53,897 nt of DNA, from IMG/VR virus record IMGVR_UViG_3300013094_000063, positions 1 to 53,897 of that record. One strand, given 5' to 3'. Source of the stretch: a virus. Each line of letters starts with the position of its first letter. Position 1 is the stretch's first letter. Both the position numbers and the translations under genes were made by a program. Below, piece by piece: positions 1 through 53,897 of the stretch. The notes beneath the pieces are model-generated. The model was not told where the DNA came from. It did no database searches and worked only from the letters and a program-made list of their open reading frames with translations.

Positions 1-156
1 AGCGACACGAAAGAATTCGAAGTGATATTTGTAGGACTCAATGCTCCAGGTGAGGATTCTACTATATTTTATCAAAACATAGCAACCAAAGAAAGTTATA
101 GTTGTTGGGAAGGAGCATTCCTTTCTAGGTTTACAGAGATAAAGAATTATGGATAA
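1..156 (+). CDS. C-terminal fragment of an unknown protein
   Basis: An open frame enters from the left edge and ends at TAA 154-156, giving 51 residues. The visible part includes EVIFVGLNAPGEDS and SCWEGAFLSRF and shows no motif I can assign. Its last 8 bases overlap the start of the HIT gene (ATGGATAA holds both the start and the stop), the tight packing seen across this plus-strand region, which supports real coding. The start lies outside the window. Confidence 0.6.
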   Translation, partial: SDTKEFEVIFVGLNAPGEDSTIFYQNIATKESYSCWEGAFLSRFTEIKNYG

Positions 157-550
157 TCAAATTTTTGCAGGTATACCCGACTGTCTCGAGGACAGTGATG
201 CTCCTTGGACCGAACTGATCAGTGAAGATTATCACGTGAAGGTTTTCGCGGACAAGTATCCTTGTACGCCGGGGCACCTACTCTACGTGCCTAAATATAA
301 TACATTAGGAGTATTAAGTGATGCGTTTGAAGATGCTGTTAGATACGGTAAAACAATGGTCTCGTCCGGTGAATGGGACGGTTTCAATATTGGATTTAAT
401 GCAGGCCAGGCTGCTGGTCAAACTGTCAACTGGCCTCACATACATCTTATCCCCCGTCGTAAAGGTGATGTTGAAGATCCGATCGGCGGCGTTAGGAATA
501 CAATCCCGGGCAAGGGTAACTATCGCTCGCCGAACTATAGAGCAGATTAA
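149..550 (+). CDS. HIT-family nucleotide hydrolase/transferase-like protein
   Basis: 133 residues, the usual length of a single HIT domain. These enzymes cleave nucleotidyl phosphate bonds (for example in diadenosine polyphosphates or AMP conjugates) through a covalent intermediate on the middle His of H-x-H-x-H. Seen here: an N-terminal strand region with PGHLLYVPK (about 41-49), a helix, then GQTVNWPHIHLIPRRKGD (about 90-107). By alignment the middle and third His are H97 and H99, but the first His position is Trp95, so the triad reads W-x-H-x-H. The catalytic His is kept. Substrate unknown. The start ATG overlaps the end of the upstream gene; the 3' part overlaps the next ORF in another frame. 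Family call is strong; activity is inferred. Confidence 0.85.
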   Translation: MDNQIFAGIPDCLEDSDAPWTELISEDYHVKVFADKYPCTPGHLLYVPKYNTLGVLSDAFEDAVRYGKTMVSSGEWDGFNIGFNAGQAAGQTVNWPHIHLIPRRKGDVEDPIGGVRNTIPGKGNYRSPNYRAD

Positions 551-986
551 ACCTATTGATTTCGAGTGGAGGACACCAGGCTGTAATAGTCAAGGATTCC
601 TGGCGCAGACAGTGGGCACTGTTCCTTTCAATGCTGGAACAGGATTAACCTATGCCGTTCCTACCAACGTTCCAAACACCATCACGTTCAACCAGAATAA
701 TAAACCTGTGCTAACCATAAAACAGGATGGTGATATAGAATGGACTGGCAAACCCAGCGAAGCCGCTGATGCCATAATGCGGGTCCTACAGATCCGGGTG
801 GAGGACAAGAAAGGTATAACCAAGGCCGCTCGACGTAGATACTATGCCATGGCCTGCCGTAATATTTTGGAGCAAGCAGAGAATATGGAATATGAAGAAT
901 TCCTTGCTTATCTAAATAGAGAAGTGTATAATAGAGAAAGTAAAGTAATAATGGATAGCCTAAAAGGAGAAGAAGATGCAGGTTAA
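468..986 (+). CDS. Conserved-looking phage protein of unknown function
   Basis: The open frame is coherent after the HIT gene ends, beginning around PIDFEWRTPGCNSQGF, then FNAGTGLTYAVPTNVPNTITFNQNNK in two stretches, a strand-rich segment with LTIKQDGDIEWTG, and a basic and acidic helical C-terminus (RRRYYAMACRNILEQAENM). There is no ATG, GTG or TTG between the HIT stop and the coherent part; the nearest starts are GTG 465, ATG 468 and TTG 471, all inside the HIT gene (AAAGG at 461-465 is best spaced for TTG 471). The start is therefore uncertain, and a rare ATT start near 545 is an alternative. The end overlaps the next gene by 11 bases. Function unknown. Confidence 0.6.
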   Translation: MLKIRSAALGIQSRARVTIARRTIEQIKPIDFEWRTPGCNSQGFLAQTVGTVPFNAGTGLTYAVPTNVPNTITFNQNNKPVLTIKQDGDIEWTGKPSEAADAIMRVLQIRVEDKKGITKAARRRYYAMACRNILEQAENMEYEEFLAYLNREVYNRESKVIMDSLKGEEDAG

Positions 987-1167
987 AGCAGATAAAGAAG
1001 TAGGTAGTTGTGGTTGCGGTCGTAGTCCAACAGGTCATTGTATAGGCTGGCACGCCTTGGGTGAAGATGAATATAGAGAGCGTTTGGCCTTATATGAAGA
1101 TACCCAAGCGGCACTGAACAAGATGCCGAACTATATGCCTCCAGGTGCAGGAGCAGGTGGTCAATGA
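976..1167 (+). CDS. 63-aa protein with CDGSH-like Cys3His cluster
   Basis: The start ATG has a good ribosome binding site (AAGGAGAAG just upstream) inside the end of the previous gene. Near the N-terminus lie C12, C14, C22 and H26 in the order C-x-C-x2-S-x4-C-x-G-x-H. This resembles the CDGSH iron-sulphur motif (C-x-C-x2-S/T-x3-P-x-C-D-G-S/A/T-H, binding a 2Fe-2S cluster), but it is one residue shorter and lacks the Asp. The rest is a charged helix (EDEYRERLALYEDTQAALNKM) and a Gly/Pro-rich tail. A small metal-binding protein is likely; iron-sulphur binding is inference. It could also be a plain zinc knuckle. Confidence 0.75.
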   Translation: MQVKADKEVGSCGCGRSPTGHCIGWHALGEDEYRERLALYEDTQAALNKMPNYMPPGAGAGGQ

Positions 1168-1173
1168 TAAATA
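1166..1173 (+). promoter_or_regulatory. Candidate T4-type late promoter (GATAAATA)
   Basis: GATAAATA overlaps the stop codon of the 63-aa gene and precedes the HNH endonuclease gene. By the T4 rule (octamer at -13 to -6) transcription would start near 1179, about 70 nt before the ATG at 1252. One mismatch to TATAAATA, so modest confidence. Confidence 0.4.
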
Positions 1174-1251
1174 ATAGTGGGCGAACGGACTGATCCTCCT
1201 TCTGTGCCAGTAACGCAGATAGCCCCTTATTACTTTACTGGAGTATCTTAT

Positions 1252-2040
1252 ATGTCTAATGACATTAAACAATACCTTCTCAAAAATTCTGTTCTTCCTA
1301 AAGAACATATTATAGATCGATATCTAAAATTTATCGATTATTATAAAAATATTAAATTCGATGGCTATATCGAAAATCACCATATCATTCCTCGATCGTT
1401 CAAAGGTACTAATGATAAAAACAATCTAATTAAATTAGGTGCCAGACATCATTATATTGCCCACCTGTTATTAGCGAAGGCAACTAATAATCCTAAAATG
1501 ATTAAAGCATTACACAAAATGGTTTATTCAACAAAGGGCGATGTTCAACGTGATTACAAAATTACCAGCAAAATATATGCGTATCTTAGAGAAGAACACG
1601 CAAAGGTTGTTAGCGGTTATAGTAAAAATACAGTAGTCGCCAAACAAATTTATACAGAAGAAATTAAAAGAATTCCTAAAAAATTATTTAATATGTACAA
1701 TGGTATTTTATATGAAGCCTTGGCTAAAAATCGAAAAGATTCAGAAGAAACAAAAATTAAAAAACAAGCCGCTAGCAAAAGGCCGAGAGAGCCGTACAAA
1801 CAAGGATTACGAAGTAGAAGTTTAGCCGCATCTAAATATTCATACAGCACTCCCTTGGGATTTTGCGAGAACAGCAACGATTTATTAAAACTATATCCAA
1901 CATTTACCAAAAATACATTGACTGTATTAGATAATAATGCTATAATAACTAAACGATTTTGCTATTTTCATAAAGATTTTTTTCCGTATATCGGAAAGAC
2001 ATTCGAGGAATACGGCATTACTAAACAGAAAAGGATTTGA
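1252..2040 (+). CDS. HNH homing endonuclease
   Basis: 262 residues from ATG 1252, chosen because GGAG (1240-1243) sits 8 nt upstream; the same frame also opens at GTG 1177, only 4 nt after a late-promoter-like octamer, and would add 25 residues. The HNH nuclease core is at about residues 41-75: ENHHIIPRSF, then N58 (KNNLI) and H71 (YIAHLLLAKA), a beta-beta-alpha metal finger that cuts DNA. The C-terminal half is Lys-rich and probably binds DNA. The gene is clearly more AT-rich than its neighbours, as expected for a mobile gene. Its TGA abuts the ATG of the queE-like gene, whose ribosome binding site lies inside this gene. CCAGTAA (1207-1213) can pair with TTACTGG (1235-1241), covering part of the GGAG. 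Confidence 0.85.
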   Translation: MSNDIKQYLLKNSVLPKEHIIDRYLKFIDYYKNIKFDGYIENHHIIPRSFKGTNDKNNLIKLGARHHYIAHLLLAKATNNPKMIKALHKMVYSTKGDVQRDYKITSKIYAYLREEHAKVVSGYSKNTVVAKQIYTEEIKRIPKKLFNMYNGILYEALAKNRKDSEETKIKKQAASKRPREPYKQGLRSRSLAASKYSYSTPLGFCENSNDLLKLYPTFTKNTLTVLDNNAIITKRFCYFHKDFFPYIGKTFEEYGITKQKRI

Positions 2041-2916
2041 ATGTCAAAATTACATTATACAGAATTATTTTATAGCATACAGGGAGAGGGAAGATATATG
2101 GGAGTCCCAAGTGTCTTCTTGCGTACATTTGGTTGTAATTTCCGTTGCAAGAATTTTGGAAGATATGAAAAAGATATTCTCGGGGTTGATGAAACCCATA
2201 ATCCAGAAGTTGTTGAGTTTATTAAAAATATCGATCAATATAAAACATTCGGTGATTTACCGTTAGCTAAAACCGGATGTGACAGTTATAGTTCTATCTA
2301 TCCAGAATTTAAGAAATTTGTTATTAAAGAAAATTCTAACGAACTAGTAGCTCGAATCATGGAGATCCTGCCATTAGGTCATTGGAGTCAAGAGCATTTG
2401 GTCATAACAGGCGGTGAACCCCTACTAGGTTGGCAACGTGCTTATCCAGATTTACTAGATCATCCAGACATGCAGGATCTCAAAGAGATCACATTTGAAA
2501 CAAATGGTACCCAAAAACTAACTCCAGAATTCAAAGAAGCATTGAGCAAATGGAGGATTTCTAATCATCGGTTGAATAGAGAAATTACATTCAGTGTAAG
2601 TGCCAAACTTCCTTGCAGTGGTGAGAAGTGGGAAGATGCTATCAGACCAGATGTGGTATGTGATTACGAACAGTACGGTACAGCGTATCTCAAATTCGTA
2701 GTGGCTACAGAAGAAGATATCGCAGATGCCGAACGTGCTATAGACGAATTCCAACAGGCAGGATTCTCAGGACAGATTTACCTGATGCCGGTAGGAGGTG
2801 TAGAGAGCGTATATGCCTTAAATAATAAAGCAGTGGCCATGGCGGCTATGAAGCGTGGATTGAGATACAGTGATCGACTTCAAGTTCCCTTGTTCCGCAA
2901 CGCATGGGGAACGTAA
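2041..2916 (+). CDS. queE: QueE-like radical SAM enzyme (7-carboxy-7-deazaguanine synthase)
   Basis: 291 residues. QueE converts carboxy-tetrahydropterin to 7-carboxy-7-deazaguanine in the queuosine/7-deazaguanine route; phages use such genes for tRNA or for modified guanines in their DNA. Seen: YSIQGEGRYMGVPSVFLR (11-28), typical of QueE substrate/SAM binding; GCNFRCKNFG (31-40) with C32 and C36; TGCDSY with C80; VITGGEPLLG (about 121-130), the GGE SAM motif; and ETNG. The canonical third Cys (CX3CX2C) is Phe39; C80 is the likely replacement ligand. Translation probably uses AAAAGGAT just before the ATG, inside the end of the HNH gene. No other queuosine gene is in the window, so the product's fate (DNA or tRNA) is unknown. 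Confidence 0.85.
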   Translation: MSKLHYTELFYSIQGEGRYMGVPSVFLRTFGCNFRCKNFGRYEKDILGVDETHNPEVVEFIKNIDQYKTFGDLPLAKTGCDSYSSIYPEFKKFVIKENSNELVARIMEILPLGHWSQEHLVITGGEPLLGWQRAYPDLLDHPDMQDLKEITFETNGTQKLTPEFKEALSKWRISNHRLNREITFSVSAKLPCSGEKWEDAIRPDVVCDYEQYGTAYLKFVVATEEDIADAERAIDEFQQAGFSGQIYLMPVGGVESVYALNNKAVAMAAMKRGLRYSDRLQVPLFRNAWGT

Positions 2917-2924
2917 TTAAAATA

Positions 2925-2970
2925 CCCCATTTATTTGTAAATAGTATAAATACTTTATAAACAAATGGGG
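2925..2970 (+). promoter_or_regulatory. Ribosome-binding-site masking hairpin
   Basis: Left arm CCCCATTTATTTGTAAA (2925-2941) pairs with right arm TTTATAAACAAATGGGG (2954-2970): 15 Watson-Crick pairs, one G-U and one A-C mismatch, with a 12-nt loop. The outer CCCC pairs with GGGG 2967-2970, which is the ribosome binding site (GGGGAAG) of the ATG at 2975. In read-through RNA the site would be masked. The loop contains the late promoter octamer. Confidence 0.75.
2945..2952 (+). promoter_or_regulatory. T4-type late promoter (TATAAATA)
   Basis: A perfect TATAAATA in the loop of the 2925-2970 hairpin. By the T4 rule the transcript starts near 2958, within the right arm, so late RNA lacks the left arm and exposes GGGGAAG in front of ATG 2975. 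The window's own gp55 (48982-49890) is the expected sigma factor. Confidence 0.75.
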
Positions 2971-2974
2971 AAGT

Positions 2975-3730
2975 ATGTCAAATCCAATAAACAAGAAAAC
3001 AAAAGAACAATTTATAAAAGAAATCCCAATGGAGTTAGGAATAACTATTACTGGTGATTATATCAATACTGATACAAAAATAGAGTATATATGCGAGCAC
3101 GGTACAAATTTATCGTTGCCGTGGCAAATTAAAAAAATGAAATTTTGTTGTCGCAAGGGGTACTATGCAAGTGGCAACATGTGGAAGTCTAACACCAATA
3201 CTATTGAAGATGCAAAAGAAAGAACATTGAGAGATCGCCCAGATACAGATGTATCAAATGTTTATTTTGAATGGGACGGGCGGTATAAAAGACTGTATGG
3301 TATTAGATGTACCATACACAATATTGAATATTCGAGTATATTAGGAAGTAAGGTAGGCATGTGTCCTACCTGTTACAAAGAACAAAATATAAAAAAGATT
3401 TTAGAAGCAGGACCAAAAGCATGGGCAAGTCAATCGACTGGCAGTTTTGTTTCTAAAGCAGAAACTAAATGGTTAGACGGATTAAACATAAAAGATAGAC
3501 AAGTGTGGCTGGAGGATGTAAAATATAAAGTAGATGGATACGATCCTATTACTAATACAGTATATTTGTATCATGGCAGATTCTGGCACGGATGCCCTAA
3601 AACTTTTGATCCAGAAATGATACATCCTATAGTAAAAATACCAATGAAAGATTTATACGAGAAAACTATGTATTACGAAAATAAAATTAAAGAAGCAGGA
3701 TATAATCTTATAGTAGAGTGGGGTACATAA
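2975..3730 (+). CDS. EDxHD (Vsr-like) homing endonuclease
   Basis: 251 residues, ATG with GGGGAAG upstream. The C-terminal half looks like the EDxHD homing endonucleases (I-Bth0305I type, PD-(D/E)xK/Vsr fold): KAETKWLDGL with E163, YKVDGYDP with D187, then VYLYHGRFWHGCP with H200 and H205, and a closing helix plus strand. The N-terminal half has Cys/His pairs (C40/H42 with C58/C59; C112/H115 with C130/C133) that suggest two zinc-binding modules for DNA recognition. AT-rich. Its stop TAA shares a base with the ATG of the next gene (TAATG), so it is fitted into the operon without breaking a visible reading frame. Expression is probably late only (see the hairpin and promoter entries). Exact subfamily is by motif recall. 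Confidence 0.8.
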   Translation: MSNPINKKTKEQFIKEIPMELGITITGDYINTDTKIEYICEHGTNLSLPWQIKKMKFCCRKGYYASGNMWKSNTNTIEDAKERTLRDRPDTDVSNVYFEWDGRYKRLYGIRCTIHNIEYSSILGSKVGMCPTCYKEQNIKKILEAGPKAWASQSTGSFVSKAETKWLDGLNIKDRQVWLEDVKYKVDGYDPITNTVYLYHGRFWHGCPKTFDPEMIHPIVKIPMKDLYEKTMYYENKIKEAGYNLIVEWGT

Positions 3731-3978
3731 TGCCTATACCACAGCCACAATTCAGGACGCTTGGCGAGTTGACTGAACGGGCATTTCGTGAACGTGCAAA
3801 ATGGCAAGTGCGATATCTATGGTGGCCTAAACGCTGTAGCTTATCAGGTCAACGGCTGTGGTTCTGCCGGGCATACAAAGGCGTAGCCATGTGGACTGGC
3901 CCAGATGAACCTGTATATGAAACAAAATATCACGGTAGTGCTGAACACTTGATATGGTTATTAAAAGGAAACACATGA
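3730..3978 (+). CDS. Small conserved-looking phage protein, unknown function
   Basis: 82 residues, starting at the ATG that overlaps the stop of the endonuclease gene by one base. Very rich in Trp and Arg: FRERAKWQVRYLWWPKRC, GQRLWFCRAYKGVAMW, and an end that reads AEHLIWLLKGNT. No membrane segment or known motif. The stop overlaps the next ATG (ATGA), a translational coupling arrangement. The ATG has no strong ribosome binding site of its own, so before the endonuclease arrived it may have been translated after queE. Confidence 0.7.
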   Translation: MPIPQPQFRTLGELTERAFRERAKWQVRYLWWPKRCSLSGQRLWFCRAYKGVAMWTGPDEPVYETKYHGSAEHLIWLLKGNT

Positions 3979-4403
3979 TTAAAAAATTACTCAAAAAATG
4001 GATCGGATTAGATGAGATCGAAGCCGCTACCGAAATAGCCCAACAAAAATTCGTTGAAGCTACACAGGCCGCAGAAGAGGCTGTAGAAAAAGAACGATTG
4101 GCTAAACTGAGTCCAAAAGAACTAGCCACAGAGGCCAAAGAACCTTGGGTCAATGTCATACAGACACACGTTGCCAAAGATGATCTCAAGAATGGTTTTT
4201 TCGAACTTGACTGGAACGAGTATTTCGTGCTACAATTAAGAACTGCCGGATATAGTGGCACAACAGAAGAAGAAGTTGTAGATCAATGGTTCCAAGAACT
4301 CTGCAGAAACATAGGCGCTGAAGAAGGCGTTGACATGACTCGTAGAGGTAGTGGATTTGTTAATAGAGCCCTAAGAGACGATGGAAGAACTGAGGTTTAT
4401 TGA
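3975..4403 (+). CDS. Conserved-looking phage protein with N-terminal coiled coil
   Basis: 142 residues from ATG 3975, preferred over an in-frame ATG at 3954 because AAAAGGAA lies 4 nt upstream and the ATGA overlap with the previous stop fits. A short basic N-terminus (MIKKLLKKW) is followed by an acidic Ala/Glu-rich helix (about 10-55, e.g. EIAQQKFVEATQAAEEAVEKE) likely to form a coiled coil. The C-terminal part holds ELDWNEYFVLQLR and GTTEEEVVDQWF, then RRGSGFVNRALR. I do not recognise the family. It overlaps the next gene by one base. Confidence 0.7.
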   Translation: MIKKLLKKWIGLDEIEAATEIAQQKFVEATQAAEEAVEKERLAKLSPKELATEAKEPWVNVIQTHVAKDDLKNGFFELDWNEYFVLQLRTAGYSGTTEEEVVDQWFQELCRNIGAEEGVDMTRRGSGFVNRALRDDGRTEVY

Positions 4404-5395
4404 TGTCAAAGACATACATATTGGTTGATACAGCAAATTTATTCTTCCGAGCTCGTCACGTTATGCGTGGCGACCTAAATGACAAGATAGGTATCAGCAT
4501 ACACACGGTACTGAGCGGTGTTCGCAAGGCCTGGAGAGATTTCAAAGGTGATCATGTGGTATTCTGCCTAGAGGGTCGAAGTTGGCGTAAGGACTACTAC
4601 GCACCTTACAAGCGACAGCGTAGTGATGCCCGTGCCGCACAGAGCCCAAAAGAACAAGAAGAAGATCGTGTATTTTGGGAAACATTCGATCAGTTCAAAG
4701 ATTTCATCACCAACAAGACCAACTGTACTGTCTTACAGAATCCACAGTTAGAAGCAGATGATCTCATCGCTGGTTGGATACAGACGCATCCACAAGACAA
4801 TCACATCATCATATCAACTGACGGCGACTTCGCACAGCTGATAGCACCAAACGTAAAACAATACAATGGGGTCATGCAGGTCACTACTACCCACGAAGGC
4901 TATTTCGATGAAAAGGGTAAACCTGTGGTAGATAAGAAGACCAAAGAAGTGAAACCTGCTCCGGATCCAGAATGGTTGTTGTTCGAAAAATGTATGCGTG
5001 GTGATACCAGTGACAATATCTTTTCAGCCTATCCAGGCGTGAGAGAAAAAGGCACAAAAAATAAAGTTGGACTCCGTGAAGCGTTCGCCGATAGATCCAG
5101 CAAAGGCTATAATTGGAATAACATGATGCTACAGAAATGGGTAGATCACGAAGGAGTCGAACATCGTGTCCTAGATGACTATAGCCGCAATGTACGTCTC
5201 TGTGATCTTACTCAACAACCAGATGACATCAAGGAGATCATCAAGGAGACCATCTCAACCGCTACACAGGCAGAGAAATCAATTCCACAGGTAGGAGTGC
5301 GTTTCTTGAAGTTCTGTGCCGAATATGATCTACAGAAGATCAGTGAACAGATAGACAGCTATGTCCAACCATTAAATTCGAGGTATGTACTATAA
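4403..5395 (+). CDS. rnh: T4 RNase H-type 5'-3' nuclease (FEN-1 family)
   Basis: 330 residues from ATG 4403 (a TTG directly before it is less likely). The enzyme removes RNA primers and flaps from lagging-strand DNA during phage replication. Seen in order: YILVDTANLFFRAR (acidic Asp near residue 9), VVFCLEGRSWRKDYYAPYK with the Arg/Lys that contact the phosphate, LEADDLIAGWI (EADD metal site), IISTDGDFAQL (DGD metal site), and MRGDTSDNIFSAYPGV (GDxSDN plus the helix-3-turn-helix that grips DNA). This order and length match T4 Rnh (305 aa). It lies in the middle of an overlapping operon; its ATG shares a base with the stop before it, and its TAA overlaps the next ATG. Confidence 0.93.
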   Translation: MSKTYILVDTANLFFRARHVMRGDLNDKIGISIHTVLSGVRKAWRDFKGDHVVFCLEGRSWRKDYYAPYKRQRSDARAAQSPKEQEEDRVFWETFDQFKDFITNKTNCTVLQNPQLEADDLIAGWIQTHPQDNHIIISTDGDFAQLIAPNVKQYNGVMQVTTTHEGYFDEKGKPVVDKKTKEVKPAPDPEWLLFEKCMRGDTSDNIFSAYPGVREKGTKNKVGLREAFADRSSKGYNWNNMMLQKWVDHEGVEHRVLDDYSRNVRLCDLTQQPDDIKEIIKETISTATQAEKSIPQVGVRFLKFCAEYDLQKISEQIDSYVQPLNSRYVL

Positions 5396-5865
5396 TGTCA
5401 ACAACTAAAGTATTAGTTCCCAACAAGGAATGGTTAATTAAAAACGGTGAATTTAAGATCGGTAGTATAATCAAACAGAAAAAAGGTTATACCTTCAATC
5501 GTAATGGACAGAGTATTCCATTTGACGACTTAGATGAAGTCAAATCACAATTGGGAATTATTAAACTAGCCGAACCTATCAAGAAATCAACAGATACCAT
5601 AACTAATAAAGCGATCTATGATTATCCCTGCTCGAGCAAACCATACGAACCTGTCTACAGTGTCAAGGATAAATTGCCTCTATTTGCCAAGAGCTCAAAG
5701 AGCAAGAGCCAATACTGCGCCGGCTACTATGTGATCAAATTCCGTAAAGGTTGGGTTAAAAGTTTCTGTCCGAAATTAATCACATTGGAAAGATATCCTT
5801 ATCACGGACCTTTCAAGACCGAAGCAGAAATGAAGAGCATGTTAAACACGGTTAATAAATTATGA
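5395..5865 (+). CDS. Conserved-looking phage protein, unknown function
   Basis: 156 residues, with ATG overlapping the rnh stop (TAATG). The N-terminal part is mixed and basic (NGEFKIGSIIKQKKGYTF). The C-terminal half looks strongly constrained: YPCSSKPYEPVYSVKDKLPLF, SKSKSQYCAGYYVIKF, GWVKSFCPKLITLERYPYHGPF, with three Cys, many aromatics and Lys. It suggests a compact nucleic-acid or protein-binding fold, perhaps metal-bound, but I cannot assign a family. It is coupled to the next gene by a 4-nt ATGA overlap, so it probably belongs to the replication operon. Confidence 0.75.
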   Translation: MSTTKVLVPNKEWLIKNGEFKIGSIIKQKKGYTFNRNGQSIPFDDLDEVKSQLGIIKLAEPIKKSTDTITNKAIYDYPCSSKPYEPVYSVKDKLPLFAKSSKSKSQYCAGYYVIKFRKGWVKSFCPKLITLERYPYHGPFKTEAEMKSMLNTVNKL

Positions 5866-6083
5866 AACAGCTAAACACCTTACCTATCGAATCTTTCCTA
5901 GAAAAAGCCCGTATCGCTATACGCAGTAATCAACGCAATCTTACCTTAACCATAGATGAAGTTACCAATCTGCAGAACAGCCTAAGTGTGGTTATGACAC
6001 GTTTAACCGGAGAAATGGATCAGATAGTGGCATCTGCACAGCAGGGTCCAACAGAGGTTAAAATAGACGGTGGTGGTTTCTAA
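5862..6083 (+). CDS. Small helical protein, unknown function
   Basis: 73 residues starting at the ATGA overlap with the previous gene. Most of it is predicted helix (SFLEKARIAIRSNQRN, then TIDEVTNLQNSLSVVMTRLTGEMDQIVASAQ) with heptad-like hydrophobic spacing; the end is Gly-rich (KIDGGGF). No motif recognised. Its position suggests co-translation with the 156-aa protein. Confidence 0.65.
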   Translation: MKQLNTLPIESFLEKARIAIRSNQRNLTLTIDEVTNLQNSLSVVMTRLTGEMDQIVASAQQGPTEVKIDGGGF

Positions 6084-6090
6084 ATTTTTG

Positions 6091-6098
6091 GATAAATA
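6091..6098 (+). promoter_or_regulatory. Candidate late promoter (GATAAATA)
   Basis: GATAAATA lies in the short gap after the 73-aa gene. A start near 6104 would give a 23-nt leader to GTG 6127, containing AAGAGAG. One mismatch to the T4 octamer. Confidence 0.45.
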
Positions 6099-6126
6099 TA
6101 TACGTACATTTAAGAGAGCGTATATC

Positions 6127-6426
6127 GTGAGTCGTCCAAAACCAAAAGTATTATTAGAAATCACTAACAAAAAAACCTATAAAACCGAACAGGTATTAGA
6201 AGCAGAGGCTATCTGGGCTGTGTTCTATCAGGATCAACCCATTAATCTAAAAACCAGTAGTGTGATAGTCAATCAGTTGGGTCCAAAATATAAAAAGGTT
6301 AGTTTTTCAAACTCAGGTCATGCTCTTAATCTCGCTGAAAAACTCAATAAACTATTCCAAACCCAGGACTTTTCTGTGTATAAACTTACCACGGGAGAGA
6401 AGATAACCGATGGGTCTAAAGACTGA
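6127..6426 (+). CDS. Conserved-looking phage protein, unknown function
   Basis: About 100 residues from GTG 6127, chosen because the sequence reads VSRPKPKVLLEITNKKTYKTEQ from there, AAGAGAG is spaced suitably upstream, and a candidate late promoter lies just before. An earlier in-frame GTG at 6070 would overlap the previous gene and add a poorly fitting stretch. Features: EAEAIWAVFYQDQPINLK, GPKYKKVSFSNSGHALNLAEKLNKLF, then VYKLTTGEKI. Alternating strands and helices, no catalytic motif. It overlaps the next gene by 17 bases. Confidence 0.7.
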   Translation: MSRPKPKVLLEITNKKTYKTEQVLEAEAIWAVFYQDQPINLKTSSVIVNQLGPKYKKVSFSNSGHALNLAEKLNKLFQTQDFSVYKLTTGEKITDGSKD

Positions 6427-6775
6427 ACTCACCCAAAAAGTAGCGGCACATCACGGACTAGAAGATAAACTTTCACAATGCCGCGTGGCATGGTGGCAGG
6501 ACCCACGTGATCAAGATTACGGATTCCAACTGACCACTGAAGGGTTTATAGCGTTGACAGATGCTGATATCAAGAGCTATCCCATAAAGTTCGAAGAAGA
6601 ACTCTATATAACCAATCAGTTGACTATTTGGTTAAACAGGCACATGCCCTGCCCATTTTTCCTAACTCGAGACAGAATCTATGTATTCAGCGAACATATG
6701 GCTGTACAACTGGTGTTGTTTTCTGGCAACCTAGAGCGTTATATACGGGCTAAAATAGATAAATTAAAAGACTGA
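6410..6775 (+). CDS. Conserved-looking phage protein, unknown function
   Basis: 121 residues. ATG 6410 is preceded by GGGAGAGAAG. Visible stretches: CRVAWWQDPRDQDYGFQLTTEGF, EEELYITNQLTIWLNRHMPCPFFL, RIYVFSEHMAVQLVLFSGNLERYI. The mixed alpha/beta pattern with conserved-looking aromatics is not a family I can name. It is the last gene of the first operon; a sigma70-like promoter begins right after its stop. Confidence 0.7.
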   Translation: MGLKTELTQKVAAHHGLEDKLSQCRVAWWQDPRDQDYGFQLTTEGFIALTDADIKSYPIKFEEELYITNQLTIWLNRHMPCPFFLTRDRIYVFSEHMAVQLVLFSGNLERYIRAKIDKLKD

Positions 6776-6804
6776 TTGATCTTTTCCAGAAATTCCTGTA
6801 TAAT
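6776..6804 (+). promoter_or_regulatory. Sigma70-like promoter for the MoxR gene
   Basis: TTGATC (6776-6781), 17 nt, TATAAT (6799-6804). The -35 begins directly after the TGA of the preceding gene. Expected start near 6811, then a 43-nt leader ending in AACAAGGAATATC before ATG 6854. Its spacer (TTTTCCA) and leader resemble those of the promoter at 10209, suggesting common origin. Confidence 0.8.
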
Positions 6805-6853
6805 AATATTATTGTAGCAACAAAATATTACCAACACACTAACAAGGAATATC

Positions 6854-7936
6854 ATGGCAGAAAAGATCAGTAGCAATCGTACAGTCACTCCAAACGAAGC
6901 CAAACGCAGTATCCGTAAATGTATCAAGGTACAGCGTCCTGTATTCATGTGGGGTCCTCCAGGTATCGGTAAAAGCGATATCGTTAAACAGATTGGCGAA
7001 GAACAAAATCGTGAAGTAATCGATGTACGTTTAAGTCTTTGGGAACCTACAGACATCAAAGGTATTCCCTATTACAACAGTAATTCAAATACTATGACAT
7101 GGGCACCTCCAGCAGAACTGCCTACTGATCCAAATTCTACTGCTATCTTATTCCTTGATGAGTTGAACTCAGCGGCTCCTGCTACACAGGCGGCGGCTTT
7201 CCAGTTGGTATTGAATCGCCGTGTTGGTACTTATGTGCTTCCAAAAGGTGTGTCAATCGTTGCCGCGGGTAATAGAGAAGCTGACAAAGGTGTTACATAT
7301 CGTATGCCAAGTCCGTTGGCCAATCGTTTCGTACACGTCGAATTGAAAAGTGATTACGAAGATTGGTTAGAGTGGGCCGTCAATAACAAGGTGCATGAGC
7401 AGGTCGTAGGTTATATTGGTTTCGCCAAAAACGACTTATATGATTTCGATCCAAAATCTAGTTCACGTGCTTTTGCCACTCCACGTTCATGGTCATTCGT
7501 AAGTGAATTGCTCAAAGATGATGACTTAGACGAAGGTACGCTGACTGATTTAGTAGCAGGTTCCGTTGGTGAAGGGCTGGCTGTGAAGTTTATGGCACAC
7601 CGCAAGGTAGCTAAACAGATGCCTAAGCCAGAAGACATCCTGTCAGGTAAAGTGGCCAAATGCGATATCAAAGAGATCTCCGCTATGTATTCGTTGACTG
7701 TGAGTATGTGTTATGAGCTCCAGACAGCTAATCAGAAAAAGGTCAAGAACTGGGATGGTATGGCAGATAACTTCTTCCAGTTTATGATGGATAATTTTCC
7801 GACTGAATTGGTAGTGATGGGAGCGAAAGTGGCTCTCACATCCTATCAGTTACCGTTCGATGCCAGCAAGTTAAAGAACTTCGATCGTTTCCATCAGCAG
7901 TATGGAAAATACATCATACAGGCGATGGAAAATTAA
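6854..7936 (+). CDS. MoxR-type AAA+ ATPase
   Basis: 360 residues. MoxR-family ATPases remodel or activate partner proteins, nearly always together with a VWA-domain protein. Walker A GPPGIGKSD is near residue 35, Walker B AILFLDELN near 98-105, the sensor-like region IVAAGNREAD near 138, and an arginine-finger-type segment PLANRFVHVEL near 155. The C-terminal 180 residues are helical and less recognisable. The likely partner is the metallopeptidase/VWA protein at 10504-11757. It has its own sigma70-like promoter and a strong terminator straight after the stop, so it is a one-gene unit. The shared class of promoter with the VWA gene suggests joint expression. Confidence 0.88.
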   Translation: MAEKISSNRTVTPNEAKRSIRKCIKVQRPVFMWGPPGIGKSDIVKQIGEEQNREVIDVRLSLWEPTDIKGIPYYNSNSNTMTWAPPAELPTDPNSTAILFLDELNSAAPATQAAAFQLVLNRRVGTYVLPKGVSIVAAGNREADKGVTYRMPSPLANRFVHVELKSDYEDWLEWAVNNKVHEQVVGYIGFAKNDLYDFDPKSSSRAFATPRSWSFVSELLKDDDLDEGTLTDLVAGSVGEGLAVKFMAHRKVAKQMPKPEDILSGKVAKCDIKEISAMYSLTVSMCYELQTANQKKVKNWDGMADNFFQFMMDNFPTELVVMGAKVALTSYQLPFDASKLKNFDRFHQQYGKYIIQAMEN

Positions 7937-8583
7937 ATAGAGCCCGAAAGGGCTCTTTTGTTTTCCCAATATAATCGTCTTTTCTCTGCCATCTTTGCCC
8001 GGGTCTCGGGGCTTTGAACTCTTCCACGCAAACCTGCAGATATTTTAGCTCGTGTTTCGTCCGATGATTTAGTACCAGACCTTATTTGGGACATAAGTTT
8101 TTTTTGAGCCTCAAACATAGGCTTGCCCTTATTGTGAGCTGGTTGTCCTTTTCTAGCCGCTGATATATTTCGCTTGCCTTGTTCAGAATGCGGTTTTTTC
8201 TTTTTACCTGTTTGAGCTAAAGATACATTCCTCCTATGCTCCTCAGTCAGATGATCCTTGGTAACAAAATATTTCCCGCCAATATTTTCATTAAACCAAT
8301 GTTCGTTATTAACTACATCCAATCTCTTCAATACACGATGTTCCCACTCTATAGCAGATGCCTTGTCACTAAATGTCTTTCGGATCTCGAATATGAAACT
8401 GTCGACCCCATGTTCTGTTATCAATCTTTTGATCTTTTTAGATGATGTGAAATAGTTGGTCCAGAGTTCTCCAGGATGGCATCCTCGGCGAGTTCGAACT
8501 CCGTAGTAGTGTTGCCCTGTGAGCTTAAATGTAATACGATAGGTAAATGGTGTATAAATATTATCCACGCTGTAACTCCTCAT
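7933..8583 (-). CDS. GIY-YIG homing endonuclease with NUMOD3 repeats
   Basis: 216 residues on the minus strand, opposed to its neighbours. The N-terminal nuclease domain holds FTYRITFKLTGQHYYGVRTRRG (about 13-34), the GIY-YIG signature in variant form (YRI...YYGV-x-R), and a later acidic IEWEHRVLKRL. From about residue 110 come short Lys/Gly-rich DNA-binding repeats of NUMOD3 type (GKKKKPHSEQGKRNISAARKG, in pieces; GTKSSDETRAKISAGLRG; QSPETRAKMAEKRR). The start uses ATG 8583 with AGGAG 10 nt upstream; a GTG six codons on (8568) with GAGGAG before it is possible. The stop overlaps the MoxR stop by three bases, and the last codons contain the terminator hairpin. A late promoter precedes it. Confidence 0.85.
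   Translation of the reverse strand: MRSYSVDNIYTPFTYRITFKLTGQHYYGVRTRRGCHPGELWTNYFTSSKKIKRLITEHGVDSFIFEIRKTFSDKASAIEWEHRVLKRLDVVNNEHWFNENIGGKYFVTKDHLTEEHRRNVSLAQTGKKKKPHSEQGKRNISAARKGQPAHNKGKPMFEAQKKLMSQIRSGTKSSDETRAKISAGLRGRVQSPETRAKMAEKRRLYWENKRALSGSI
7939..7964 (+). terminator. Intrinsic terminator after the MoxR gene
   Basis: AGAGCCC (7939-7945), GAAA loop, GGGCTCT (7950-7956), then TTTGTTTT. Seven perfect pairs with a GNRA tetraloop and a T-run. It starts 3 nt after the MoxR stop and lies entirely within the last codons of the minus-strand endonuclease gene. Confidence 0.9.
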
Positions 8584-8585
8584 AG

Positions 8586-8624
8586 TTATAGAGCTCCTGG
8601 ATGTTGACGCATCGCGAGGGGCAT
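8586..8624 (-). other. Possible leader peptide ORF before the GIY-YIG gene
   Basis: A 12-codon frame reading MPLAMRQHPGAL ends in TAA two bases before the endonuclease ATG, and includes that gene's ribosome binding site. The same peptide pattern (MPxAMxxHPxAL) opens the frame of the other GIY-YIG gene at 53271. The T4-rule start point falls on the second base downstream of its A, so late RNA may not carry this ATG. Translation is unproven. Confidence 0.4.
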
Positions 8625-8627
8625 TTT

Positions 8628-8635
8628 TATTTATA
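8628..8635 (-). promoter_or_regulatory. T4-type late promoter (TATAAATA, minus strand)
   Basis: The plus strand reads TATTTATA, a perfect late octamer on the minus strand, 45 nt before the GIY-YIG start. Expected RNA start near 8622. The downstream block is shared with 53260-53315. Confidence 0.7.
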
Positions 8636-8653
8636 CCAATTTTGCCATATTTC

Positions 8654-8681
8654 TTGAATCTTTTTATAGATTATGTATAAT
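8654..8681 (+). promoter_or_regulatory. Sigma70-like promoter for the ParB-like gene
   Basis: TTGAAT (8654-8659), 16 nt, TATAAT (8676-8681). RNA would begin near 8688, leaving a leader of about 95 nt before ATG 8784. Confidence 0.65.
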
Positions 8682-8688
8682 TAAATGA

Positions 8689-8754
8689 GTATCACATTTT
8701 TGCGATACACTATAAAATATTTTATAGAAAAACCGCCGAACTTTTTGAAGTCGG
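8689..8754 (+). promoter_or_regulatory. Structured 5' leader with three successive hairpins
   Basis: Three stems follow one another at the expected 5' end: GTATC...GATAC (8689-8708), the perfect palindrome CTATAAAATATTTTATAG (8710-8727), and CCGAACTT...AAGTCGG with one bulge (8736-8754). They lie between the promoter and the AAAGGAAAAAG ribosome binding site of the 8784 gene. They may stabilise the messenger or regulate translation. No known riboswitch class is recognised. Confidence 0.5.
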
Positions 8755-8783
8755 TACCTTAACATTTATATAAAGGAAAAAGT

Positions 8784-9740
8784 ATGTTAAATCTATTAAG
8801 TCAATCTGCCTCTAAAGGCGTCTCAGCAGTTGAATTACCCAAAAGTCTACAACATTTAATCAATGGTCCTGCCATTGGTGTTCCCGCTCCTGGAGATAGA
8901 ATTTCTGTAGATACTCCGATGAGTATTGTTCAACGACCATTACATAAATCTTATGTTATACAGCATATTGAAAAAAGCCAGTGTGTTGATTGGAATTTAT
9001 TTGGATATGTAACTGCTGTTCGAAATCAAGAAGGTAATTTAGAAATGATAAATGGCCAGCATCGAACCAGTTTAGTTAAAACACTGTTGCCTGGCTGTAA
9101 AGAAATTCCGGCACATATTATCGACAGTAATGATTCAGAGTATGTGGCAAAATTATTTGGGCTCATGAACGGAGGTGCTACCAGAAATGTAACCCGAGAA
9201 GAGAGATTATGGGCAGACGTTTTAGCTAAAGATCCAAAAGCTCTTCATGTTAAAGCAGTATTAGAAAAGTGCGATTTAGCCTGCGGTATGGTAAATGCCG
9301 CAGAAGGACGCATTGATGTTAAGTTGGCCAATTTTGAAAAATGTATTAGTTTTGGATCAGAAGAAGCACTAGTAAGAGCAATCAATCTAATAAGACAGGC
9401 ATGGCCAGGAAAAACAGCCATTGATAATTTATTATCTGGTCTAACAAGACTATTCGCTTTGCCACAATATAAAGATTTGTCCAACAATAAAATTGCTACC
9501 GGTAAGCATTTTGAAAAATGGTTTGTTGATATTGTTCCGGCAGTGTTAAGTTGGAATCAATTACAATTTAAGGTTTATCGAAATAATCCCCGCTGGTATG
9601 AAGGCATAGCTTATGGTATTGCTAAACAATTTAGGACCTACATGGTTGGTCAAGGACTTGTTAGTCCTGCTTTGAAAACTATTAAAGATATCTACACAAA
9701 AGGTATCGACGGGTCGATTAGTGACGACGACGAAGAGTAA
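8784..9740 (+). CDS. ParB/DndB-like GQHR-motif protein
   Basis: 318 residues, ATG with AAAGGAAAAAG upstream. Around residue 85-105 it reads EMINGQHRTSLVKTLLPG followed by IPAHIID and LFGLMNGGATRNVTREER. The GQHR box followed by a helix resembles the DGQHR/GERR box of ParB-like and DndB-like domains, which bind DNA or nucleotides (some ParB domains hydrolyse CTP). The middle is helical; the C-terminus ends in an acidic tail (DGSISDDDEE). It is more AT-rich than the MoxR and VWA genes on either side, hinting at separate origin. It sits between the two halves of the MoxR/VWA pair, but a functional link is only suggested by position. Confidence 0.6.
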   Translation: MLNLLSQSASKGVSAVELPKSLQHLINGPAIGVPAPGDRISVDTPMSIVQRPLHKSYVIQHIEKSQCVDWNLFGYVTAVRNQEGNLEMINGQHRTSLVKTLLPGCKEIPAHIIDSNDSEYVAKLFGLMNGGATRNVTREERLWADVLAKDPKALHVKAVLEKCDLACGMVNAAEGRIDVKLANFEKCISFGSEEALVRAINLIRQAWPGKTAIDNLLSGLTRLFALPQYKDLSNNKIATGKHFEKWFVDIVPAVLSWNQLQFKVYRNNPRWYEGIAYGIAKQFRTYMVGQGLVSPALKTIKDIYTKGIDGSISDDDEE

Positions 9741-9749
9741 TTAAGAAGG

Positions 9750-9763
9750 GGCCCTGCGGGGCC
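9750..9763 (+). other. GC-rich hairpin after the ParB-like gene
   Basis: GGCCC (9750-9754), TGCG loop, GGGCC (9759-9763), just after the 9740 stop. The following bases (TACTCTCACC) are not a T-run, so it is at best a weak terminator or an RNA 3'-end protector. Confidence 0.4.
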
Positions 9764-9801
9764 TACTCTCACCTCACTAAAAATTACAAGGAAAAATAAC
9801 A

Positions 9802-10212
9802 ATGAATAAAAAGAAGCCAATAAGAAACTATAGATCCATCAGCGAGATGTTAGATGGTATAGGTGGTCACAAGCACAAAAAGAGTAACGAAGAACAACCA
9901 TATACCGGCTTACGAAGACCTGGCAACGAAAATAAACCATCAGATCCGTCGAAAACAGAAGATATAATAAGAATGATAAGGGAGAGGCATGAACAGGCCA
10001 AAGAACAACAGGCTAGTTTTCACGAGTTCAAAGAGTTGGAACCCGCTACCAATGCCATGGGACTCTACTTACAGATCGTCGAAGCTGTTCAAGGTGAAAA
10101 GGATCCAGAAAAGATCCGAGGTCATTTCGAATATATGCTACAGATGATTTTGGAAGATGTGCCCGACGACATGGCTTCATATATCAGTGATAAGATCTGG
10201 GGATTACCTTGA
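9802..10212 (+). CDS. Conserved-looking phage protein, unknown function
   Basis: 136 residues, ATG preceded by ACAAGGAAAAATAAC. The N-terminal 60 residues are basic and probably disordered (MNKKKPIRNYRSISEML, HKHKKSNEEQPYTGLRR). The C-terminal half is helical: DIIRMIRERHEQAKEQQ, then NAMGLYLQIVEAVQ and IRGHFEYMLQMILEDV. No motif I know. Its TGA stop is part of the -35 element of the next promoter. Confidence 0.7.
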   Translation: MNKKKPIRNYRSISEMLDGIGGHKHKKSNEEQPYTGLRRPGNENKPSDPSKTEDIIRMIRERHEQAKEQQASFHEFKELEPATNAMGLYLQIVEAVQGEKDPEKIRGHFEYMLQMILEDVPDDMASYISDKIWGLP

Positions 10213-10237
10213 TATTTTCCAAAATATCTGTTATAAT
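10209..10237 (+). promoter_or_regulatory. Sigma70-like promoter
   Basis: TTGATA (10209-10214), 17 nt, TATAAT (10232-10237). The TGA of the -35 is the stop codon of the 136-aa gene (10210-10212). It serves the 58-aa gene. Spacer and leader resemble the promoter at 6776 (TTTTCCA; ACACAC...AAGGAA). Confidence 0.8.
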
Positions 10238-10270
10238 AGTGTATTACTAACACACACAAGGAAAAACAAA

Positions 10271-10447
10271 ATGGCCGTAAAATCATGGTATCTATCGGTA
10301 GTAGAAAAAGGCACTAACAAGGCAGTCGAAGGACTCAAGAGCAAGATGTTCTTCACCGCTCCGGATATGAACAAATGGGTTAAAGAACAAGAATTACAAG
10401 AAAAATATCCGCCAGAACAATACTATTACATCAAAGAAAACTATTGA
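10271..10447 (+). CDS. 58-aa basic protein, unknown function
   Basis: Start at ATG 10271, 9 nt after AAGGA and downstream of a strong promoter; the frame is open further upstream but overlaps the previous gene. The protein reads MAVKSWYLSVVEKGTNKAVEG, then KMFFTAPDMNKWVKEQELQEKYPPEQYYYIKE in pieces; a small beta-alpha-beta pattern rich in Lys and Tyr. Its own promoter suggests early, abundant expression, as for many small host-takeover proteins, but no function can be assigned. Its TGA overlaps the next -35. Confidence 0.75.
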   Translation: MAVKSWYLSVVEKGTNKAVEGLKSKMFFTAPDMNKWVKEQELQEKYPPEQYYYIKENY

Positions 10448-10472
10448 CCTTTTGGTAAAAAGAAGCTATAAT
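10444..10472 (+). promoter_or_regulatory. Sigma70-like promoter for the metallopeptidase/VWA gene
   Basis: TTGACC (10444-10449), 17 nt, TATAAT (10467-10472). The -35 contains the TGA stop of the 58-aa gene (10445-10447). Leader of about 25 nt with AAAAAGGAGCCC before ATG 10504. Confidence 0.8.
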
Positions 10473-10503
10473 AGTATATATATACAGTTAAAAAGGAGCC
10501 CAG

Positions 10504-11757
10504 ATGTCGTCAGTGATGAAAGCAGAGAAAACAGCTAAACCTAAAAAAACTCGTGAGTTTACTGCTGTTGAAAAGAACAAGATCGTAGAAAAACTAGTCA
10601 CTGCTCGTGTAGGCCTACTACTGCGACATCCATTCTTCGGCAATCTGGCTACTCGTTTAGAATTAGTTGATGCTAGTGATTGGTGCTCAACATTGGCTAC
10701 AGATGGTCGTAAATTTTATTACTCAAATGAATTTGTCAACAAGCTGACTCCAAAACAGGCAGAGTTTGGATTCGCACACGAAGTGCTACATAATGTATTC
10801 GATCACATGGGACGCCGAGATGGCAGAGATCCAACATTGTCAAACATCGCCGCTGACTATGCGGCTAATCAGATCCTCAAAGATGAACGTATCGGTGAAG
10901 TTCCCGAGTTTATCAAGATCTTCCAAGATAACAAATACCGTGGTTGGAGTTATGAGCAGATCTATAACGAGCTTTATGATAAAGCAGAGAAGATCGACAT
11001 CAGTGAGTTAGGTGAACTCTTAGACGAACATCTAGATGGTGAAGGTGATGAAGATGGGGATGGAGAAGGTGACGGCAAAGATGGCACAGGTCGTCCTAGA
11101 CTCTCCGCAGAAGAAAAGAAAAAGATACGCGATGAGATCAAAGAAGCCATGGTAGCCGCGGCACAGGCCGCAGGTGCCGGACGTATTCCAGCAGGTGTAG
11201 CACGCATGATCAGTGATTTCACAGAACCAAAGATGGATTGGCGTCAACTGTTACGTATGAGCATACAGAGCATCCTAAAGAGCAACTTCAGCTTCAGCCG
11301 TCCAAACCGTAAATCACAACACTCAGGTGCTGTGTTGCCAGGTATGATGAATGAAGAAACTATCGATGTATCTATCGCTATCGACATGTCAGGCAGTATC
11401 AGCGATAAACAGGCCAAAGACTTCTTATCAGAAGTCAAAGGCATTATGGACGAATATGTAGACTTCAAGTTAGATATCTGGTGCTTTGATACCCAGGTAT
11501 ACAATTATGCCAAATTCACCGGTGACACCGCTGATGAGATCATGAGCTATGAGGTCAAAGGCGGCGGCGGTACTGACTTCGATGTCAATTGGAAGTTTAT
11601 GCAAGATGAAGACATCGTTCCTAAGAAGTTTATCATGTTTACAGACGGATATCCCTGCGGTAGTTGGGGTGATGAGGACTACTGCGATACCCTGTTTATC
11701 ATACATGGCGACGAAACCATAAATGCGCCATTTGGCCAGACCGCTCATTATAAATAA
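10504..11757 (+). CDS. Metallopeptidase-like/VWA-domain protein, likely MoxR partner
   Basis: 417 residues. The N-terminal domain (about 20-180) carries FGFAHEVLHNVFDHMGRRDGRD: HEVLH near residue 92 is a zinc-peptidase HExxH motif, with AADYAANQIL downstream as in the DUF2201-type putative peptidase domain. A very acidic linker follows (DGEGDEDGDGEGDGKDG, about 180-197), then a Lys/Glu helix. The C-terminal domain (about 275-417) is VWA-like: IAIDMSGSIS (DxSxS metal site near 294), GGGGTDF and MFTDGYP. Such VWA proteins work with MoxR ATPases in assembling or activating complexes. The MoxR gene lies 2.6 kb upstream. Whether the peptidase site is active, and what the target is, cannot be told here. 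Confidence 0.85.
   Translation: MSSVMKAEKTAKPKKTREFTAVEKNKIVEKLVTARVGLLLRHPFFGNLATRLELVDASDWCSTLATDGRKFYYSNEFVNKLTPKQAEFGFAHEVLHNVFDHMGRRDGRDPTLSNIAADYAANQILKDERIGEVPEFIKIFQDNKYRGWSYEQIYNELYDKAEKIDISELGELLDEHLDGEGDEDGDGEGDGKDGTGRPRLSAEEKKKIRDEIKEAMVAAAQAAGAGRIPAGVARMISDFTEPKMDWRQLLRMSIQSILKSNFSFSRPNRKSQHSGAVLPGMMNEETIDVSIAIDMSGSISDKQAKDFLSEVKGIMDEYVDFKLDIWCFDTQVYNYAKFTGDTADEIMSYEVKGGGGTDFDVNWKFMQDEDIVPKKFIMFTDGYPCGSWGDEDYCDTLFIIHGDETINAPFGQTAHYK
11749..11756 (+). promoter_or_regulatory. Possible late promoter (TATAAATA)
   Basis: A perfect octamer at the very end of the VWA gene, where it also encodes Tyr-Lys-stop. RNA would start near 11762, 7 nt before ATG 11769. It may read the three following genes, but coding constraint could produce the motif by chance. 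Confidence 0.4.
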
Positions 11758-11768
11758 GTGAGTATATA

Positions 11769-12065
11769 ATGTCGCTTAGTCGTCAGGAAGTTAATCCTCT
11801 AGGTATTTTAGGTCTGCGTAAATTGAATTTTATTCCGGCTCATTTTACCAAGATTTCGGTAGATGTATCTGTGGATATCAAACTTCTAGATCGCTGGATT
11901 GGCTATAACTTAAATAGTAGGTATGCTATTAGACAAGGTTACAGTTTAGATTCAGATAATAAACTAATAGATGTTATAGAAATAGGTATAGAGGATCCAA
12001 AAGAAATATTAATGTTATCTCTAGGATGCCCTTATATACACTCAAACAACAAGGAAAAGAATTAA
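11769..12065 (+). CDS. 98-aa protein, unknown function
   Basis: ATG 11769 follows AAGTGAG at short distance. The protein has MSLSRQEVNPLGILGLRKLNFIP and then IKLLDRWIGYNLNSRYAIR and a strand IDVIEIGIEDP. Alternating strands and helix, no motif recognised. AT-rich compared with the VWA gene. It ends one base before the next ATG (TAAAATG), so it is likely cotranslated with the 88-aa protein. Confidence 0.65.
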   Translation: MSLSRQEVNPLGILGLRKLNFIPAHFTKISVDVSVDIKLLDRWIGYNLNSRYAIRQGYSLDSDNKLIDVIEIGIEDPKEILMLSLGCPYIHSNNKEKN

Positions 12066-12066
12066 A

Positions 12067-12333
12067 ATGGAAAATCAAGAACAAGCTCAGACAACAACTC
12101 CAGAAGGAGTAGCACCACAGGCTCCAGCACAGCCAGAGTTCAGCATCGCTGATCTACAGAATCTACGTGCTATCGTTGACCTATCAGCCAAGCGTGGAAC
12201 ATTTACAGGTGCCGAACTGTCATCAGTAGGACAGGTATTTGATCGCTTAAATGCTTTCTTAAATGCTGTAGCACCTCCACAGCAGACTGCACAGACACCT
12301 GCTGATACTACAACGGACGCACCAGCAGCCTAA
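12067..12333 (+). CDS. 88-aa protein with central helical domain
   Basis: Disordered Gln/Pro/Ala-rich ends (MENQEQAQTTTPEGVAPQAP; APPQQTAQTPADTTTDAPAA) flank a compact helical core SIADLQNLRAIVDLSAKRG and AELSSVGQVFDRLNAFL. This layout (short helix-turn-helix core between low-complexity tails) recalls small proteins found in many T4-like environmental phages, from memory. AAGGAAAAG lies upstream. Function unknown. Confidence 0.7.
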   Translation: MENQEQAQTTTPEGVAPQAPAQPEFSIADLQNLRAIVDLSAKRGTFTGAELSSVGQVFDRLNAFLNAVAPPQQTAQTPADTTTDAPAA

Positions 12334-12345
12334 TAGGAGACCGAG

Positions 12346-12942
12346 ATGAAACACATAGCAAAAATGAAAAACAATTCTGCTCGAGTTGTGGTAGCTTATA
12401 GAACTATCCCCGGAGATGCAGGAAGTGCTCTTGTAGTTGGAACACAGGGCCTACCAGATGCTTATCACGACAGTTTGATGCAGTTGGTACAGGAAGATGC
12501 CGGACAACAGACCAATGAACTAGCAGATGTCCTAGCGGTCCGTAAATTCCCAGATGGTACGAATATGTTGGAATTTTTGCATACACGTGGTCATCTCAAA
12601 AAGGTTCCTACCAATCTAGTTCTGATGACTCCTAACACTCAAACAACTATCCAGTTAGATGAGTTAAACAAGATGATCGCTGAACAAAAAGGCCTTACTG
12701 TAGATGACCTAGCTGTCAGTGAAGGCGTAGATGTTCCAGTTAAGAAATCTTCTAGTCAAGAAGAAGTAGTAGTCAGTGATGTACCTGCTGTTCAACCACA
12801 GGCTCCAACACCGGCTTCACTGCGTTCTAAAGCAGATGAATTATTGGCAGAAGCCAAGGCTCTACGTGAACTAGCAGACTCATTAGATAAACCAAAAGCC
12901 AAGGCAGCACCTAAAACTAAAAAGACCACGGTCACAGTTTAA
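12346..12942 (+). CDS. 198-aa protein, unknown function
   Basis: ATG with AGGAGACCGAG upstream. The N-terminal ~110 residues look folded: ARVVVAYRTIPGDAGSALVVG, LPDAYHDSLMQLVQEDAGQQ, VLAVRKFPDGTNMLEFLHTRGHLKKVPTN (read in pieces). The rest is a Ser/Glu linker, a coiled-coil-like helix (SLRSKADELLAEAKALRELADSLD) and a Lys/Ala/Pro-rich basic tail. No enzyme motif. It may be a small virion or regulatory protein; position before thyA gives no clear hint. A GC-rich hairpin follows its stop. Confidence 0.7.
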   Translation: MKHIAKMKNNSARVVVAYRTIPGDAGSALVVGTQGLPDAYHDSLMQLVQEDAGQQTNELADVLAVRKFPDGTNMLEFLHTRGHLKKVPTNLVLMTPNTQTTIQLDELNKMIAEQKGLTVDDLAVSEGVDVPVKKSSSQEEVVVSDVPAVQPQAPTPASLRSKADELLAEAKALRELADSLDKPKAKAAPKTKKTTVTV

Positions 12943-12963
12943 CGGGCCTAGAGTATTATCACG

Positions 12964-12991
12964 ATAGGGGCCTAGGCCCCTATATCTTTTT
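12964..12991 (+). terminator. Perfect palindrome with T-run, probable terminator
   Basis: ATAGGGGCCTAGGCCCCTAT (12964-12983) is a perfect 20-base palindrome, followed by ATCTTTTT. The thyA ribosome binding site (AAGGA) begins directly after the T-run, with no room for a promoter, so thyA must rely on read-through or the hairpin must serve in RNA processing or attenuation. Confidence 0.7.
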
Positions 12992-13001
12992 AAGGAATAA
13001 G

Positions 13002-13883
13002 ATGTTAAACGCAGATCATACATATACAAATGCACTCCACGAGATATTAGAAACAGGAGAACACAGAGAGGATCGAACAGGAACCGGTACTATCGGTGTC
13101 TTTGGAATGAATCTTAAATTTGATCTAGGCAAAGTATTTCCAGCCATAACCACTAAAAAATTAGCCTGGAGATCTGTAGTATCAGAACTGCTTTGGTTTA
13201 TCAGTGGCAGTGGCGATGAGCGCAGATTAAAAGAATTACTCTATGGCGATGCAAATTCAGACAAGAAAACCATCTGGTCAGATAATGAATCAGCTGACTA
13301 TTGGCAACGCCGTAAAAAGTTCAAAGGTGACCTAGGAAGGGTCTATGGAGTACAATGGCGTACCTGGCGTGCTCCGGTATTTGGTGCCAATCGAATGGGA
13401 GTAAAGCACATAGATCAGTTGATAGATCTGATCAACAATATCAAAAAGGATCCCTATAGCCGACGCCATATACTGTCAGCTTGGAATCCAGGTGAACTAG
13501 AATTGATGGCTCTGCCCCCTTGCCATATGATGGCACAGTTCTATGTTAGCAAGGATAACAAACTAAGCTGCCAAATGTATCAGCGTTCAGCAGATATGTT
13601 CTTGGGATTGCCATTTAATATCGCCAGCTATGCTCTATTGACACATATGATAGCCCAGGTATGCGGATTAGGTGTAGGATCGCTGACTATCTGTATCGGA
13701 GACGCCCATATCTATTCTAATCACGTAGATCAGGTAAAAGAACAGTTGTCAAGGAAACCATTTCCTCTACCAAAATTGATGTTGAGCCCAGGAATAGATA
13801 ATATATTAGATTTTACTATGGACGACATCGTCTTAGCAGACTATCAGTGCCACGATGCTATAAGAGCACCAATGGCTGTCTAG
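13002..13883 (+). CDS. thyA: Thymidylate synthase (ThyA)
   Basis: 293 residues. It methylates dUMP to dTMP with methylene-tetrahydrofolate, feeding phage DNA synthesis. Seen: EDRTGTGTIGVFG with the dUMP-phosphate Arg near residue 24, WRSVVSELLWFISGSG, DLGRVYGVQWR, RRHILSAWNPGELELMALPPCHMMAQFY with catalytic C174, QRSADMFLGLPFNIASYALL, and DAHIYSNHVDQV; the C-terminus ends APMAV as in the family. Slightly longer than E. coli ThyA (264 aa). AAGGAATAAG precedes the ATG. No intron, unlike T4 td. Its stop overlaps that of the convergent tail gene at the palindrome CTAG. Confidence 0.97.
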   Translation: MLNADHTYTNALHEILETGEHREDRTGTGTIGVFGMNLKFDLGKVFPAITTKKLAWRSVVSELLWFISGSGDERRLKELLYGDANSDKKTIWSDNESADYWQRRKKFKGDLGRVYGVQWRTWRAPVFGANRMGVKHIDQLIDLINNIKKDPYSRRHILSAWNPGELELMALPPCHMMAQFYVSKDNKLSCQMYQRSADMFLGLPFNIASYALLTHMIAQVCGLGVGSLTICIGDAHIYSNHVDQVKEQLSRKPFPLPKLMLSPGIDNILDFTMDDIVLADYQCHDAIRAPMAV

Positions 13884-15115
13884 ACTACCAGTACTTCTAT
13901 CACTCCAAAGCCCTGGTCTTGACTGCCTAGGGCTTTCGCTATTACAGCGTTTGGACTATGATCTTCGGTTATAGCCTGGGCATATCCGGCTGTGGTGCTG
14001 GTGACTAGTAGATCACCTCGTTGTACACGACCCACTACCTTGCAAGGTACACGACCTTTTAAGGCAATATAGGGGTGAGTTTCGTCGGTTCCTGCTTCGG
14101 AATTCATCTGATATGCTGGATTTTTGCTGACAATTCCAATGACTTTTACATCACCTGGAATATATGTAGTAGTAACTTCAGCTTCACCACCTATGACTAA
14201 TACAGTGCCTTCTTCATATAGATCATCTGCTTCATAGCGTTCTGCTAGGTCAGCAAATTGAGCCGATGAAGCCACAGTGTTCAGCACACCGTTGGCATAG
14301 GTAATACCACTATCTGTAACTAAACTAGTGCCGCCTGTACTGGTACTGGCCAATGGAACGTAGTAGGGACTAGTTACTGTGGTAGGTGTCACTGTAACGC
14401 CGGCAGCTGTTACGGCTGATAATGATTCTGCGGCAGTTCCCCAGAAGTAATAATCACTACCTCGGGTACTGCCCAAAGGTACATCTGGATTAACCAAATA
14501 TCCTGTGTTGGGATCTATGCTGTTGGCACCAGACAGTGTGATTCCTCTAACCACAACAGGGAAACGTGCAGGATCTAGATCTGTACTTTGATAAGGTATA
14601 AAACTAGGATCAGTTTCACTCATCACAGCGATAATCTTATTACCGATGGTACCTTTAAGGATGGTTATGGCAGGACTGCTGACATTAGAATATTCATCAT
14701 TAGGCAACCAATTGGCTTTGGTACTTAGGCTAGGTCCTATGATCTGATATGCGGATCCGTCGAAGGTTTTTAACAGTTGATTCTGGGTATCCCACCACAG
14801 GTCTCCTACTACACTATAAACAGGAATAGTAGATTGTATGCGGATGGTAGCTAGACCTTTGAAACTAGATCCATCATAGACTTTTAGTTTACTCTGGGTA
14901 GGATTCGTATCGAACCAGGTTTGGCCGATGATAGGTTTAGCTGGTTGAGAAGTATTGGCGAAATTTTCCAATAGATAGACGAAATTTTCGTTTATAGCCA
15001 GTCCATATCCTGCATAGTTCTTACCTACTAGATTTAGGCTGGTACTGATATCTACATTAGAATCATCTACTGTGGTTAATACTTTTCCGTCGGTTTTATA
15101 TATTAAGTATGGCAT
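13880..15115 (-). CDS. Tail fibre-type structural protein, 411 aa
   Basis: The N-terminus (1-130) carries the module shared by three proteins of this cluster: LVGKNYAGYGLAINENFVYLLENFAN, PIIGQTWFDT, then a second copy GDLWWDTQNQLLKTFDG. The middle is Ser/Thr/Gly-rich and beta (likely trimeric fibre), and the C-terminus is a compact beta domain with VARV-like turns (VPCKVVGRVQRGDLLVTST, AVIAKALG). This end resembles fibre-tip segments rather than an enzyme. It is the last gene of the minus-strand virion block and overlaps the thyA stop by 4 bases. There is no strong ribosome binding site; its ATG follows the previous stop by 2 bases, so translation is probably coupled. Confidence 0.7.
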   Translation of the reverse strand: MPYLIYKTDGKVLTTVDDSNVDISTSLNLVGKNYAGYGLAINENFVYLLENFANTSQPAKPIIGQTWFDTNPTQSKLKVYDGSSFKGLATIRIQSTIPVYSVVGDLWWDTQNQLLKTFDGSAYQIIGPSLSTKANWLPNDEYSNVSSPAITILKGTIGNKIIAVMSETDPSFIPYQSTDLDPARFPVVVRGITLSGANSIDPNTGYLVNPDVPLGSTRGSDYYFWGTAAESLSAVTAAGVTVTPTTVTSPYYVPLASTSTGGTSLVTDSGITYANGVLNTVASSAQFADLAERYEADDLYEEGTVLVIGGEAEVTTTYIPGDVKVIGIVSKNPAYQMNSEAGTDETHPYIALKGRVPCKVVGRVQRGDLLVTSTTAGYAQAITEDHSPNAVIAKALGSQDQGFGVIEVLVV

Positions 15116-15117
15116 AG

Positions 15118-16236
15118 TTATTCAGGGACGTTGATCCAGTTTTGTAGGGTTTGATTTGGGCTGTATTCTGGTACTACGTTGCTCAATGATTGATAATATG
15201 AAGTGACATTACCAGTAATATCCCTAGTTTGAGGAATAGGATATACCATTACGGCATCCCAGCGATTCTGTCCTATACTGTTGTCATAGATTATCCTAAA
15301 TCTACGGACATGTTGATCATCTCCTGCCAGCTGAGGATTTGGCAATCCGGAAGGAGTATATACCATCACACTGACTTCGCTGCCTACAGAGAATCCCGAT
15401 TGATCTATAAGGTCAACAAACGGAACCTGCTGGGCATTTACTGGAGGAAAAGCCATGGTCAATAGTCGCTGTATAGCAGGATTCTGAGATGTTATCAATT
15501 GATTATAATCATAAGGATTGATAGGATCACCAGGAACCGGAGCATACTGCGGAAATAATGACGCTAGATTTACTGATAAGCTGAGACCTTTGTTCACTAT
15601 GCTACCACTATAGTGGATGTCTTTGAATATTGTTAATCCTGCTACTACAGACTGCTGAGTACTGGTACCAAAATAGGTTAAAGAATCAGAACTGCTCATA
15701 AGGAAAGGCGTACTACTGATCAGGCCAATCACCGTACCGTAGTTTTCTAGTAATGTCACGTTCTGTGTTATTCCGTTGACATCTTTGACTGGAGCTGTAG
15801 GTAATACCCAACCTTCTCCGCCTATCGATGCACTGAAAGCAGGACCTATGATCCAGGTAGCTGTGCTGGCATTGGGTTTGATATGTAGTTGTTTATTGAT
15901 CTGATCGAACCAAAAATCACCTATTCCTAGATTGGTAGGCAGATTAGGATTGATTTCTGCTCCTATGACATTTCTCCAACCGAGGGCAGTGTCGAATATG
16001 TTCAACTGGCTGTTTACAGTATCATACCAAAGTTGACCAGGAAGAGGATTGATTGGTTTATCTTGGGGAGTACTAGAGCTATTACTCAGTACCGTGACGA
16101 AATTTTCATTGATATATTGCCCATAACTGGCAACATTTTTACCTACTAGGGTAAGATTGGTTGTAACCTTATCAACAGTGCCATCTGCTATGATTGATAA
16201 TATGGTGCCGTCGGAGTTGTATATTGTATATGACAT
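15118..16236 (-). CDS. Tail fibre-type structural protein, 372 aa
   Basis: Paralogue of the 411-aa and 773-aa proteins at its N-terminus: MSYTIYNSDGTILSI, LVGKNVASYGQYINENFVTVLSN, NPLPGQLWYDTVNSQLNIFD, and GDFWFDQINKQLHIKP. The rest is beta-rich with Ser/Thr stretches and an aromatic C-terminal part (RFRIIYDNSIGQNRWDAVMVYPIPQ). No S74 chaperone domain, so it may assemble unaided or with the neighbouring fibre proteins. Only GATAAATA is found directly upstream, with no ribosome binding site. Confidence 0.7.
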   Translation of the reverse strand: MSYTIYNSDGTILSIIADGTVDKVTTNLTLVGKNVASYGQYINENFVTVLSNSSSTPQDKPINPLPGQLWYDTVNSQLNIFDTALGWRNVIGAEINPNLPTNLGIGDFWFDQINKQLHIKPNASTATWIIGPAFSASIGGEGWVLPTAPVKDVNGITQNVTLLENYGTVIGLISSTPFLMSSSDSLTYFGTSTQQSVVAGLTIFKDIHYSGSIVNKGLSLSVNLASLFPQYAPVPGDPINPYDYNQLITSQNPAIQRLLTMAFPPVNAQQVPFVDLIDQSGFSVGSEVSVMVYTPSGLPNPQLAGDDQHVRRFRIIYDNSIGQNRWDAVMVYPIPQTRDITGNVTSYYQSLSNVVPEYSPNQTLQNWINVPE

Positions 16237-16243
16237 AGTTTAA

Positions 16244-16251
16244 TATTTATC
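16244..16251 (-). promoter_or_regulatory. Candidate late promoter (GATAAATA, minus strand)
   Basis: The octamer ends 7 nt before ATG 16236, placing the expected RNA start at about 16238. The messenger would be almost leaderless, so this may be an AT-rich coincidence. Confidence 0.35.
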
Positions 16252-16254
16252 CAG

Positions 16255-18024
16255 CTACCAGGTTCCTTGTACGACCACTATGCCAGGATATCCATTACCT
16301 GCACAGCCATCGGCTCCGTCTTGATTACTTCCCCCTCCACCGCCACCGGAACCGTAATAAGAAGCTGATTTGCCGTTGCTTCCGCCGCCTCCTACCCCCC
16401 CGACATTACCGCTGATCCCGGCATGACGTCCACCAGCACCGCCTGCGGCCACTGACTGTTGTAAAATTGCACTCAGTATTCCGTCCCCGCCTCGGCCAGA
16501 ACGCGAATTAGATGCAGGTGGACTGTTGGCATTTTGTCCTGGAGCACCAGCTCCGCCGCCTCCACCACCCGAATCATATGAAGCGCCATTAGTAGATCCA
16601 GATCCTCCGGGATTACCTTGAGGACCTCCAGGAGCTCCTGATTGAGTACCTGTATCACCGCCGGCTGCCCCACCACCACCGCTGGCATTGGTAGGGACAG
16701 GACCTTGGTAGATGCCACCTCCACCTCCGCCGCCATAGGCTGTATACCCGAATGCTGAAGAGCAACCACCTGTGGCTCCTCGATTGCCGGTGCTTTTGCC
16801 AGAACCACCACCGCCGGCTCCTACGGTAATAGTATAGGGAGTATTTGGAGTCACGCTGAAACACAGCAGTTCTACCACTCCGGCAGCACCGCCACCACCC
16901 CCACCTCCTTGATTGTCGCCACTACAGCTACCGGTTCCACCGCCTCCGCCGCCACCTACTATCAGGATATTGACCTTTCCAACTAGTGATGGAGGTGCTG
17001 TCCAGGTATCACTGCTGGTAAATTTCAAGGTCTGTGTCACAGGAAAATAAGCGTGAGCACCGTAGAATTCTTTTAGGCTGATAGGCCTATTCCTACAATG
17101 CGGTGGTCCACAAGGTGTCCACGGATGTGGATATGTACTGTAGGGGTTGGCATCACTTCCTCCTACCCAATAGGCTCTGAGATTAGAATCAGCTCCTTGG
17201 AATTCTGCCTGTATCTGTTTCAAAGATATGGTTCCGGTAGTCTGTAGTGCAGGTCCTTTATATAGCGGAGTAAGTGTGCCAGGGGCTGTGAATACGTGTA
17301 CAGTTTTTCCACCATGGCTGGTGGCATTACCACCTGAAAATAAACTAGATCCGGAATAGGCTACAGCTACGATTCCGGATCCGCCTGCACTGTAAGCACC
17401 GCCTCCGCCACCTGTTCCGGGAGTTCCAGAAGTTCCTGCAGGTCCACCTCCACCAGATCCTCCCGATCCAGGATAACTACCACCATGACCGTTCCAAGTT
17501 CCTATCCCGCCACCGCCTCCACCTACTGTGAATACATAGCCGCTACAGCCTAGATCGACTGATACTCCGTCACCCCCAGCACCGCCATAGAACCCATTTC
17601 CCCAAGAACCGCCACAACCGCCGGCTCCACCGCCGCCTCCACCGGCCCATACACAACCCCAACGCCCGTGTCCTGTACCTCCCGGATTACCTTGCCCGGC
17701 TGTACCGCAGCCTCCACTCCAACAATTAGATGCACCTTCATCGCCTATCTGGGCCCATCCGCCGCCCCCACCAGAAGCACCGGGATTTCCATTCTGTAAT
17801 GTTCCGCCCCCATTGCCGCCGCCGGATGCTGTGATGCCAAAAACAGAACTAGATCCGGCAGCAGTGCCGCCAGATGCTCCATTTCCTACCGAGATATTAA
17901 ATGCCTGAGTGCTACAGATGACAGTACACCCATGGATGACTCCACCAGCTCCACCGCCGCCAGCACTGCCGGCTCCGCCACCGCCTACTATGAGATAATA
18001 AACTTTCGTTGATACAGCGGTCAT
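16255..18024 (-). CDS. Glycine-rich adhesin-like protein, 589 aa
   Basis: Two Gly-rich domains, each opening with a strand and poly-Gly: YYLIVGGGGAGSAGGGGAGG (from residue 8) and VNILIVGGGGGGGTGSC (from about 350), each followed by a strand pair of the type ITVGAGGGG and dozens of GGGG/GGSGG runs. Between them lies a short non-repetitive segment (LKQIQAEFQGADSNLRAYWVGG, then FYGAHAYFPVTQTLKF). Repeated domains of this kind occur in phage receptor-binding tips; the known structural example is the polyglycine-II sandwich of T-even-type gp38 adhesins. Cys residues are also frequent in domain one. AGGATAATCT precedes the ATG. Receptor-binding role is inferred from composition and position among fibre genes. 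Confidence 0.7.
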   Translation of the reverse strand: MTAVSTKVYYLIVGGGGAGSAGGGGAGGVIHGCTVICSTQAFNISVGNGASGGTAAGSSSVFGITASGGGNGGGTLQNGNPGASGGGGGWAQIGDEGASNCWSGGCGTAGQGNPGGTGHGRWGCVWAGGGGGGAGGCGGSWGNGFYGGAGGDGVSVDLGCSGYVFTVGGGGGGIGTWNGHGGSYPGSGGSGGGGPAGTSGTPGTGGGGGAYSAGGSGIVAVAYSGSSLFSGGNATSHGGKTVHVFTAPGTLTPLYKGPALQTTGTISLKQIQAEFQGADSNLRAYWVGGSDANPYSTYPHPWTPCGPPHCRNRPISLKEFYGAHAYFPVTQTLKFTSSDTWTAPPSLVGKVNILIVGGGGGGGTGSCSGDNQGGGGGGGAAGVVELLCFSVTPNTPYTITVGAGGGGSGKSTGNRGATGGCSSAFGYTAYGGGGGGGIYQGPVPTNASGGGGAAGGDTGTQSGAPGGPQGNPGGSGSTNGASYDSGGGGGGAGAPGQNANSPPASNSRSGRGGDGILSAILQQSVAAGGAGGRHAGISGNVGGVGGGGSNGKSASYYGSGGGGGGSNQDGADGCAGNGYPGIVVVQGTW

Positions 18025-18027
18025 AGA

Positions 18028-20349
18028 TTATCCTATACGACGTTTTAATTCGTCTATCTGTAGTTGTTGTTCTTTAATAGCTTCAACTAATAGACCTATT
18101 AGAGCATTATACCCAATACCTAAAAATCCTGTAGCATCATTGACTGATACTATTTCAGGAATCACAGCCTCTACTTCCTGTGCGATCAATCCCAGGCTGG
18201 CCTTGCCGCCTTTTTTATAATTGAAACTCACTCCACGCAGGGCTAGAGTTTTAGCCAGTGCATCGGTGATGGTCTCTATGTTGTCTTTTATCTCACGATC
18301 TGATCCGGCTACCACATCACCCGATAAGGTAAGAGTTTGATTGAGATAGTTATAGGTCATACCTGTATCGCCTGCGAGTTCAGAACCTGCACCTTGACCA
18401 TAGGCTACCTGACCTGCTGTTAAACCTACAGCACTGTCCCATTCTGGAGTCGTGCCATTTGATTTTAGGTATTTGCCTGTGGTACCGATCGATAAGAACG
18501 TGGTAACACCACTGGCTGACTGATACGCTAGACTACCTCCAGCACCCCCTGAGAGATTTGAAGCGGTACTGACTGATAGAGTATTTCCATTCTTGAACCC
18601 TGTCTGTCCTGCTCCGGTCTGCACTACAAAATATCCAGCTGATCCACCGGCGATATTAGTAGCAGTATTCACTGATATCTGGCTAGCAGTTAAAAATCCT
18701 GTCTGATTGATTCCTATCTGGTAAGGGAATGTGTTGATCGGTCCTATTAAATTGCCAGCATAGGTAGCAGTGGCAACACTTAGATTGGTACCATTGACAA
18801 ATCCTGTTTGATTAGCATTGATCTGTACGACAAATTGACCAGCTGATCCACCTATAATGTTATTGGTATTGTCACTGTAGCCTACACGAGTAGAACTGGT
18901 AGTTTGGAAATAGGGAGCTTGATTACCTCCACTGATCAATAGGCTTGACCCAGTCGATGCTGTAGAAACAAATCCAGTAGTGCCTGTCGATATCTGATAT
19001 ACCAATTGACCAGGAGCTCCTCCATAGATGTTGTCTGTTGAACCGGCTACGAATAATTCATAGTGAATAGATCCACCCACATATAAATTGCCGCCGATTC
19101 CAACACCGCCTTTTACTATCAATGCACCTGTCTGTGTAGACACCGACGGTGCTGATGAATTGATCTGAACACTGCCTTTGCCTAGTCTGGTATTCAACTG
19201 TATATTGCCATAACCGTAATCTGGATTGCGATCGTTAAGCAATATTAGATCGTTGTTTGATTTGTAAATCTGTATCTTGCCCTTGCTGGTTCCATAGGTA
19301 TCATCGCTGGATGTCAGCACTATGCCATCAGTATTTTGGAAGAACACACGACCTGTGATGACCTGACCTTGGCCTGGAATATCTCCACCCGCTACATCAT
19401 CTTTGATAAGGAATCGATCAGTTGGTACTCTCAGTGTCAGTGCACCTGGATATAGATTTAGTGCGTCTGCTGAAAAAGCAGTTCCCCAGAATTTACCCAG
19501 GGTAGTCATATTGGTACCGGTATTCAATAGGGAATTAAAATTAGGTATTACAGGATTAGGATAGAAACTATCAGCGGTATCTATAGAGACAGTGACATTT
19601 TCTATCTTATGCTCTATTATCCAATGTAGATTGCCTGCACTGTCTGAAACTAATTTTGGAAAACTTCCTGTAGTTACAGCAGGGTTGATGGGAGCATAGA
19701 AAGAATATACACCGCCCGGAGCAAGAGAATTTAAAGGCTGACTTAGTTGTACAGCACCGCTAGATGCTGTAGATAATACCACAGTTTCTGGAGACACCGC
19801 AGGTCCTACGCAGAGATCTAATCTAGATATAGATCCTATCACAGAAGGAGATACATATAAGGTACTGGTTCCGGCTATGGGAGTGATCGTGGTTGATGTG
19901 CTGGGATTGATATTATACTGAGCCTGTGTTCCGCCTATCTGTTCCCAAGTACCATTGCTGGCATATAGACTTAAGAGATTATTATGTGTATCCACCCATA
20001 AATCACCGGGCTGGACATTGGTATTAGTTGACAAGCTGGGATCTGTGCCCTGTTGCCATACTCCGTTCGTTGGGGACCATCGTTGTCCACCTGTCACGGT
20101 ATTGACTTTTAATTTGTTATTGGCATTGTCATACCAGAGCTGACCTCGGATGGCATGAGATGGTGGATTTGAGTTAGAGAAGTTTTCTAATAGATGTAGG
20201 AAATTTTCTGCTATCTTCTGTCCATAATTAGGATAACCACGACCTACTAGACTTAGGTCAGTATCAGTGGTATTGATACCAGGCGGCATATCTGGTACTG
20301 TGATAAATGTGCTTGTAGTAGGATCAGAAAATTTTATCGTATATGACAT
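18028..20349 (-). CDS. Tail fibre with C-terminal S74 intramolecular chaperone, 773 aa
   Basis: The N-terminus (1-130) has the shared module: LVGRGYPNYGQKIAENFLHLLENF, AIRGQLWYDNANNKLKV, GDLWVDTHNNLLSLY. The middle is a long beta fibre with repeats of the type NIxGGxAGxxVxQxxxxQTGFxN (about 440-600). The C-terminal 91 residues are an S74 peptidase/chaperone: SDREIKDNI, where S683 and K688 match the Ser/Lys dyad of endosialidase-type chaperones, then GLIAQEVEAVIPE and a coiled coil EAIKEQQLQIDELKRRI. In this family the chaperone folds the trimer and then cuts itself off at the Ser. The partner and receptor are unknown. Confidence 0.85.
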   Translation of the reverse strand: MSYTIKFSDPTTSTFITVPDMPPGINTTDTDLSLVGRGYPNYGQKIAENFLHLLENFSNSNPPSHAIRGQLWYDNANNKLKVNTVTGGQRWSPTNGVWQQGTDPSLSTNTNVQPGDLWVDTHNNLLSLYASNGTWEQIGGTQAQYNINPSTSTTITPIAGTSTLYVSPSVIGSISRLDLCVGPAVSPETVVLSTASSGAVQLSQPLNSLAPGGVYSFYAPINPAVTTGSFPKLVSDSAGNLHWIIEHKIENVTVSIDTADSFYPNPVIPNFNSLLNTGTNMTTLGKFWGTAFSADALNLYPGALTLRVPTDRFLIKDDVAGGDIPGQGQVITGRVFFQNTDGIVLTSSDDTYGTSKGKIQIYKSNNDLILLNDRNPDYGYGNIQLNTRLGKGSVQINSSAPSVSTQTGALIVKGGVGIGGNLYVGGSIHYELFVAGSTDNIYGGAPGQLVYQISTGTTGFVSTASTGSSLLISGGNQAPYFQTTSSTRVGYSDNTNNIIGGSAGQFVVQINANQTGFVNGTNLSVATATYAGNLIGPINTFPYQIGINQTGFLTASQISVNTATNIAGGSAGYFVVQTGAGQTGFKNGNTLSVSTASNLSGGAGGSLAYQSASGVTTFLSIGTTGKYLKSNGTTPEWDSAVGLTAGQVAYGQGAGSELAGDTGMTYNYLNQTLTLSGDVVAGSDREIKDNIETITDALAKTLALRGVSFNYKKGGKASLGLIAQEVEAVIPEIVSVNDATGFLGIGYNALIGLLVEAIKEQQLQIDELKRRIG

Positions 20350-20351
20350 CG

Positions 20352-20963
20352 TTAGATTCCAGCTGTTAGACTTTGTATTCTTATCGTATAATCAATCTGT
20401 ATCATTCGATTCAATGATTTCTGCACAGGATGGAATATGACATGGGTCAATAGATTTCCCATATCAGCTCCGTCTGGGCTATAGGCTTTGAGACCTAATT
20501 CATCAAAGACAAATTGTCCATCTGTGGTTGTAGCATTATCATAGGCCTGCTGACCATTCGGTTCGCCAAAATCTAGCAAACAGCTGATCAATACATCACT
20601 GTAAGGAGCTCCTGCTATGTGTCGTACCTGCATAAAATTGCGAGCAGGATCTAGATCTGCCGGGCTTGCGGCATCTACATTCTTATAGTAGGTTTCGTTG
20701 TATAGACTAGCACCTGTGCCTATGACATTGGGAGTGAGATAAGTTATGATACCTGTTTGATCTATGCGTGTTCCGCCATTGCCGAATACCATTTCTGATA
20801 TAAATCCCTGTCCTTGATTACTGACAGCATTGGCCAATGCTATAGAAAAATTCTCGTGATGTATGGCATTGGGTTTATCTATATAGACTTCTTTTGTCTC
20901 GGGATCAAATATTTTTATATGTCCCCTGATGTTTACTCCGCCTAGTTCGTTTGGTTTATTCAT
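20352..20963 (-). CDS. Fibre-associated structural protein, about 203 aa
   Basis: Start set at ATG 20963 (MNKPNELGGVNIRGH) because AGGA lies 4 nt upstream; an ATG at 20978 adds five residues (MEQDK) but has no ribosome binding site and coincides with the expected late RNA start. Features: IRGHIKIFDPETKEVYIDKPNAIH, FGNGGTRIDQTGIITYL, FDELGLKAYS, then a closing strand IQIDYTIRIQSL. A mostly beta protein without catalytic motif, set between two S74 fibres. It may be a connector or attachment subunit of the fibres; I cannot name it. Confidence 0.65.
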   Translation of the reverse strand: MNKPNELGGVNIRGHIKIFDPETKEVYIDKPNAIHHENFSIALANAVSNQGQGFISEMVFGNGGTRIDQTGIITYLTPNVIGTGASLYNETYYKNVDAASPADLDPARNFMQVRHIAGAPYSDVLISCLLDFGEPNGQQAYDNATTTDGQFVFDELGLKAYSPDGADMGNLLTHVIFHPVQKSLNRMIQIDYTIRIQSLTAGI

Positions 20964-20983
20964 TTTATCCTGTTCCATAGCAA

Positions 20984-20991
20984 TATTTATA
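20984..20991 (-). promoter_or_regulatory. T4-type late promoter (TATAAATA, minus strand)
   Basis: The plus strand reads TATTTATA, a perfect late octamer. RNA start near 20978 gives a 15-nt leader to ATG 20963 that contains AGGA. It would serve the distal fibre genes. Confidence 0.65.
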
Positions 20992-20997
20992 CGGCTA

Positions 20998-23900
20998 TTA
21001 TAGCCCTAGTTTAGACTTGAGCAGTGCGATATCTGCAGCCATCTGATCGATAATAGCCTGCTGTTCTTTGACAGCTTCGATCAGCAAAGGCGTCAATTTC
21101 TCATATCGGATAGCTAGATAGCCATCGCCCTTGTCGTAGACTACTTCGGGCAATATCGCCTGGACATCCTGTGCAATAAGTCCTATATCATTTGGCAAGG
21201 CTGAAGCGGTGATCTTTGACAGATAATCTGCTGTCCAATCATAGGTCACGCCTGTCAAGGCCTTTACAGTACCTAGAGCACTCTGTATAGGTTGGATATT
21301 TTCCTTCAATCTCCTATCACTACTGCCATAGTATGCTGTGATATTGCCCACAGAGGAGATGTCATTGTTAAACTGCCATAATCCTGTACTATCAATTTTC
21401 AATGCCGCCCACTCGGCATTACCGGCCGTGTTGACTATCTGTAATCTAGCGAATCCAGTCGTAGCATTTCCATGGATTCTAACAGCACCAGTACTTCCAA
21501 TATTGGGTGTAGTTACATCAATAATTCCGTTAACCGTTAAACCGGCAAATGTCGGAGTGTCGCTTGTACCAACTGATTGACCGATACTGATCACACCGGT
21601 ACTGTTATTATAGCTAACTCCTGTTCCGGCACTTAGAGAACTCAGAGTTATATATGATGATAGGTTAGGGGGAGTAAATGTAAAGACTCCATTGCCGGTA
21701 TTATAACTTAGACTTCCGCTGCCGCTGGCCGAAGCTGTCGACACACTGAGCGAGCTGGATGTAATATAGTGAGCATCATTAGTAAACCCACTGACAGCTG
21801 AAGGAGTTGTATAACTGATGACCCCAGTACCAGAGTCATAACTCAGATTACCACTGACACTAATAGCACCTCTAGCCAAGGCATTAGAAAAATATTTATT
21901 AGTACTGCCCTGTTGCAACGAGTCTGTGTTATGATTAGCTATACTAGATATCTGTCCTGTAATAGTATTAACTGCTGTGAGACTAGTTCCATTAAAGGTT
22001 AAATTACTGCTGTCCTGCAATAGTCCACCTGCTCCCGCATAGGTGACTCTCCCAGAGGTCAGTGCAGAATCAGTTATATTTGTAGTGGTGAATGCACCAC
22101 TTATACGTATTCCGCTTCCAGCATTTATAGATCCCCCAACGTATAATGAACCGCCAATACCAGCACCGCCAGCAACCTGTAGATCGCCAGAAGTTGCATT
22201 TCCTTGATTAGCAGTATTGCCTGCTAGATAGACAGCACCTGTCTTGAATGTACCATAATTAGCACCATAGAATGTTCCAGTAGATGCTTCAGCTCCTGTA
22301 TTATACCATTCTAGATACTTAGTGTCATTGGCCAGGACCAATGCCGCATTTTCATCACCCATCCCATTGATATAGTAGTGGAATCGGAATCCTATATCTC
22401 TGCCATCGTCTATTGCCCAGTTTGAATAAACTCCACTAGGCGGGGTGTGTAGTTCTATAATGTTATCTGTATAATAGGAATTAGTACTTAAGACTGAAGT
22501 CGCTGTTCCGCTGACTGTTAGGCTACCATTGATAGTTACGTTACTTCTAATAGTTGTTTGGCCGCCCGTCTTTGCCATCTCGATCAAAGAAGCATTGCCA
22601 AAAGCACTGACTGTGGTGATGTTTGTATCGAATAGTGTCAGTGTTCCATTGTTGGTACTGGCCAAGGTTGGATTTGTACCATTTATATTTAAGTTGGTTC
22701 CATTGGTCAGCGTTAAGGTTGGATTAGCTATGGTCAATGAACCAGTGGCTGCTCCTATGCTAATAGCGGTTGCCGCACCAAAAGCACTCACTGATGTAGG
22801 AACTGTGTTCCATAGACTCTGAGTATATCTAACCCCTTCTACAGTAGGACTGGCTATGATAGTCTGTGATCCATTTGCTTGATTACCTATATTAACCGTT
22901 GTAGCATTGCCAAAGGCATTCACCGTCGTGGTAGGATTGGTATTGATTAGATTTACAGTAGATTGATCGCTAGTAATATTGCTACCGTGTATGTTTAGAT
23001 CACCATTGTCTTTCAACTGCAATAAGGTATTTAGATAAGCAGAATCGACTATCTGTAGAGACCCCACACTGTCTACTCGGAAGAATTTATTGGGATTAGT
23101 TGCTCCGACACCAGTATTCTGTACACGTAAAAAGTCTTGATAACCCGGCCCCCCTCTAGTATCTGATCCCGCAATCTGCAGTACTGAATCACTGGCTCCA
23201 CTATAAGTCAATTTTAACATATTACCGATAGTGGTTGTTCCGCTAGTTGATCCTATGTTTAATGTCGTAGACTCTCCTGCAAAATTCACAGTGGTAGCTG
23301 TGGTGTTGACCAACGAGAAGTTGGTATTCATGGTATTGATACCTGCTACAGTCAATACACCATCGAGCCTGAAATTGCCCCCTATCGTGAGATTGCCATT
23401 GGCATCTATAGTGAGGTTAGGAGTAAATGTTCCGCCTGTGCGATCAGTAAAACTAGTTCCAGTACCAATCCGGAACTGTCTATTGTTGCTCTGTATGACT
23501 ACAGGTCCGGCGGCACCCGGGCCATCGCTATTGCCCATGGTAATATAGCTGGTACCTGCACCCGCTACTACGCCCGAACCTGCTAGACTGAAACTGCCTG
23601 GATTGACAGAAGTACCCGCTTGTCTGATATTAAAATCACTGGCTCCGTCAATGCTACCGCCACCTGTGGTAATCTTTCCATCCCATTGCATCCACATTGC
23701 TAACTGCGGACTGATAGAACCAGTAGGAGTGGTAAAAAATCTCATAGCTGTAGCACCAGAAGAATCTGTGTAGGATTCTCCACTGATAGCATCTATTCTA
23801 GCTAGACCTGAAAGATACTGTGTCGTGCCGCGTCCTCCTGCTGATAGTGTCAATAGGATAGATCCTGCAGGTGTAGCAGATGGAGAACCAGCTGTGCCGC

Positions 23901-25068
23901 CTGCGTGTACGGCTCCCAAGATATTAGAATAATTCGCCGAGCCGAACGAATTCATCACTATGCGATTAGGCTGACTATCTGCTCCTATGATCTGTAGTGC
24001 GGCTGGTGCATAAGGAGCCACGTTGGCAGTGTTTGCATTAGCATTGACTGTTAAGAGACTGTTAGGACGAACCACATTGATACCAACGTTGCCGTTCTCT
24101 ATAATCGTCAGTCTCTGTGTCCAGACTCCTAAACCTGCCTGTGCTACAGGTGCATTATCGAAGCTGAAAACACCTCCGGTTTCTGAAGGATCTATGTCTC
24201 CAACTATTCTCGTACCAGCATACAAGACATTAGTAGGAGAAGAAACCGTAGCGGCATATCGCTGATTTTCCCAATAGAGTCTAGAATCATCTAGAGCATA
24301 GATTCTTGAATAACTCTTAGCAATAATATTAGGGCTTGATATACGCAGTTTTCCTGCAACATCTAGAGCTTCTGCAGGAGTATTGGTAAGAATACCTATG
24401 TTGCCATTTGGTGTCATGGCGAGCTTGTGTGAGCCAACCTGAGATATATAAAAATTAGATCCACCAGCACTATTGGTGGTATCAATGTCTAGGGTAAGAT
24501 TTCCACCCGAAGCACCTAATTTATGTAGTATGGGATTATCTGCTTCTTCGAAGTATACCTGAGGACTAGTAGCGTCCTTGAGGTGCAGTGTTCCCAGTGT
24601 AGAGATAGTACCAATACCTACCTGTCCCATCACGGTGTTAAACACTATAGGATTGGTCCGTGATACGATAGCAGTTTGAGAAGATCCTGCTTGACCTACT
24701 CCTACAAAATATTCTATCGCTCGTGTAGGATCGGTAGAATCTGGCAGTGTGCTGGCGTTGATTATGTTGTTAGGTCCTGGAGATCCAACAGTTCCAGCAC
24801 TACCTGTATAGCCACGATCAACAGCATACCCAGAACTACCTGTATAACCAAAAGATCCAATATAACCGTGACTACCTGTATATCCTGGAACAGTGCTAGG
24901 AAGTCCTCGACTGCCCGTATAACCTGTGCTGCCTGTATATCCTGAATTACCTCTTAGCTGACCAGCTCCAGGAAACGGTAGGCGTTTGGCCACTTCATTA
25001 TCTACAGCCAGTAGATAAGTTCCGTCTGTCGCTGAAGTTAGTATAGGTAATTTTGTTATATCTGCCAT
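20998..25068 (-). CDS. Large tail fibre with collagen-like start and S74 chaperone, 1356 aa
   Basis: Residues about 39-95 form GXY triplets (GYTGSTGYTGSRG, GYTGSHGYIGS, GYTGSSGYA), a collagen-like trimerising segment with two interruptions. Then comes a very long Ser/Thr/Asn/Gly-rich beta fibre with loose repeats (e.g. NPTTTVNAFGNATTVNIGN; PTSVSAFGAATAISIG; TTVSAFGNASLIEM). The C-terminal 107 residues are an S74 chaperone: SDRRLKENIQP with S1250 and K1255 as the dyad, NDIGLIAQDVQAILPEV, then a coiled coil EAVKEQQAIIDQMAADIALLKS. AGAGGA is suitably placed before ATG. Role: host-contact fibre. Confidence 0.88.
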   Translation of the reverse strand: MADITKLPILTSATDGTYLLAVDNEVAKRLPFPGAGQLRGNSGYTGSTGYTGSRGLPSTVPGYTGSHGYIGSFGYTGSSGYAVDRGYTGSAGTVGSPGPNNIINASTLPDSTDPTRAIEYFVGVGQAGSSQTAIVSRTNPIVFNTVMGQVGIGTISTLGTLHLKDATSPQVYFEEADNPILHKLGASGGNLTLDIDTTNSAGGSNFYISQVGSHKLAMTPNGNIGILTNTPAEALDVAGKLRISSPNIIAKSYSRIYALDDSRLYWENQRYAATVSSPTNVLYAGTRIVGDIDPSETGGVFSFDNAPVAQAGLGVWTQRLTIIENGNVGINVVRPNSLLTVNANANTANVAPYAPAALQIIGADSQPNRIVMNSFGSANYSNILGAVHAGGTAGSPSATPAGSILLTLSAGGRGTTQYLSGLARIDAISGESYTDSSGATAMRFFTTPTGSISPQLAMWMQWDGKITTGGGSIDGASDFNIRQAGTSVNPGSFSLAGSGVVAGAGTSYITMGNSDGPGAAGPVVIQSNNRQFRIGTGTSFTDRTGGTFTPNLTIDANGNLTIGGNFRLDGVLTVAGINTMNTNFSLVNTTATTVNFAGESTTLNIGSTSGTTTIGNMLKLTYSGASDSVLQIAGSDTRGGPGYQDFLRVQNTGVGATNPNKFFRVDSVGSLQIVDSAYLNTLLQLKDNGDLNIHGSNITSDQSTVNLINTNPTTTVNAFGNATTVNIGNQANGSQTIIASPTVEGVRYTQSLWNTVPTSVSAFGAATAISIGAATGSLTIANPTLTLTNGTNLNINGTNPTLASTNNGTLTLFDTNITTVSAFGNASLIEMAKTGGQTTIRSNVTINGSLTVSGTATSVLSTNSYYTDNIIELHTPPSGVYSNWAIDDGRDIGFRFHYYINGMGDENAALVLANDTKYLEWYNTGAEASTGTFYGANYGTFKTGAVYLAGNTANQGNATSGDLQVAGGAGIGGSLYVGGSINAGSGIRISGAFTTTNITDSALTSGRVTYAGAGGLLQDSSNLTFNGTSLTAVNTITGQISSIANHNTDSLQQGSTNKYFSNALARGAISVSGNLSYDSGTGVISYTTPSAVSGFTNDAHYITSSSLSVSTASASGSGSLSYNTGNGVFTFTPPNLSSYITLSSLSAGTGVSYNNSTGVISIGQSVGTSDTPTFAGLTVNGIIDVTTPNIGSTGAVRIHGNATTGFARLQIVNTAGNAEWAALKIDSTGLWQFNNDISSVGNITAYYGSSDRRLKENIQPIQSALGTVKALTGVTYDWTADYLSKITASALPNDIGLIAQDVQAILPEVVYDKGDGYLAIRYEKLTPLLIEAVKEQQAIIDQMAADIALLKSKLGL
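24790..24960 (-). repeat. Tandem repeats encoding collagen-like triplets
   Basis: Degenerate 12-18 nt units (plus strand motif ACCTGTATAACC or ACCTGTATATCC) recur through the stretch that encodes GYTGS units. Slippage here could change the length of the collagen-like stalk. Confidence 0.7.
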
Positions 25069-25069
25069 T

Positions 25070-28000
25070 TTATTTGTCCTCTAATGGATCTCCGTTTGAT
25101 AGTGTCAGTGCAAATCCTGATTTGTCTGTTAGATCCGGATCTCCTCCATAATAGTATGCATCTGGCAATTCAGAGGGTTGATTCTGTAGGAACAGGGCCT
25201 GTGTTGACGTGCTCTGCATTAGGCTCAATGTATTACCAGGGTTCATAGGATCTCGATCATTCCATTCTGTTATGGCCGCATAGTCTCTTTTTACAATATC
25301 TACCCTAACAGGTAAGTGTGATTCCAGGGCTTCTGGTATATTTAGCGTAAGTTGCTGGGTCTCGAGATCCACAGTAAATTCTGGTGGTAAGTAGCTGAGT
25401 CCTTGATATTCATAGCCGAGATAACTGTCTAATCTATTAGATCTCGTGTATACCCATACTTGATTGGTATCTGTAGTTATATAGGCAGTATTCAATACAT
25501 TAGTGACGGGTAAATTAAACACTGAAGCCACAGTAGCAGTGGTAGAAGGTACGCTGGGGCTATCGTAGGCCTTGTTAGTATCTTGGTGGAATATTCCTGT
25601 TTTACGTAAGAGTCTGCCGCCATAGTAGACAGCTACTTGATCTTCTGCAGACAAAGGTATCGAACTGTCTACAGGCTGTGTCTGTAGAGTTATTCCATCA
25701 TTCCTAAAGATATAAGGTACACTGGTGCCTGGATCTCCTTGACCAATGAACCAGGCCTGTACCACGTAACTGCCATCATTAGGTTGGGCAGGAATGTCTA
25801 TTTCTATACTGCCGCTTCCTGTTTTGTAAGTTGTGAGATCTGCAGGATCGAAGGCTCCGGTCGCTGTTGATATGGCTACGGTTCCGTAATTTATCTGGAA
25901 ATCAACTTCTACTAGATTGTCATAAGGCGTCTGGCTCTGTATGCTGGCTCCGGTTCCGTTGGATAACTCTACTATCTTTGTATCATAATAGGTAGTAGTG
26001 CTGACAGTATTGATTATGTAGGTATTGGTGGTACCTATATTGATATAGGTCTGTCTATGGATATTTTCTGCATAAGATATAGTCTGGCTGATTCCTTGAT
26101 CGATGACCTTGGTATAGATCTGACTGTAGTGCTTAGGTGCAGTTCCTAGAGTACCTCTACGCAGTTGAGATAAGACATTGTTGCTAATTTTATAATATTC
26201 TATCCGTTCTCCATCGATGATCACGACACCGGGTATACGTTTACTTGGTATAGGACTGCTTAATACGGAAGAATCGTAAACATGTATTTCGGTATCATAG
26301 ACATAGAGAGGCTGTGTTAGATAGGTAGTGTGTTGTTTGCTTAATCTCTTAAACTGAGTGCGATTGAACATGTCAGTGAATATTCTATAGCCCAATACCG
26401 GATCGCCTTTAGAATTCACGCTGGTAATTATGACTTCTTTTACTTGATCTCCGGTGAACTGATCTGCGACCTGTACAGTGCGTAGGTCATCTAACACGAC
26501 AAAATCGATCTTGTTGATTAAAAATTCCCCGTTTACACTGACCCAAAGATAATTGCTGTTGATCACAGGTCGACTGACCTGATATGCTCCGCTTGTGTTG
26601 CCACTGAATATCTGGGTTTCCATCAATAGAGAATCTTGTTGATTAAATGTTATAACAGTGATCAAATCGCCCGGATTAAGCGGTGTTGCAGGAGTCTGTC
26701 CCGGATCAGTTGATAAGATCAAATTATTGCCCTTGACACGGAAATCATAATTTAGGGCATCATTCAGTGCATATGATATAATTGCCAGTGTATCGCCATA
26801 GGCCAACACCCCAGGAATCGCCACTATGGTCGAATCAGCAAGAGTATAATCATAGCCATAGGCCAATAGTTGACCATTTTTATATGCTCTTACATTTAAG
26901 TTTGTAAAGGGATCTCTATAAGTTCCAAAGCTAGTCGGAATATTGAACGTAGTAGTGACACCGGTATATTGATAATAGGCAATGTCCGGTGGCATGAGTC
27001 GTTTGGTACCTTGATCATTGATCACGTCAACTATCATATTACCTTCAGCAGGACCGGTAGTGCCTGGAGGATAAGTCATGATAAAAGAACTGGTAGATCC
27101 GTCATAGACAAATGACTGTTTCTGTATCTCATTGAAGGACTTGTAGTCACTGTCAAAGAACCATGCCTGTGCTAGATGAGCCGAAGCCGTGGATACATTA
27201 TATATATTCACTGCGGTTCTACGATTCGCGACTGCGTCAACTGTGGTTAATTCATAGTAGGGAGTTGAAGTAGACACTTCTTGAGATATTCCTACACCGT
27301 CTAGAGTCACATAGGCAGATTTCAATAGACTGTCATATGCTCCTAGACTACGTAGTTGTATGCTATCAGTTCCCACAGTGGTAGATTGGTAACTGTAGTC
27401 TACATATTCTGTTCCTTCGACTGTTATTATAGTATAACCAACCACTGCAATATAAGGTTGCGGAGCTACGATCAATAAAGAATTAGCCCAATCTATAGAA
27501 AATTGATTTGTAGAGGTCCAGTTAGTTGACGAATTATACTCAAGTACTGTGTTGTCAAATGTATTTTCTAAATTTACTATGACACCTATACTGTTGGAAT
27601 TAGGAGGTAAAATATCTAATTTAATGCTAATAGTGGTGTTGGCTGCCATACCAAAATATGACGAAAATACCAAAGGAGCACCCGTTGGCCCTTTGGTATA
27701 TACATTTATTCCCAGGCTGTCAGTCGCTTGCCCCGATATTAGTTCTTCTGGAATGAACCCTATATTGTCAGTATAAAACCCGTCCCCATCAACCATCAAG
27801 TTATTTGAATTGACATTTCCGCCTAATAGATATAAACCTGTAGCAGTGTTTAGAGCAAAATCATTCGGTTGGATACCTAGATATGTCATCCAGCTACTGG
27901 AGTTTGAATTATTCCACGATGTAGCTGACGTTGCGACATCTAGGATGCTAAAGTCAGTATTATTACTCCAGAATTCTATAGAAGTACCTGCTGGTATATC

Positions 28001-31000
28001 TCTCCTAGACCCTACCACAGAATTTATTGTAACAGTATTAGTCAAGGTATTGATACCTATAACCATAACCGATGATGTGGTAAATGGAGTAGTATCGTAT
28101 CCTATCACATTGGCATATTGATATAGCTTGATGCCGGCCACCGATGTTAACTCTACTGTAGTGACATTACCTATAGAACTAGAAGTTGTTATAGATGTAA
28201 TAACAGAATAATCAGATACTGCATCATTCCATGCAAATGTGTCGTATGCAGGATAGGGTTCAGTCCAGGCACTGGTATGATCAAATCTGGCACCTTGTAA
28301 TTGCATCCCAGTGTAGGTTAATCCGGAAGTAACTGTGCTAAAATCTGTAACAGAAGTAAAATATCCTATACGTTCAACAGCAGACATCAATTCTACATTT
28401 TTCTTATACCTGATCACAACTATTTGATCACGCTTGGGAATATAATTTAAGAAAACCAATTTACTGTATTTTTTATTATAACCGTTATAGCTACTAGTAT
28501 AATATTTGATCGTGTAATCAGCTATTAAAACTAGATCATTGTCTAATGTCACATCGATCGTCTGTTTATCTGCTTGTGCTAACCACGATAATACAAATTC
28601 AGAGTTGCTTCCATCGCAGTAAAATTCATCAACAACATCAACATTGCCTATTTGGCTCGCTGAAGAAATCCTATCAAATTTAATATCTATAGTATTGGTT
28701 CTGATCCGTCCATTGACTAGATTCAATGAAACTGTAGCTGTTGTTCCTGTGGTTCCTCCTACTATCGAAACAGTAGGCGTTTGTGTATAACCCGATCCAG
28801 GATCGACAACTTCGATGAGATATATTTTTCCACCACCGATATATGCCTGAGCAGTAGCAGTAGTTCCCGACGCTAGATCAGGACTGCTGATTTCTATCGC
28901 AGGTACCGAGGTATATTTTGATCCAGGGTTGATGACGTTGATCGCAGATACACTGTAAGAATAATTATCACTCCATGATTTCCAAGGATACACATTGGTC
29001 AGGGTACTATTGACTTCTACAGTTTCAAATGCTCCGTCTGTGAGGTTATAGTAAGAAGGTAAATCAAAATCTGTATTATAAGAATATTCAAGATCTAGTG
29101 TTGTTTGATTAGTGATAAAATTCCTAATCTGCGTATGATAAGGTTTGACTTCGTTGATATAGTCTTCAAAATAAGCACTATTGGTCAACTTGTATACAGG
29201 ACGTTGATCTAGATTGCCGGCATAGTTTACAACATTTATAAATGTAGTCTTGAATGCCCAGTCTAACAGTTTCTGTTCATATAAGGCATATTTGACTGCT
29301 GTGAAGAAAAACCGATTCCAATTGATTTTTAATTCATCGACAAATATATTATTTTTTAATGCTGATAAAATGTATTCTAATTCAAGATCAGGTGCTTGGT
29401 TATATAGAGTCGTATCAAAATTATTGTATTCGTCGAATCCCAATTGACTGTCTGGAACATCCCATAGGTTGTTACTTAGTTGTATAGTACCGTTCTGTTT
29501 CCATAGCAGATCATAATTATTGCTAAATGTACCATAAGTCGACGAAGTAGGAGTCACGATAGCTGACAGGCCATTTCCTATATTTTTGATCTTGATATAT
29601 TGACCAGGCACTGCCTCGACTAGTGTGCTTAATTCATAGGTCGAATCAACTGTATAGTCGATTATCTTGTATTGGTTGAACCCTGTACTGCTGTAGTCTA
29701 CATAGTCCCAATATAGGGTGGTATTATAGCTCTGTGTATGTATCCTCGCCCATCTATTATTATATGCGTCCCAGGTATGCTTAGACCAACGGCCACCAGC
29801 TTCGCTGTCGCTGAGCACTATGACTGTATAACCTCTCACGGTCAATTCAGGGGCAGAATAATAACCACTTCCTGCCTCAACTATGGTAGCAGATACGATC
29901 TGTCCTAGTTCGTTGATTTCTGTAGTGATCACTGCTGGAGTAGTTGAATCTCCTGTTATCTGTACAGTAGGAGATATCAAATAACCATAGCCGGGATTGA
30001 CGATATCAACCGAAACTACTTGACCATCATATATAGTAGCAGTTAGATTGGCTATGGTGTTAACCGTAAATGCCCGAGTATTGACAGCATCTCTATCTGA
30101 CAGTGTTTCGACAACTTGATCCCATTGGTGACTATATTGGTCAGGAACAGATTCTGATTTATTGAGATTTTCAAAACTATAGTTTCCTGTTATAGGCAAA
30201 TTGATAAGAATACCATTGGTAAAATCTAATAAATTTCTCAAGGCCTGGAATCTATCTACGAATAGACCTTGACGAGGACGGATGCCGACACCATGTGCCT
30301 GTCGAGGATTGAGAGCAGGATCGGGAACTAGATTTCCTTGACTATCGTGACCTATGAGACTGTCTAGCAATTTCTTTTCTAGCAGACTGTTAGGCAGACT
30401 GGTCTGGCTGTTTTCCTGCAACAACAACCATTCTGTATGTCTAGGAACATTGTCTGGATTTAGATCCATCGAGATATTGAGATTGATTCTCGTTCCTACT
30501 GGAGTAGAACCTATATTGGCTAGCGCCATGGCGTCTGCACTTATCGGAGTCGCATATTGTAGACCATAGGCTAGAGGATCTGCTATTATGCTGGCTACCT
30601 GATAAGCACTGATTCTGCGAGAATTAGTCGCAGGAACAACCACTGTGTTTTTTACCCAATAGTAGTAGTAATTACTTAGAGAATCTGTGATCGGATCATA
30701 GGTCTGTTTAACAGCTACAGAAGAATCATCCGGGTATTTAGGTTGTCCACTGATACCTTGGGTCAATCCTGTTACAGTGTCAGCTTGACTGCTCCATTGA
30801 CTAGGCAATAAACTACTGCCTACCCACTCATAAACATCTATACTAGATCCAGGGAATGTTGATCCCCAGTTATTTTTCCTATATTCTAGATCACCCTGTT
30901 CATACCATTGATATTTTACTGTGCTTAGATCCCACCATAGATCCCCTACATGATCATCAGTCCAGTTGGTCGAAGGATTAACCACTGTACCGGTTGATCC

Positions 31001-34000
31001 CACGGCATATACAGCAGGATCGAATAGAGATTTATATTTTATTTCTTGATCAGCTAGACCGGATATATAGCCTTTAGCAGGATCTATAGTTTCTAGATAG
31101 TTGATTACCTTTTCATTATAGGTGTCGATCAATACTAGTCTTTGTATAGTGCTGATGTCAACTAGGTCTTCTTGTGATCTGTAGGCTTCCCAACTGAGTG
31201 CGGCTGTGCTGGTGCTGAAATATTGATAGAAGAAGGATCCTGTTGACTGATTATCGATCGCAGGAGCTCCTACAAATATCGTGTTGTCTTGTGCAATCTG
31301 CAGACTGAAGCCATGGTCTAGTCCTTGATAGGCATCGTGTGGAGGTAGTTCCTCACTGAGGACAAATCTATTGTGCTTTCTATTGTATACATACACAGTT
31401 CCTGTGCGTTCAACTTCAGTAAAGAAATCAGTAGTGCCGCTGTCATCTATTGTAGACACAGTGCTGACTATTTTCTTTCCTCCGATATTTCTAATTTGAT
31501 TTTCGTCGAAGGTAGTGTTGATATAATCTGTACCCAATGCAGATATCACTAGTATGTCTAAAGAATCATTGATCACAATGTCATGACCAAACTTCATTTT
31601 AGAATTGACTAGAGGATTATCTAGGATCTGTACCGTAGCTGTGTTGAACGATCCATTGTTATTTTGGTAGATAGCCACACGACCATATGATTGATTGTTA
31701 TCCGAATAGCTGTATTCATCTAGGGCGCTGACGATTAGGTAACTGCCATCTGCACTGACTTCGACATGCGATCCAAACCCGCCTCCTGCTAAGAACGGCG
31801 ACTGTATGACCTGACTAGTTGCTGTTCCATTAAAGATATGAACTAATCCTGTTCGATCATTGTAACCAGGAGCACCCACGGCGATAACAGTGCCATCACT
31901 GGATCCGCTGATACTGTGTCCCCACTGCATACCGGGTGTAGAGGCTACCGTTGTTAGACTGTTGATATAATTTATGACCAGTGTGGTCGTAGATCCTGTG
32001 GTGAAACTTCCAACTCGATAAGCATATACAGAACCCACAGATGTGGTATCTCCAGGAGCACTGACCAATAATAATTTAGAACTGGTGTTTAACTGGACAT
32101 AGAGACCTGATCCAAAATGTTCTCGACTCTGTGGATAAGGGCTGATCAGAGTCAACAGTCTAGTTTCTTCGTTGCTGACAGGATCTATACTGCTGATAGT
32201 AACTAGACCTTGTTCGACATAACTAGAAGCCGAAGCACCTACCGTGGTTCTAACTACCGCAGAATTCACTGCTCCGACCATAGTGGCTGTAGAGTAGGCA
32301 TAACTGGTTTTAGGAGCACCAGCAAATATCAGTCCGCTGTTGGTTCCCGGATATTGATAATCATCGTATGCTACCGCAGACCCAAATCCAGTCGCAGTGG
32401 AAACTGTTTGATTATAGTAGGGCCTGTTTTCATCAGGATTTAGGAAATATCTAAACCTTGGTATAGGATTGCCATTTACCTTGACATAGGCAGTTACCTT
32501 ACCGTATCCAGCATAGTTCTTAATTGGATCAGGACAGGTAGGACTACCTACCATGAACAATCTATCACCGCCAATCTTACTGATACTATAGCCCAGCTGT
32601 TCATTATAGCCCTTGATACCGTTGGTAACCGGCATAGGATAATAGTTTTGTATTTTGTTGTATACCGTCCAGCGGCCCTTGCCATCTTCTAGATCGCTGT
32701 CGACCCAGAATAGAGAACCTTCAGGCAAAGACAACAATTCAGCATCATTGGGTAAGGTATCAAAGGTCTTGGCCCGTGCTGTAGAAAATTTATAGATCTG
32801 ACCAGCACCGATTGACAGCGTAGAATCTATCGTCTGTATAGTAGATGCTATGCTAAACTGATTGTTAGAAACTATAGACTGTACAATATAGACACCATTC
32901 AATTGGCTGGTATATTTGACTAGGGAAACTATATCACCGGCTGACAGGCCGTGAGGTTTATCAGTTGTAAAAATTATTTCTTGTCCATACACGCCGATCT
33001 CAGCATTGACAACACTGGATTGAGACAGACTATATCTTAGTATATCCCAATCTCCATTTTGTTTGAATCCCAGCCAGGCCGTGTCTCCTAGGTTGATCAT
33101 GTCATTATTTGTTATAGACAGTAGACTATTTTCATTATAGACAGTATAGGTTACATCATCAGATCTTGCATAACCTGCTGTGGGTAATATGTAGGTTCCG
33201 GTCGTAGTATAAAACGTATGTGCAGGATCATAGTTATCGGGTACGATGGCCCAATTGCTAGCTGTGCTGTAATATATTAGACTGTTGCCAGAGGGTAGAG
33301 AATCGACATAATTGATGATCTGCGGATTCTCAAAGAATGTTCCTTCTACTAGAGTAGTTTCTAATTCTTTGTAGGTAGAAAAACTACCGTATTCGCCTAT
33401 ACGGAATGCCCATTCTTCATTATAGTCGATAGTTCCTTGGAAATTTTGTACAGTGGCCTTGGACAACTTTTGAACGGCATTTCGAGTTCCTTTTTCACGG
33501 ATGAATCCTTGATAAAATTTATATTGAGCGATAGGATCTGTAAAAATATTATTTAGATAAACTCGAGGAGTATAGCCTGTGAGATGCTGAGCCATCTTCT
33601 GTTGAGAAGAATCGAAGTTATCAATATCTAAACTATAGAAATCCTGGAACTGATTTATTTTATAATCAAAATTAGGCAGTAGTCCACCTTGAGGTTTCTG
33701 TTCTAGTGCTATCCAATTAGTGACATCAAATGTCGATGCTGGCTCTAGATTTGCCTTGGCAGAATAATAAGTACCATTGTACTGTACTACCTGTGCAGAT
33801 TTATAAGCAGTATTGATCTTCCAATTGCTTATCTCGACATCGTCATAGACAAATCCAGGACTGTATAAATCTCCAGTCCAATCCTTAGTACGGAATCCGC
33901 TCAATTTCATACGCTGTTGCTGATAACCAGTTTCTATGTCATAGATAACATCATTGAAAATGGTCGCATTATTAAAGACCAGACTGTGTTCTTTCTGTAC

Positions 34001-37000
34001 TGAATTTAATCTAGCAAAATAAATTCCGTCGGTAGAAGTAGTAGCCGAGATAATACAGACACCCGCCTGTCTATTGACAAACAAATTATCTTTAGGGAAA
34101 GGTGTTCCGTTGGCCAGTAATAAACTGTATTCATAAAACGTATCAAATAGATTGTCTACAACGCTTTCTTTATAGGAATATTTTATCTGGTCGGCGAAAG
34201 GGCTCAGTGTGATGACATTATTGGCAGCCCAGTTCTGTGTGGTCCAATATAAAAATTCTTTTCCTGAAAATTCCCAATTGATAACATCATTGATCTTGCT
34301 GTTATATTCATCAAATATAAATCCTTGATCTTTCAACCAAGCGCCGTATCCCACTATGATATCATATACTGCCTGTATAGAACCGAATTCCATACCATAG
34401 GGAATCTCTTTTACCACACTGTCAAACTTGTTAGCTATCTGGACAGCGGCACCTCCTGTGGTAGGTAGACCCGGTAACATCTGATAGTAATCTGAATTAA
34501 AACTAGATTCTGCTTGATGACTGATTTTTACTCTATAGTAAGAACCGCCATATGATACGATCTGTCCAGCCTGATAAAACAGGCCACCAGCTCCAACAGC
34601 CGTGGTAGTTTCGACTCCGGTTAACAGACTTCCACCGGCAACAGAACCGTTGGTCCATACTACATAGGGTTCGCTGACACCTCCTACTGTGATAGAAGGA
34701 GTATTGGATGTGCGGATCGGAGTATAGACGCTGAAATAAGGAGACTGCGTGTCGTATCCCTTGATCACAAAAGTTCCATTAGGAGTCTTCTGTACCACCA
34801 TTCCTGATATGCTGGCAGAAATAATAGGATTGCTGACATTCAATCGCAGTGTATAATCTTCAATAGGCAATATAGCACCGGGACTGTTGCTGTTTGGTTC
34901 GTAAGCATCTATGGTAATCTGTAGTTTGTCTTTGCTGACGAATCCACCTACCTTATAAAATAGATTAAAATTAGCATAGCTTAGGTCACTGCGTAATTCT
35001 GAAATATAGTTCTTTGTACGGCGGCTACCTACTTCACTGATCAATTGACTGTATCCGCTGGTCAACTTAGCATTTTCGCCGTGTATGACTAGATCTGTAA
35101 AATTAAAAAATGCGTTGTTACTATAGGTCCACTGACCAGCAATGTTTTTACTGACTCTACTGAGATCATACATCAGTGCGGCGTAGGTAGCTGGTTTAGT
35201 CAGAGCCAATAGGCGTTGTACGGCAAAGGGATAATAACTGCTTCGTCTCCAGGCTGTTTCAACCGGTGCTTGATCTCCGAACTGCCAATTCTGTCTGCGG
35301 TTATATATAGTTACGTTCTGTATCAAAGTAGAAGGATCTACGAGATTTCCACTGATGTCAACGGGAACCAATCCATTTTCTATGATTCCAGGTCTAGCGT
35401 AGACGCTGTAGGTGCCAGCACGCGGGCCCTGACGTATGATTCCTGCTTCAACATCCTGCCATAGAGATTGATATTTTCCTGCATACTCACCTATCCACCA
35501 ATCTGGTTCTTCTGTAAAACCAAACATTTCCCAAGGATTGGTATGAGGGCGATCAGTATCGTATAGATATTTGTAGATACCTCTCCAATAACCTCCTACG
35601 TGTATCCCCAAGGAAGGAATATAACCTCCGAGATAATTCCAGGTAAATGGATCAGCTTCGTCAAATATGGTATTGGCAGTATAATCAACTCCGTTGAGAC
35701 CGGACCACTTGATGAATCCTGACTCCAGTATGTCGGTAGCTTCGCTGAAGCTATATTGACTATTCCTAAAAGCACCCGGAATAACCGAATTGATGTCAAA
35801 CAACTCTGCTCTATACTGTGATTTAATATTGTTATAGATACGTTTTTCAAATTCTAATAATACATCATCTCTGAAGTCATCAAATGCCACTGTGATACTA
35901 CCATCGTGACCTTGTATCACTGTCCTCGGAACCACATAGGTATCGTCTACATATTTTGTTGGATAAAAGCTCGGATATAGTCCCAATTTAGTCGGCGTTG
36001 GAGGCACATAGCAACCGCTGGTATTTGGATATTCTACTACAGTAACGACGTCTCCTTCAGACAACTGTACAAGTACTGTGACGAAAGAGTCGTGTTCTAC
36101 GAAGACATAATCTCGATTCAATACCAACTGTACTCCGTTTAGATAGACCAATACAGAACGTAGATTCAATTCTGTAGTAGAAAACGGACTGCTGATACTG
36201 AAGACATAGTTAGATCTCGTCACGGTATAGGAATTGACCGTCTTATCAGTACCGTGTCCTATCATATCTGATATGTAGTAGGAACTCTGAGGAGTTTTAT
36301 CTTGATTTATTACAGATAAGATTTCGTCGAGAAGAGCCGTTGGATCCTGTTGATCTGTTACTCTATTCATCTGTGCTATGATCTGACTCTTATATTGATT
36401 ATAGTCATTGGCAACAGAATTTATAGCATCAATGATGCTGTGTTCTTTTTTTCCTACGAACATGTCAGCAAAGGCAATAGGATTGATATTAGATATCAAT
36501 CGTGTACCATATTGACTTATATTGGTCAAATCTCTTAGATTACTGGCTCCTGGAAACGATCCCACAAACCCAGGAATCCGTTCAACCATAGTATGTACGT
36601 GATCGCTAAGTTCTGAAAGAGTAAACTGTGAGATCGGACCATTCAACGGATTATTTGTAAGACCTAGAGGTGGTTCATAATATCCGCTAGATGTGATAGA
36701 AGCAGTGGTATAGAATTTCAACAATACATTGGTGCCAGTGTTTAACGTGCTGTTGAAATTTATCTGATAGGTTCCAGAACTAACAGTAGTAAAGGTAGCA
36801 TCATTAGGTAATATTTTAGTGTCTAGATAAGCTTCATATTCAAAAGTCGCAGGAGTTTCTATTGCCGATACTGCGATAGAATTGGTAGCAGTGATTACAG
36901 TTTGGAACTGTATAATAGGTACACTATAGTCGGTTGATGTAGACCATACATTCACATATTGTTCGCCACCTGTGTGTACAAATTTCAAATAAGTCTGACT

Positions 37001-38512
37001 TGCGGGAATCACGGTGACATTCTGAGATCCTGCCACTACGGCGATGGTATCTGTCATAAAATAATTTGAAAACAGATAGTCGCCCTGTTCTACAGCATTG
37101 CGATATTTTAGAGGAAATCCTAGATACGGATCACTGGTTCCGGTCCCTAGAGTATATCCGAATATCTTCGATCCTAGGAAATTACTAGGAAGATTGATTT
37201 TATCGCTATAGCTTATACCTTGATCAGTAAACAGATCAAACAGGGGTGCTTGATTTAGCGAAGTGTGCTGTTGAGACAGCTGCCAATTGACGCCGTTGTA
37301 CCACCAATCAGTTCCGTTGTTTTCTACTCCAAGGTCGATAGTTACCTGAGATCCCACTGCTACTGTAGTTGACTCGACTAACTCTAATTGATAAGTTCCT
37401 GCTGTGACATTGACTTCGTAGATCATCTCGGGATTAGGAGAAGCATTGAATATTATCCTATTGCCCTTTTGTAACAATACTTGATCAATGTAGTAGCCAA
37501 AAGTACCATTGATCACAGAGGGGTCAACTATGGTATTGTCAATGAATTCGATATTGGGAATACCAATGGTTCCATGATTATATAATTTTAGATCCGCGGC
37601 AAATTCTATGATAGGACGCTGTGCTCTATATTCTGAAGGATATTCGACCAATCTACCCTGTGCCTCAGCAGTTATACGGATCACATCAGAATGTACCCAT
37701 CGATTATATCTGCTCCAGGAATTGATATCTCGACTGGCCCGATTGATAGTTATGTATTCCGGAATTAGAGGAAGCTTTTCTGTGTCATCAAATTTATAGT
37801 AGTCAAAATCGTATGTGCCAAATCTGTCCTTGAACTGACTAGCAATGGGTTCAGGCGTGATCAATGTTTCTACATCTACTAGTCTAATACCTTGATCTGT
37901 TCCCACACCTTCTACAAAATATGATTTTTGATAATACTGCGTACCTTCGAGCTCAGTATTGATAAATTTTAATCGTAATCCGTTGGTTAAGGTTAATCCA
38001 GTGCTGGGGTTGGTGTAGGTCTGTTGGCCTAAGATGTTTTCTACGATGGTAATTAGATCTTCGTTGACCGGAATCTCGTCTGGTCCTTCGACCAACCAAT
38101 AGTATTCTTGATAGTTGATCAATTTGTCCCAGTCGATCCAAGGATTATAACTATAGAAATCACTGCGTAGCAGTCTATCTAGATTATTGGTCTTTCCACC
38201 TTTGACTGCTATTTCGTCAATTAGATCATCGAGAGCTATAACATCCTGTATTTCATAAACAGCATTGTTGACCACCAGTGCAGGAGTTAGTTGATAGTCT
38301 CTGCGTAGGGGAAGACTTTCTGGTATGTAGACATCACTGGTAGAAACATAGTTAGGTGTATTTTTAGATCCTATATATCCGCTGATGCGTTCTAGCTGTG
38401 CTGGTCGAATCCATTGATCAAGAGTAGCGGATAAAAATTTAGAATTTTTATCAGTTCTTAGGTATTCAGGTAAAAAATTTATCGAACTTATTGTGCTGGT
38501 ACTAGCGGCCAT
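25070..38512 (-). CDS. Giant virion structural protein, 4480 aa
   Basis: A quarter of the window in one frame. The N-terminus reads SINFLPEYLRTDKNSKFLSATLDQW, with WIDWDKLINYQEYYWLVEGP near 130. About residues 1975-2410 contain repeats like integrin FG-GAP blades: FGSAVAYDD...IFAGAP, WGHSISGSSDGTVIAVGAP, FGSHVEVSADGSYLIVSA, HGFSLQIAQDNTIFVGAP, suggesting a beta-propeller. About 2830-2885 and 3190-3245 carry paired NPGxGYxxxPTV-type beta units. The rest is beta-rich with many Tyr and Asn. It lies between gp6 and the tail fibres with spacing of a few bases on each side, so a baseplate-rim or long-fibre base role is likely. Giant structural proteins near gp6 occur in other environmental T4-like phages; exact function unknown. 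Confidence 0.8.
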   Translation of the reverse strand: MAASTSTISSINFLPEYLRTDKNSKFLSATLDQWIRPAQLERISGYIGSKNTPNYVSTSDVYIPESLPLRRDYQLTPALVVNNAVYEIQDVIALDDLIDEIAVKGGKTNNLDRLLRSDFYSYNPWIDWDKLINYQEYYWLVEGPDEIPVNEDLITIVENILGQQTYTNPSTGLTLTNGLRLKFINTELEGTQYYQKSYFVEGVGTDQGIRLVDVETLITPEPIASQFKDRFGTYDFDYYKFDDTEKLPLIPEYITINRASRDINSWSRYNRWVHSDVIRITAEAQGRLVEYPSEYRAQRPIIEFAADLKLYNHGTIGIPNIEFIDNTIVDPSVINGTFGYYIDQVLLQKGNRIIFNASPNPEMIYEVNVTAGTYQLELVESTTVAVGSQVTIDLGVENNGTDWWYNGVNWQLSQQHTSLNQAPLFDLFTDQGISYSDKINLPSNFLGSKIFGYTLGTGTSDPYLGFPLKYRNAVEQGDYLFSNYFMTDTIAVVAGSQNVTVIPASQTYLKFVHTGGEQYVNVWSTSTDYSVPIIQFQTVITATNSIAVSAIETPATFEYEAYLDTKILPNDATFTTVSSGTYQINFNSTLNTGTNVLLKFYTTASITSSGYYEPPLGLTNNPLNGPISQFTLSELSDHVHTMVERIPGFVGSFPGASNLRDLTNISQYGTRLISNINPIAFADMFVGKKEHSIIDAINSVANDYNQYKSQIIAQMNRVTDQQDPTALLDEILSVINQDKTPQSSYYISDMIGHGTDKTVNSYTVTRSNYVFSISSPFSTTELNLRSVLVYLNGVQLVLNRDYVFVEHDSFVTVLVQLSEGDVVTVVEYPNTSGCYVPPTPTKLGLYPSFYPTKYVDDTYVVPRTVIQGHDGSITVAFDDFRDDVLLEFEKRIYNNIKSQYRAELFDINSVIPGAFRNSQYSFSEATDILESGFIKWSGLNGVDYTANTIFDEADPFTWNYLGGYIPSLGIHVGGYWRGIYKYLYDTDRPHTNPWEMFGFTEEPDWWIGEYAGKYQSLWQDVEAGIIRQGPRAGTYSVYARPGIIENGLVPVDISGNLVDPSTLIQNVTIYNRRQNWQFGDQAPVETAWRRSSYYPFAVQRLLALTKPATYAALMYDLSRVSKNIAGQWTYSNNAFFNFTDLVIHGENAKLTSGYSQLISEVGSRRTKNYISELRSDLSYANFNLFYKVGGFVSKDKLQITIDAYEPNSNSPGAILPIEDYTLRLNVSNPIISASISGMVVQKTPNGTFVIKGYDTQSPYFSVYTPIRTSNTPSITVGGVSEPYVVWTNGSVAGGSLLTGVETTTAVGAGGLFYQAGQIVSYGGSYYRVKISHQAESSFNSDYYQMLPGLPTTGGAAVQIANKFDSVVKEIPYGMEFGSIQAVYDIIVGYGAWLKDQGFIFDEYNSKINDVINWEFSGKEFLYWTTQNWAANNVITLSPFADQIKYSYKESVVDNLFDTFYEYSLLLANGTPFPKDNLFVNRQAGVCIISATTSTDGIYFARLNSVQKEHSLVFNNATIFNDVIYDIETGYQQQRMKLSGFRTKDWTGDLYSPGFVYDDVEISNWKINTAYKSAQVVQYNGTYYSAKANLEPASTFDVTNWIALEQKPQGGLLPNFDYKINQFQDFYSLDIDNFDSSQQKMAQHLTGYTPRVYLNNIFTDPIAQYKFYQGFIREKGTRNAVQKLSKATVQNFQGTIDYNEEWAFRIGEYGSFSTYKELETTLVEGTFFENPQIINYVDSLPSGNSLIYYSTASNWAIVPDNYDPAHTFYTTTGTYILPTAGYARSDDVTYTVYNENSLLSITNNDMINLGDTAWLGFKQNGDWDILRYSLSQSSVVNAEIGVYGQEIIFTTDKPHGLSAGDIVSLVKYTSQLNGVYIVQSIVSNNQFSIASTIQTIDSTLSIGAGQIYKFSTARAKTFDTLPNDAELLSLPEGSLFWVDSDLEDGKGRWTVYNKIQNYYPMPVTNGIKGYNEQLGYSISKIGGDRLFMVGSPTCPDPIKNYAGYGKVTAYVKVNGNPIPRFRYFLNPDENRPYYNQTVSTATGFGSAVAYDDYQYPGTNSGLIFAGAPKTSYAYSTATMVGAVNSAVVRTTVGASASSYVEQGLVTISSIDPVSNEETRLLTLISPYPQSREHFGSGLYVQLNTSSKLLLVSAPGDTTSVGSVYAYRVGSFTTGSTTTLVINYINSLTTVASTPGMQWGHSISGSSDGTVIAVGAPGYNDRTGLVHIFNGTATSQVIQSPFLAGGGFGSHVEVSADGSYLIVSALDEYSYSDNNQSYGRVAIYQNNNGSFNTATVQILDNPLVNSKMKFGHDIVINDSLDILVISALGTDYINTTFDENQIRNIGGKKIVSTVSTIDDSGTTDFFTEVERTGTVYVYNRKHNRFVLSEELPPHDAYQGLDHGFSLQIAQDNTIFVGAPAIDNQSTGSFFYQYFSTSTAALSWEAYRSQEDLVDISTIQRLVLIDTYNEKVINYLETIDPAKGYISGLADQEIKYKSLFDPAVYAVGSTGTVVNPSTNWTDDHVGDLWWDLSTVKYQWYEQGDLEYRKNNWGSTFPGSSIDVYEWVGSSLLPSQWSSQADTVTGLTQGISGQPKYPDDSSVAVKQTYDPITDSLSNYYYYWVKNTVVVPATNSRRISAYQVASIIADPLAYGLQYATPISADAMALANIGSTPVGTRINLNISMDLNPDNVPRHTEWLLLQENSQTSLPNSLLEKKLLDSLIGHDSQGNLVPDPALNPRQAHGVGIRPRQGLFVDRFQALRNLLDFTNGILINLPITGNYSFENLNKSESVPDQYSHQWDQVVETLSDRDAVNTRAFTVNTIANLTATIYDGQVVSVDIVNPGYGYLISPTVQITGDSTTPAVITTEINELGQIVSATIVEAGSGYYSAPELTVRGYTVIVLSDSEAGGRWSKHTWDAYNNRWARIHTQSYNTTLYWDYVDYSSTGFNQYKIIDYTVDSTYELSTLVEAVPGQYIKIKNIGNGLSAIVTPTSSTYGTFSNNYDLLWKQNGTIQLSNNLWDVPDSQLGFDEYNNFDTTLYNQAPDLELEYILSALKNNIFVDELKINWNRFFFTAVKYALYEQKLLDWAFKTTFINVVNYAGNLDQRPVYKLTNSAYFEDYINEVKPYHTQIRNFITNQTTLDLEYSYNTDFDLPSYYNLTDGAFETVEVNSTLTNVYPWKSWSDNYSYSVSAINVINPGSKYTSVPAIEISSPDLASGTTATAQAYIGGGKIYLIEVVDPGSGYTQTPTVSIVGGTTGTTATVSLNLVNGRIRTNTIDIKFDRISSASQIGNVDVVDEFYCDGSNSEFVLSWLAQADKQTIDVTLDNDLVLIADYTIKYYTSSYNGYNKKYSKLVFLNYIPKRDQIVVIRYKKNVELMSAVERIGYFTSVTDFSTVTSGLTYTGMQLQGARFDHTSAWTEPYPAYDTFAWNDAVSDYSVITSITTSSSIGNVTTVELTSVAGIKLYQYANVIGYDTTPFTTSSVMVIGINTLTNTVTINSVVGSRRDIPAGTSIEFWSNNTDFSILDVATSATSWNNSNSSSWMTYLGIQPNDFALNTATGLYLLGGNVNSNNLMVDGDGFYTDNIGFIPEELISGQATDSLGINVYTKGPTGAPLVFSSYFGMAANTTISIKLDILPPNSNSIGVIVNLENTFDNTVLEYNSSTNWTSTNQFSIDWANSLLIVAPQPYIAVVGYTIITVEGTEYVDYSYQSTTVGTDSIQLRSLGAYDSLLKSAYVTLDGVGISQEVSTSTPYYELTTVDAVANRRTAVNIYNVSTASAHLAQAWFFDSDYKSFNEIQKQSFVYDGSTSSFIMTYPPGTTGPAEGNMIVDVINDQGTKRLMPPDIAYYQYTGVTTTFNIPTSFGTYRDPFTNLNVRAYKNGQLLAYGYDYTLADSTIVAIPGVLAYGDTLAIISYALNDALNYDFRVKGNNLILSTDPGQTPATPLNPGDLITVITFNQQDSLLMETQIFSGNTSGAYQVSRPVINSNYLWVSVNGEFLINKIDFVVLDDLRTVQVADQFTGDQVKEVIITSVNSKGDPVLGYRIFTDMFNRTQFKRLSKQHTTYLTQPLYVYDTEIHVYDSSVLSSPIPSKRIPGVVIIDGERIEYYKISNNVLSQLRRGTLGTAPKHYSQIYTKVIDQGISQTISYAENIHRQTYINIGTTNTYIINTVSTTTYYDTKIVELSNGTGASIQSQTPYDNLVEVDFQINYGTVAISTATGAFDPADLTTYKTGSGSIEIDIPAQPNDGSYVVQAWFIGQGDPGTSVPYIFRNDGITLQTQPVDSSIPLSAEDQVAVYYGGRLLRKTGIFHQDTNKAYDSPSVPSTTATVASVFNLPVTNVLNTAYITTDTNQVWVYTRSNRLDSYLGYEYQGLSYLPPEFTVDLETQQLTLNIPEALESHLPVRVDIVKRDYAAITEWNDRDPMNPGNTLSLMQSTSTQALFLQNQPSELPDAYYYGGDPDLTDKSGFALTLSNGDPLEDK

Positions 38513-38516
38513 TTAT

Positions 38517-41500
38517 TCAGCTTCCGTTGGTAATAATTGATTGTGTAGAATTTAGTTGACTGGCCGTAATCGCACTGATTACCTGTATATTGGCCGCTGT
38601 AGCTCCACTGATAAAAATCTCATTGCTTTGACAGGCTACTTCATATAAACTACCAAATCCATTATTTGAACTCAACGGAGTAATAATAAAATTAGTAATA
38701 TCCGGCGTCATTATGTTCATAACATAGGTGCTTAGTTCACTAAAATAAAAACTCTGACCAAAGTCCCAATTTTCTAATGCAAAGAAATTATTGATAGCGT
38801 TTAGTATTCTCGAGATGATATTGTTAGAACTAGCAGTGCTTGAGGGACTCTGTACAGCTTTGAATATAGCCTGCAGGCTTAAATCAGCAGTACTGCCAAA
38901 TAAGACTCGATAACTGACTGGCTGATAGACTATTTGATCACTGATAGATTTTACTGGTTCTAATTGACCGTTGTAGTTGCTTTCGAGACTAGCACTGGTA
39001 GGAAGGCTAGGCTTGGTACCTGTTCCAGATATTAACCAATTCCTAAATGCCGTGTCGTAATCAGCTGTTAGTATATAAATGTCTATGATATTACTCTTGG
39101 CAGGATCTATCCTTACTTCTTCTCCGGTGTTGTGGACATAGTGGAATTTTATTCCCGATCTACCCGGATAGGCCTTGTATCTATATTCATAGGTCCATGG
39201 GTCTAGGGAGTTGATGGCTGTGGGTGTATAGCTCTTAACCACATTATAACTGGGGTCATAGAAATAAAATAGATCTCCATATTGTGCAGATATCAATTCA
39301 TTATTGATAGCAAATGCGGCATCATTTGGAGTGGCATAATTGCCGTTTACTGTACCAGTATAGAGCTGATAGGTGATGCCATCACTGGCCAATTGGAAAT
39401 AGATGTAGTTGGGTATAAAAGCGAGACCGGCAGCGTCATAGACAGCATTGGTATTGGTTCCAACTATGTCTACAAAGGCATCTGGATTGTCTATCTGTTT
39501 GGTCTGAGAATTTTCGTAAAAACTGACCTTGACACGCTTAGGTTCAACGTAGCCATCTGGCTGTACGATGGAATCATCGATCTGCCAGATTAGATCTTGT
39601 CCTAGTCCTAGGGCATTGTTGTTGGGTTGTGTGTTGATTGATAAGACATCAATCTGATCTTTGATGACCTTGTTATCTGTAAAATCATAATTTGTCGTGG
39701 TTTTATCTACATAAAAAGCCGTTTGATTTTCACTTTCAAATATATAATCTATGAATCTATATCGTACCTTGTAGGCATCTCCAATCCAATTAAATGATAT
39801 CAACCAGCTGGCGTCGAGATTAAGATTTTCTAGATTCCTATGATAATCTAGACTGAAGGGACTAGATAGATCTAGATTGGTATCTGTGATTATAGCCCAG
39901 GTCCTACTGACGATGTCAAATGTCAAACCAAAGTTGCGTTGATTTAGACAGAGGCTTACCAACTGTGATTCAAAGGCATAGGTATAGTTGTTGACAAATA
40001 TCGGTATGATCTGTGTCAGCAGAGCACCGTCAGGTATCACCGAACTCAACACCAAAGGTCCTTGACCATTACTGAGATTACCTAGTCCTCCATTGGATCC
40101 GTCGCCTATGACCTGACTGATAGTGGTCCAGGTTCCATTGTCGAACTGTAATAGGGCACCCTGTATGGCATAGATTAGATTATTATTGGCATATGATCCT
40201 AGAGACTGAGGAGCGTTGTTGTTGTCGGCATCATATAGATAACCCTGGCTCTGTCCTGCAACACTGTTGCTTAGATGCCAGTGGAAATTAAAATCGCTCA
40301 TCAAGGCACGAGGCCATTTGTCTAGATAAAATGATCTCAACCCTGCGTTTAACAGTAGAGGTTCGATTTGTTTTTTAATAACAACAAATATGTCATTTTT
40401 ACTAGTAAATGTAAATTGGAAATTTTCTTCTTGTTGAGATTTATACAGTATCCCATCTGAAGCAAAGATATTGGTCGAACTGTATCTACCTGTTATGTCG
40501 CTAAGGTCAAAATATTTGCTCAGTCCGCTGGTGGTACGAGCCAGGCTTTTTATCCGCAGAATATCGGTACTGACTGTCAAGGGAGTTATGTTATAGTCCT
40601 CAGCTGTGATCATACGATTCTGTGTGTAGTAGGCCTGAGGAGCATTGGTCTGTATGCTGGCATTTGTCTCAGCGGCGGTGGCATTACTGACAGTATATTG
40701 TAGAGCCAGTGTCAGTGTCAGTGTTTGGGCTTGACCTGATTTGTTATAGTAAGGAACTTTCAATGCTATACCGCTCATCTGTGAAGGCGTGATAGAATAA
40801 CTCAGTCCGTTGCTGACACGATAGAACAATTGGAATTGACCTTTAGGAAGATTGCCGAAGCTACCATCAGCAAAATTTAGATCGATCTGATCTTGATCTC
40901 TAGTACGCACACTGTAGATGTTTCTAGTCTGTTGATTTAGATTGTTATAGATCACATTGTTGCCTGTGGTGTTGGGAACCTGTGTCCATAGATTAGAATA
41001 ATTGCCATTGGCGTCTAACTGCCATAACCACACGTCTGTATTGTTGATATTAGAAGCATTGACTCCGACGATTTCATTAGGTACCGGAGTATCTATGTTG
41101 AAGTTGACCGCATTCAACGATCCCTGCTTGAACAACAAGAAAAATCCTGTACCAGCACTGCCAGATCCATTGTTGTCATTCTGATACAGGAAGCTGAGAG
41201 GATTTCTTGGAACAGGTACCTGCTCATAGATATAGGTCTGTCCTAGAAATGTAGCAGGGATGATTTCAAATGCGGTGGCAACTCCGCCAACAGTTTTTGA
41301 AAAACTATAAGCAGGCACATCGGTATTACTGCTGTTGAAACTGTATTCTTCAGTGAGTATTCCACCTATGGTATCTCTGCCTTGCGGGTTTCCAAAAGCA
41401 TAACCACCGCTCATAGCAGAATTTAATAAGGTGATGAATTGGCTATACCAACCAGAATTAGTAGCATCATTCCACTGTATCTGTGTATTAGCTAAATTTG

Positions 41501-41903
41501 TTCCGTTGCTGTCAAAGACGTTGTCGGTGGTAGCGATACCTACTATTTTTAGTAGCCCTGTAGCGGGTGTATTTCTTTTAGGTACATAGCTGACTAGCTG
41601 TGCCAGTCGCAAGATGCTGTCACGACGCTGTGCTGTTTCGAGGAAATTTTCCCGGGCATTGAGATCAATACGGAAACTGAGATTCTGACCTAGATAGGCG
41701 ATCAATTCCACCAAGGCCATGTATTCGCTAGAATCTATGTAGTCATTGAAATCTTCTGGATATGTCTGCTGTAGATAATTGATCATGCTACGGCGCAGTG
41801 TTTCAAAGTCATAGCTCTGGAAGTCTGCGTTGCGGAAGGATTGGTATATCTTGACCCAATCTTCGGCCACTAGTAGTTTAGAATTGGTAGCTGGAATAGT
41901 CAT
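38517..41903 (-). CDS. 6: Baseplate wedge protein gp6-like, 1128 aa
   Basis: The N-terminus matches the T4 gp6 type: SFRNADFQSYDFETLRRSMI, then DDYIDSSEYMALVELIAYLGQN-like sequence (YIDSSEYMALVELIAYLG), FRIDLNARENFLETAQRRDS and LAQLVSYVPKRN. gp6 forms the inner iris of the baseplate wedges that dilates at infection. At 1128 aa it is far longer than T4 gp6 (660 aa); the added part is beta-rich and lies in the middle and C-terminal half. Only a weak AAAAGAAAACC precedes the ATG; a candidate late promoter lies 20 nt upstream. Followed by the giant protein at a 4-nt gap. Confidence 0.9.
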   Translation of the reverse strand: MTIPATNSKLLVAEDWVKIYQSFRNADFQSYDFETLRRSMINYLQQTYPEDFNDYIDSSEYMALVELIAYLGQNLSFRIDLNARENFLETAQRRDSILRLAQLVSYVPKRNTPATGLLKIVGIATTDNVFDSNGTNLANTQIQWNDATNSGWYSQFITLLNSAMSGGYAFGNPQGRDTIGGILTEEYSFNSSNTDVPAYSFSKTVGGVATAFEIIPATFLGQTYIYEQVPVPRNPLSFLYQNDNNGSGSAGTGFFLLFKQGSLNAVNFNIDTPVPNEIVGVNASNINNTDVWLWQLDANGNYSNLWTQVPNTTGNNVIYNNLNQQTRNIYSVRTRDQDQIDLNFADGSFGNLPKGQFQLFYRVSNGLSYSITPSQMSGIALKVPYYNKSGQAQTLTLTLALQYTVSNATAAETNASIQTNAPQAYYTQNRMITAEDYNITPLTVSTDILRIKSLARTTSGLSKYFDLSDITGRYSSTNIFASDGILYKSQQEENFQFTFTSKNDIFVVIKKQIEPLLLNAGLRSFYLDKWPRALMSDFNFHWHLSNSVAGQSQGYLYDADNNNAPQSLGSYANNNLIYAIQGALLQFDNGTWTTISQVIGDGSNGGLGNLSNGQGPLVLSSVIPDGALLTQIIPIFVNNYTYAFESQLVSLCLNQRNFGLTFDIVSRTWAIITDTNLDLSSPFSLDYHRNLENLNLDASWLISFNWIGDAYKVRYRFIDYIFESENQTAFYVDKTTTNYDFTDNKVIKDQIDVLSINTQPNNNALGLGQDLIWQIDDSIVQPDGYVEPKRVKVSFYENSQTKQIDNPDAFVDIVGTNTNAVYDAAGLAFIPNYIYFQLASDGITYQLYTGTVNGNYATPNDAAFAINNELISAQYGDLFYFYDPSYNVVKSYTPTAINSLDPWTYEYRYKAYPGRSGIKFHYVHNTGEEVRIDPAKSNIIDIYILTADYDTAFRNWLISGTGTKPSLPTSASLESNYNGQLEPVKSISDQIVYQPVSYRVLFGSTADLSLQAIFKAVQSPSSTASSNNIISRILNAINNFFALENWDFGQSFYFSELSTYVMNIMTPDITNFIITPLSSNNGFGSLYEVACQSNEIFISGATAANIQVISAITASQLNSTQSIITNGS

Positions 41904-41922
41904 GGTTTTCTTTTAGATAGCG

Positions 41923-41930
41923 TATTTATT
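41923..41930 (-). promoter_or_regulatory. Candidate late promoter (AATAAATA, minus strand)
   Basis: AATAAATA on the minus strand, between gene 25 and gene 6. RNA start near 41917 gives a 14-nt leader to ATG 41903. One mismatch to the T4 octamer. Confidence 0.5.
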
Positions 41931-41936
41931 AGTATA

Positions 41937-42410
41937 TTAACCTGGTGTATAATTACTACCGGTCACTGGAGTTTGTGATACTGAAAGGCCAATATTTTGA
42001 TCAAAGGTAAGTCTTAGATTGGAAGACTGGTCAGAGTTTACCAACTGTAGAGTTAATTCTAATAGATATCCCTGTTCATATTCTGTAATATCTATCTGTA
42101 AGGGAGTTACTCGAGGATCGCTGGTACATATCGAGGTTATGTCTTCTGACAATACCTGTCTAACATCTTCAGTCAATGGCTCCATCAAGAGGTCCCATAT
42201 GACACTACCGTAGGTGGGATTCATCAATCGCTCACCTCGACGAGTATTAAAATTATTGATTATATCCTGTTTGATGAGGTCAAAATCATAGAGACTAGAA
42301 TTCTTATTGCTATTATCGACACTGCTGAATCCTTTATAGAAATGGTCAGTTTTGACCGCAACCTCGTTGATGGCATTGGGTATATTAAGTTCGATATTTT
42401 TATATGGCAT
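41937..42410 (-). CDS. 25: Baseplate wedge protein gp25-like (GPW/gp25 family)
   Basis: 157 residues. gp25 is the sheath-initiating core wedge protein of contractile tails. Seen: YDFDLIKQDIINNFNTRRGERLMNPTYGSVIWDLLMEPL in order (about 42-82), which is the family core (RxGER-x-N-P-x-G-x-x), followed by VRQVLSEDITSI and a strand pair ITEYEQGYLLELTLQLV. Slightly longer than T4 gp25 (132 aa). Located between gp5 and gp6, as expected of a baseplate block. There is no ribosome binding site before ATG; AATAAATA at 42415-42422 is too close to act as a normal promoter. Confidence 0.92.
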   Translation of the reverse strand: MPYKNIELNIPNAINEVAVKTDHFYKGFSSVDNSNKNSSLYDFDLIKQDIINNFNTRRGERLMNPTYGSVIWDLLMEPLTEDVRQVLSEDITSICTSDPRVTPLQIDITEYEQGYLLELTLQLVNSDQSSNLRLTFDQNIGLSVSQTPVTGSNYTPG

Positions 42411-42417
42411 GAGGTAT

Positions 42418-44658
42418 TTATTTTCCTGTAGTTAGCGGTATTCCTGAGCTAGTGGTCACCGGTATTCCAGTTCCGGATACCACTTGATTAGTTGTGTTAG
42501 CAGTCGGCACGACTAAATCAGGACCTACACCGGCATTGGCCAGACATTGGAGAGCCGCACGTTTTTGTATTAGAGCGGCTTCTGCTACCATAGCAGGAGT
42601 GATATAACCTTTTTTAGGACTAGGATCAAATGCTGGATTGCCTTTATAATAAGCGGCAGTGGCTGGGTCACTAGCACTACACACTATCTGATCTGGGGCA
42701 TAGAATCTAAAAGCAGGTAAGAACACGGTCATATAGATATTTCCTATAGTGGGGTTTGGACATTTTTTATTTGGCCATCCCCAATATTTGAAGAATTTTT
42801 CTACATAATCCATCTGTCCTACACGAGTCATGGCGGCTAATGCGCTGGTAGTTGTTCTCAGTGTCTGCGCGGCTGGACCACCAAACTGTATCAGGCCATA
42901 ATATCCCTTACCATTAGGTTTAGCAGGATCCATGCTGGCTGCTGATTCTAGATACATGATACCTATCAGGTCTAGTGGATCAAATCCTAACCTACCACAC
43001 ACTTCTTTTATTTTAGTAAGAAATGGTTGATCAGTGGTCCACGAGAATGGGGCTCCTTGTACAGTGCCTCGATCACCAGCAGGACCATTTCTTGCAGGAT
43101 ATGGAGTATTAGCACTAGGCTGACCTTCAATCACAGCACCGTTGGTAGCCGTTTCTGTAGGAGTTATGGTGCTGTCAGTCCTTTCTAGACTAAACTGAGT
43201 TGGATTGATATTTTCGTGTTGATCCCATGGCTCATGGCTAGGGATTCTTTGCATTATAGAAACGATAGGATCCCCTTTGTAGAACTCACCGTTGCTCCAT
43301 GCAGTTCCGCCAACACGCTGTGGATTTTTGAACAGCGACAATCCTAAAGGAGCCACCGGGGAATCAGCTGTTGATGGACTATCGGCTGCAGGTCCATTTA
43401 GATCAATACGACCTGCGGATGCTACCAAACTAGCACCACTTACAGATAATTTGCCTTGAGCTCCTACGGTCACAGCGGCACCGGCTAGACTTAATTTTCC
43501 GCTTGCAGAAATTTTATTTTCTGCACCAGCCGACGAACTGATATTAGCGTTTGCAGCCATGATGATAGATCCAGTGACTCCTAGATTATAGTCCCCGGCT
43601 ACACTAATTTTGACAGTATCAGTTATTATGTTTGAATTCTGTCCAATGTTGAGATTAAAATCTTTAGTTGCGGCGATATTGAAATTACGACCAGCTTCTA
43701 GATTGAAATCCCTATCGGCACGCAGATTAAAATCTCCTTTGGTATGTATGCTGACACTATCTTCAGCATAGACATCTATCTTGCCGGCGCTGGTTAGTTC
43801 TATCCAGGCAGTACCTTTACTGTTGGCTATGTAGACCAAATCGCTTGAATTGTGTAAGAGTATCTGATGTCCTGTTCGAGTGCGGATCCTAACCAGTTCA
43901 TTCTGACCCGACTGATCACCGTCATCCATGACAAATGTCGATCCTCCTAGTCTGCTGACTGGGAATACTTTATTACCATCAAATCCAATCTTACCTTTAG
44001 GAGCACGGTCTGATGTATCTAAGGGACCAGGAGTGCTGATACCAAAGACCTGGCTGGGTATTTCCCTACGAGCACTGCTAGAAGTAACTCCCCGCACTGT
44101 ATCTAATAATAGACCCTGTTCTAGTAGTCTATCTGCAAACGGGTGTACAGGTTTAGGCAGTTTGGATATATTTTGATTGTTACCGTCATTGGTCTTTTTG
44201 TTGAATTCTGCTACAGGAAGATATCTAGTACCATATTTTTGTTCTTGTGCTGTGGTCATGGCCACATCTTGGCTAGCCGCAATACCTGGCATCATATGAT
44301 TTTGGAACGTGTCAGGGACACAACCTATCCAGAAACCGTATCCGAGGCCTACTGGAAAAACAACAACGACCTGAGTACCTACATCAGGAGGAACCATCCA
44401 CATGCCATAACTTTTTTGCACATCATTAAAGTCGCCGGAATTATTCCCCTGGAATTTGGCACTGGTTACTCCAGCAAAGGGACTCATATAGCGTACGATC
44501 CAGGTAGATGCCTGGGCCGATGTATCTACTGTAGGAATGTTACCCGTAAGAGCTACCTCAAGGAAACCCATATAGGTTTGATCTAGATGGTTAACAACTT
44601 CAGCCAACCACGGTCCAGGACCCGGTGTACTGCTTCTTTTGTATTGATCTATTCTCAT
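42418..44658 (-). CDS. 5: gp5-type baseplate needle with C-terminal lytic transglycosylase
   Basis: 746 residues. Residues 1-160 look like the gp5 OB domain (GPWLAEVVNHLDQTYMGFLEVAL; WMVPPDVGTQVVVVFPVG; GFWIGCVPD). About 270-420 are short repeating strands (FNLEAGRNFNIAATKDFNLNIG, in pieces; SASGKLSLAGAAVTVGAQGKL) typical of the triple beta-helix needle. About 540-690 resemble an SLT-type lytic transglycosylase: GIMYLESAAS with the catalytic Glu near 568, GYYGLIQFGG, and MTVFLPAFRFYAP. The lysozyme part therefore lies after the needle, unlike T4 gp5, where it is between OB domain and helix. AGGTAATTTCT precedes the ATG. Confidence 0.88.
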   Translation of the reverse strand: MRIDQYKRSSTPGPGPWLAEVVNHLDQTYMGFLEVALTGNIPTVDTSAQASTWIVRYMSPFAGVTSAKFQGNNSGDFNDVQKSYGMWMVPPDVGTQVVVVFPVGLGYGFWIGCVPDTFQNHMMPGIAASQDVAMTTAQEQKYGTRYLPVAEFNKKTNDGNNQNISKLPKPVHPFADRLLEQGLLLDTVRGVTSSSARREIPSQVFGISTPGPLDTSDRAPKGKIGFDGNKVFPVSRLGGSTFVMDDGDQSGQNELVRIRTRTGHQILLHNSSDLVYIANSKGTAWIELTSAGKIDVYAEDSVSIHTKGDFNLRADRDFNLEAGRNFNIAATKDFNLNIGQNSNIITDTVKISVAGDYNLGVTGSIIMAANANISSSAGAENKISASGKLSLAGAAVTVGAQGKLSVSGASLVASAGRIDLNGPAADSPSTADSPVAPLGLSLFKNPQRVGGTAWSNGEFYKGDPIVSIMQRIPSHEPWDQHENINPTQFSLERTDSTITPTETATNGAVIEGQPSANTPYPARNGPAGDRGTVQGAPFSWTTDQPFLTKIKEVCGRLGFDPLDLIGIMYLESAASMDPAKPNGKGYYGLIQFGGPAAQTLRTTTSALAAMTRVGQMDYVEKFFKYWGWPNKKCPNPTIGNIYMTVFLPAFRFYAPDQIVCSASDPATAAYYKGNPAFDPSPKKGYITPAMVAEAALIQKRAALQCLANAGVGPDLVVPTANTTNQVVSGTGIPVTTSSGIPLTTGK

Positions 44659-44674
44659 AGAAATTACCTGTTAC

Positions 44675-47600
44675 CTATTTTATAAATGTTGTTCCGGACT
44701 TATTACCAGATTGGTATCTTTGATATGCCGCATCGAGAGTTGTTCGATCAGAGAGACTACTATTAGTTGCTAACGTAGTATCGTTAATAAATTTAGTCAA
44801 CAGACCGGTGCTATTGTTTGAGGCAAATATATCTGATGCTTCTTTTTTAAGACTAGCCGACAATTCTGAAGGACTAACTCCTCTGGCATCTGCTAGACCT
44901 TGTATACCACCTTTGGCTACTATCTGCTGTTCATCTATACTTAATAATGATTCCGGATTATCTGCTACTGTTTTTGGTTGGCCTGGGGGGATATTGTTTA
45001 AATTTTTCAGATTCCTAAAACTCAATCCATCTGATTGTAGTTGAGATAGGTTGATATTCGTCGGTACTGTATTCGACACCGCCTGTAGGTACGACTGGGC
45101 ATTACCAACAGCTCCTCCTGTCAATCCAGATAATCGTAAATCGGGATTAGGAATATAATTTGGAAATAATCGATTTGCATTTCCCTGTATGTTGGCTATT
45201 GTTGAATCTATTTTAGAAGATACTTGAGAAGGATAAAAATTTATTATAGGAGACGGTGTTCCCCCTAGGATGGCATTGCCGTATATATTAGCCCCTGCGG
45301 TAAGTTTCCCCGCGCCGTCTGTCACAGCACCAAAGGCCTGTGTCAAAGGACCTTGACCAAGTCCTCCGGAGATATTGGCGTAATTGCTAGATGGACTAAC
45401 CGCTCCTAATTTGAAGGCAGATATAGGAATACCCGTGTCTGGCACAGATGCTTTAGATTTATCTCTAGCATCTTGAGTCACTGCCATAGTAGGATCAGCT
45501 GTTCCTGTAGTTCCGCTGTCAGTATCTATAAATTGCACACTATTGGTAGGATCTTGTCCCGATACCTTGGTAAGTGATAATCGTTGTTTGAATACGCCAT
45601 CTTTGAAAGAACTAGAAGCAGACATGACTCTATAAGCACCATGGAACGGACTTCTAATTAGGTCATTATATTTCATAAACCCGTCGGCTCCTATGTCATC
45701 GGGATTGCGGAACACGATATCGATGATAACATCTCCTTCTTGATGAGATGCCTGGGTATTATCTACGGTGCTGGCCTTATTGGCTGTTTTTACCTGATTT
45801 CCTATTCCCCCAGTGACTAGATAAAAAGGATCTCCCATGATTTCAATATCAGCTACCAACATGTTAGATGCTGGGTCGACTAGTGCTTTATGAAGATTTG
45901 TGGCCAAGGCATAATATGGATTACCCGGTTGTGCCTGTACTGCCGCTCCTATGGATTGGGTCTTAGATTCTGGAATTGTCTTAGTGACAGGCGTTGGATT
46001 GATCTTAGTTCCTGCCTCTTGATTTGTCTTACCTAGATTAGCATCGTTGGCTTTTTCTGCAGGAACAGTTCCATTAGAAGGAGCTGCCTTGTCTTTGGTT
46101 TTTTCTGAATCATTGATCCCGGATCCTGCTGTGATTCCTTCAAAAAACAAGTTGTTATATTGTAGCTTGAACGAAATGATTTCTGTATTTTTTCCTGTAT
46201 AGATATAGCTGTAAGAACGTTGACTGTAATAGAGAAGATCTTTAAGAGGCTGCGTCAGTTTGGCAAATCCGGGAATCCTTCCACGCAATATCTTGTAGGG
46301 CGATACTCTAAAAGTATATCTCGTTAAAGGTGAATTTTTTAATTCATCTCTTCCGGGCAAGGATGTAGTGCTGGTGCGTACTAAAAAATATTTGACCATC
46401 CCTCCAGGTAGCAGGGATTCTCCGCCATTATTTTCGGTTAGATCTTTAAGCATTTTCCTAATGAACGTACTATTGACAATGATTTCTGCTATGGCATCTC
46501 GTAGATTGACATCATTGTTAAAGGTCAATTTTACTGTTTTATCAGTTCCTGCACTGACGATTTTATAGGTTTTAGCTTTGGATTCAGCAGTTGGATAATT
46601 CACTTGGCCAGCTCCTTGCCGTTGAGGATCTAGCATACCATACTGTTGAGCATCTGTGGTATCATAGAGGTCTGATTTGGCAATCTCAGAACTTAGATTA
46701 TATTTCCCCACTTCGGTGTTGGTATCTAATATAAAATTTCCGTTGTCGTCTATGTCGTCAAATTTTATATCGAATTGATCGTGTAGTTTTGCGGCTTCAC
46801 CACTATTGGGATGTGTCTTGGCTCTAATATCTGTCAGTTGCTGATTGTAATTGGTCACTAACGAAGATATCAGTTCTCCTACAGTTTTTCCGGTAGCAGA
46901 AACCGTGTCAGAGAATCTACCAGTGACCCCTTGGGCGATGTCATTGTAAGGGACACAGCTACATTTATACTGGGTACCTTTTTCTGTGATATCCATTTCC
47001 ATTCCTGAAAACTTTATTGTGAGGTATCTTTTTTCATCAAGTATTTTTGGACTGGTGAATTTGTCGTTGTCAGGATAGCCTATCCACTCGATCAACAATA
47101 TATAAGAAGCTTCCATGTAGTTGTCCCAGCCCGCTGACACTGCCGCGGTTCCTAGTGCTTCTAGAAATCCATTTACACTGTATGGTTCTATCACATCAAA
47201 ACTGATCTGTGTTGGGAGGGTCGCACTGGTATCTTCGGTAAAGGTCATAACGGTATCGATCTGCACATTTTCTATAAACATGTCAAATCGTCCAGCACTT
47301 GTTTGATTGAATCCGGCAGCTAGCTCTTTATAAGAAGAATTAGATTGTTCGATATTTTTTTTAGATTTGGCTATTTCTTCTGGAGTGACTTCGTAGGCGT
47401 TTACGAGGTTATTGTGAGCCGTCACTTGATCTACCGAAACAGATCCAGTCTTGATAGCATTGGCTCCTTTTCCTCCAGATTTCAATATGACAAAATTTAA
47501 ATTATTTGTTCCCTTGGTATAGGTGTCGGGGTCATTTAGTTGTTCAGCTGTTATACAGGCTAAGGTAAATCTATAGGTGTAAGATCTATATTTTGATAGC

Positions 47601-47824
47601 ACATTGGTTTTCTGTGTTGAGTAAACCGTGGTATTCACCGATGTACTTGTAGACTGATCCACAACTGCCTCTGGGGTCTTTCTTTCTACTTGATCCTTTC
47701 GGGCATTGGCAACATCTTCTTTAGTTGCACCTACAGGTATGTCTTTGGCCAGGCCTGATCCGCGACTGCCGTTTCCGGCGGCTTTCTGACTGGTTAAGAG
47801 ATTAAGTGAACTAACTCCGGGCAT
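44675..47824 (-). CDS. Large baseplate hub-like protein, 1049 aa
   Basis: Directly upstream of gp5 in transcription order, where the T4 hub partner gp27 would be expected. Disordered N-terminus (about 1-75), then a folded part with YRFTLACITAEQL, FDMFIENVQIDTVMTF, NYMEASYILLIEWIGYP and RYLTIKFSGMEMDITEKGTQYKCSC, the last resembling hub-type tube domains. Later YRVMSASSSFKDGVFKQRLSLTKVSG and VADIEIMGDPFYLVTG recall hub proteins of contractile tails. The last 250 residues are Gly/Ser/Asn-rich. GGGGATCTAG precedes the ATG, overlapping the gp53 stop. A hub role is inferred from order and these motifs; direct gp27 homology is unproven. Confidence 0.6.
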   Translation of the reverse strand: MPGVSSLNLLTSQKAAGNGSRGSGLAKDIPVGATKEDVANARKDQVERKTPEAVVDQSTSTSVNTTVYSTQKTNVLSKYRSYTYRFTLACITAEQLNDPDTYTKGTNNLNFVILKSGGKGANAIKTGSVSVDQVTAHNNLVNAYEVTPEEIAKSKKNIEQSNSSYKELAAGFNQTSAGRFDMFIENVQIDTVMTFTEDTSATLPTQISFDVIEPYSVNGFLEALGTAAVSAGWDNYMEASYILLIEWIGYPDNDKFTSPKILDEKRYLTIKFSGMEMDITEKGTQYKCSCVPYNDIAQGVTGRFSDTVSATGKTVGELISSLVTNYNQQLTDIRAKTHPNSGEAAKLHDQFDIKFDDIDDNGNFILDTNTEVGKYNLSSEIAKSDLYDTTDAQQYGMLDPQRQGAGQVNYPTAESKAKTYKIVSAGTDKTVKLTFNNDVNLRDAIAEIIVNSTFIRKMLKDLTENNGGESLLPGGMVKYFLVRTSTTSLPGRDELKNSPLTRYTFRVSPYKILRGRIPGFAKLTQPLKDLLYYSQRSYSYIYTGKNTEIISFKLQYNNLFFEGITAGSGINDSEKTKDKAAPSNGTVPAEKANDANLGKTNQEAGTKINPTPVTKTIPESKTQSIGAAVQAQPGNPYYALATNLHKALVDPASNMLVADIEIMGDPFYLVTGGIGNQVKTANKASTVDNTQASHQEGDVIIDIVFRNPDDIGADGFMKYNDLIRSPFHGAYRVMSASSSFKDGVFKQRLSLTKVSGQDPTNSVQFIDTDSGTTGTADPTMAVTQDARDKSKASVPDTGIPISAFKLGAVSPSSNYANISGGLGQGPLTQAFGAVTDGAGKLTAGANIYGNAILGGTPSPIINFYPSQVSSKIDSTIANIQGNANRLFPNYIPNPDLRLSGLTGGAVGNAQSYLQAVSNTVPTNINLSQLQSDGLSFRNLKNLNNIPPGQPKTVADNPESLLSIDEQQIVAKGGIQGLADARGVSPSELSASLKKEASDIFASNNSTGLLTKFINDTTLATNSSLSDRTTLDAAYQRYQSGNKSGTTFIK

Positions 47825-48124
47825 CTAGATCCCCAATGCGGCTTGTAGACTTGGTAAACTAGGTAGATAGATTTTCAATCCGGCGACCATGTCAAAGACG
47901 GGGTCTTGAATTATACTCTTGTTCCGGACAGCAAATACCCACCACAGGTTGACATCTCCGTAGGCATCATAGGCCAACAATTCCGGTCTGTGCTCATATT
48001 TTTTATCCAGCTGATATAGAAGATCAGATGTCGTAGCAGGTATATCCCTAAATGTGGCAACGTCGAGATAACCCTTGTTTCGAGGTGTTGAGTAGTAGGG
48101 ACTTTTTAATCCATAGACTGCCAT
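47825..48124 (-). CDS. 53: Baseplate wedge protein gp53-like
   Basis: 99 residues from ATG 48124, which shares a base with the preceding stop (TAATG) and has AAAGGAT upstream; an in-frame start 13 codons earlier lies inside that gene. The sequence YYSTPRNKGYLDVATFRDIPATTSD, LDKKYEHRPELLAYDAYGDVNLWWVFAVRNKSII (read in parts), then a LysM-like end VAGLKIYLPS, fits gp53, which joins neighbouring wedges. Shorter than T4 gp53 (196 aa), as in other environmental T4-like phages. Confidence 0.85.
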   Translation of the reverse strand: MAVYGLKSPYYSTPRNKGYLDVATFRDIPATTSDLLYQLDKKYEHRPELLAYDAYGDVNLWWVFAVRNKSIIQDPVFDMVAGLKIYLPSLPSLQAALGI

Positions 48125-48867
48125 TATAGATATCCTTTGGTATTTAGATCGCCGTTTAGCCATCCACTGACTGTAAATTTCTGCTGTTCGGCTCTACTGT
48201 ACATTGGCATCATGGTCACAGTGATAGACGACAGTGTGGGAACCATGGTGTCGTTTTTAAACGTAGCATTGTTGCTAGACAGAGCAAAATAATCTACCTT
48301 GTCTGGAAGATCAGCACGGAAACTGGTAATGGCTACAGGAACGTTTTCTAACATCCACTCTCCATAGGCAAATAGTCTACAGACAGGAGGAGGACTTCCG
48401 GAATTGACTTCACCGTTGGCTAGCATTTTAGTCAATGCCCTTAATAGATGCACAGTTGATAGATATATTTCAGCGTCACTGTCGTTCTGTATACTGAACT
48501 GTCCTGTGACTGTGATCGATCCTACACTGCTGTGTCTGTAAAAATTCTGTTGGAAGTTGCTGTGTGTGACCTGGGTAGAACTATAGTCTGCCTTGTGTTC
48601 TATGGTGATTGTTGGGGTATAAGGAAATACGATGCCTTTTAGATTGGTTAGAACCTTAGGTGGGATAGAACTGGTTCCACCGCCGGTATATTTTCCTGCC
48701 ACATAGCTATCGGGAACCTGTATACGTACTCTGTGATCACTTTTTAGTTCTGATCCCGTGCGATCATAGAAATTCACATTAGGCAACCTAGATGTGGATT
48801 TATCACCTCCTAAAAATCTCTGGAGTCCGGTTAATCCTGTTTTACCTACTAAGTCTAACAATGACAT
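48124..48867 (-). CDS. Tail-tube/baseplate-type protein, possibly gp48 or gp54 role
   Basis: 247 residues. An amphipathic N-terminus (MSLLDLVGKTGLTGLQRFLGG) is followed by VNFYDRTGSELKSDHRVRIQVPDS, GIVFPYTPTITIEHKADYSS, VTGQFSIQNDSDAEIYLSTVHLLRALTKM, and VPTLSSITVTMMPMYSR. The strands and the helix before the last strands fit the tail-tube/baseplate-initiator fold, and it is first in the baseplate block. gp48 and gp54 are the nearest roles, but I do not recognise a direct match. AGAGGA is placed 9 nt before the ATG; a GGTAAATA element lies upstream. Confidence 0.6.
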   Translation of the reverse strand: MSLLDLVGKTGLTGLQRFLGGDKSTSRLPNVNFYDRTGSELKSDHRVRIQVPDSYVAGKYTGGGTSSIPPKVLTNLKGIVFPYTPTITIEHKADYSSTQVTHSNFQQNFYRHSSVGSITVTGQFSIQNDSDAEIYLSTVHLLRALTKMLANGEVNSGSPPPVCRLFAYGEWMLENVPVAITSFRADLPDKVDYFALSSNNATFKNDTMVPTLSSITVTMMPMYSRAEQQKFTVSGWLNGDLNTKGYL

Positions 48868-48886
48868 TTATTTTCCTCTGATATAG

Positions 48887-48894
48887 TATTTACC
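48887..48894 (-). promoter_or_regulatory. Candidate late promoter for the virion block (GGTAAATA)
   Basis: Minus-strand octamer with two differences from TATAAATA. Expected start near 48881 gives a 14-nt leader with AGAGGA before ATG 48867. It is the only candidate at the head of the 35-kb block. Confidence 0.4.
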
Positions 48895-48895
48895 C

Positions 48896-48903
48896 GATAA
48901 ATA
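48896..48903 (+). promoter_or_regulatory. Candidate late promoter for gene 55 (GATAAATA)
   Basis: Plus-strand octamer in the divergent gap, starting 2 nt beyond the minus-strand candidate. RNA start near 48909. It could give gene 55 a second, self-activated late start. Confidence 0.4.
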
Positions 48904-48927
48904 AACTACTAGTTTTATTTACCCAGG

Positions 48928-48955
48928 TTGACAACTGTATTTTTTATGCTACACT
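48928..48955 (+). promoter_or_regulatory. Sigma70-like promoter for gene 55
   Basis: TTGACA (48928-48933), 16 nt, TACACT (48950-48955). RNA start near 48962 leaves a 20-nt leader with AAGGA (48964-48968), rather far (13 nt) from ATG 48982. Confidence 0.65.
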
Positions 48956-48981
48956 AAGCATATAAGGATAATAATAAAAAG

Positions 48982-49890
48982 ATGACAGCTCTTCCAATTT
49001 CAACAAGAAAAGTAAAATACCTCAATAATAGAGACCTCCTAGCAGAAATACATCGTAGCAAATGCTCATATTCCAGTTTTACCAAAGCCGAATACAGCCA
49101 GCACGATATCATCCTGACTAGTCTTGATAAGGTCAATATCCGCACCATAGCAGATGCCAAGCGTGCCCGTGCCAAACGCATAGGTCTACAGGCATTCGCC
49201 CAGGCTCGTGCCAGCGGAGACAAAAAGATCAAATTGGCAGAATGTACTCCTGCTTACCAAACCATACCAAAGACAGACATCGTGATTCGCATCATGACCT
49301 TCGATCACATACCCCTGGCACCGGGTCGCAAGAAAACCACCAAGACTCGTGCTGACAGCCACGACAAGGTCAACTTTCCTCCATTCCAACACTGGAAATT
49401 CAATGATGCAGACGAACTGATCTGTGTAGGCAAGAGCCACTGGCGGGGTGGAATGAAGACCGGCAAGTTCAGCAAGGATCACGGTCGTATTACAGAAAAT
49501 CTAGGCAAGATGTTTATCAAACTCAGCGAACGCTATGCCCAAAGATCCAACTGGCGTGGTTATACCTACATCGATGAAATGCGTGGACAGGCCATACTAC
49601 AGTTGAGCCAGATTGGTCTACAGTTTGATGAATCAAAATCAGAGAATCCATTTGCCTACTATACCGCCGCAGTGACTAACTCATTCACTCGCATATTGAA
49701 TCTGGAAAAGAAAAACCAGAATATCCGAGATGACATGCTGGAAGAACACGGGCTGACTCCTAGTATGACTCGACAGCATTCACAAGAGTACGCTGACGAA
49801 ATAGCTCGACAGGCCACGCTATATAAAAATATGCGTATGCCAAAGAGTGAAGACGATCTTTCGGATGATGTTGAAGAAACATCAGCTTGA
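48982..49890 (+). CDS. 55: Late sigma factor gp55-like, 302 aa
   Basis: gp55 redirects host RNA polymerase to TATAAATA late promoters. The C-terminal ~150 residues fit: GRITENLGKMFIKLSERYAQ, NWRGYTYIDEMRGQAILQL, NPFAYYTAAVTNSFTRILNLEKKNQNIRDDML (sigma region 2-like, about 165-260), then a short acidic tail. T4 gp55 has 185 residues; here about 110 extra N-terminal residues are basic with helical pieces (RDLLAEIHRSKCSYSSF; ADAKRARAKRIGLQAFAQARA), which may bind DNA or polymerase. It faces away from the late virion block across a 114-bp divergent promoter region. Confidence 0.88.
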   Translation: MTALPISTRKVKYLNNRDLLAEIHRSKCSYSSFTKAEYSQHDIILTSLDKVNIRTIADAKRARAKRIGLQAFAQARASGDKKIKLAECTPAYQTIPKTDIVIRIMTFDHIPLAPGRKKTTKTRADSHDKVNFPPFQHWKFNDADELICVGKSHWRGGMKTGKFSKDHGRITENLGKMFIKLSERYAQRSNWRGYTYIDEMRGQAILQLSQIGLQFDESKSENPFAYYTAAVTNSFTRILNLEKKNQNIRDDMLEEHGLTPSMTRQHSQEYADEIARQATLYKNMRMPKSEDDLSDDVEETSA

Positions 49891-49915
49891 CTTCCTCCAA
49901 TCTAGCAGTTAAACT
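49887..49915 (+). promoter_or_regulatory. Possible sigma70-like promoter for genes 47-46
   Basis: TTGACT (49887-49892), 17 nt, TAAACT (49910-49915). The TGA of the -35 is the gene 55 stop (49888-49890), the same overlap as at 10209 and 10444. The -10 is poorer than at the other sites. Confidence 0.45.
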
Positions 49916-49935
49916 CGTTGTAAGGAGAATTATAT

Positions 49936-50949
49936 ATGCCCTTGTTTAAAAAGGTAGCAGTGTTTACGGACCTCCATGTTGGCCTTAAGTCCAACAGCTT
50001 GGTTCATCTAAAAGATTGTGAAGAATATGTAGACTGGTTTATCGACGAGGCTAAAAAAGCCAACTGCGAAACCTGTATTTTTATGGGAGACTGGTCGCAT
50101 AATAGAAATAGTTTAAATCTATATACGCTGAATACATCCATAACTTTATTAGAAAAGCTAGGTGCTGCCTTTGACCAGTTCTTTTGGTTTCCGGGCAATC
50201 ACGATCTATTCTACAAGGACAAGCGTGATATTCATTCCAGTGCCTTCGGCAGGCACATTCCAGGAGTCACTGTCGTAGATGGTATCACGACTCTCGATGA
50301 TGTCACACTAGTTCCTTGGTTAGTAGGTGATGAGTGGCGTACTATGGACAAGATCAAGAGCCGCTATGTGTTTGGACATTTAGAATTACCCCTGTTCTTC
50401 ATGAACGCCATGGTACAGATGCCCGATCACGGTGAGCTACAGGCAGATGCCTTCAAAGGACCCGAATATGTGTTTTCGGGTCATTTCCATAAAAGACAGA
50501 ACAAGGGCAACATCTGGTACATAGGTAATGCCTTTCCTCACAACTTCGCAGATACCTGGGATGATGAGAGAGGTATGATGACCTTAGAGTGGGGTGGTAC
50601 TCCAGAATTCATCGATTGGTCTGACTGCCCTAAATATCGCACAGTCAAGTTATCAGAACTGATAGATCGCAAAGATGACATAATGAAAAGCAAGATGTAT
50701 ATCAAGGTCAATCTGGATATAGACATCAGCTTCGAAGAAGCCAACTTCATCAAAGAAACCTTTATACGAGATTATGACATCCGTGAGATCAGCCTCATAC
50801 AGGACAAGACCAGCTTAGACGGAACAATAGATGATAACCCAGATGCTAAATTTGAATCAGTGGATCAGATCGTCATGGAACAGCTGGTGAATATAGACAG
50901 CGAACAGTTTGATCGCACCACCTTATTGGAGATATACAATGGGCTTTGA
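49936..50949 (+). CDS. 47: Recombination nuclease subunit gp47 (Mre11-like)
   Basis: 337 residues (T4 gp47 339). With gp46 it forms the nuclease that resects DNA ends for recombination-dependent replication and degrades host DNA. Metallophosphatase motifs in order: FTDLHVGLK (D-x-H), IFMGDWSHNR (GD), WFPGNHDLFY (GNHD), VFGHLELP, and VFSGHFHKRQ (GHxH). TAAGGAG (49920-49926) precedes the ATG. Its 3' end overlaps a 30-codon ORF that leads to gene 46. Confidence 0.95.
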   Translation: MPLFKKVAVFTDLHVGLKSNSLVHLKDCEEYVDWFIDEAKKANCETCIFMGDWSHNRNSLNLYTLNTSITLLEKLGAAFDQFFWFPGNHDLFYKDKRDIHSSAFGRHIPGVTVVDGITTLDDVTLVPWLVGDEWRTMDKIKSRYVFGHLELPLFFMNAMVQMPDHGELQADAFKGPEYVFSGHFHKRQNKGNIWYIGNAFPHNFADTWDDERGMMTLEWGGTPEFIDWSDCPKYRTVKLSELIDRKDDIMKSKMYIKVNLDIDISFEEANFIKETFIRDYDIREISLIQDKTSLDGTIDDNPDAKFESVDQIVMEQLVNIDSEQFDRTTLLEIYNGL

Positions 50950-51031
50950 AAATATATCTAAACATACAAAATCTTCAATAACATTAGAAGTACTCAAACA
51001 ACTTATACTCTTACACAATAATGATAATTAA
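50939..51031 (+). CDS. 30-aa linker ORF between genes 47 and 46
   Basis: ATG 50939 has TTGGAG 7 nt upstream, a better ribosome binding site than that of gene 46. The 30-codon frame reads MGFENISKHTKSSITLEVLKQ, then LILLHNNDN, and overlaps both gene 47 and gene 46 by 11 nt. It is helical with an amphipathic look. It may be a small protein or merely couple translation from 47 to 46. T4 has small ORFs (46.1, 46.2) in the same gap, though with the order of 46 and 47 to be compared. Confidence 0.5.
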   Translation: MGFENISKHTKSSITLEVLKQLILLHNNDN

Positions 51032-52805
51032 ATCAATAACTGCAAAAAACTTTCTTTCAATCGGAAATCAAACACAAGGAATTGATTTCTGCGAGAATGA
51101 TCTCACACTGGTGTTAGGTGAAAATTTAGACCTCGGCGGCGGAGATAGTGGTTCAAGGAATGGAGTAGGAAAAACCGCATTGTTAAACGCTCTTAGCTAT
51201 GCCCTATATGGGCAGGCCCTGACCAATATACGCAGAGAAAATTTAATCAACAAGACCAACGGCAAGGCCATGCTGGTCACTGTGGAGTTTGAAAAAGAAG
51301 GTGTATTCTATCGCATCGAACGCGGCCGCAAGCCCAACATACTGAAACTCTATGTCAACGATCAGGAAATGGTAGATCCAAATTCTGCTGAAGATGACGC
51401 ACAGGGCGACAGCCGCGAAACACAGAAAGCCATCGAACAGATGTTGGGGCTTACTCATACCATGTTCAAGCATCTAGTAGCACTGAATACCTATACAGAA
51501 CCTTTCTTGAGTATGAAGCCTACAGAACAGCGTGAAGTCATCGAGCAGTTGTTAGGCATCACCATGCTGAGTGAAAAGGCAGAAGCACTGAAGGTTCAGA
51601 CCAAAGAGACCCGAGATGCCATCGCATTAGAAAATAACAAGATCGAAGCCATCAAGGCTGCCAATGAAAACGTGCAGAAAAGCATAGACAGCTTGATCAT
51701 CAAGAGTTCAGCCTGGGCCAACAAACAGGAAGCTGATATAGAAAGCATGGGCAAGGCCATAATGAAGTTGGAAAATGTCAATATCGAACAGGAGTTGACA
51801 CTACACCAAGAATTAAAAACCTGGACAGAAAAAAACAATCAACTGACCGGTCTGAGAAAACAAAAGGCCACCCTAGAATCTGCACAGATACAGGCCGATA
51901 AGACCGTGAAAAAATACACAAGAGAAATAGAGCAGTTGCTAGATAAGACCTGCCCAGCCTGTGAGCAGGACCTACACGATCACAAACACGAAGAAATGAC
52001 TTCGGCGGCTGAGAAAAATCTGTCTGACGCACTGGAATATCAAACGAAGATCAGCGATGAACTGTCAGCGACCAACAGGCTAATCGGCGATATTGGTGAT
52101 CTAGCACATCGTCCTCAGACATTCTATGACACAGAAGCAGAAGCACTGGGTCATAAAAACAATCTAGACACGCTGGAAAAGAGCCTAACCGCTCGAATAG
52201 ATGAACAGAATCCTTATGATGAACAAGTTGAAGAACTGAAAAAAACCGCTCTACAGGAGATATCTTGGGACACGGTTAACAGTTTGACCAGGTTGAAAGA
52301 TCATCAGGAGTTCTTATATAAATTGTTAACCAACAAAGATTCATTCATCCGTAAAAAGATCATCGATCAGAACCTCTTGTACTTAAACAAGCGTCTCAGC
52401 TACTATATAAACAAGCTGGGATTGCCACATCAGGTCGTGTTCCAAAATGATCTCAACGTGGAAATCACACAGCTGGGACAGGATCTAGACTTCGATAATC
52501 TGTCTAGAGGCGAGCGTAATCGCCTGATACTCAGCATGAGTTTTGCCTTCCGAGATGTATGGGAAGGGCTATATCAGAGCATAAACTTATTGTTTATAGA
52601 CGAGTTAGTCGATGCGGGTATGGATTCTGCAGGAGTTGAATCGGCTCTGGCAGTATTGAAAAAGATGGCTCGAGAGAGAAACAAGAACATATACCTAATA
52701 TCACACAAGGATGAACTGATAGGTCGTGTAAATAATGTTCTCCGTGTGATCAAGGAAAACGGATTTACTTCATACTCAAACAGTGCGGATTATGTCGAGG
52801 CCTAA
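51021..52805 (+). CDS. 46: Recombination nuclease ATPase gp46 (Rad50-like)
   Basis: 594 residues (T4 gp46 560). ABC/SMC-type ATPase that regulates gp47. Seen: N-terminal strand IIKSITAKNFLSIG, Walker A GVGKTALLNALSYALYG near 50, Q-loop region around HLVALNTYTEPFLSM, long coiled coil about 180-430 with the zinc hook CPACEQDLHDH near 311, ABC signature LSRGERNRLILS near 493, Walker B INLLFIDELVDAGMD near 517, and the switch His in LISHKDEL. No ribosome binding site is visible before ATG 51021, so translation probably depends on the 30-codon ORF. Confidence 0.96.
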   Translation: MIIKSITAKNFLSIGNQTQGIDFCENDLTLVLGENLDLGGGDSGSRNGVGKTALLNALSYALYGQALTNIRRENLINKTNGKAMLVTVEFEKEGVFYRIERGRKPNILKLYVNDQEMVDPNSAEDDAQGDSRETQKAIEQMLGLTHTMFKHLVALNTYTEPFLSMKPTEQREVIEQLLGITMLSEKAEALKVQTKETRDAIALENNKIEAIKAANENVQKSIDSLIIKSSAWANKQEADIESMGKAIMKLENVNIEQELTLHQELKTWTEKNNQLTGLRKQKATLESAQIQADKTVKKYTREIEQLLDKTCPACEQDLHDHKHEEMTSAAEKNLSDALEYQTKISDELSATNRLIGDIGDLAHRPQTFYDTEAEALGHKNNLDTLEKSLTARIDEQNPYDEQVEELKKTALQEISWDTVNSLTRLKDHQEFLYKLLTNKDSFIRKKIIDQNLLYLNKRLSYYINKLGLPHQVVFQNDLNVEITQLGQDLDFDNLSRGERNRLILSMSFAFRDVWEGLYQSINLLFIDELVDAGMDSAGVESALAVLKKMARERNKNIYLISHKDELIGRVNNVLRVIKENGFTSYSNSADYVEA

Positions 52806-53178
52806 ACTAGAAGACTACAAACAAGAATATAGTCGATTGGTGAGCAAGATGGCAGAGCTCCACAATCGCAATAGAGATTTTGTCCTTACTCCTACTTCCA
52901 TGGCTAGAACCGATATAAGGAAAATGATCAACGAATTGAGAGAAATCTCTAGGATGTTGAGATATAAGATCATAGGGGTGGTTAACGAGGAGAAGCAGAT
53001 CCGCAAAGAGAACGCGGAGCGCAGAAAAATTGAACGGGCAGAAGAAGCATTAAAACCTAAAGTGTTGGGTCGCCCTAGGAAATATCCGCCAAGACCTCCC
53101 AAAGGAACACGCCCACTGGGTAGACCAAGGAAGTATCCTAAACCAGAATCACCAACAGAGGAGGGTGGCCAGGGATAA
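52792..53178 (+). CDS. Small basic protein with two AT-hook-like motifs
   Basis: 128 residues from ATG 52792 (GTG 52783 is an alternative), overlapping gene 46 by 14 nt. A helical N-terminal part (DYKQEYSRLVSKMAELHNRN; DIRKMINELREISRMLRYKI) with coiled-coil character is followed by a basic helix and a Pro-rich tail with LGRPRKYPPRPP and LGRPRKYPKP. GRP flanked by basic residues is the AT-hook core that binds the minor groove of AT-rich DNA. A DNA-binding role near the recombination genes is plausible but unproven. Confidence 0.7.
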   Translation: MSRPKLEDYKQEYSRLVSKMAELHNRNRDFVLTPTSMARTDIRKMINELREISRMLRYKIIGVVNEEKQIRKENAERRKIERAEEALKPKVLGRPRKYPPRPPKGTRPLGRPRKYPKPESPTEEGGQG

Positions 53179-53182
53179 ACAC

Positions 53183-53392
53183 ATGACTATGTCATGGTAT
53201 TATCAAAACTCCCTAGTAGAAACGTTACCAGATGACTGTGTAGGCTTTGTTAGTAATCAGATAAATAAAAATGCCAGTCGCGATGTTGAAGCATCCACCG
53301 GCTCTAAAGTTTATGGAACTATCAGCAATGTATTTACAATACTATGTCTATGCCTATCTCAGGACAGACGGAACTCCTTATTATATAGGTAA
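53183..53392 (+). pseudogene. Truncated gene start interrupted before the GIY-YIG endonuclease
   Basis: ATG 53183 (ATG 53189 also possible) with AGGGAT upstream reads MTMSWYYQNSLVETLPDDCVGFV, pieces of which recall the start of a conserved T4-like phage protein that continues YxITN...GKKYIGKK. Here the sequence after GFV changes at about 53252 into unrelated [11 protein letters not shown], and the frame ends in TAG 53390-53392 inside the endonuclease gene. So only an N-terminal exon-like part remains. Either the endonuclease gene split this gene, or it lies in an intron whose second exon is beyond the window. Confidence 0.45.
53260..53267 (+). promoter_or_regulatory. Candidate late promoter of the GIY-YIG gene (GATAAATA)
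   Basis: GATAAATA followed by AAAATGCC, the same arrangement as at 8628 on the minus strand (TATAAATAAAAATGCC). RNA start near 53273, which falls on the G of ATG 53271, so late RNA may use a start further downstream. Confidence 0.55.
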
Positions 53393-53897
53393 AGGAAAAG
53401 GCAAAAGAGCAACTTCTAAAAGAAAAGGTGAAATTACCTGTCCAAAAAATCCTGCTCAAATTATAATGGTCGAACAAAATCTTAGTAATATAGGTGCGTT
53501 AGCAATAGAACGACGATTAATTCGTTGGTACGGGCGTAAAGACTTAGGCACAGGCATTTTAAGAAACTTAACCGACGGTGGCGATGGTACTGTAGGAGTT
53601 CGACGGACTGAAGAACAAAATAAAAAAAATAGGGAAAGACAGATTGGTATTAAAAAGCCTATCATTTCTGCAAAGAATAAAATATCTTTATTAGGAAATA
53701 CTAATGCCCGAGGAAATAAAGGAAAACCAAAGTCAGCAGAACATAAACTAAAAATGAGTTTGTCAGCAAAGGGTAAACCAAAGTCAGAAGCACAAAAGTT
53801 AAAACAATCACAAGCTATGTCCGGAAGGAAACAATCTGCCGAAGTTATTGCAAAAAGAACAGGTGCTACTATAGGAAATAAATGGTGGAGTAAGGAT
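53271..53897 (+). CDS. GIY-YIG homing endonuclease, 3' end outside the window
   Basis: Open to the right edge (209 codons seen). From ATG 53271 it reads [20 protein letters not shown]; in-frame ATGs at 53283, 53313 and 53328 are alternatives, none with a strong ribosome binding site. The nuclease core is [24 protein letters not shown] (GIY-YIG signature with the conserved Arg/Lys), then a Glu helix [16 protein letters not shown] and [11 protein letters not shown], as in T4 Seg-type enzymes. The visible C-terminus has NUMOD3-type DNA-binding repeats ([43 protein letters not shown]). AT-rich, and it interrupts the gene that starts at 53183. Confidence 0.85.

Follow-up and report, generated by a model that had tools for sequence, protein, structure and literature searches.

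RNA structures that cover the ribosome binding site, together with promoters in suitable positions, are reported for the T4 homing endonucleases I-TevI, I-TevII, I-TevIII and SegB and for MobE of phage Aeh1 (PMC2988022). Inhibitory RNA structures have also been described for the T4 genes e, soc and 49, and the hairpin of gene e is reported to block early translation (PMC3014915). When the T4 DNA was folded, the late promoter core of I-TevI and segB fell within the left arm of the hairpin, whereas that of gene e lay at the loop.

A leader of this kind was analysed in the window, i.e. the whole stretch of 53,897 nucleotides of the virus record IMGVR_UViG_3300013094_000063. As for I-TevI and SegB, the downstream gene encodes a homing endonuclease, its ribosome binding site is masked by a hairpin in upstream transcripts and a candidate late promoter lies within that hairpin. 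The T4 promoter core in the left arm differs from the loop position in the window, and the enzymes also differ, GIY-YIG in the case of I-TevI and SegB and Vsr/EDxHD-like in the window. Their locations are different too: I-TevI resides in the td intron and the free-standing SegB among tRNA genes, whereas the window gene follows queE. The T4 lysozyme gene e agrees in promoter position: its leader has a masking hairpin, and a late promoter sits at the hairpin loop, TACCTTCTA TAAATACT TAGGAGGTA. In contrast to the window gene, it is a lysis gene rather than a mobile element, and it has two late promoters. The sequence-only reading of this locus had claimed that the promoter is placed even more economically than in T4, which had to be abandoned in view of gene e. 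Aeh1 mobE, compared by description only, differs in encoding an HNH enzyme within an Aeromonas phage reductase gene. Since the T4 precedents share both mask and promoter, the window element is not a new principle, but it is new on a different enzyme. The principle is already known from I-TevI, SegB and gene e, and the instance in the window is unusually well supported.

Hairpin, promoter motif and endonuclease

Table 1. Features of the locus and of related leaders in the window
Feature	Position	Strand	Remarks
queE-like gene	2041-2916	+	endonuclease insert directly 3' of gene
queE tail RNAWGT*	2896-2916	+	recoded relative to NEWGT* in insert-less loci; homing target (probable), resistant form
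Left arm CCCCATTTATTTGTAAA	2925-2941	+	pairs with 2954-2970; supported by covariation
Apical loop TAGTATAAATAC, 12 nt	2942-2953	+	from the sequence and homologous leaders
TATAAATA, candidate late promoter in loop	2945-2952	+	motif counts, virion-gene enrichment
Right arm TTTATAAACAAATGGGG	2954-2970	+	includes Shine-Dalgarno GGGG 2967-2970
Free-standing homing endonuclease, 251 aa	2975-3730	+	Cys/His-rich zinc-finger-like N-terminal part, Vsr/EDxHD-like C-terminal nuclease domain
Second late-promoter/hairpin leader	TAAATA 6093-6098; arms 6098-6107, 6116-6125	+	before GTG 6127, 99-aa gene
Weaker third instance, short hairpin with TATAAATA 11749-11756	11743-11768	+	before ATG 11769
gp55-like late sigma factor gene	48982-49890	+	phrog_12791, E 7e-85

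The sequence-only reading had described a stem of 17 positions (15 Watson-Crick pairs, one G-U and one A-C), a 12-nt loop carrying TATAAATA and a masked GGGG. A pair-by-pair reading confirmed each pair, and the description proved exact. The GGGG closing the right arm is placed four bases 5' of the ATG at 2975-2977. The fold comparison that had been proposed was also positive: RNA 2915-2990 folded with -16.8 kcal/mol (z = -3.64), as good as in none of 200 shuffles, whereas an RNA starting at 2958 gave -2.4 kcal/mol and was free of local structure. The window hairpin matched no curated covariance model in Rfam, and a search of IMG/VR for exact copies of left arm plus loop from the window returned zero matches.

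In the window alone, TATAAATA occurs at chance frequency (5 found, 5.85 expected), and these window-only counts were excluded from the evidence. The reading of the loop motif as a promoter is backed by the late sigma factor gene of the window, which is also present in the records of four relatives, and by the hexamers preceding virion genes. An unbiased test over four genomes ranked TAAATA as the most strongly enriched hexamer in the 60 bases preceding virion-strand start codons; on the other strand, mostly Shine-Dalgarno-like words headed the list. TAAATA was found before 20 of 51 virion-strand ORFs against 0.86 expected (p = 1.5e-22). Late motifs published for related phages agree with this, ATAAATA in jumbo phage CBB (PMC5259590) and NATAAATA in cyanophage S-PM2 (PMC2984593). 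By analogy with the T4 spacing, a late RNA is predicted to start at about 2958, inside the right arm. In read-through RNA, opening the ribosome binding site costs a median of 12.8 kcal/mol; for the predicted late RNA the median is 2.2 kcal/mol. Two leaders (L010 and L012) have the motif so near the start codon that a late RNA, as predicted, would have its 5' end within the Shine-Dalgarno region. Several virion genes display TAAATA only 2-7 bases before ATG, mostly without a Shine-Dalgarno-like word (window 20984-20991 and 41937-42410 (-), with orthologues in G003, G005 and G011), an arrangement which would give leaderless late mRNAs.

The predicted structure of the endonuclease reached a pLDDT of 87.5, with a whole-model pTM of only 0.43. 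The C-terminal domain is modelled in the order helix-strand-strand-strand-helix-strand, and its best solved match was Vsr of E. coli (1vsr, probability 1.00, E 4e-3), so that the model predicts a Vsr-like/PD-(D/E)XK catalytic fold. E163, D187 and H205 were invariant across 32 sequences, while the last D of the E, D, H, D set was not assigned. A search of the PDB by sequence gave nothing relevant to the endonuclease. In its C-terminal fold and invariant residues the protein resembles the EDxHD (I-Bth0305I type) and Vsr enzymes, and it differs from them by a Cys/His-rich N-terminal part with no relevant sequence match among solved structures. The assignment to the EDxHD family, made from the letters alone, gains from the Vsr-like predicted fold and the three invariant residues; no solved EDxHD structure was matched, and the label is therefore plausible and fitting but not proven.

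Conservation in homologous leaders

Homologues were collected by protein search (13 loci) and by an alignment-based search (67 loci). A start-proximal stem with a score of at least 26 and enclosing TAAATA, used as a fixed criterion, was present in 38 of 41 distinct endonuclease leaders and in one of 938 control ORFs (Fisher p ~1e-63, a value that overstates independence and is not literal, since the leaders are related by descent). The sole qualifying control ORF encodes an HNH homing endonuclease (L093). The proteins behind the 41 leaders are 38-82% identical, and nearly all leaders folded into a hairpin covering the ribosome binding site, even at 38% protein identity. When the criterion was reduced to TAAATA lying within the best stem, 41 out of 42 homologous leaders qualified. 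Two leaders (L066 and L070) have only weaker stems near the start, and in L068 the loop is inverted, so that the promoter motif points away. The segments L064:331-420 and L068:968-1057 are identical in their flanks and in their outer arms; between these arms, the portion that includes the late motif is inverted in L068. This is either a natural inversion between the arms, turning the promoter away, or an assembly fault.

A MAFFT alignment of the leaders (A1) was dropped, as divergent leaders were misaligned, and was replaced by a covariance model (R1) built from 15 leaders. R1 aligned 38 distinct plus-strand leaders, in which 13 pairs were scored. It was observed that 90% of the cells were paired, compared with 75% in shuffles. 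The sequence-only reading had pointed to compensatory changes in both arms of homologues as a check, and the outcome was strongly positive, with 69 double-change cells vs 20 in shuffles. None of 500 shuffles reached these values, and changes on both sides were present in 10 of the 13 pairs. The R1 alignment is fitted to the structure and hence favours pairing; model-free ungapped stems agree with it. In these stems, G-U combinations outnumbered A-C (54 vs 21, binomial p = 1.8e-4). Since G-U is tolerated in sense-strand RNA and is not expected in a DNA palindrome, this excess points to selection of the hairpin as sense-strand RNA. Covariation is a stronger argument than the Fisher count for a hairpin that did not arise by chance: the TATAAATA counts in the window alone are insignificant, and it is because the homologues carry the hairpin that chance can be set aside. 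When eight related records were scanned with the covariance model, endonuclease leaders alone scored well. Among cultured phages, a nucleotide search gave no match, and a protein search gave one distant homologue, in Salicola phage SCTP-2, with a leader that is not comparable.

The queE site and similar leaders elsewhere

In every carrier with a readable upstream gene, the insert lies directly after queE. The window endonuclease gene is on the same strand as queE, directly downstream of it and upstream of a 5'-3' exonuclease gene. Among 80 queE loci lacking the endonuclease, a full hairpin was absent throughout, and at most of these loci the stop codon of queE overlaps or abuts the gene that follows. 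One empty locus (L103) has retained a left arm together with the beginning of the loop and nothing more, apparently as a remnant. Occupied and empty alleles of one site were thus seen, with the probable target altered in carriers. The tail NEWGT* was found in 73 of the 80 empty loci, and Glu before Trp was retained in only 2 of 39 carriers (p = 3e-21), where Ala, Gly, Arg and others replace it; the two sets differ in queE divergence, and part of this contrast could be ancestry. Because the tail is recoded in carriers, the 3' end of queE is the probable target of the nuclease, and from these alleles the carriers probably hold a resistant version.

The right arm resembles the 3' end of queE in insert-less loci (median PWM -2.5 vs -17.4 in controls, p ~2e-19), a similarity that is partly the Shine-Dalgarno TGGGG itself. 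The likeness is to the unrecoded tail, e.g. AATGAATGGGGAACTAATATG in L006, and may represent either an insertion relic or an I-TevI-like operator. At 2134-2160 the QueE-like protein of the window reads GCNFRCKNFG, at a place where a third cysteine is usual in radical-SAM QueE proteins.

Similar leaders were detected before other genes. For a gene of ~95 aa with an MSRPKP start (GTG 6127 in the window), 49 of 53 loci have a hairpin close to the start; its left arm occurs in 38 different versions, and TAAATA is nearly always located at this arm or just before it. In the cultured phages PA5oct, Phosso, Atu_ph07 and SCTP-2 this gene has TAAATA upstream, and a clear hairpin with TAAATA is present only in Atu_ph07. 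A 98-aa gene with an NPLG..GLR motif carries TAAATA in the loop of a start-adjacent hairpin in two of three loci (the third window instance and L021:455-480). In an unrelated HNH endonuclease family (L197-L201), a loop-promoter hairpin with differing arms stands before the start at ~1498-1501 in all five loci. Judged from the sequences, the hairpin/late-promoter layout is common to unrelated genes of these phages.

Two other endonuclease genes of the window were noted. An HNH endonuclease gene at 1252-2040 has a leader (1168-1250) strongly conserved in five loci, with a possible three-way junction GGGCGAACGGACTGATC(C/A)TCCTTCTGTGCCAGTAACGCAGATAGCCC and TAAATA just upstream. Its loop CCAGTAA is complementary to TTACTGG beside the Shine-Dalgarno sequence, which makes the leader a candidate pseudoknot masking the start of a second endonuclease. 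It had no match in Rfam, and plain folding gave no unusual stability for the window copy. At 7933-8583 (-), on the virion strand, a SegE-like GIY-YIG endonuclease with NUMOD3 is encoded, with TATAAATA ~45 bases before its start; relatives of this endonuclease were sought and none was found.

Expression model and alternative explanations

The element is very probably a switch that restricts a free-standing homing endonuclease to late expression, by means of a hairpin mask and a promoter in its loop. RNA reading through from the side of queE, which is assumed, would carry both arms and fold, hiding the ribosome binding site, and the nuclease would not be produced early. In the late phase of infection, transcription by means of the phage late sigma factor would start from TATAAATA, and the resulting RNA, without the left arm, would allow the endonuclease to be translated. 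Such late translation would coincide with many genome copies and with recombination functions. Computation shows the hairpin, its selection as sense-strand RNA, the masking, the late-promoter motif and the fixed site of the insert after queE; from these we infer the RNA start, the timing and the cutting of the queE 3' end.

Long near-perfect stems can suit RNase III, and many leader stems are of this type, with 17-26 positions. Cutting of the stem by RNase III or another nuclease could therefore open the hairpin, TATAAATA being incidental. Several stems have just 12-15 positions, however, TAAATA was kept inside the hairpin in nearly all leaders despite diverging arms, and the same hexamer marks virion genes, all of which makes this explanation highly improbable. 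The palindrome might instead act as DNA, with the endonuclease itself binding it as an operator or as a second recognition site and the RNA hairpin being a by-product. The likeness of the right arm to the queE 3' end of insert-less loci would fit, as the I-TevI operator is similar to its homing site (PMC2988022). Against it stand the excess of G-U over A-C, which DNA pairing would not favour, the contribution of TGGGG to that likeness, and arms that diverge between homologues while pairing is retained; a role as DNA alone is thus highly improbable.

A stable hairpin immediately after a gene could also terminate or attenuate transcription where queE ends. The loop holds a constant element, however, and in homologues the arms follow the ribosome binding site, and so this function is hardly credible. 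An intrinsic terminator was rejected, since there is no T run 3' of the stem and the right arm is directly followed by AAGT and the start codon. As a speculative extension of the switch, which we consider rather doubtful, the 46-bp element would unite three controls: the RNA mask, the loop promoter for late transcription and a right arm retained as an imperfect copy of the homing site in queE. By binding to this copy, the endonuclease would repress its own late promoter, and unrelated endonuclease families of these phages would have converged on this compact layout.

For the probable late-only switch of the window endonuclease the comparative evidence is deep: with ~40 covarying leaders, it supports the view that this RNA logic confines selfish endonucleases to late expression beyond the T-even phages as well, here on a different enzyme fold. 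A switch of similar design is used by an unrelated HNH family of these phages and by one of their genes that does not encode an endonuclease. The comparison also yields a concrete prediction of the cleavage target, placed at the last codons of queE, and further switches of this kind can be sought with the covariance model.
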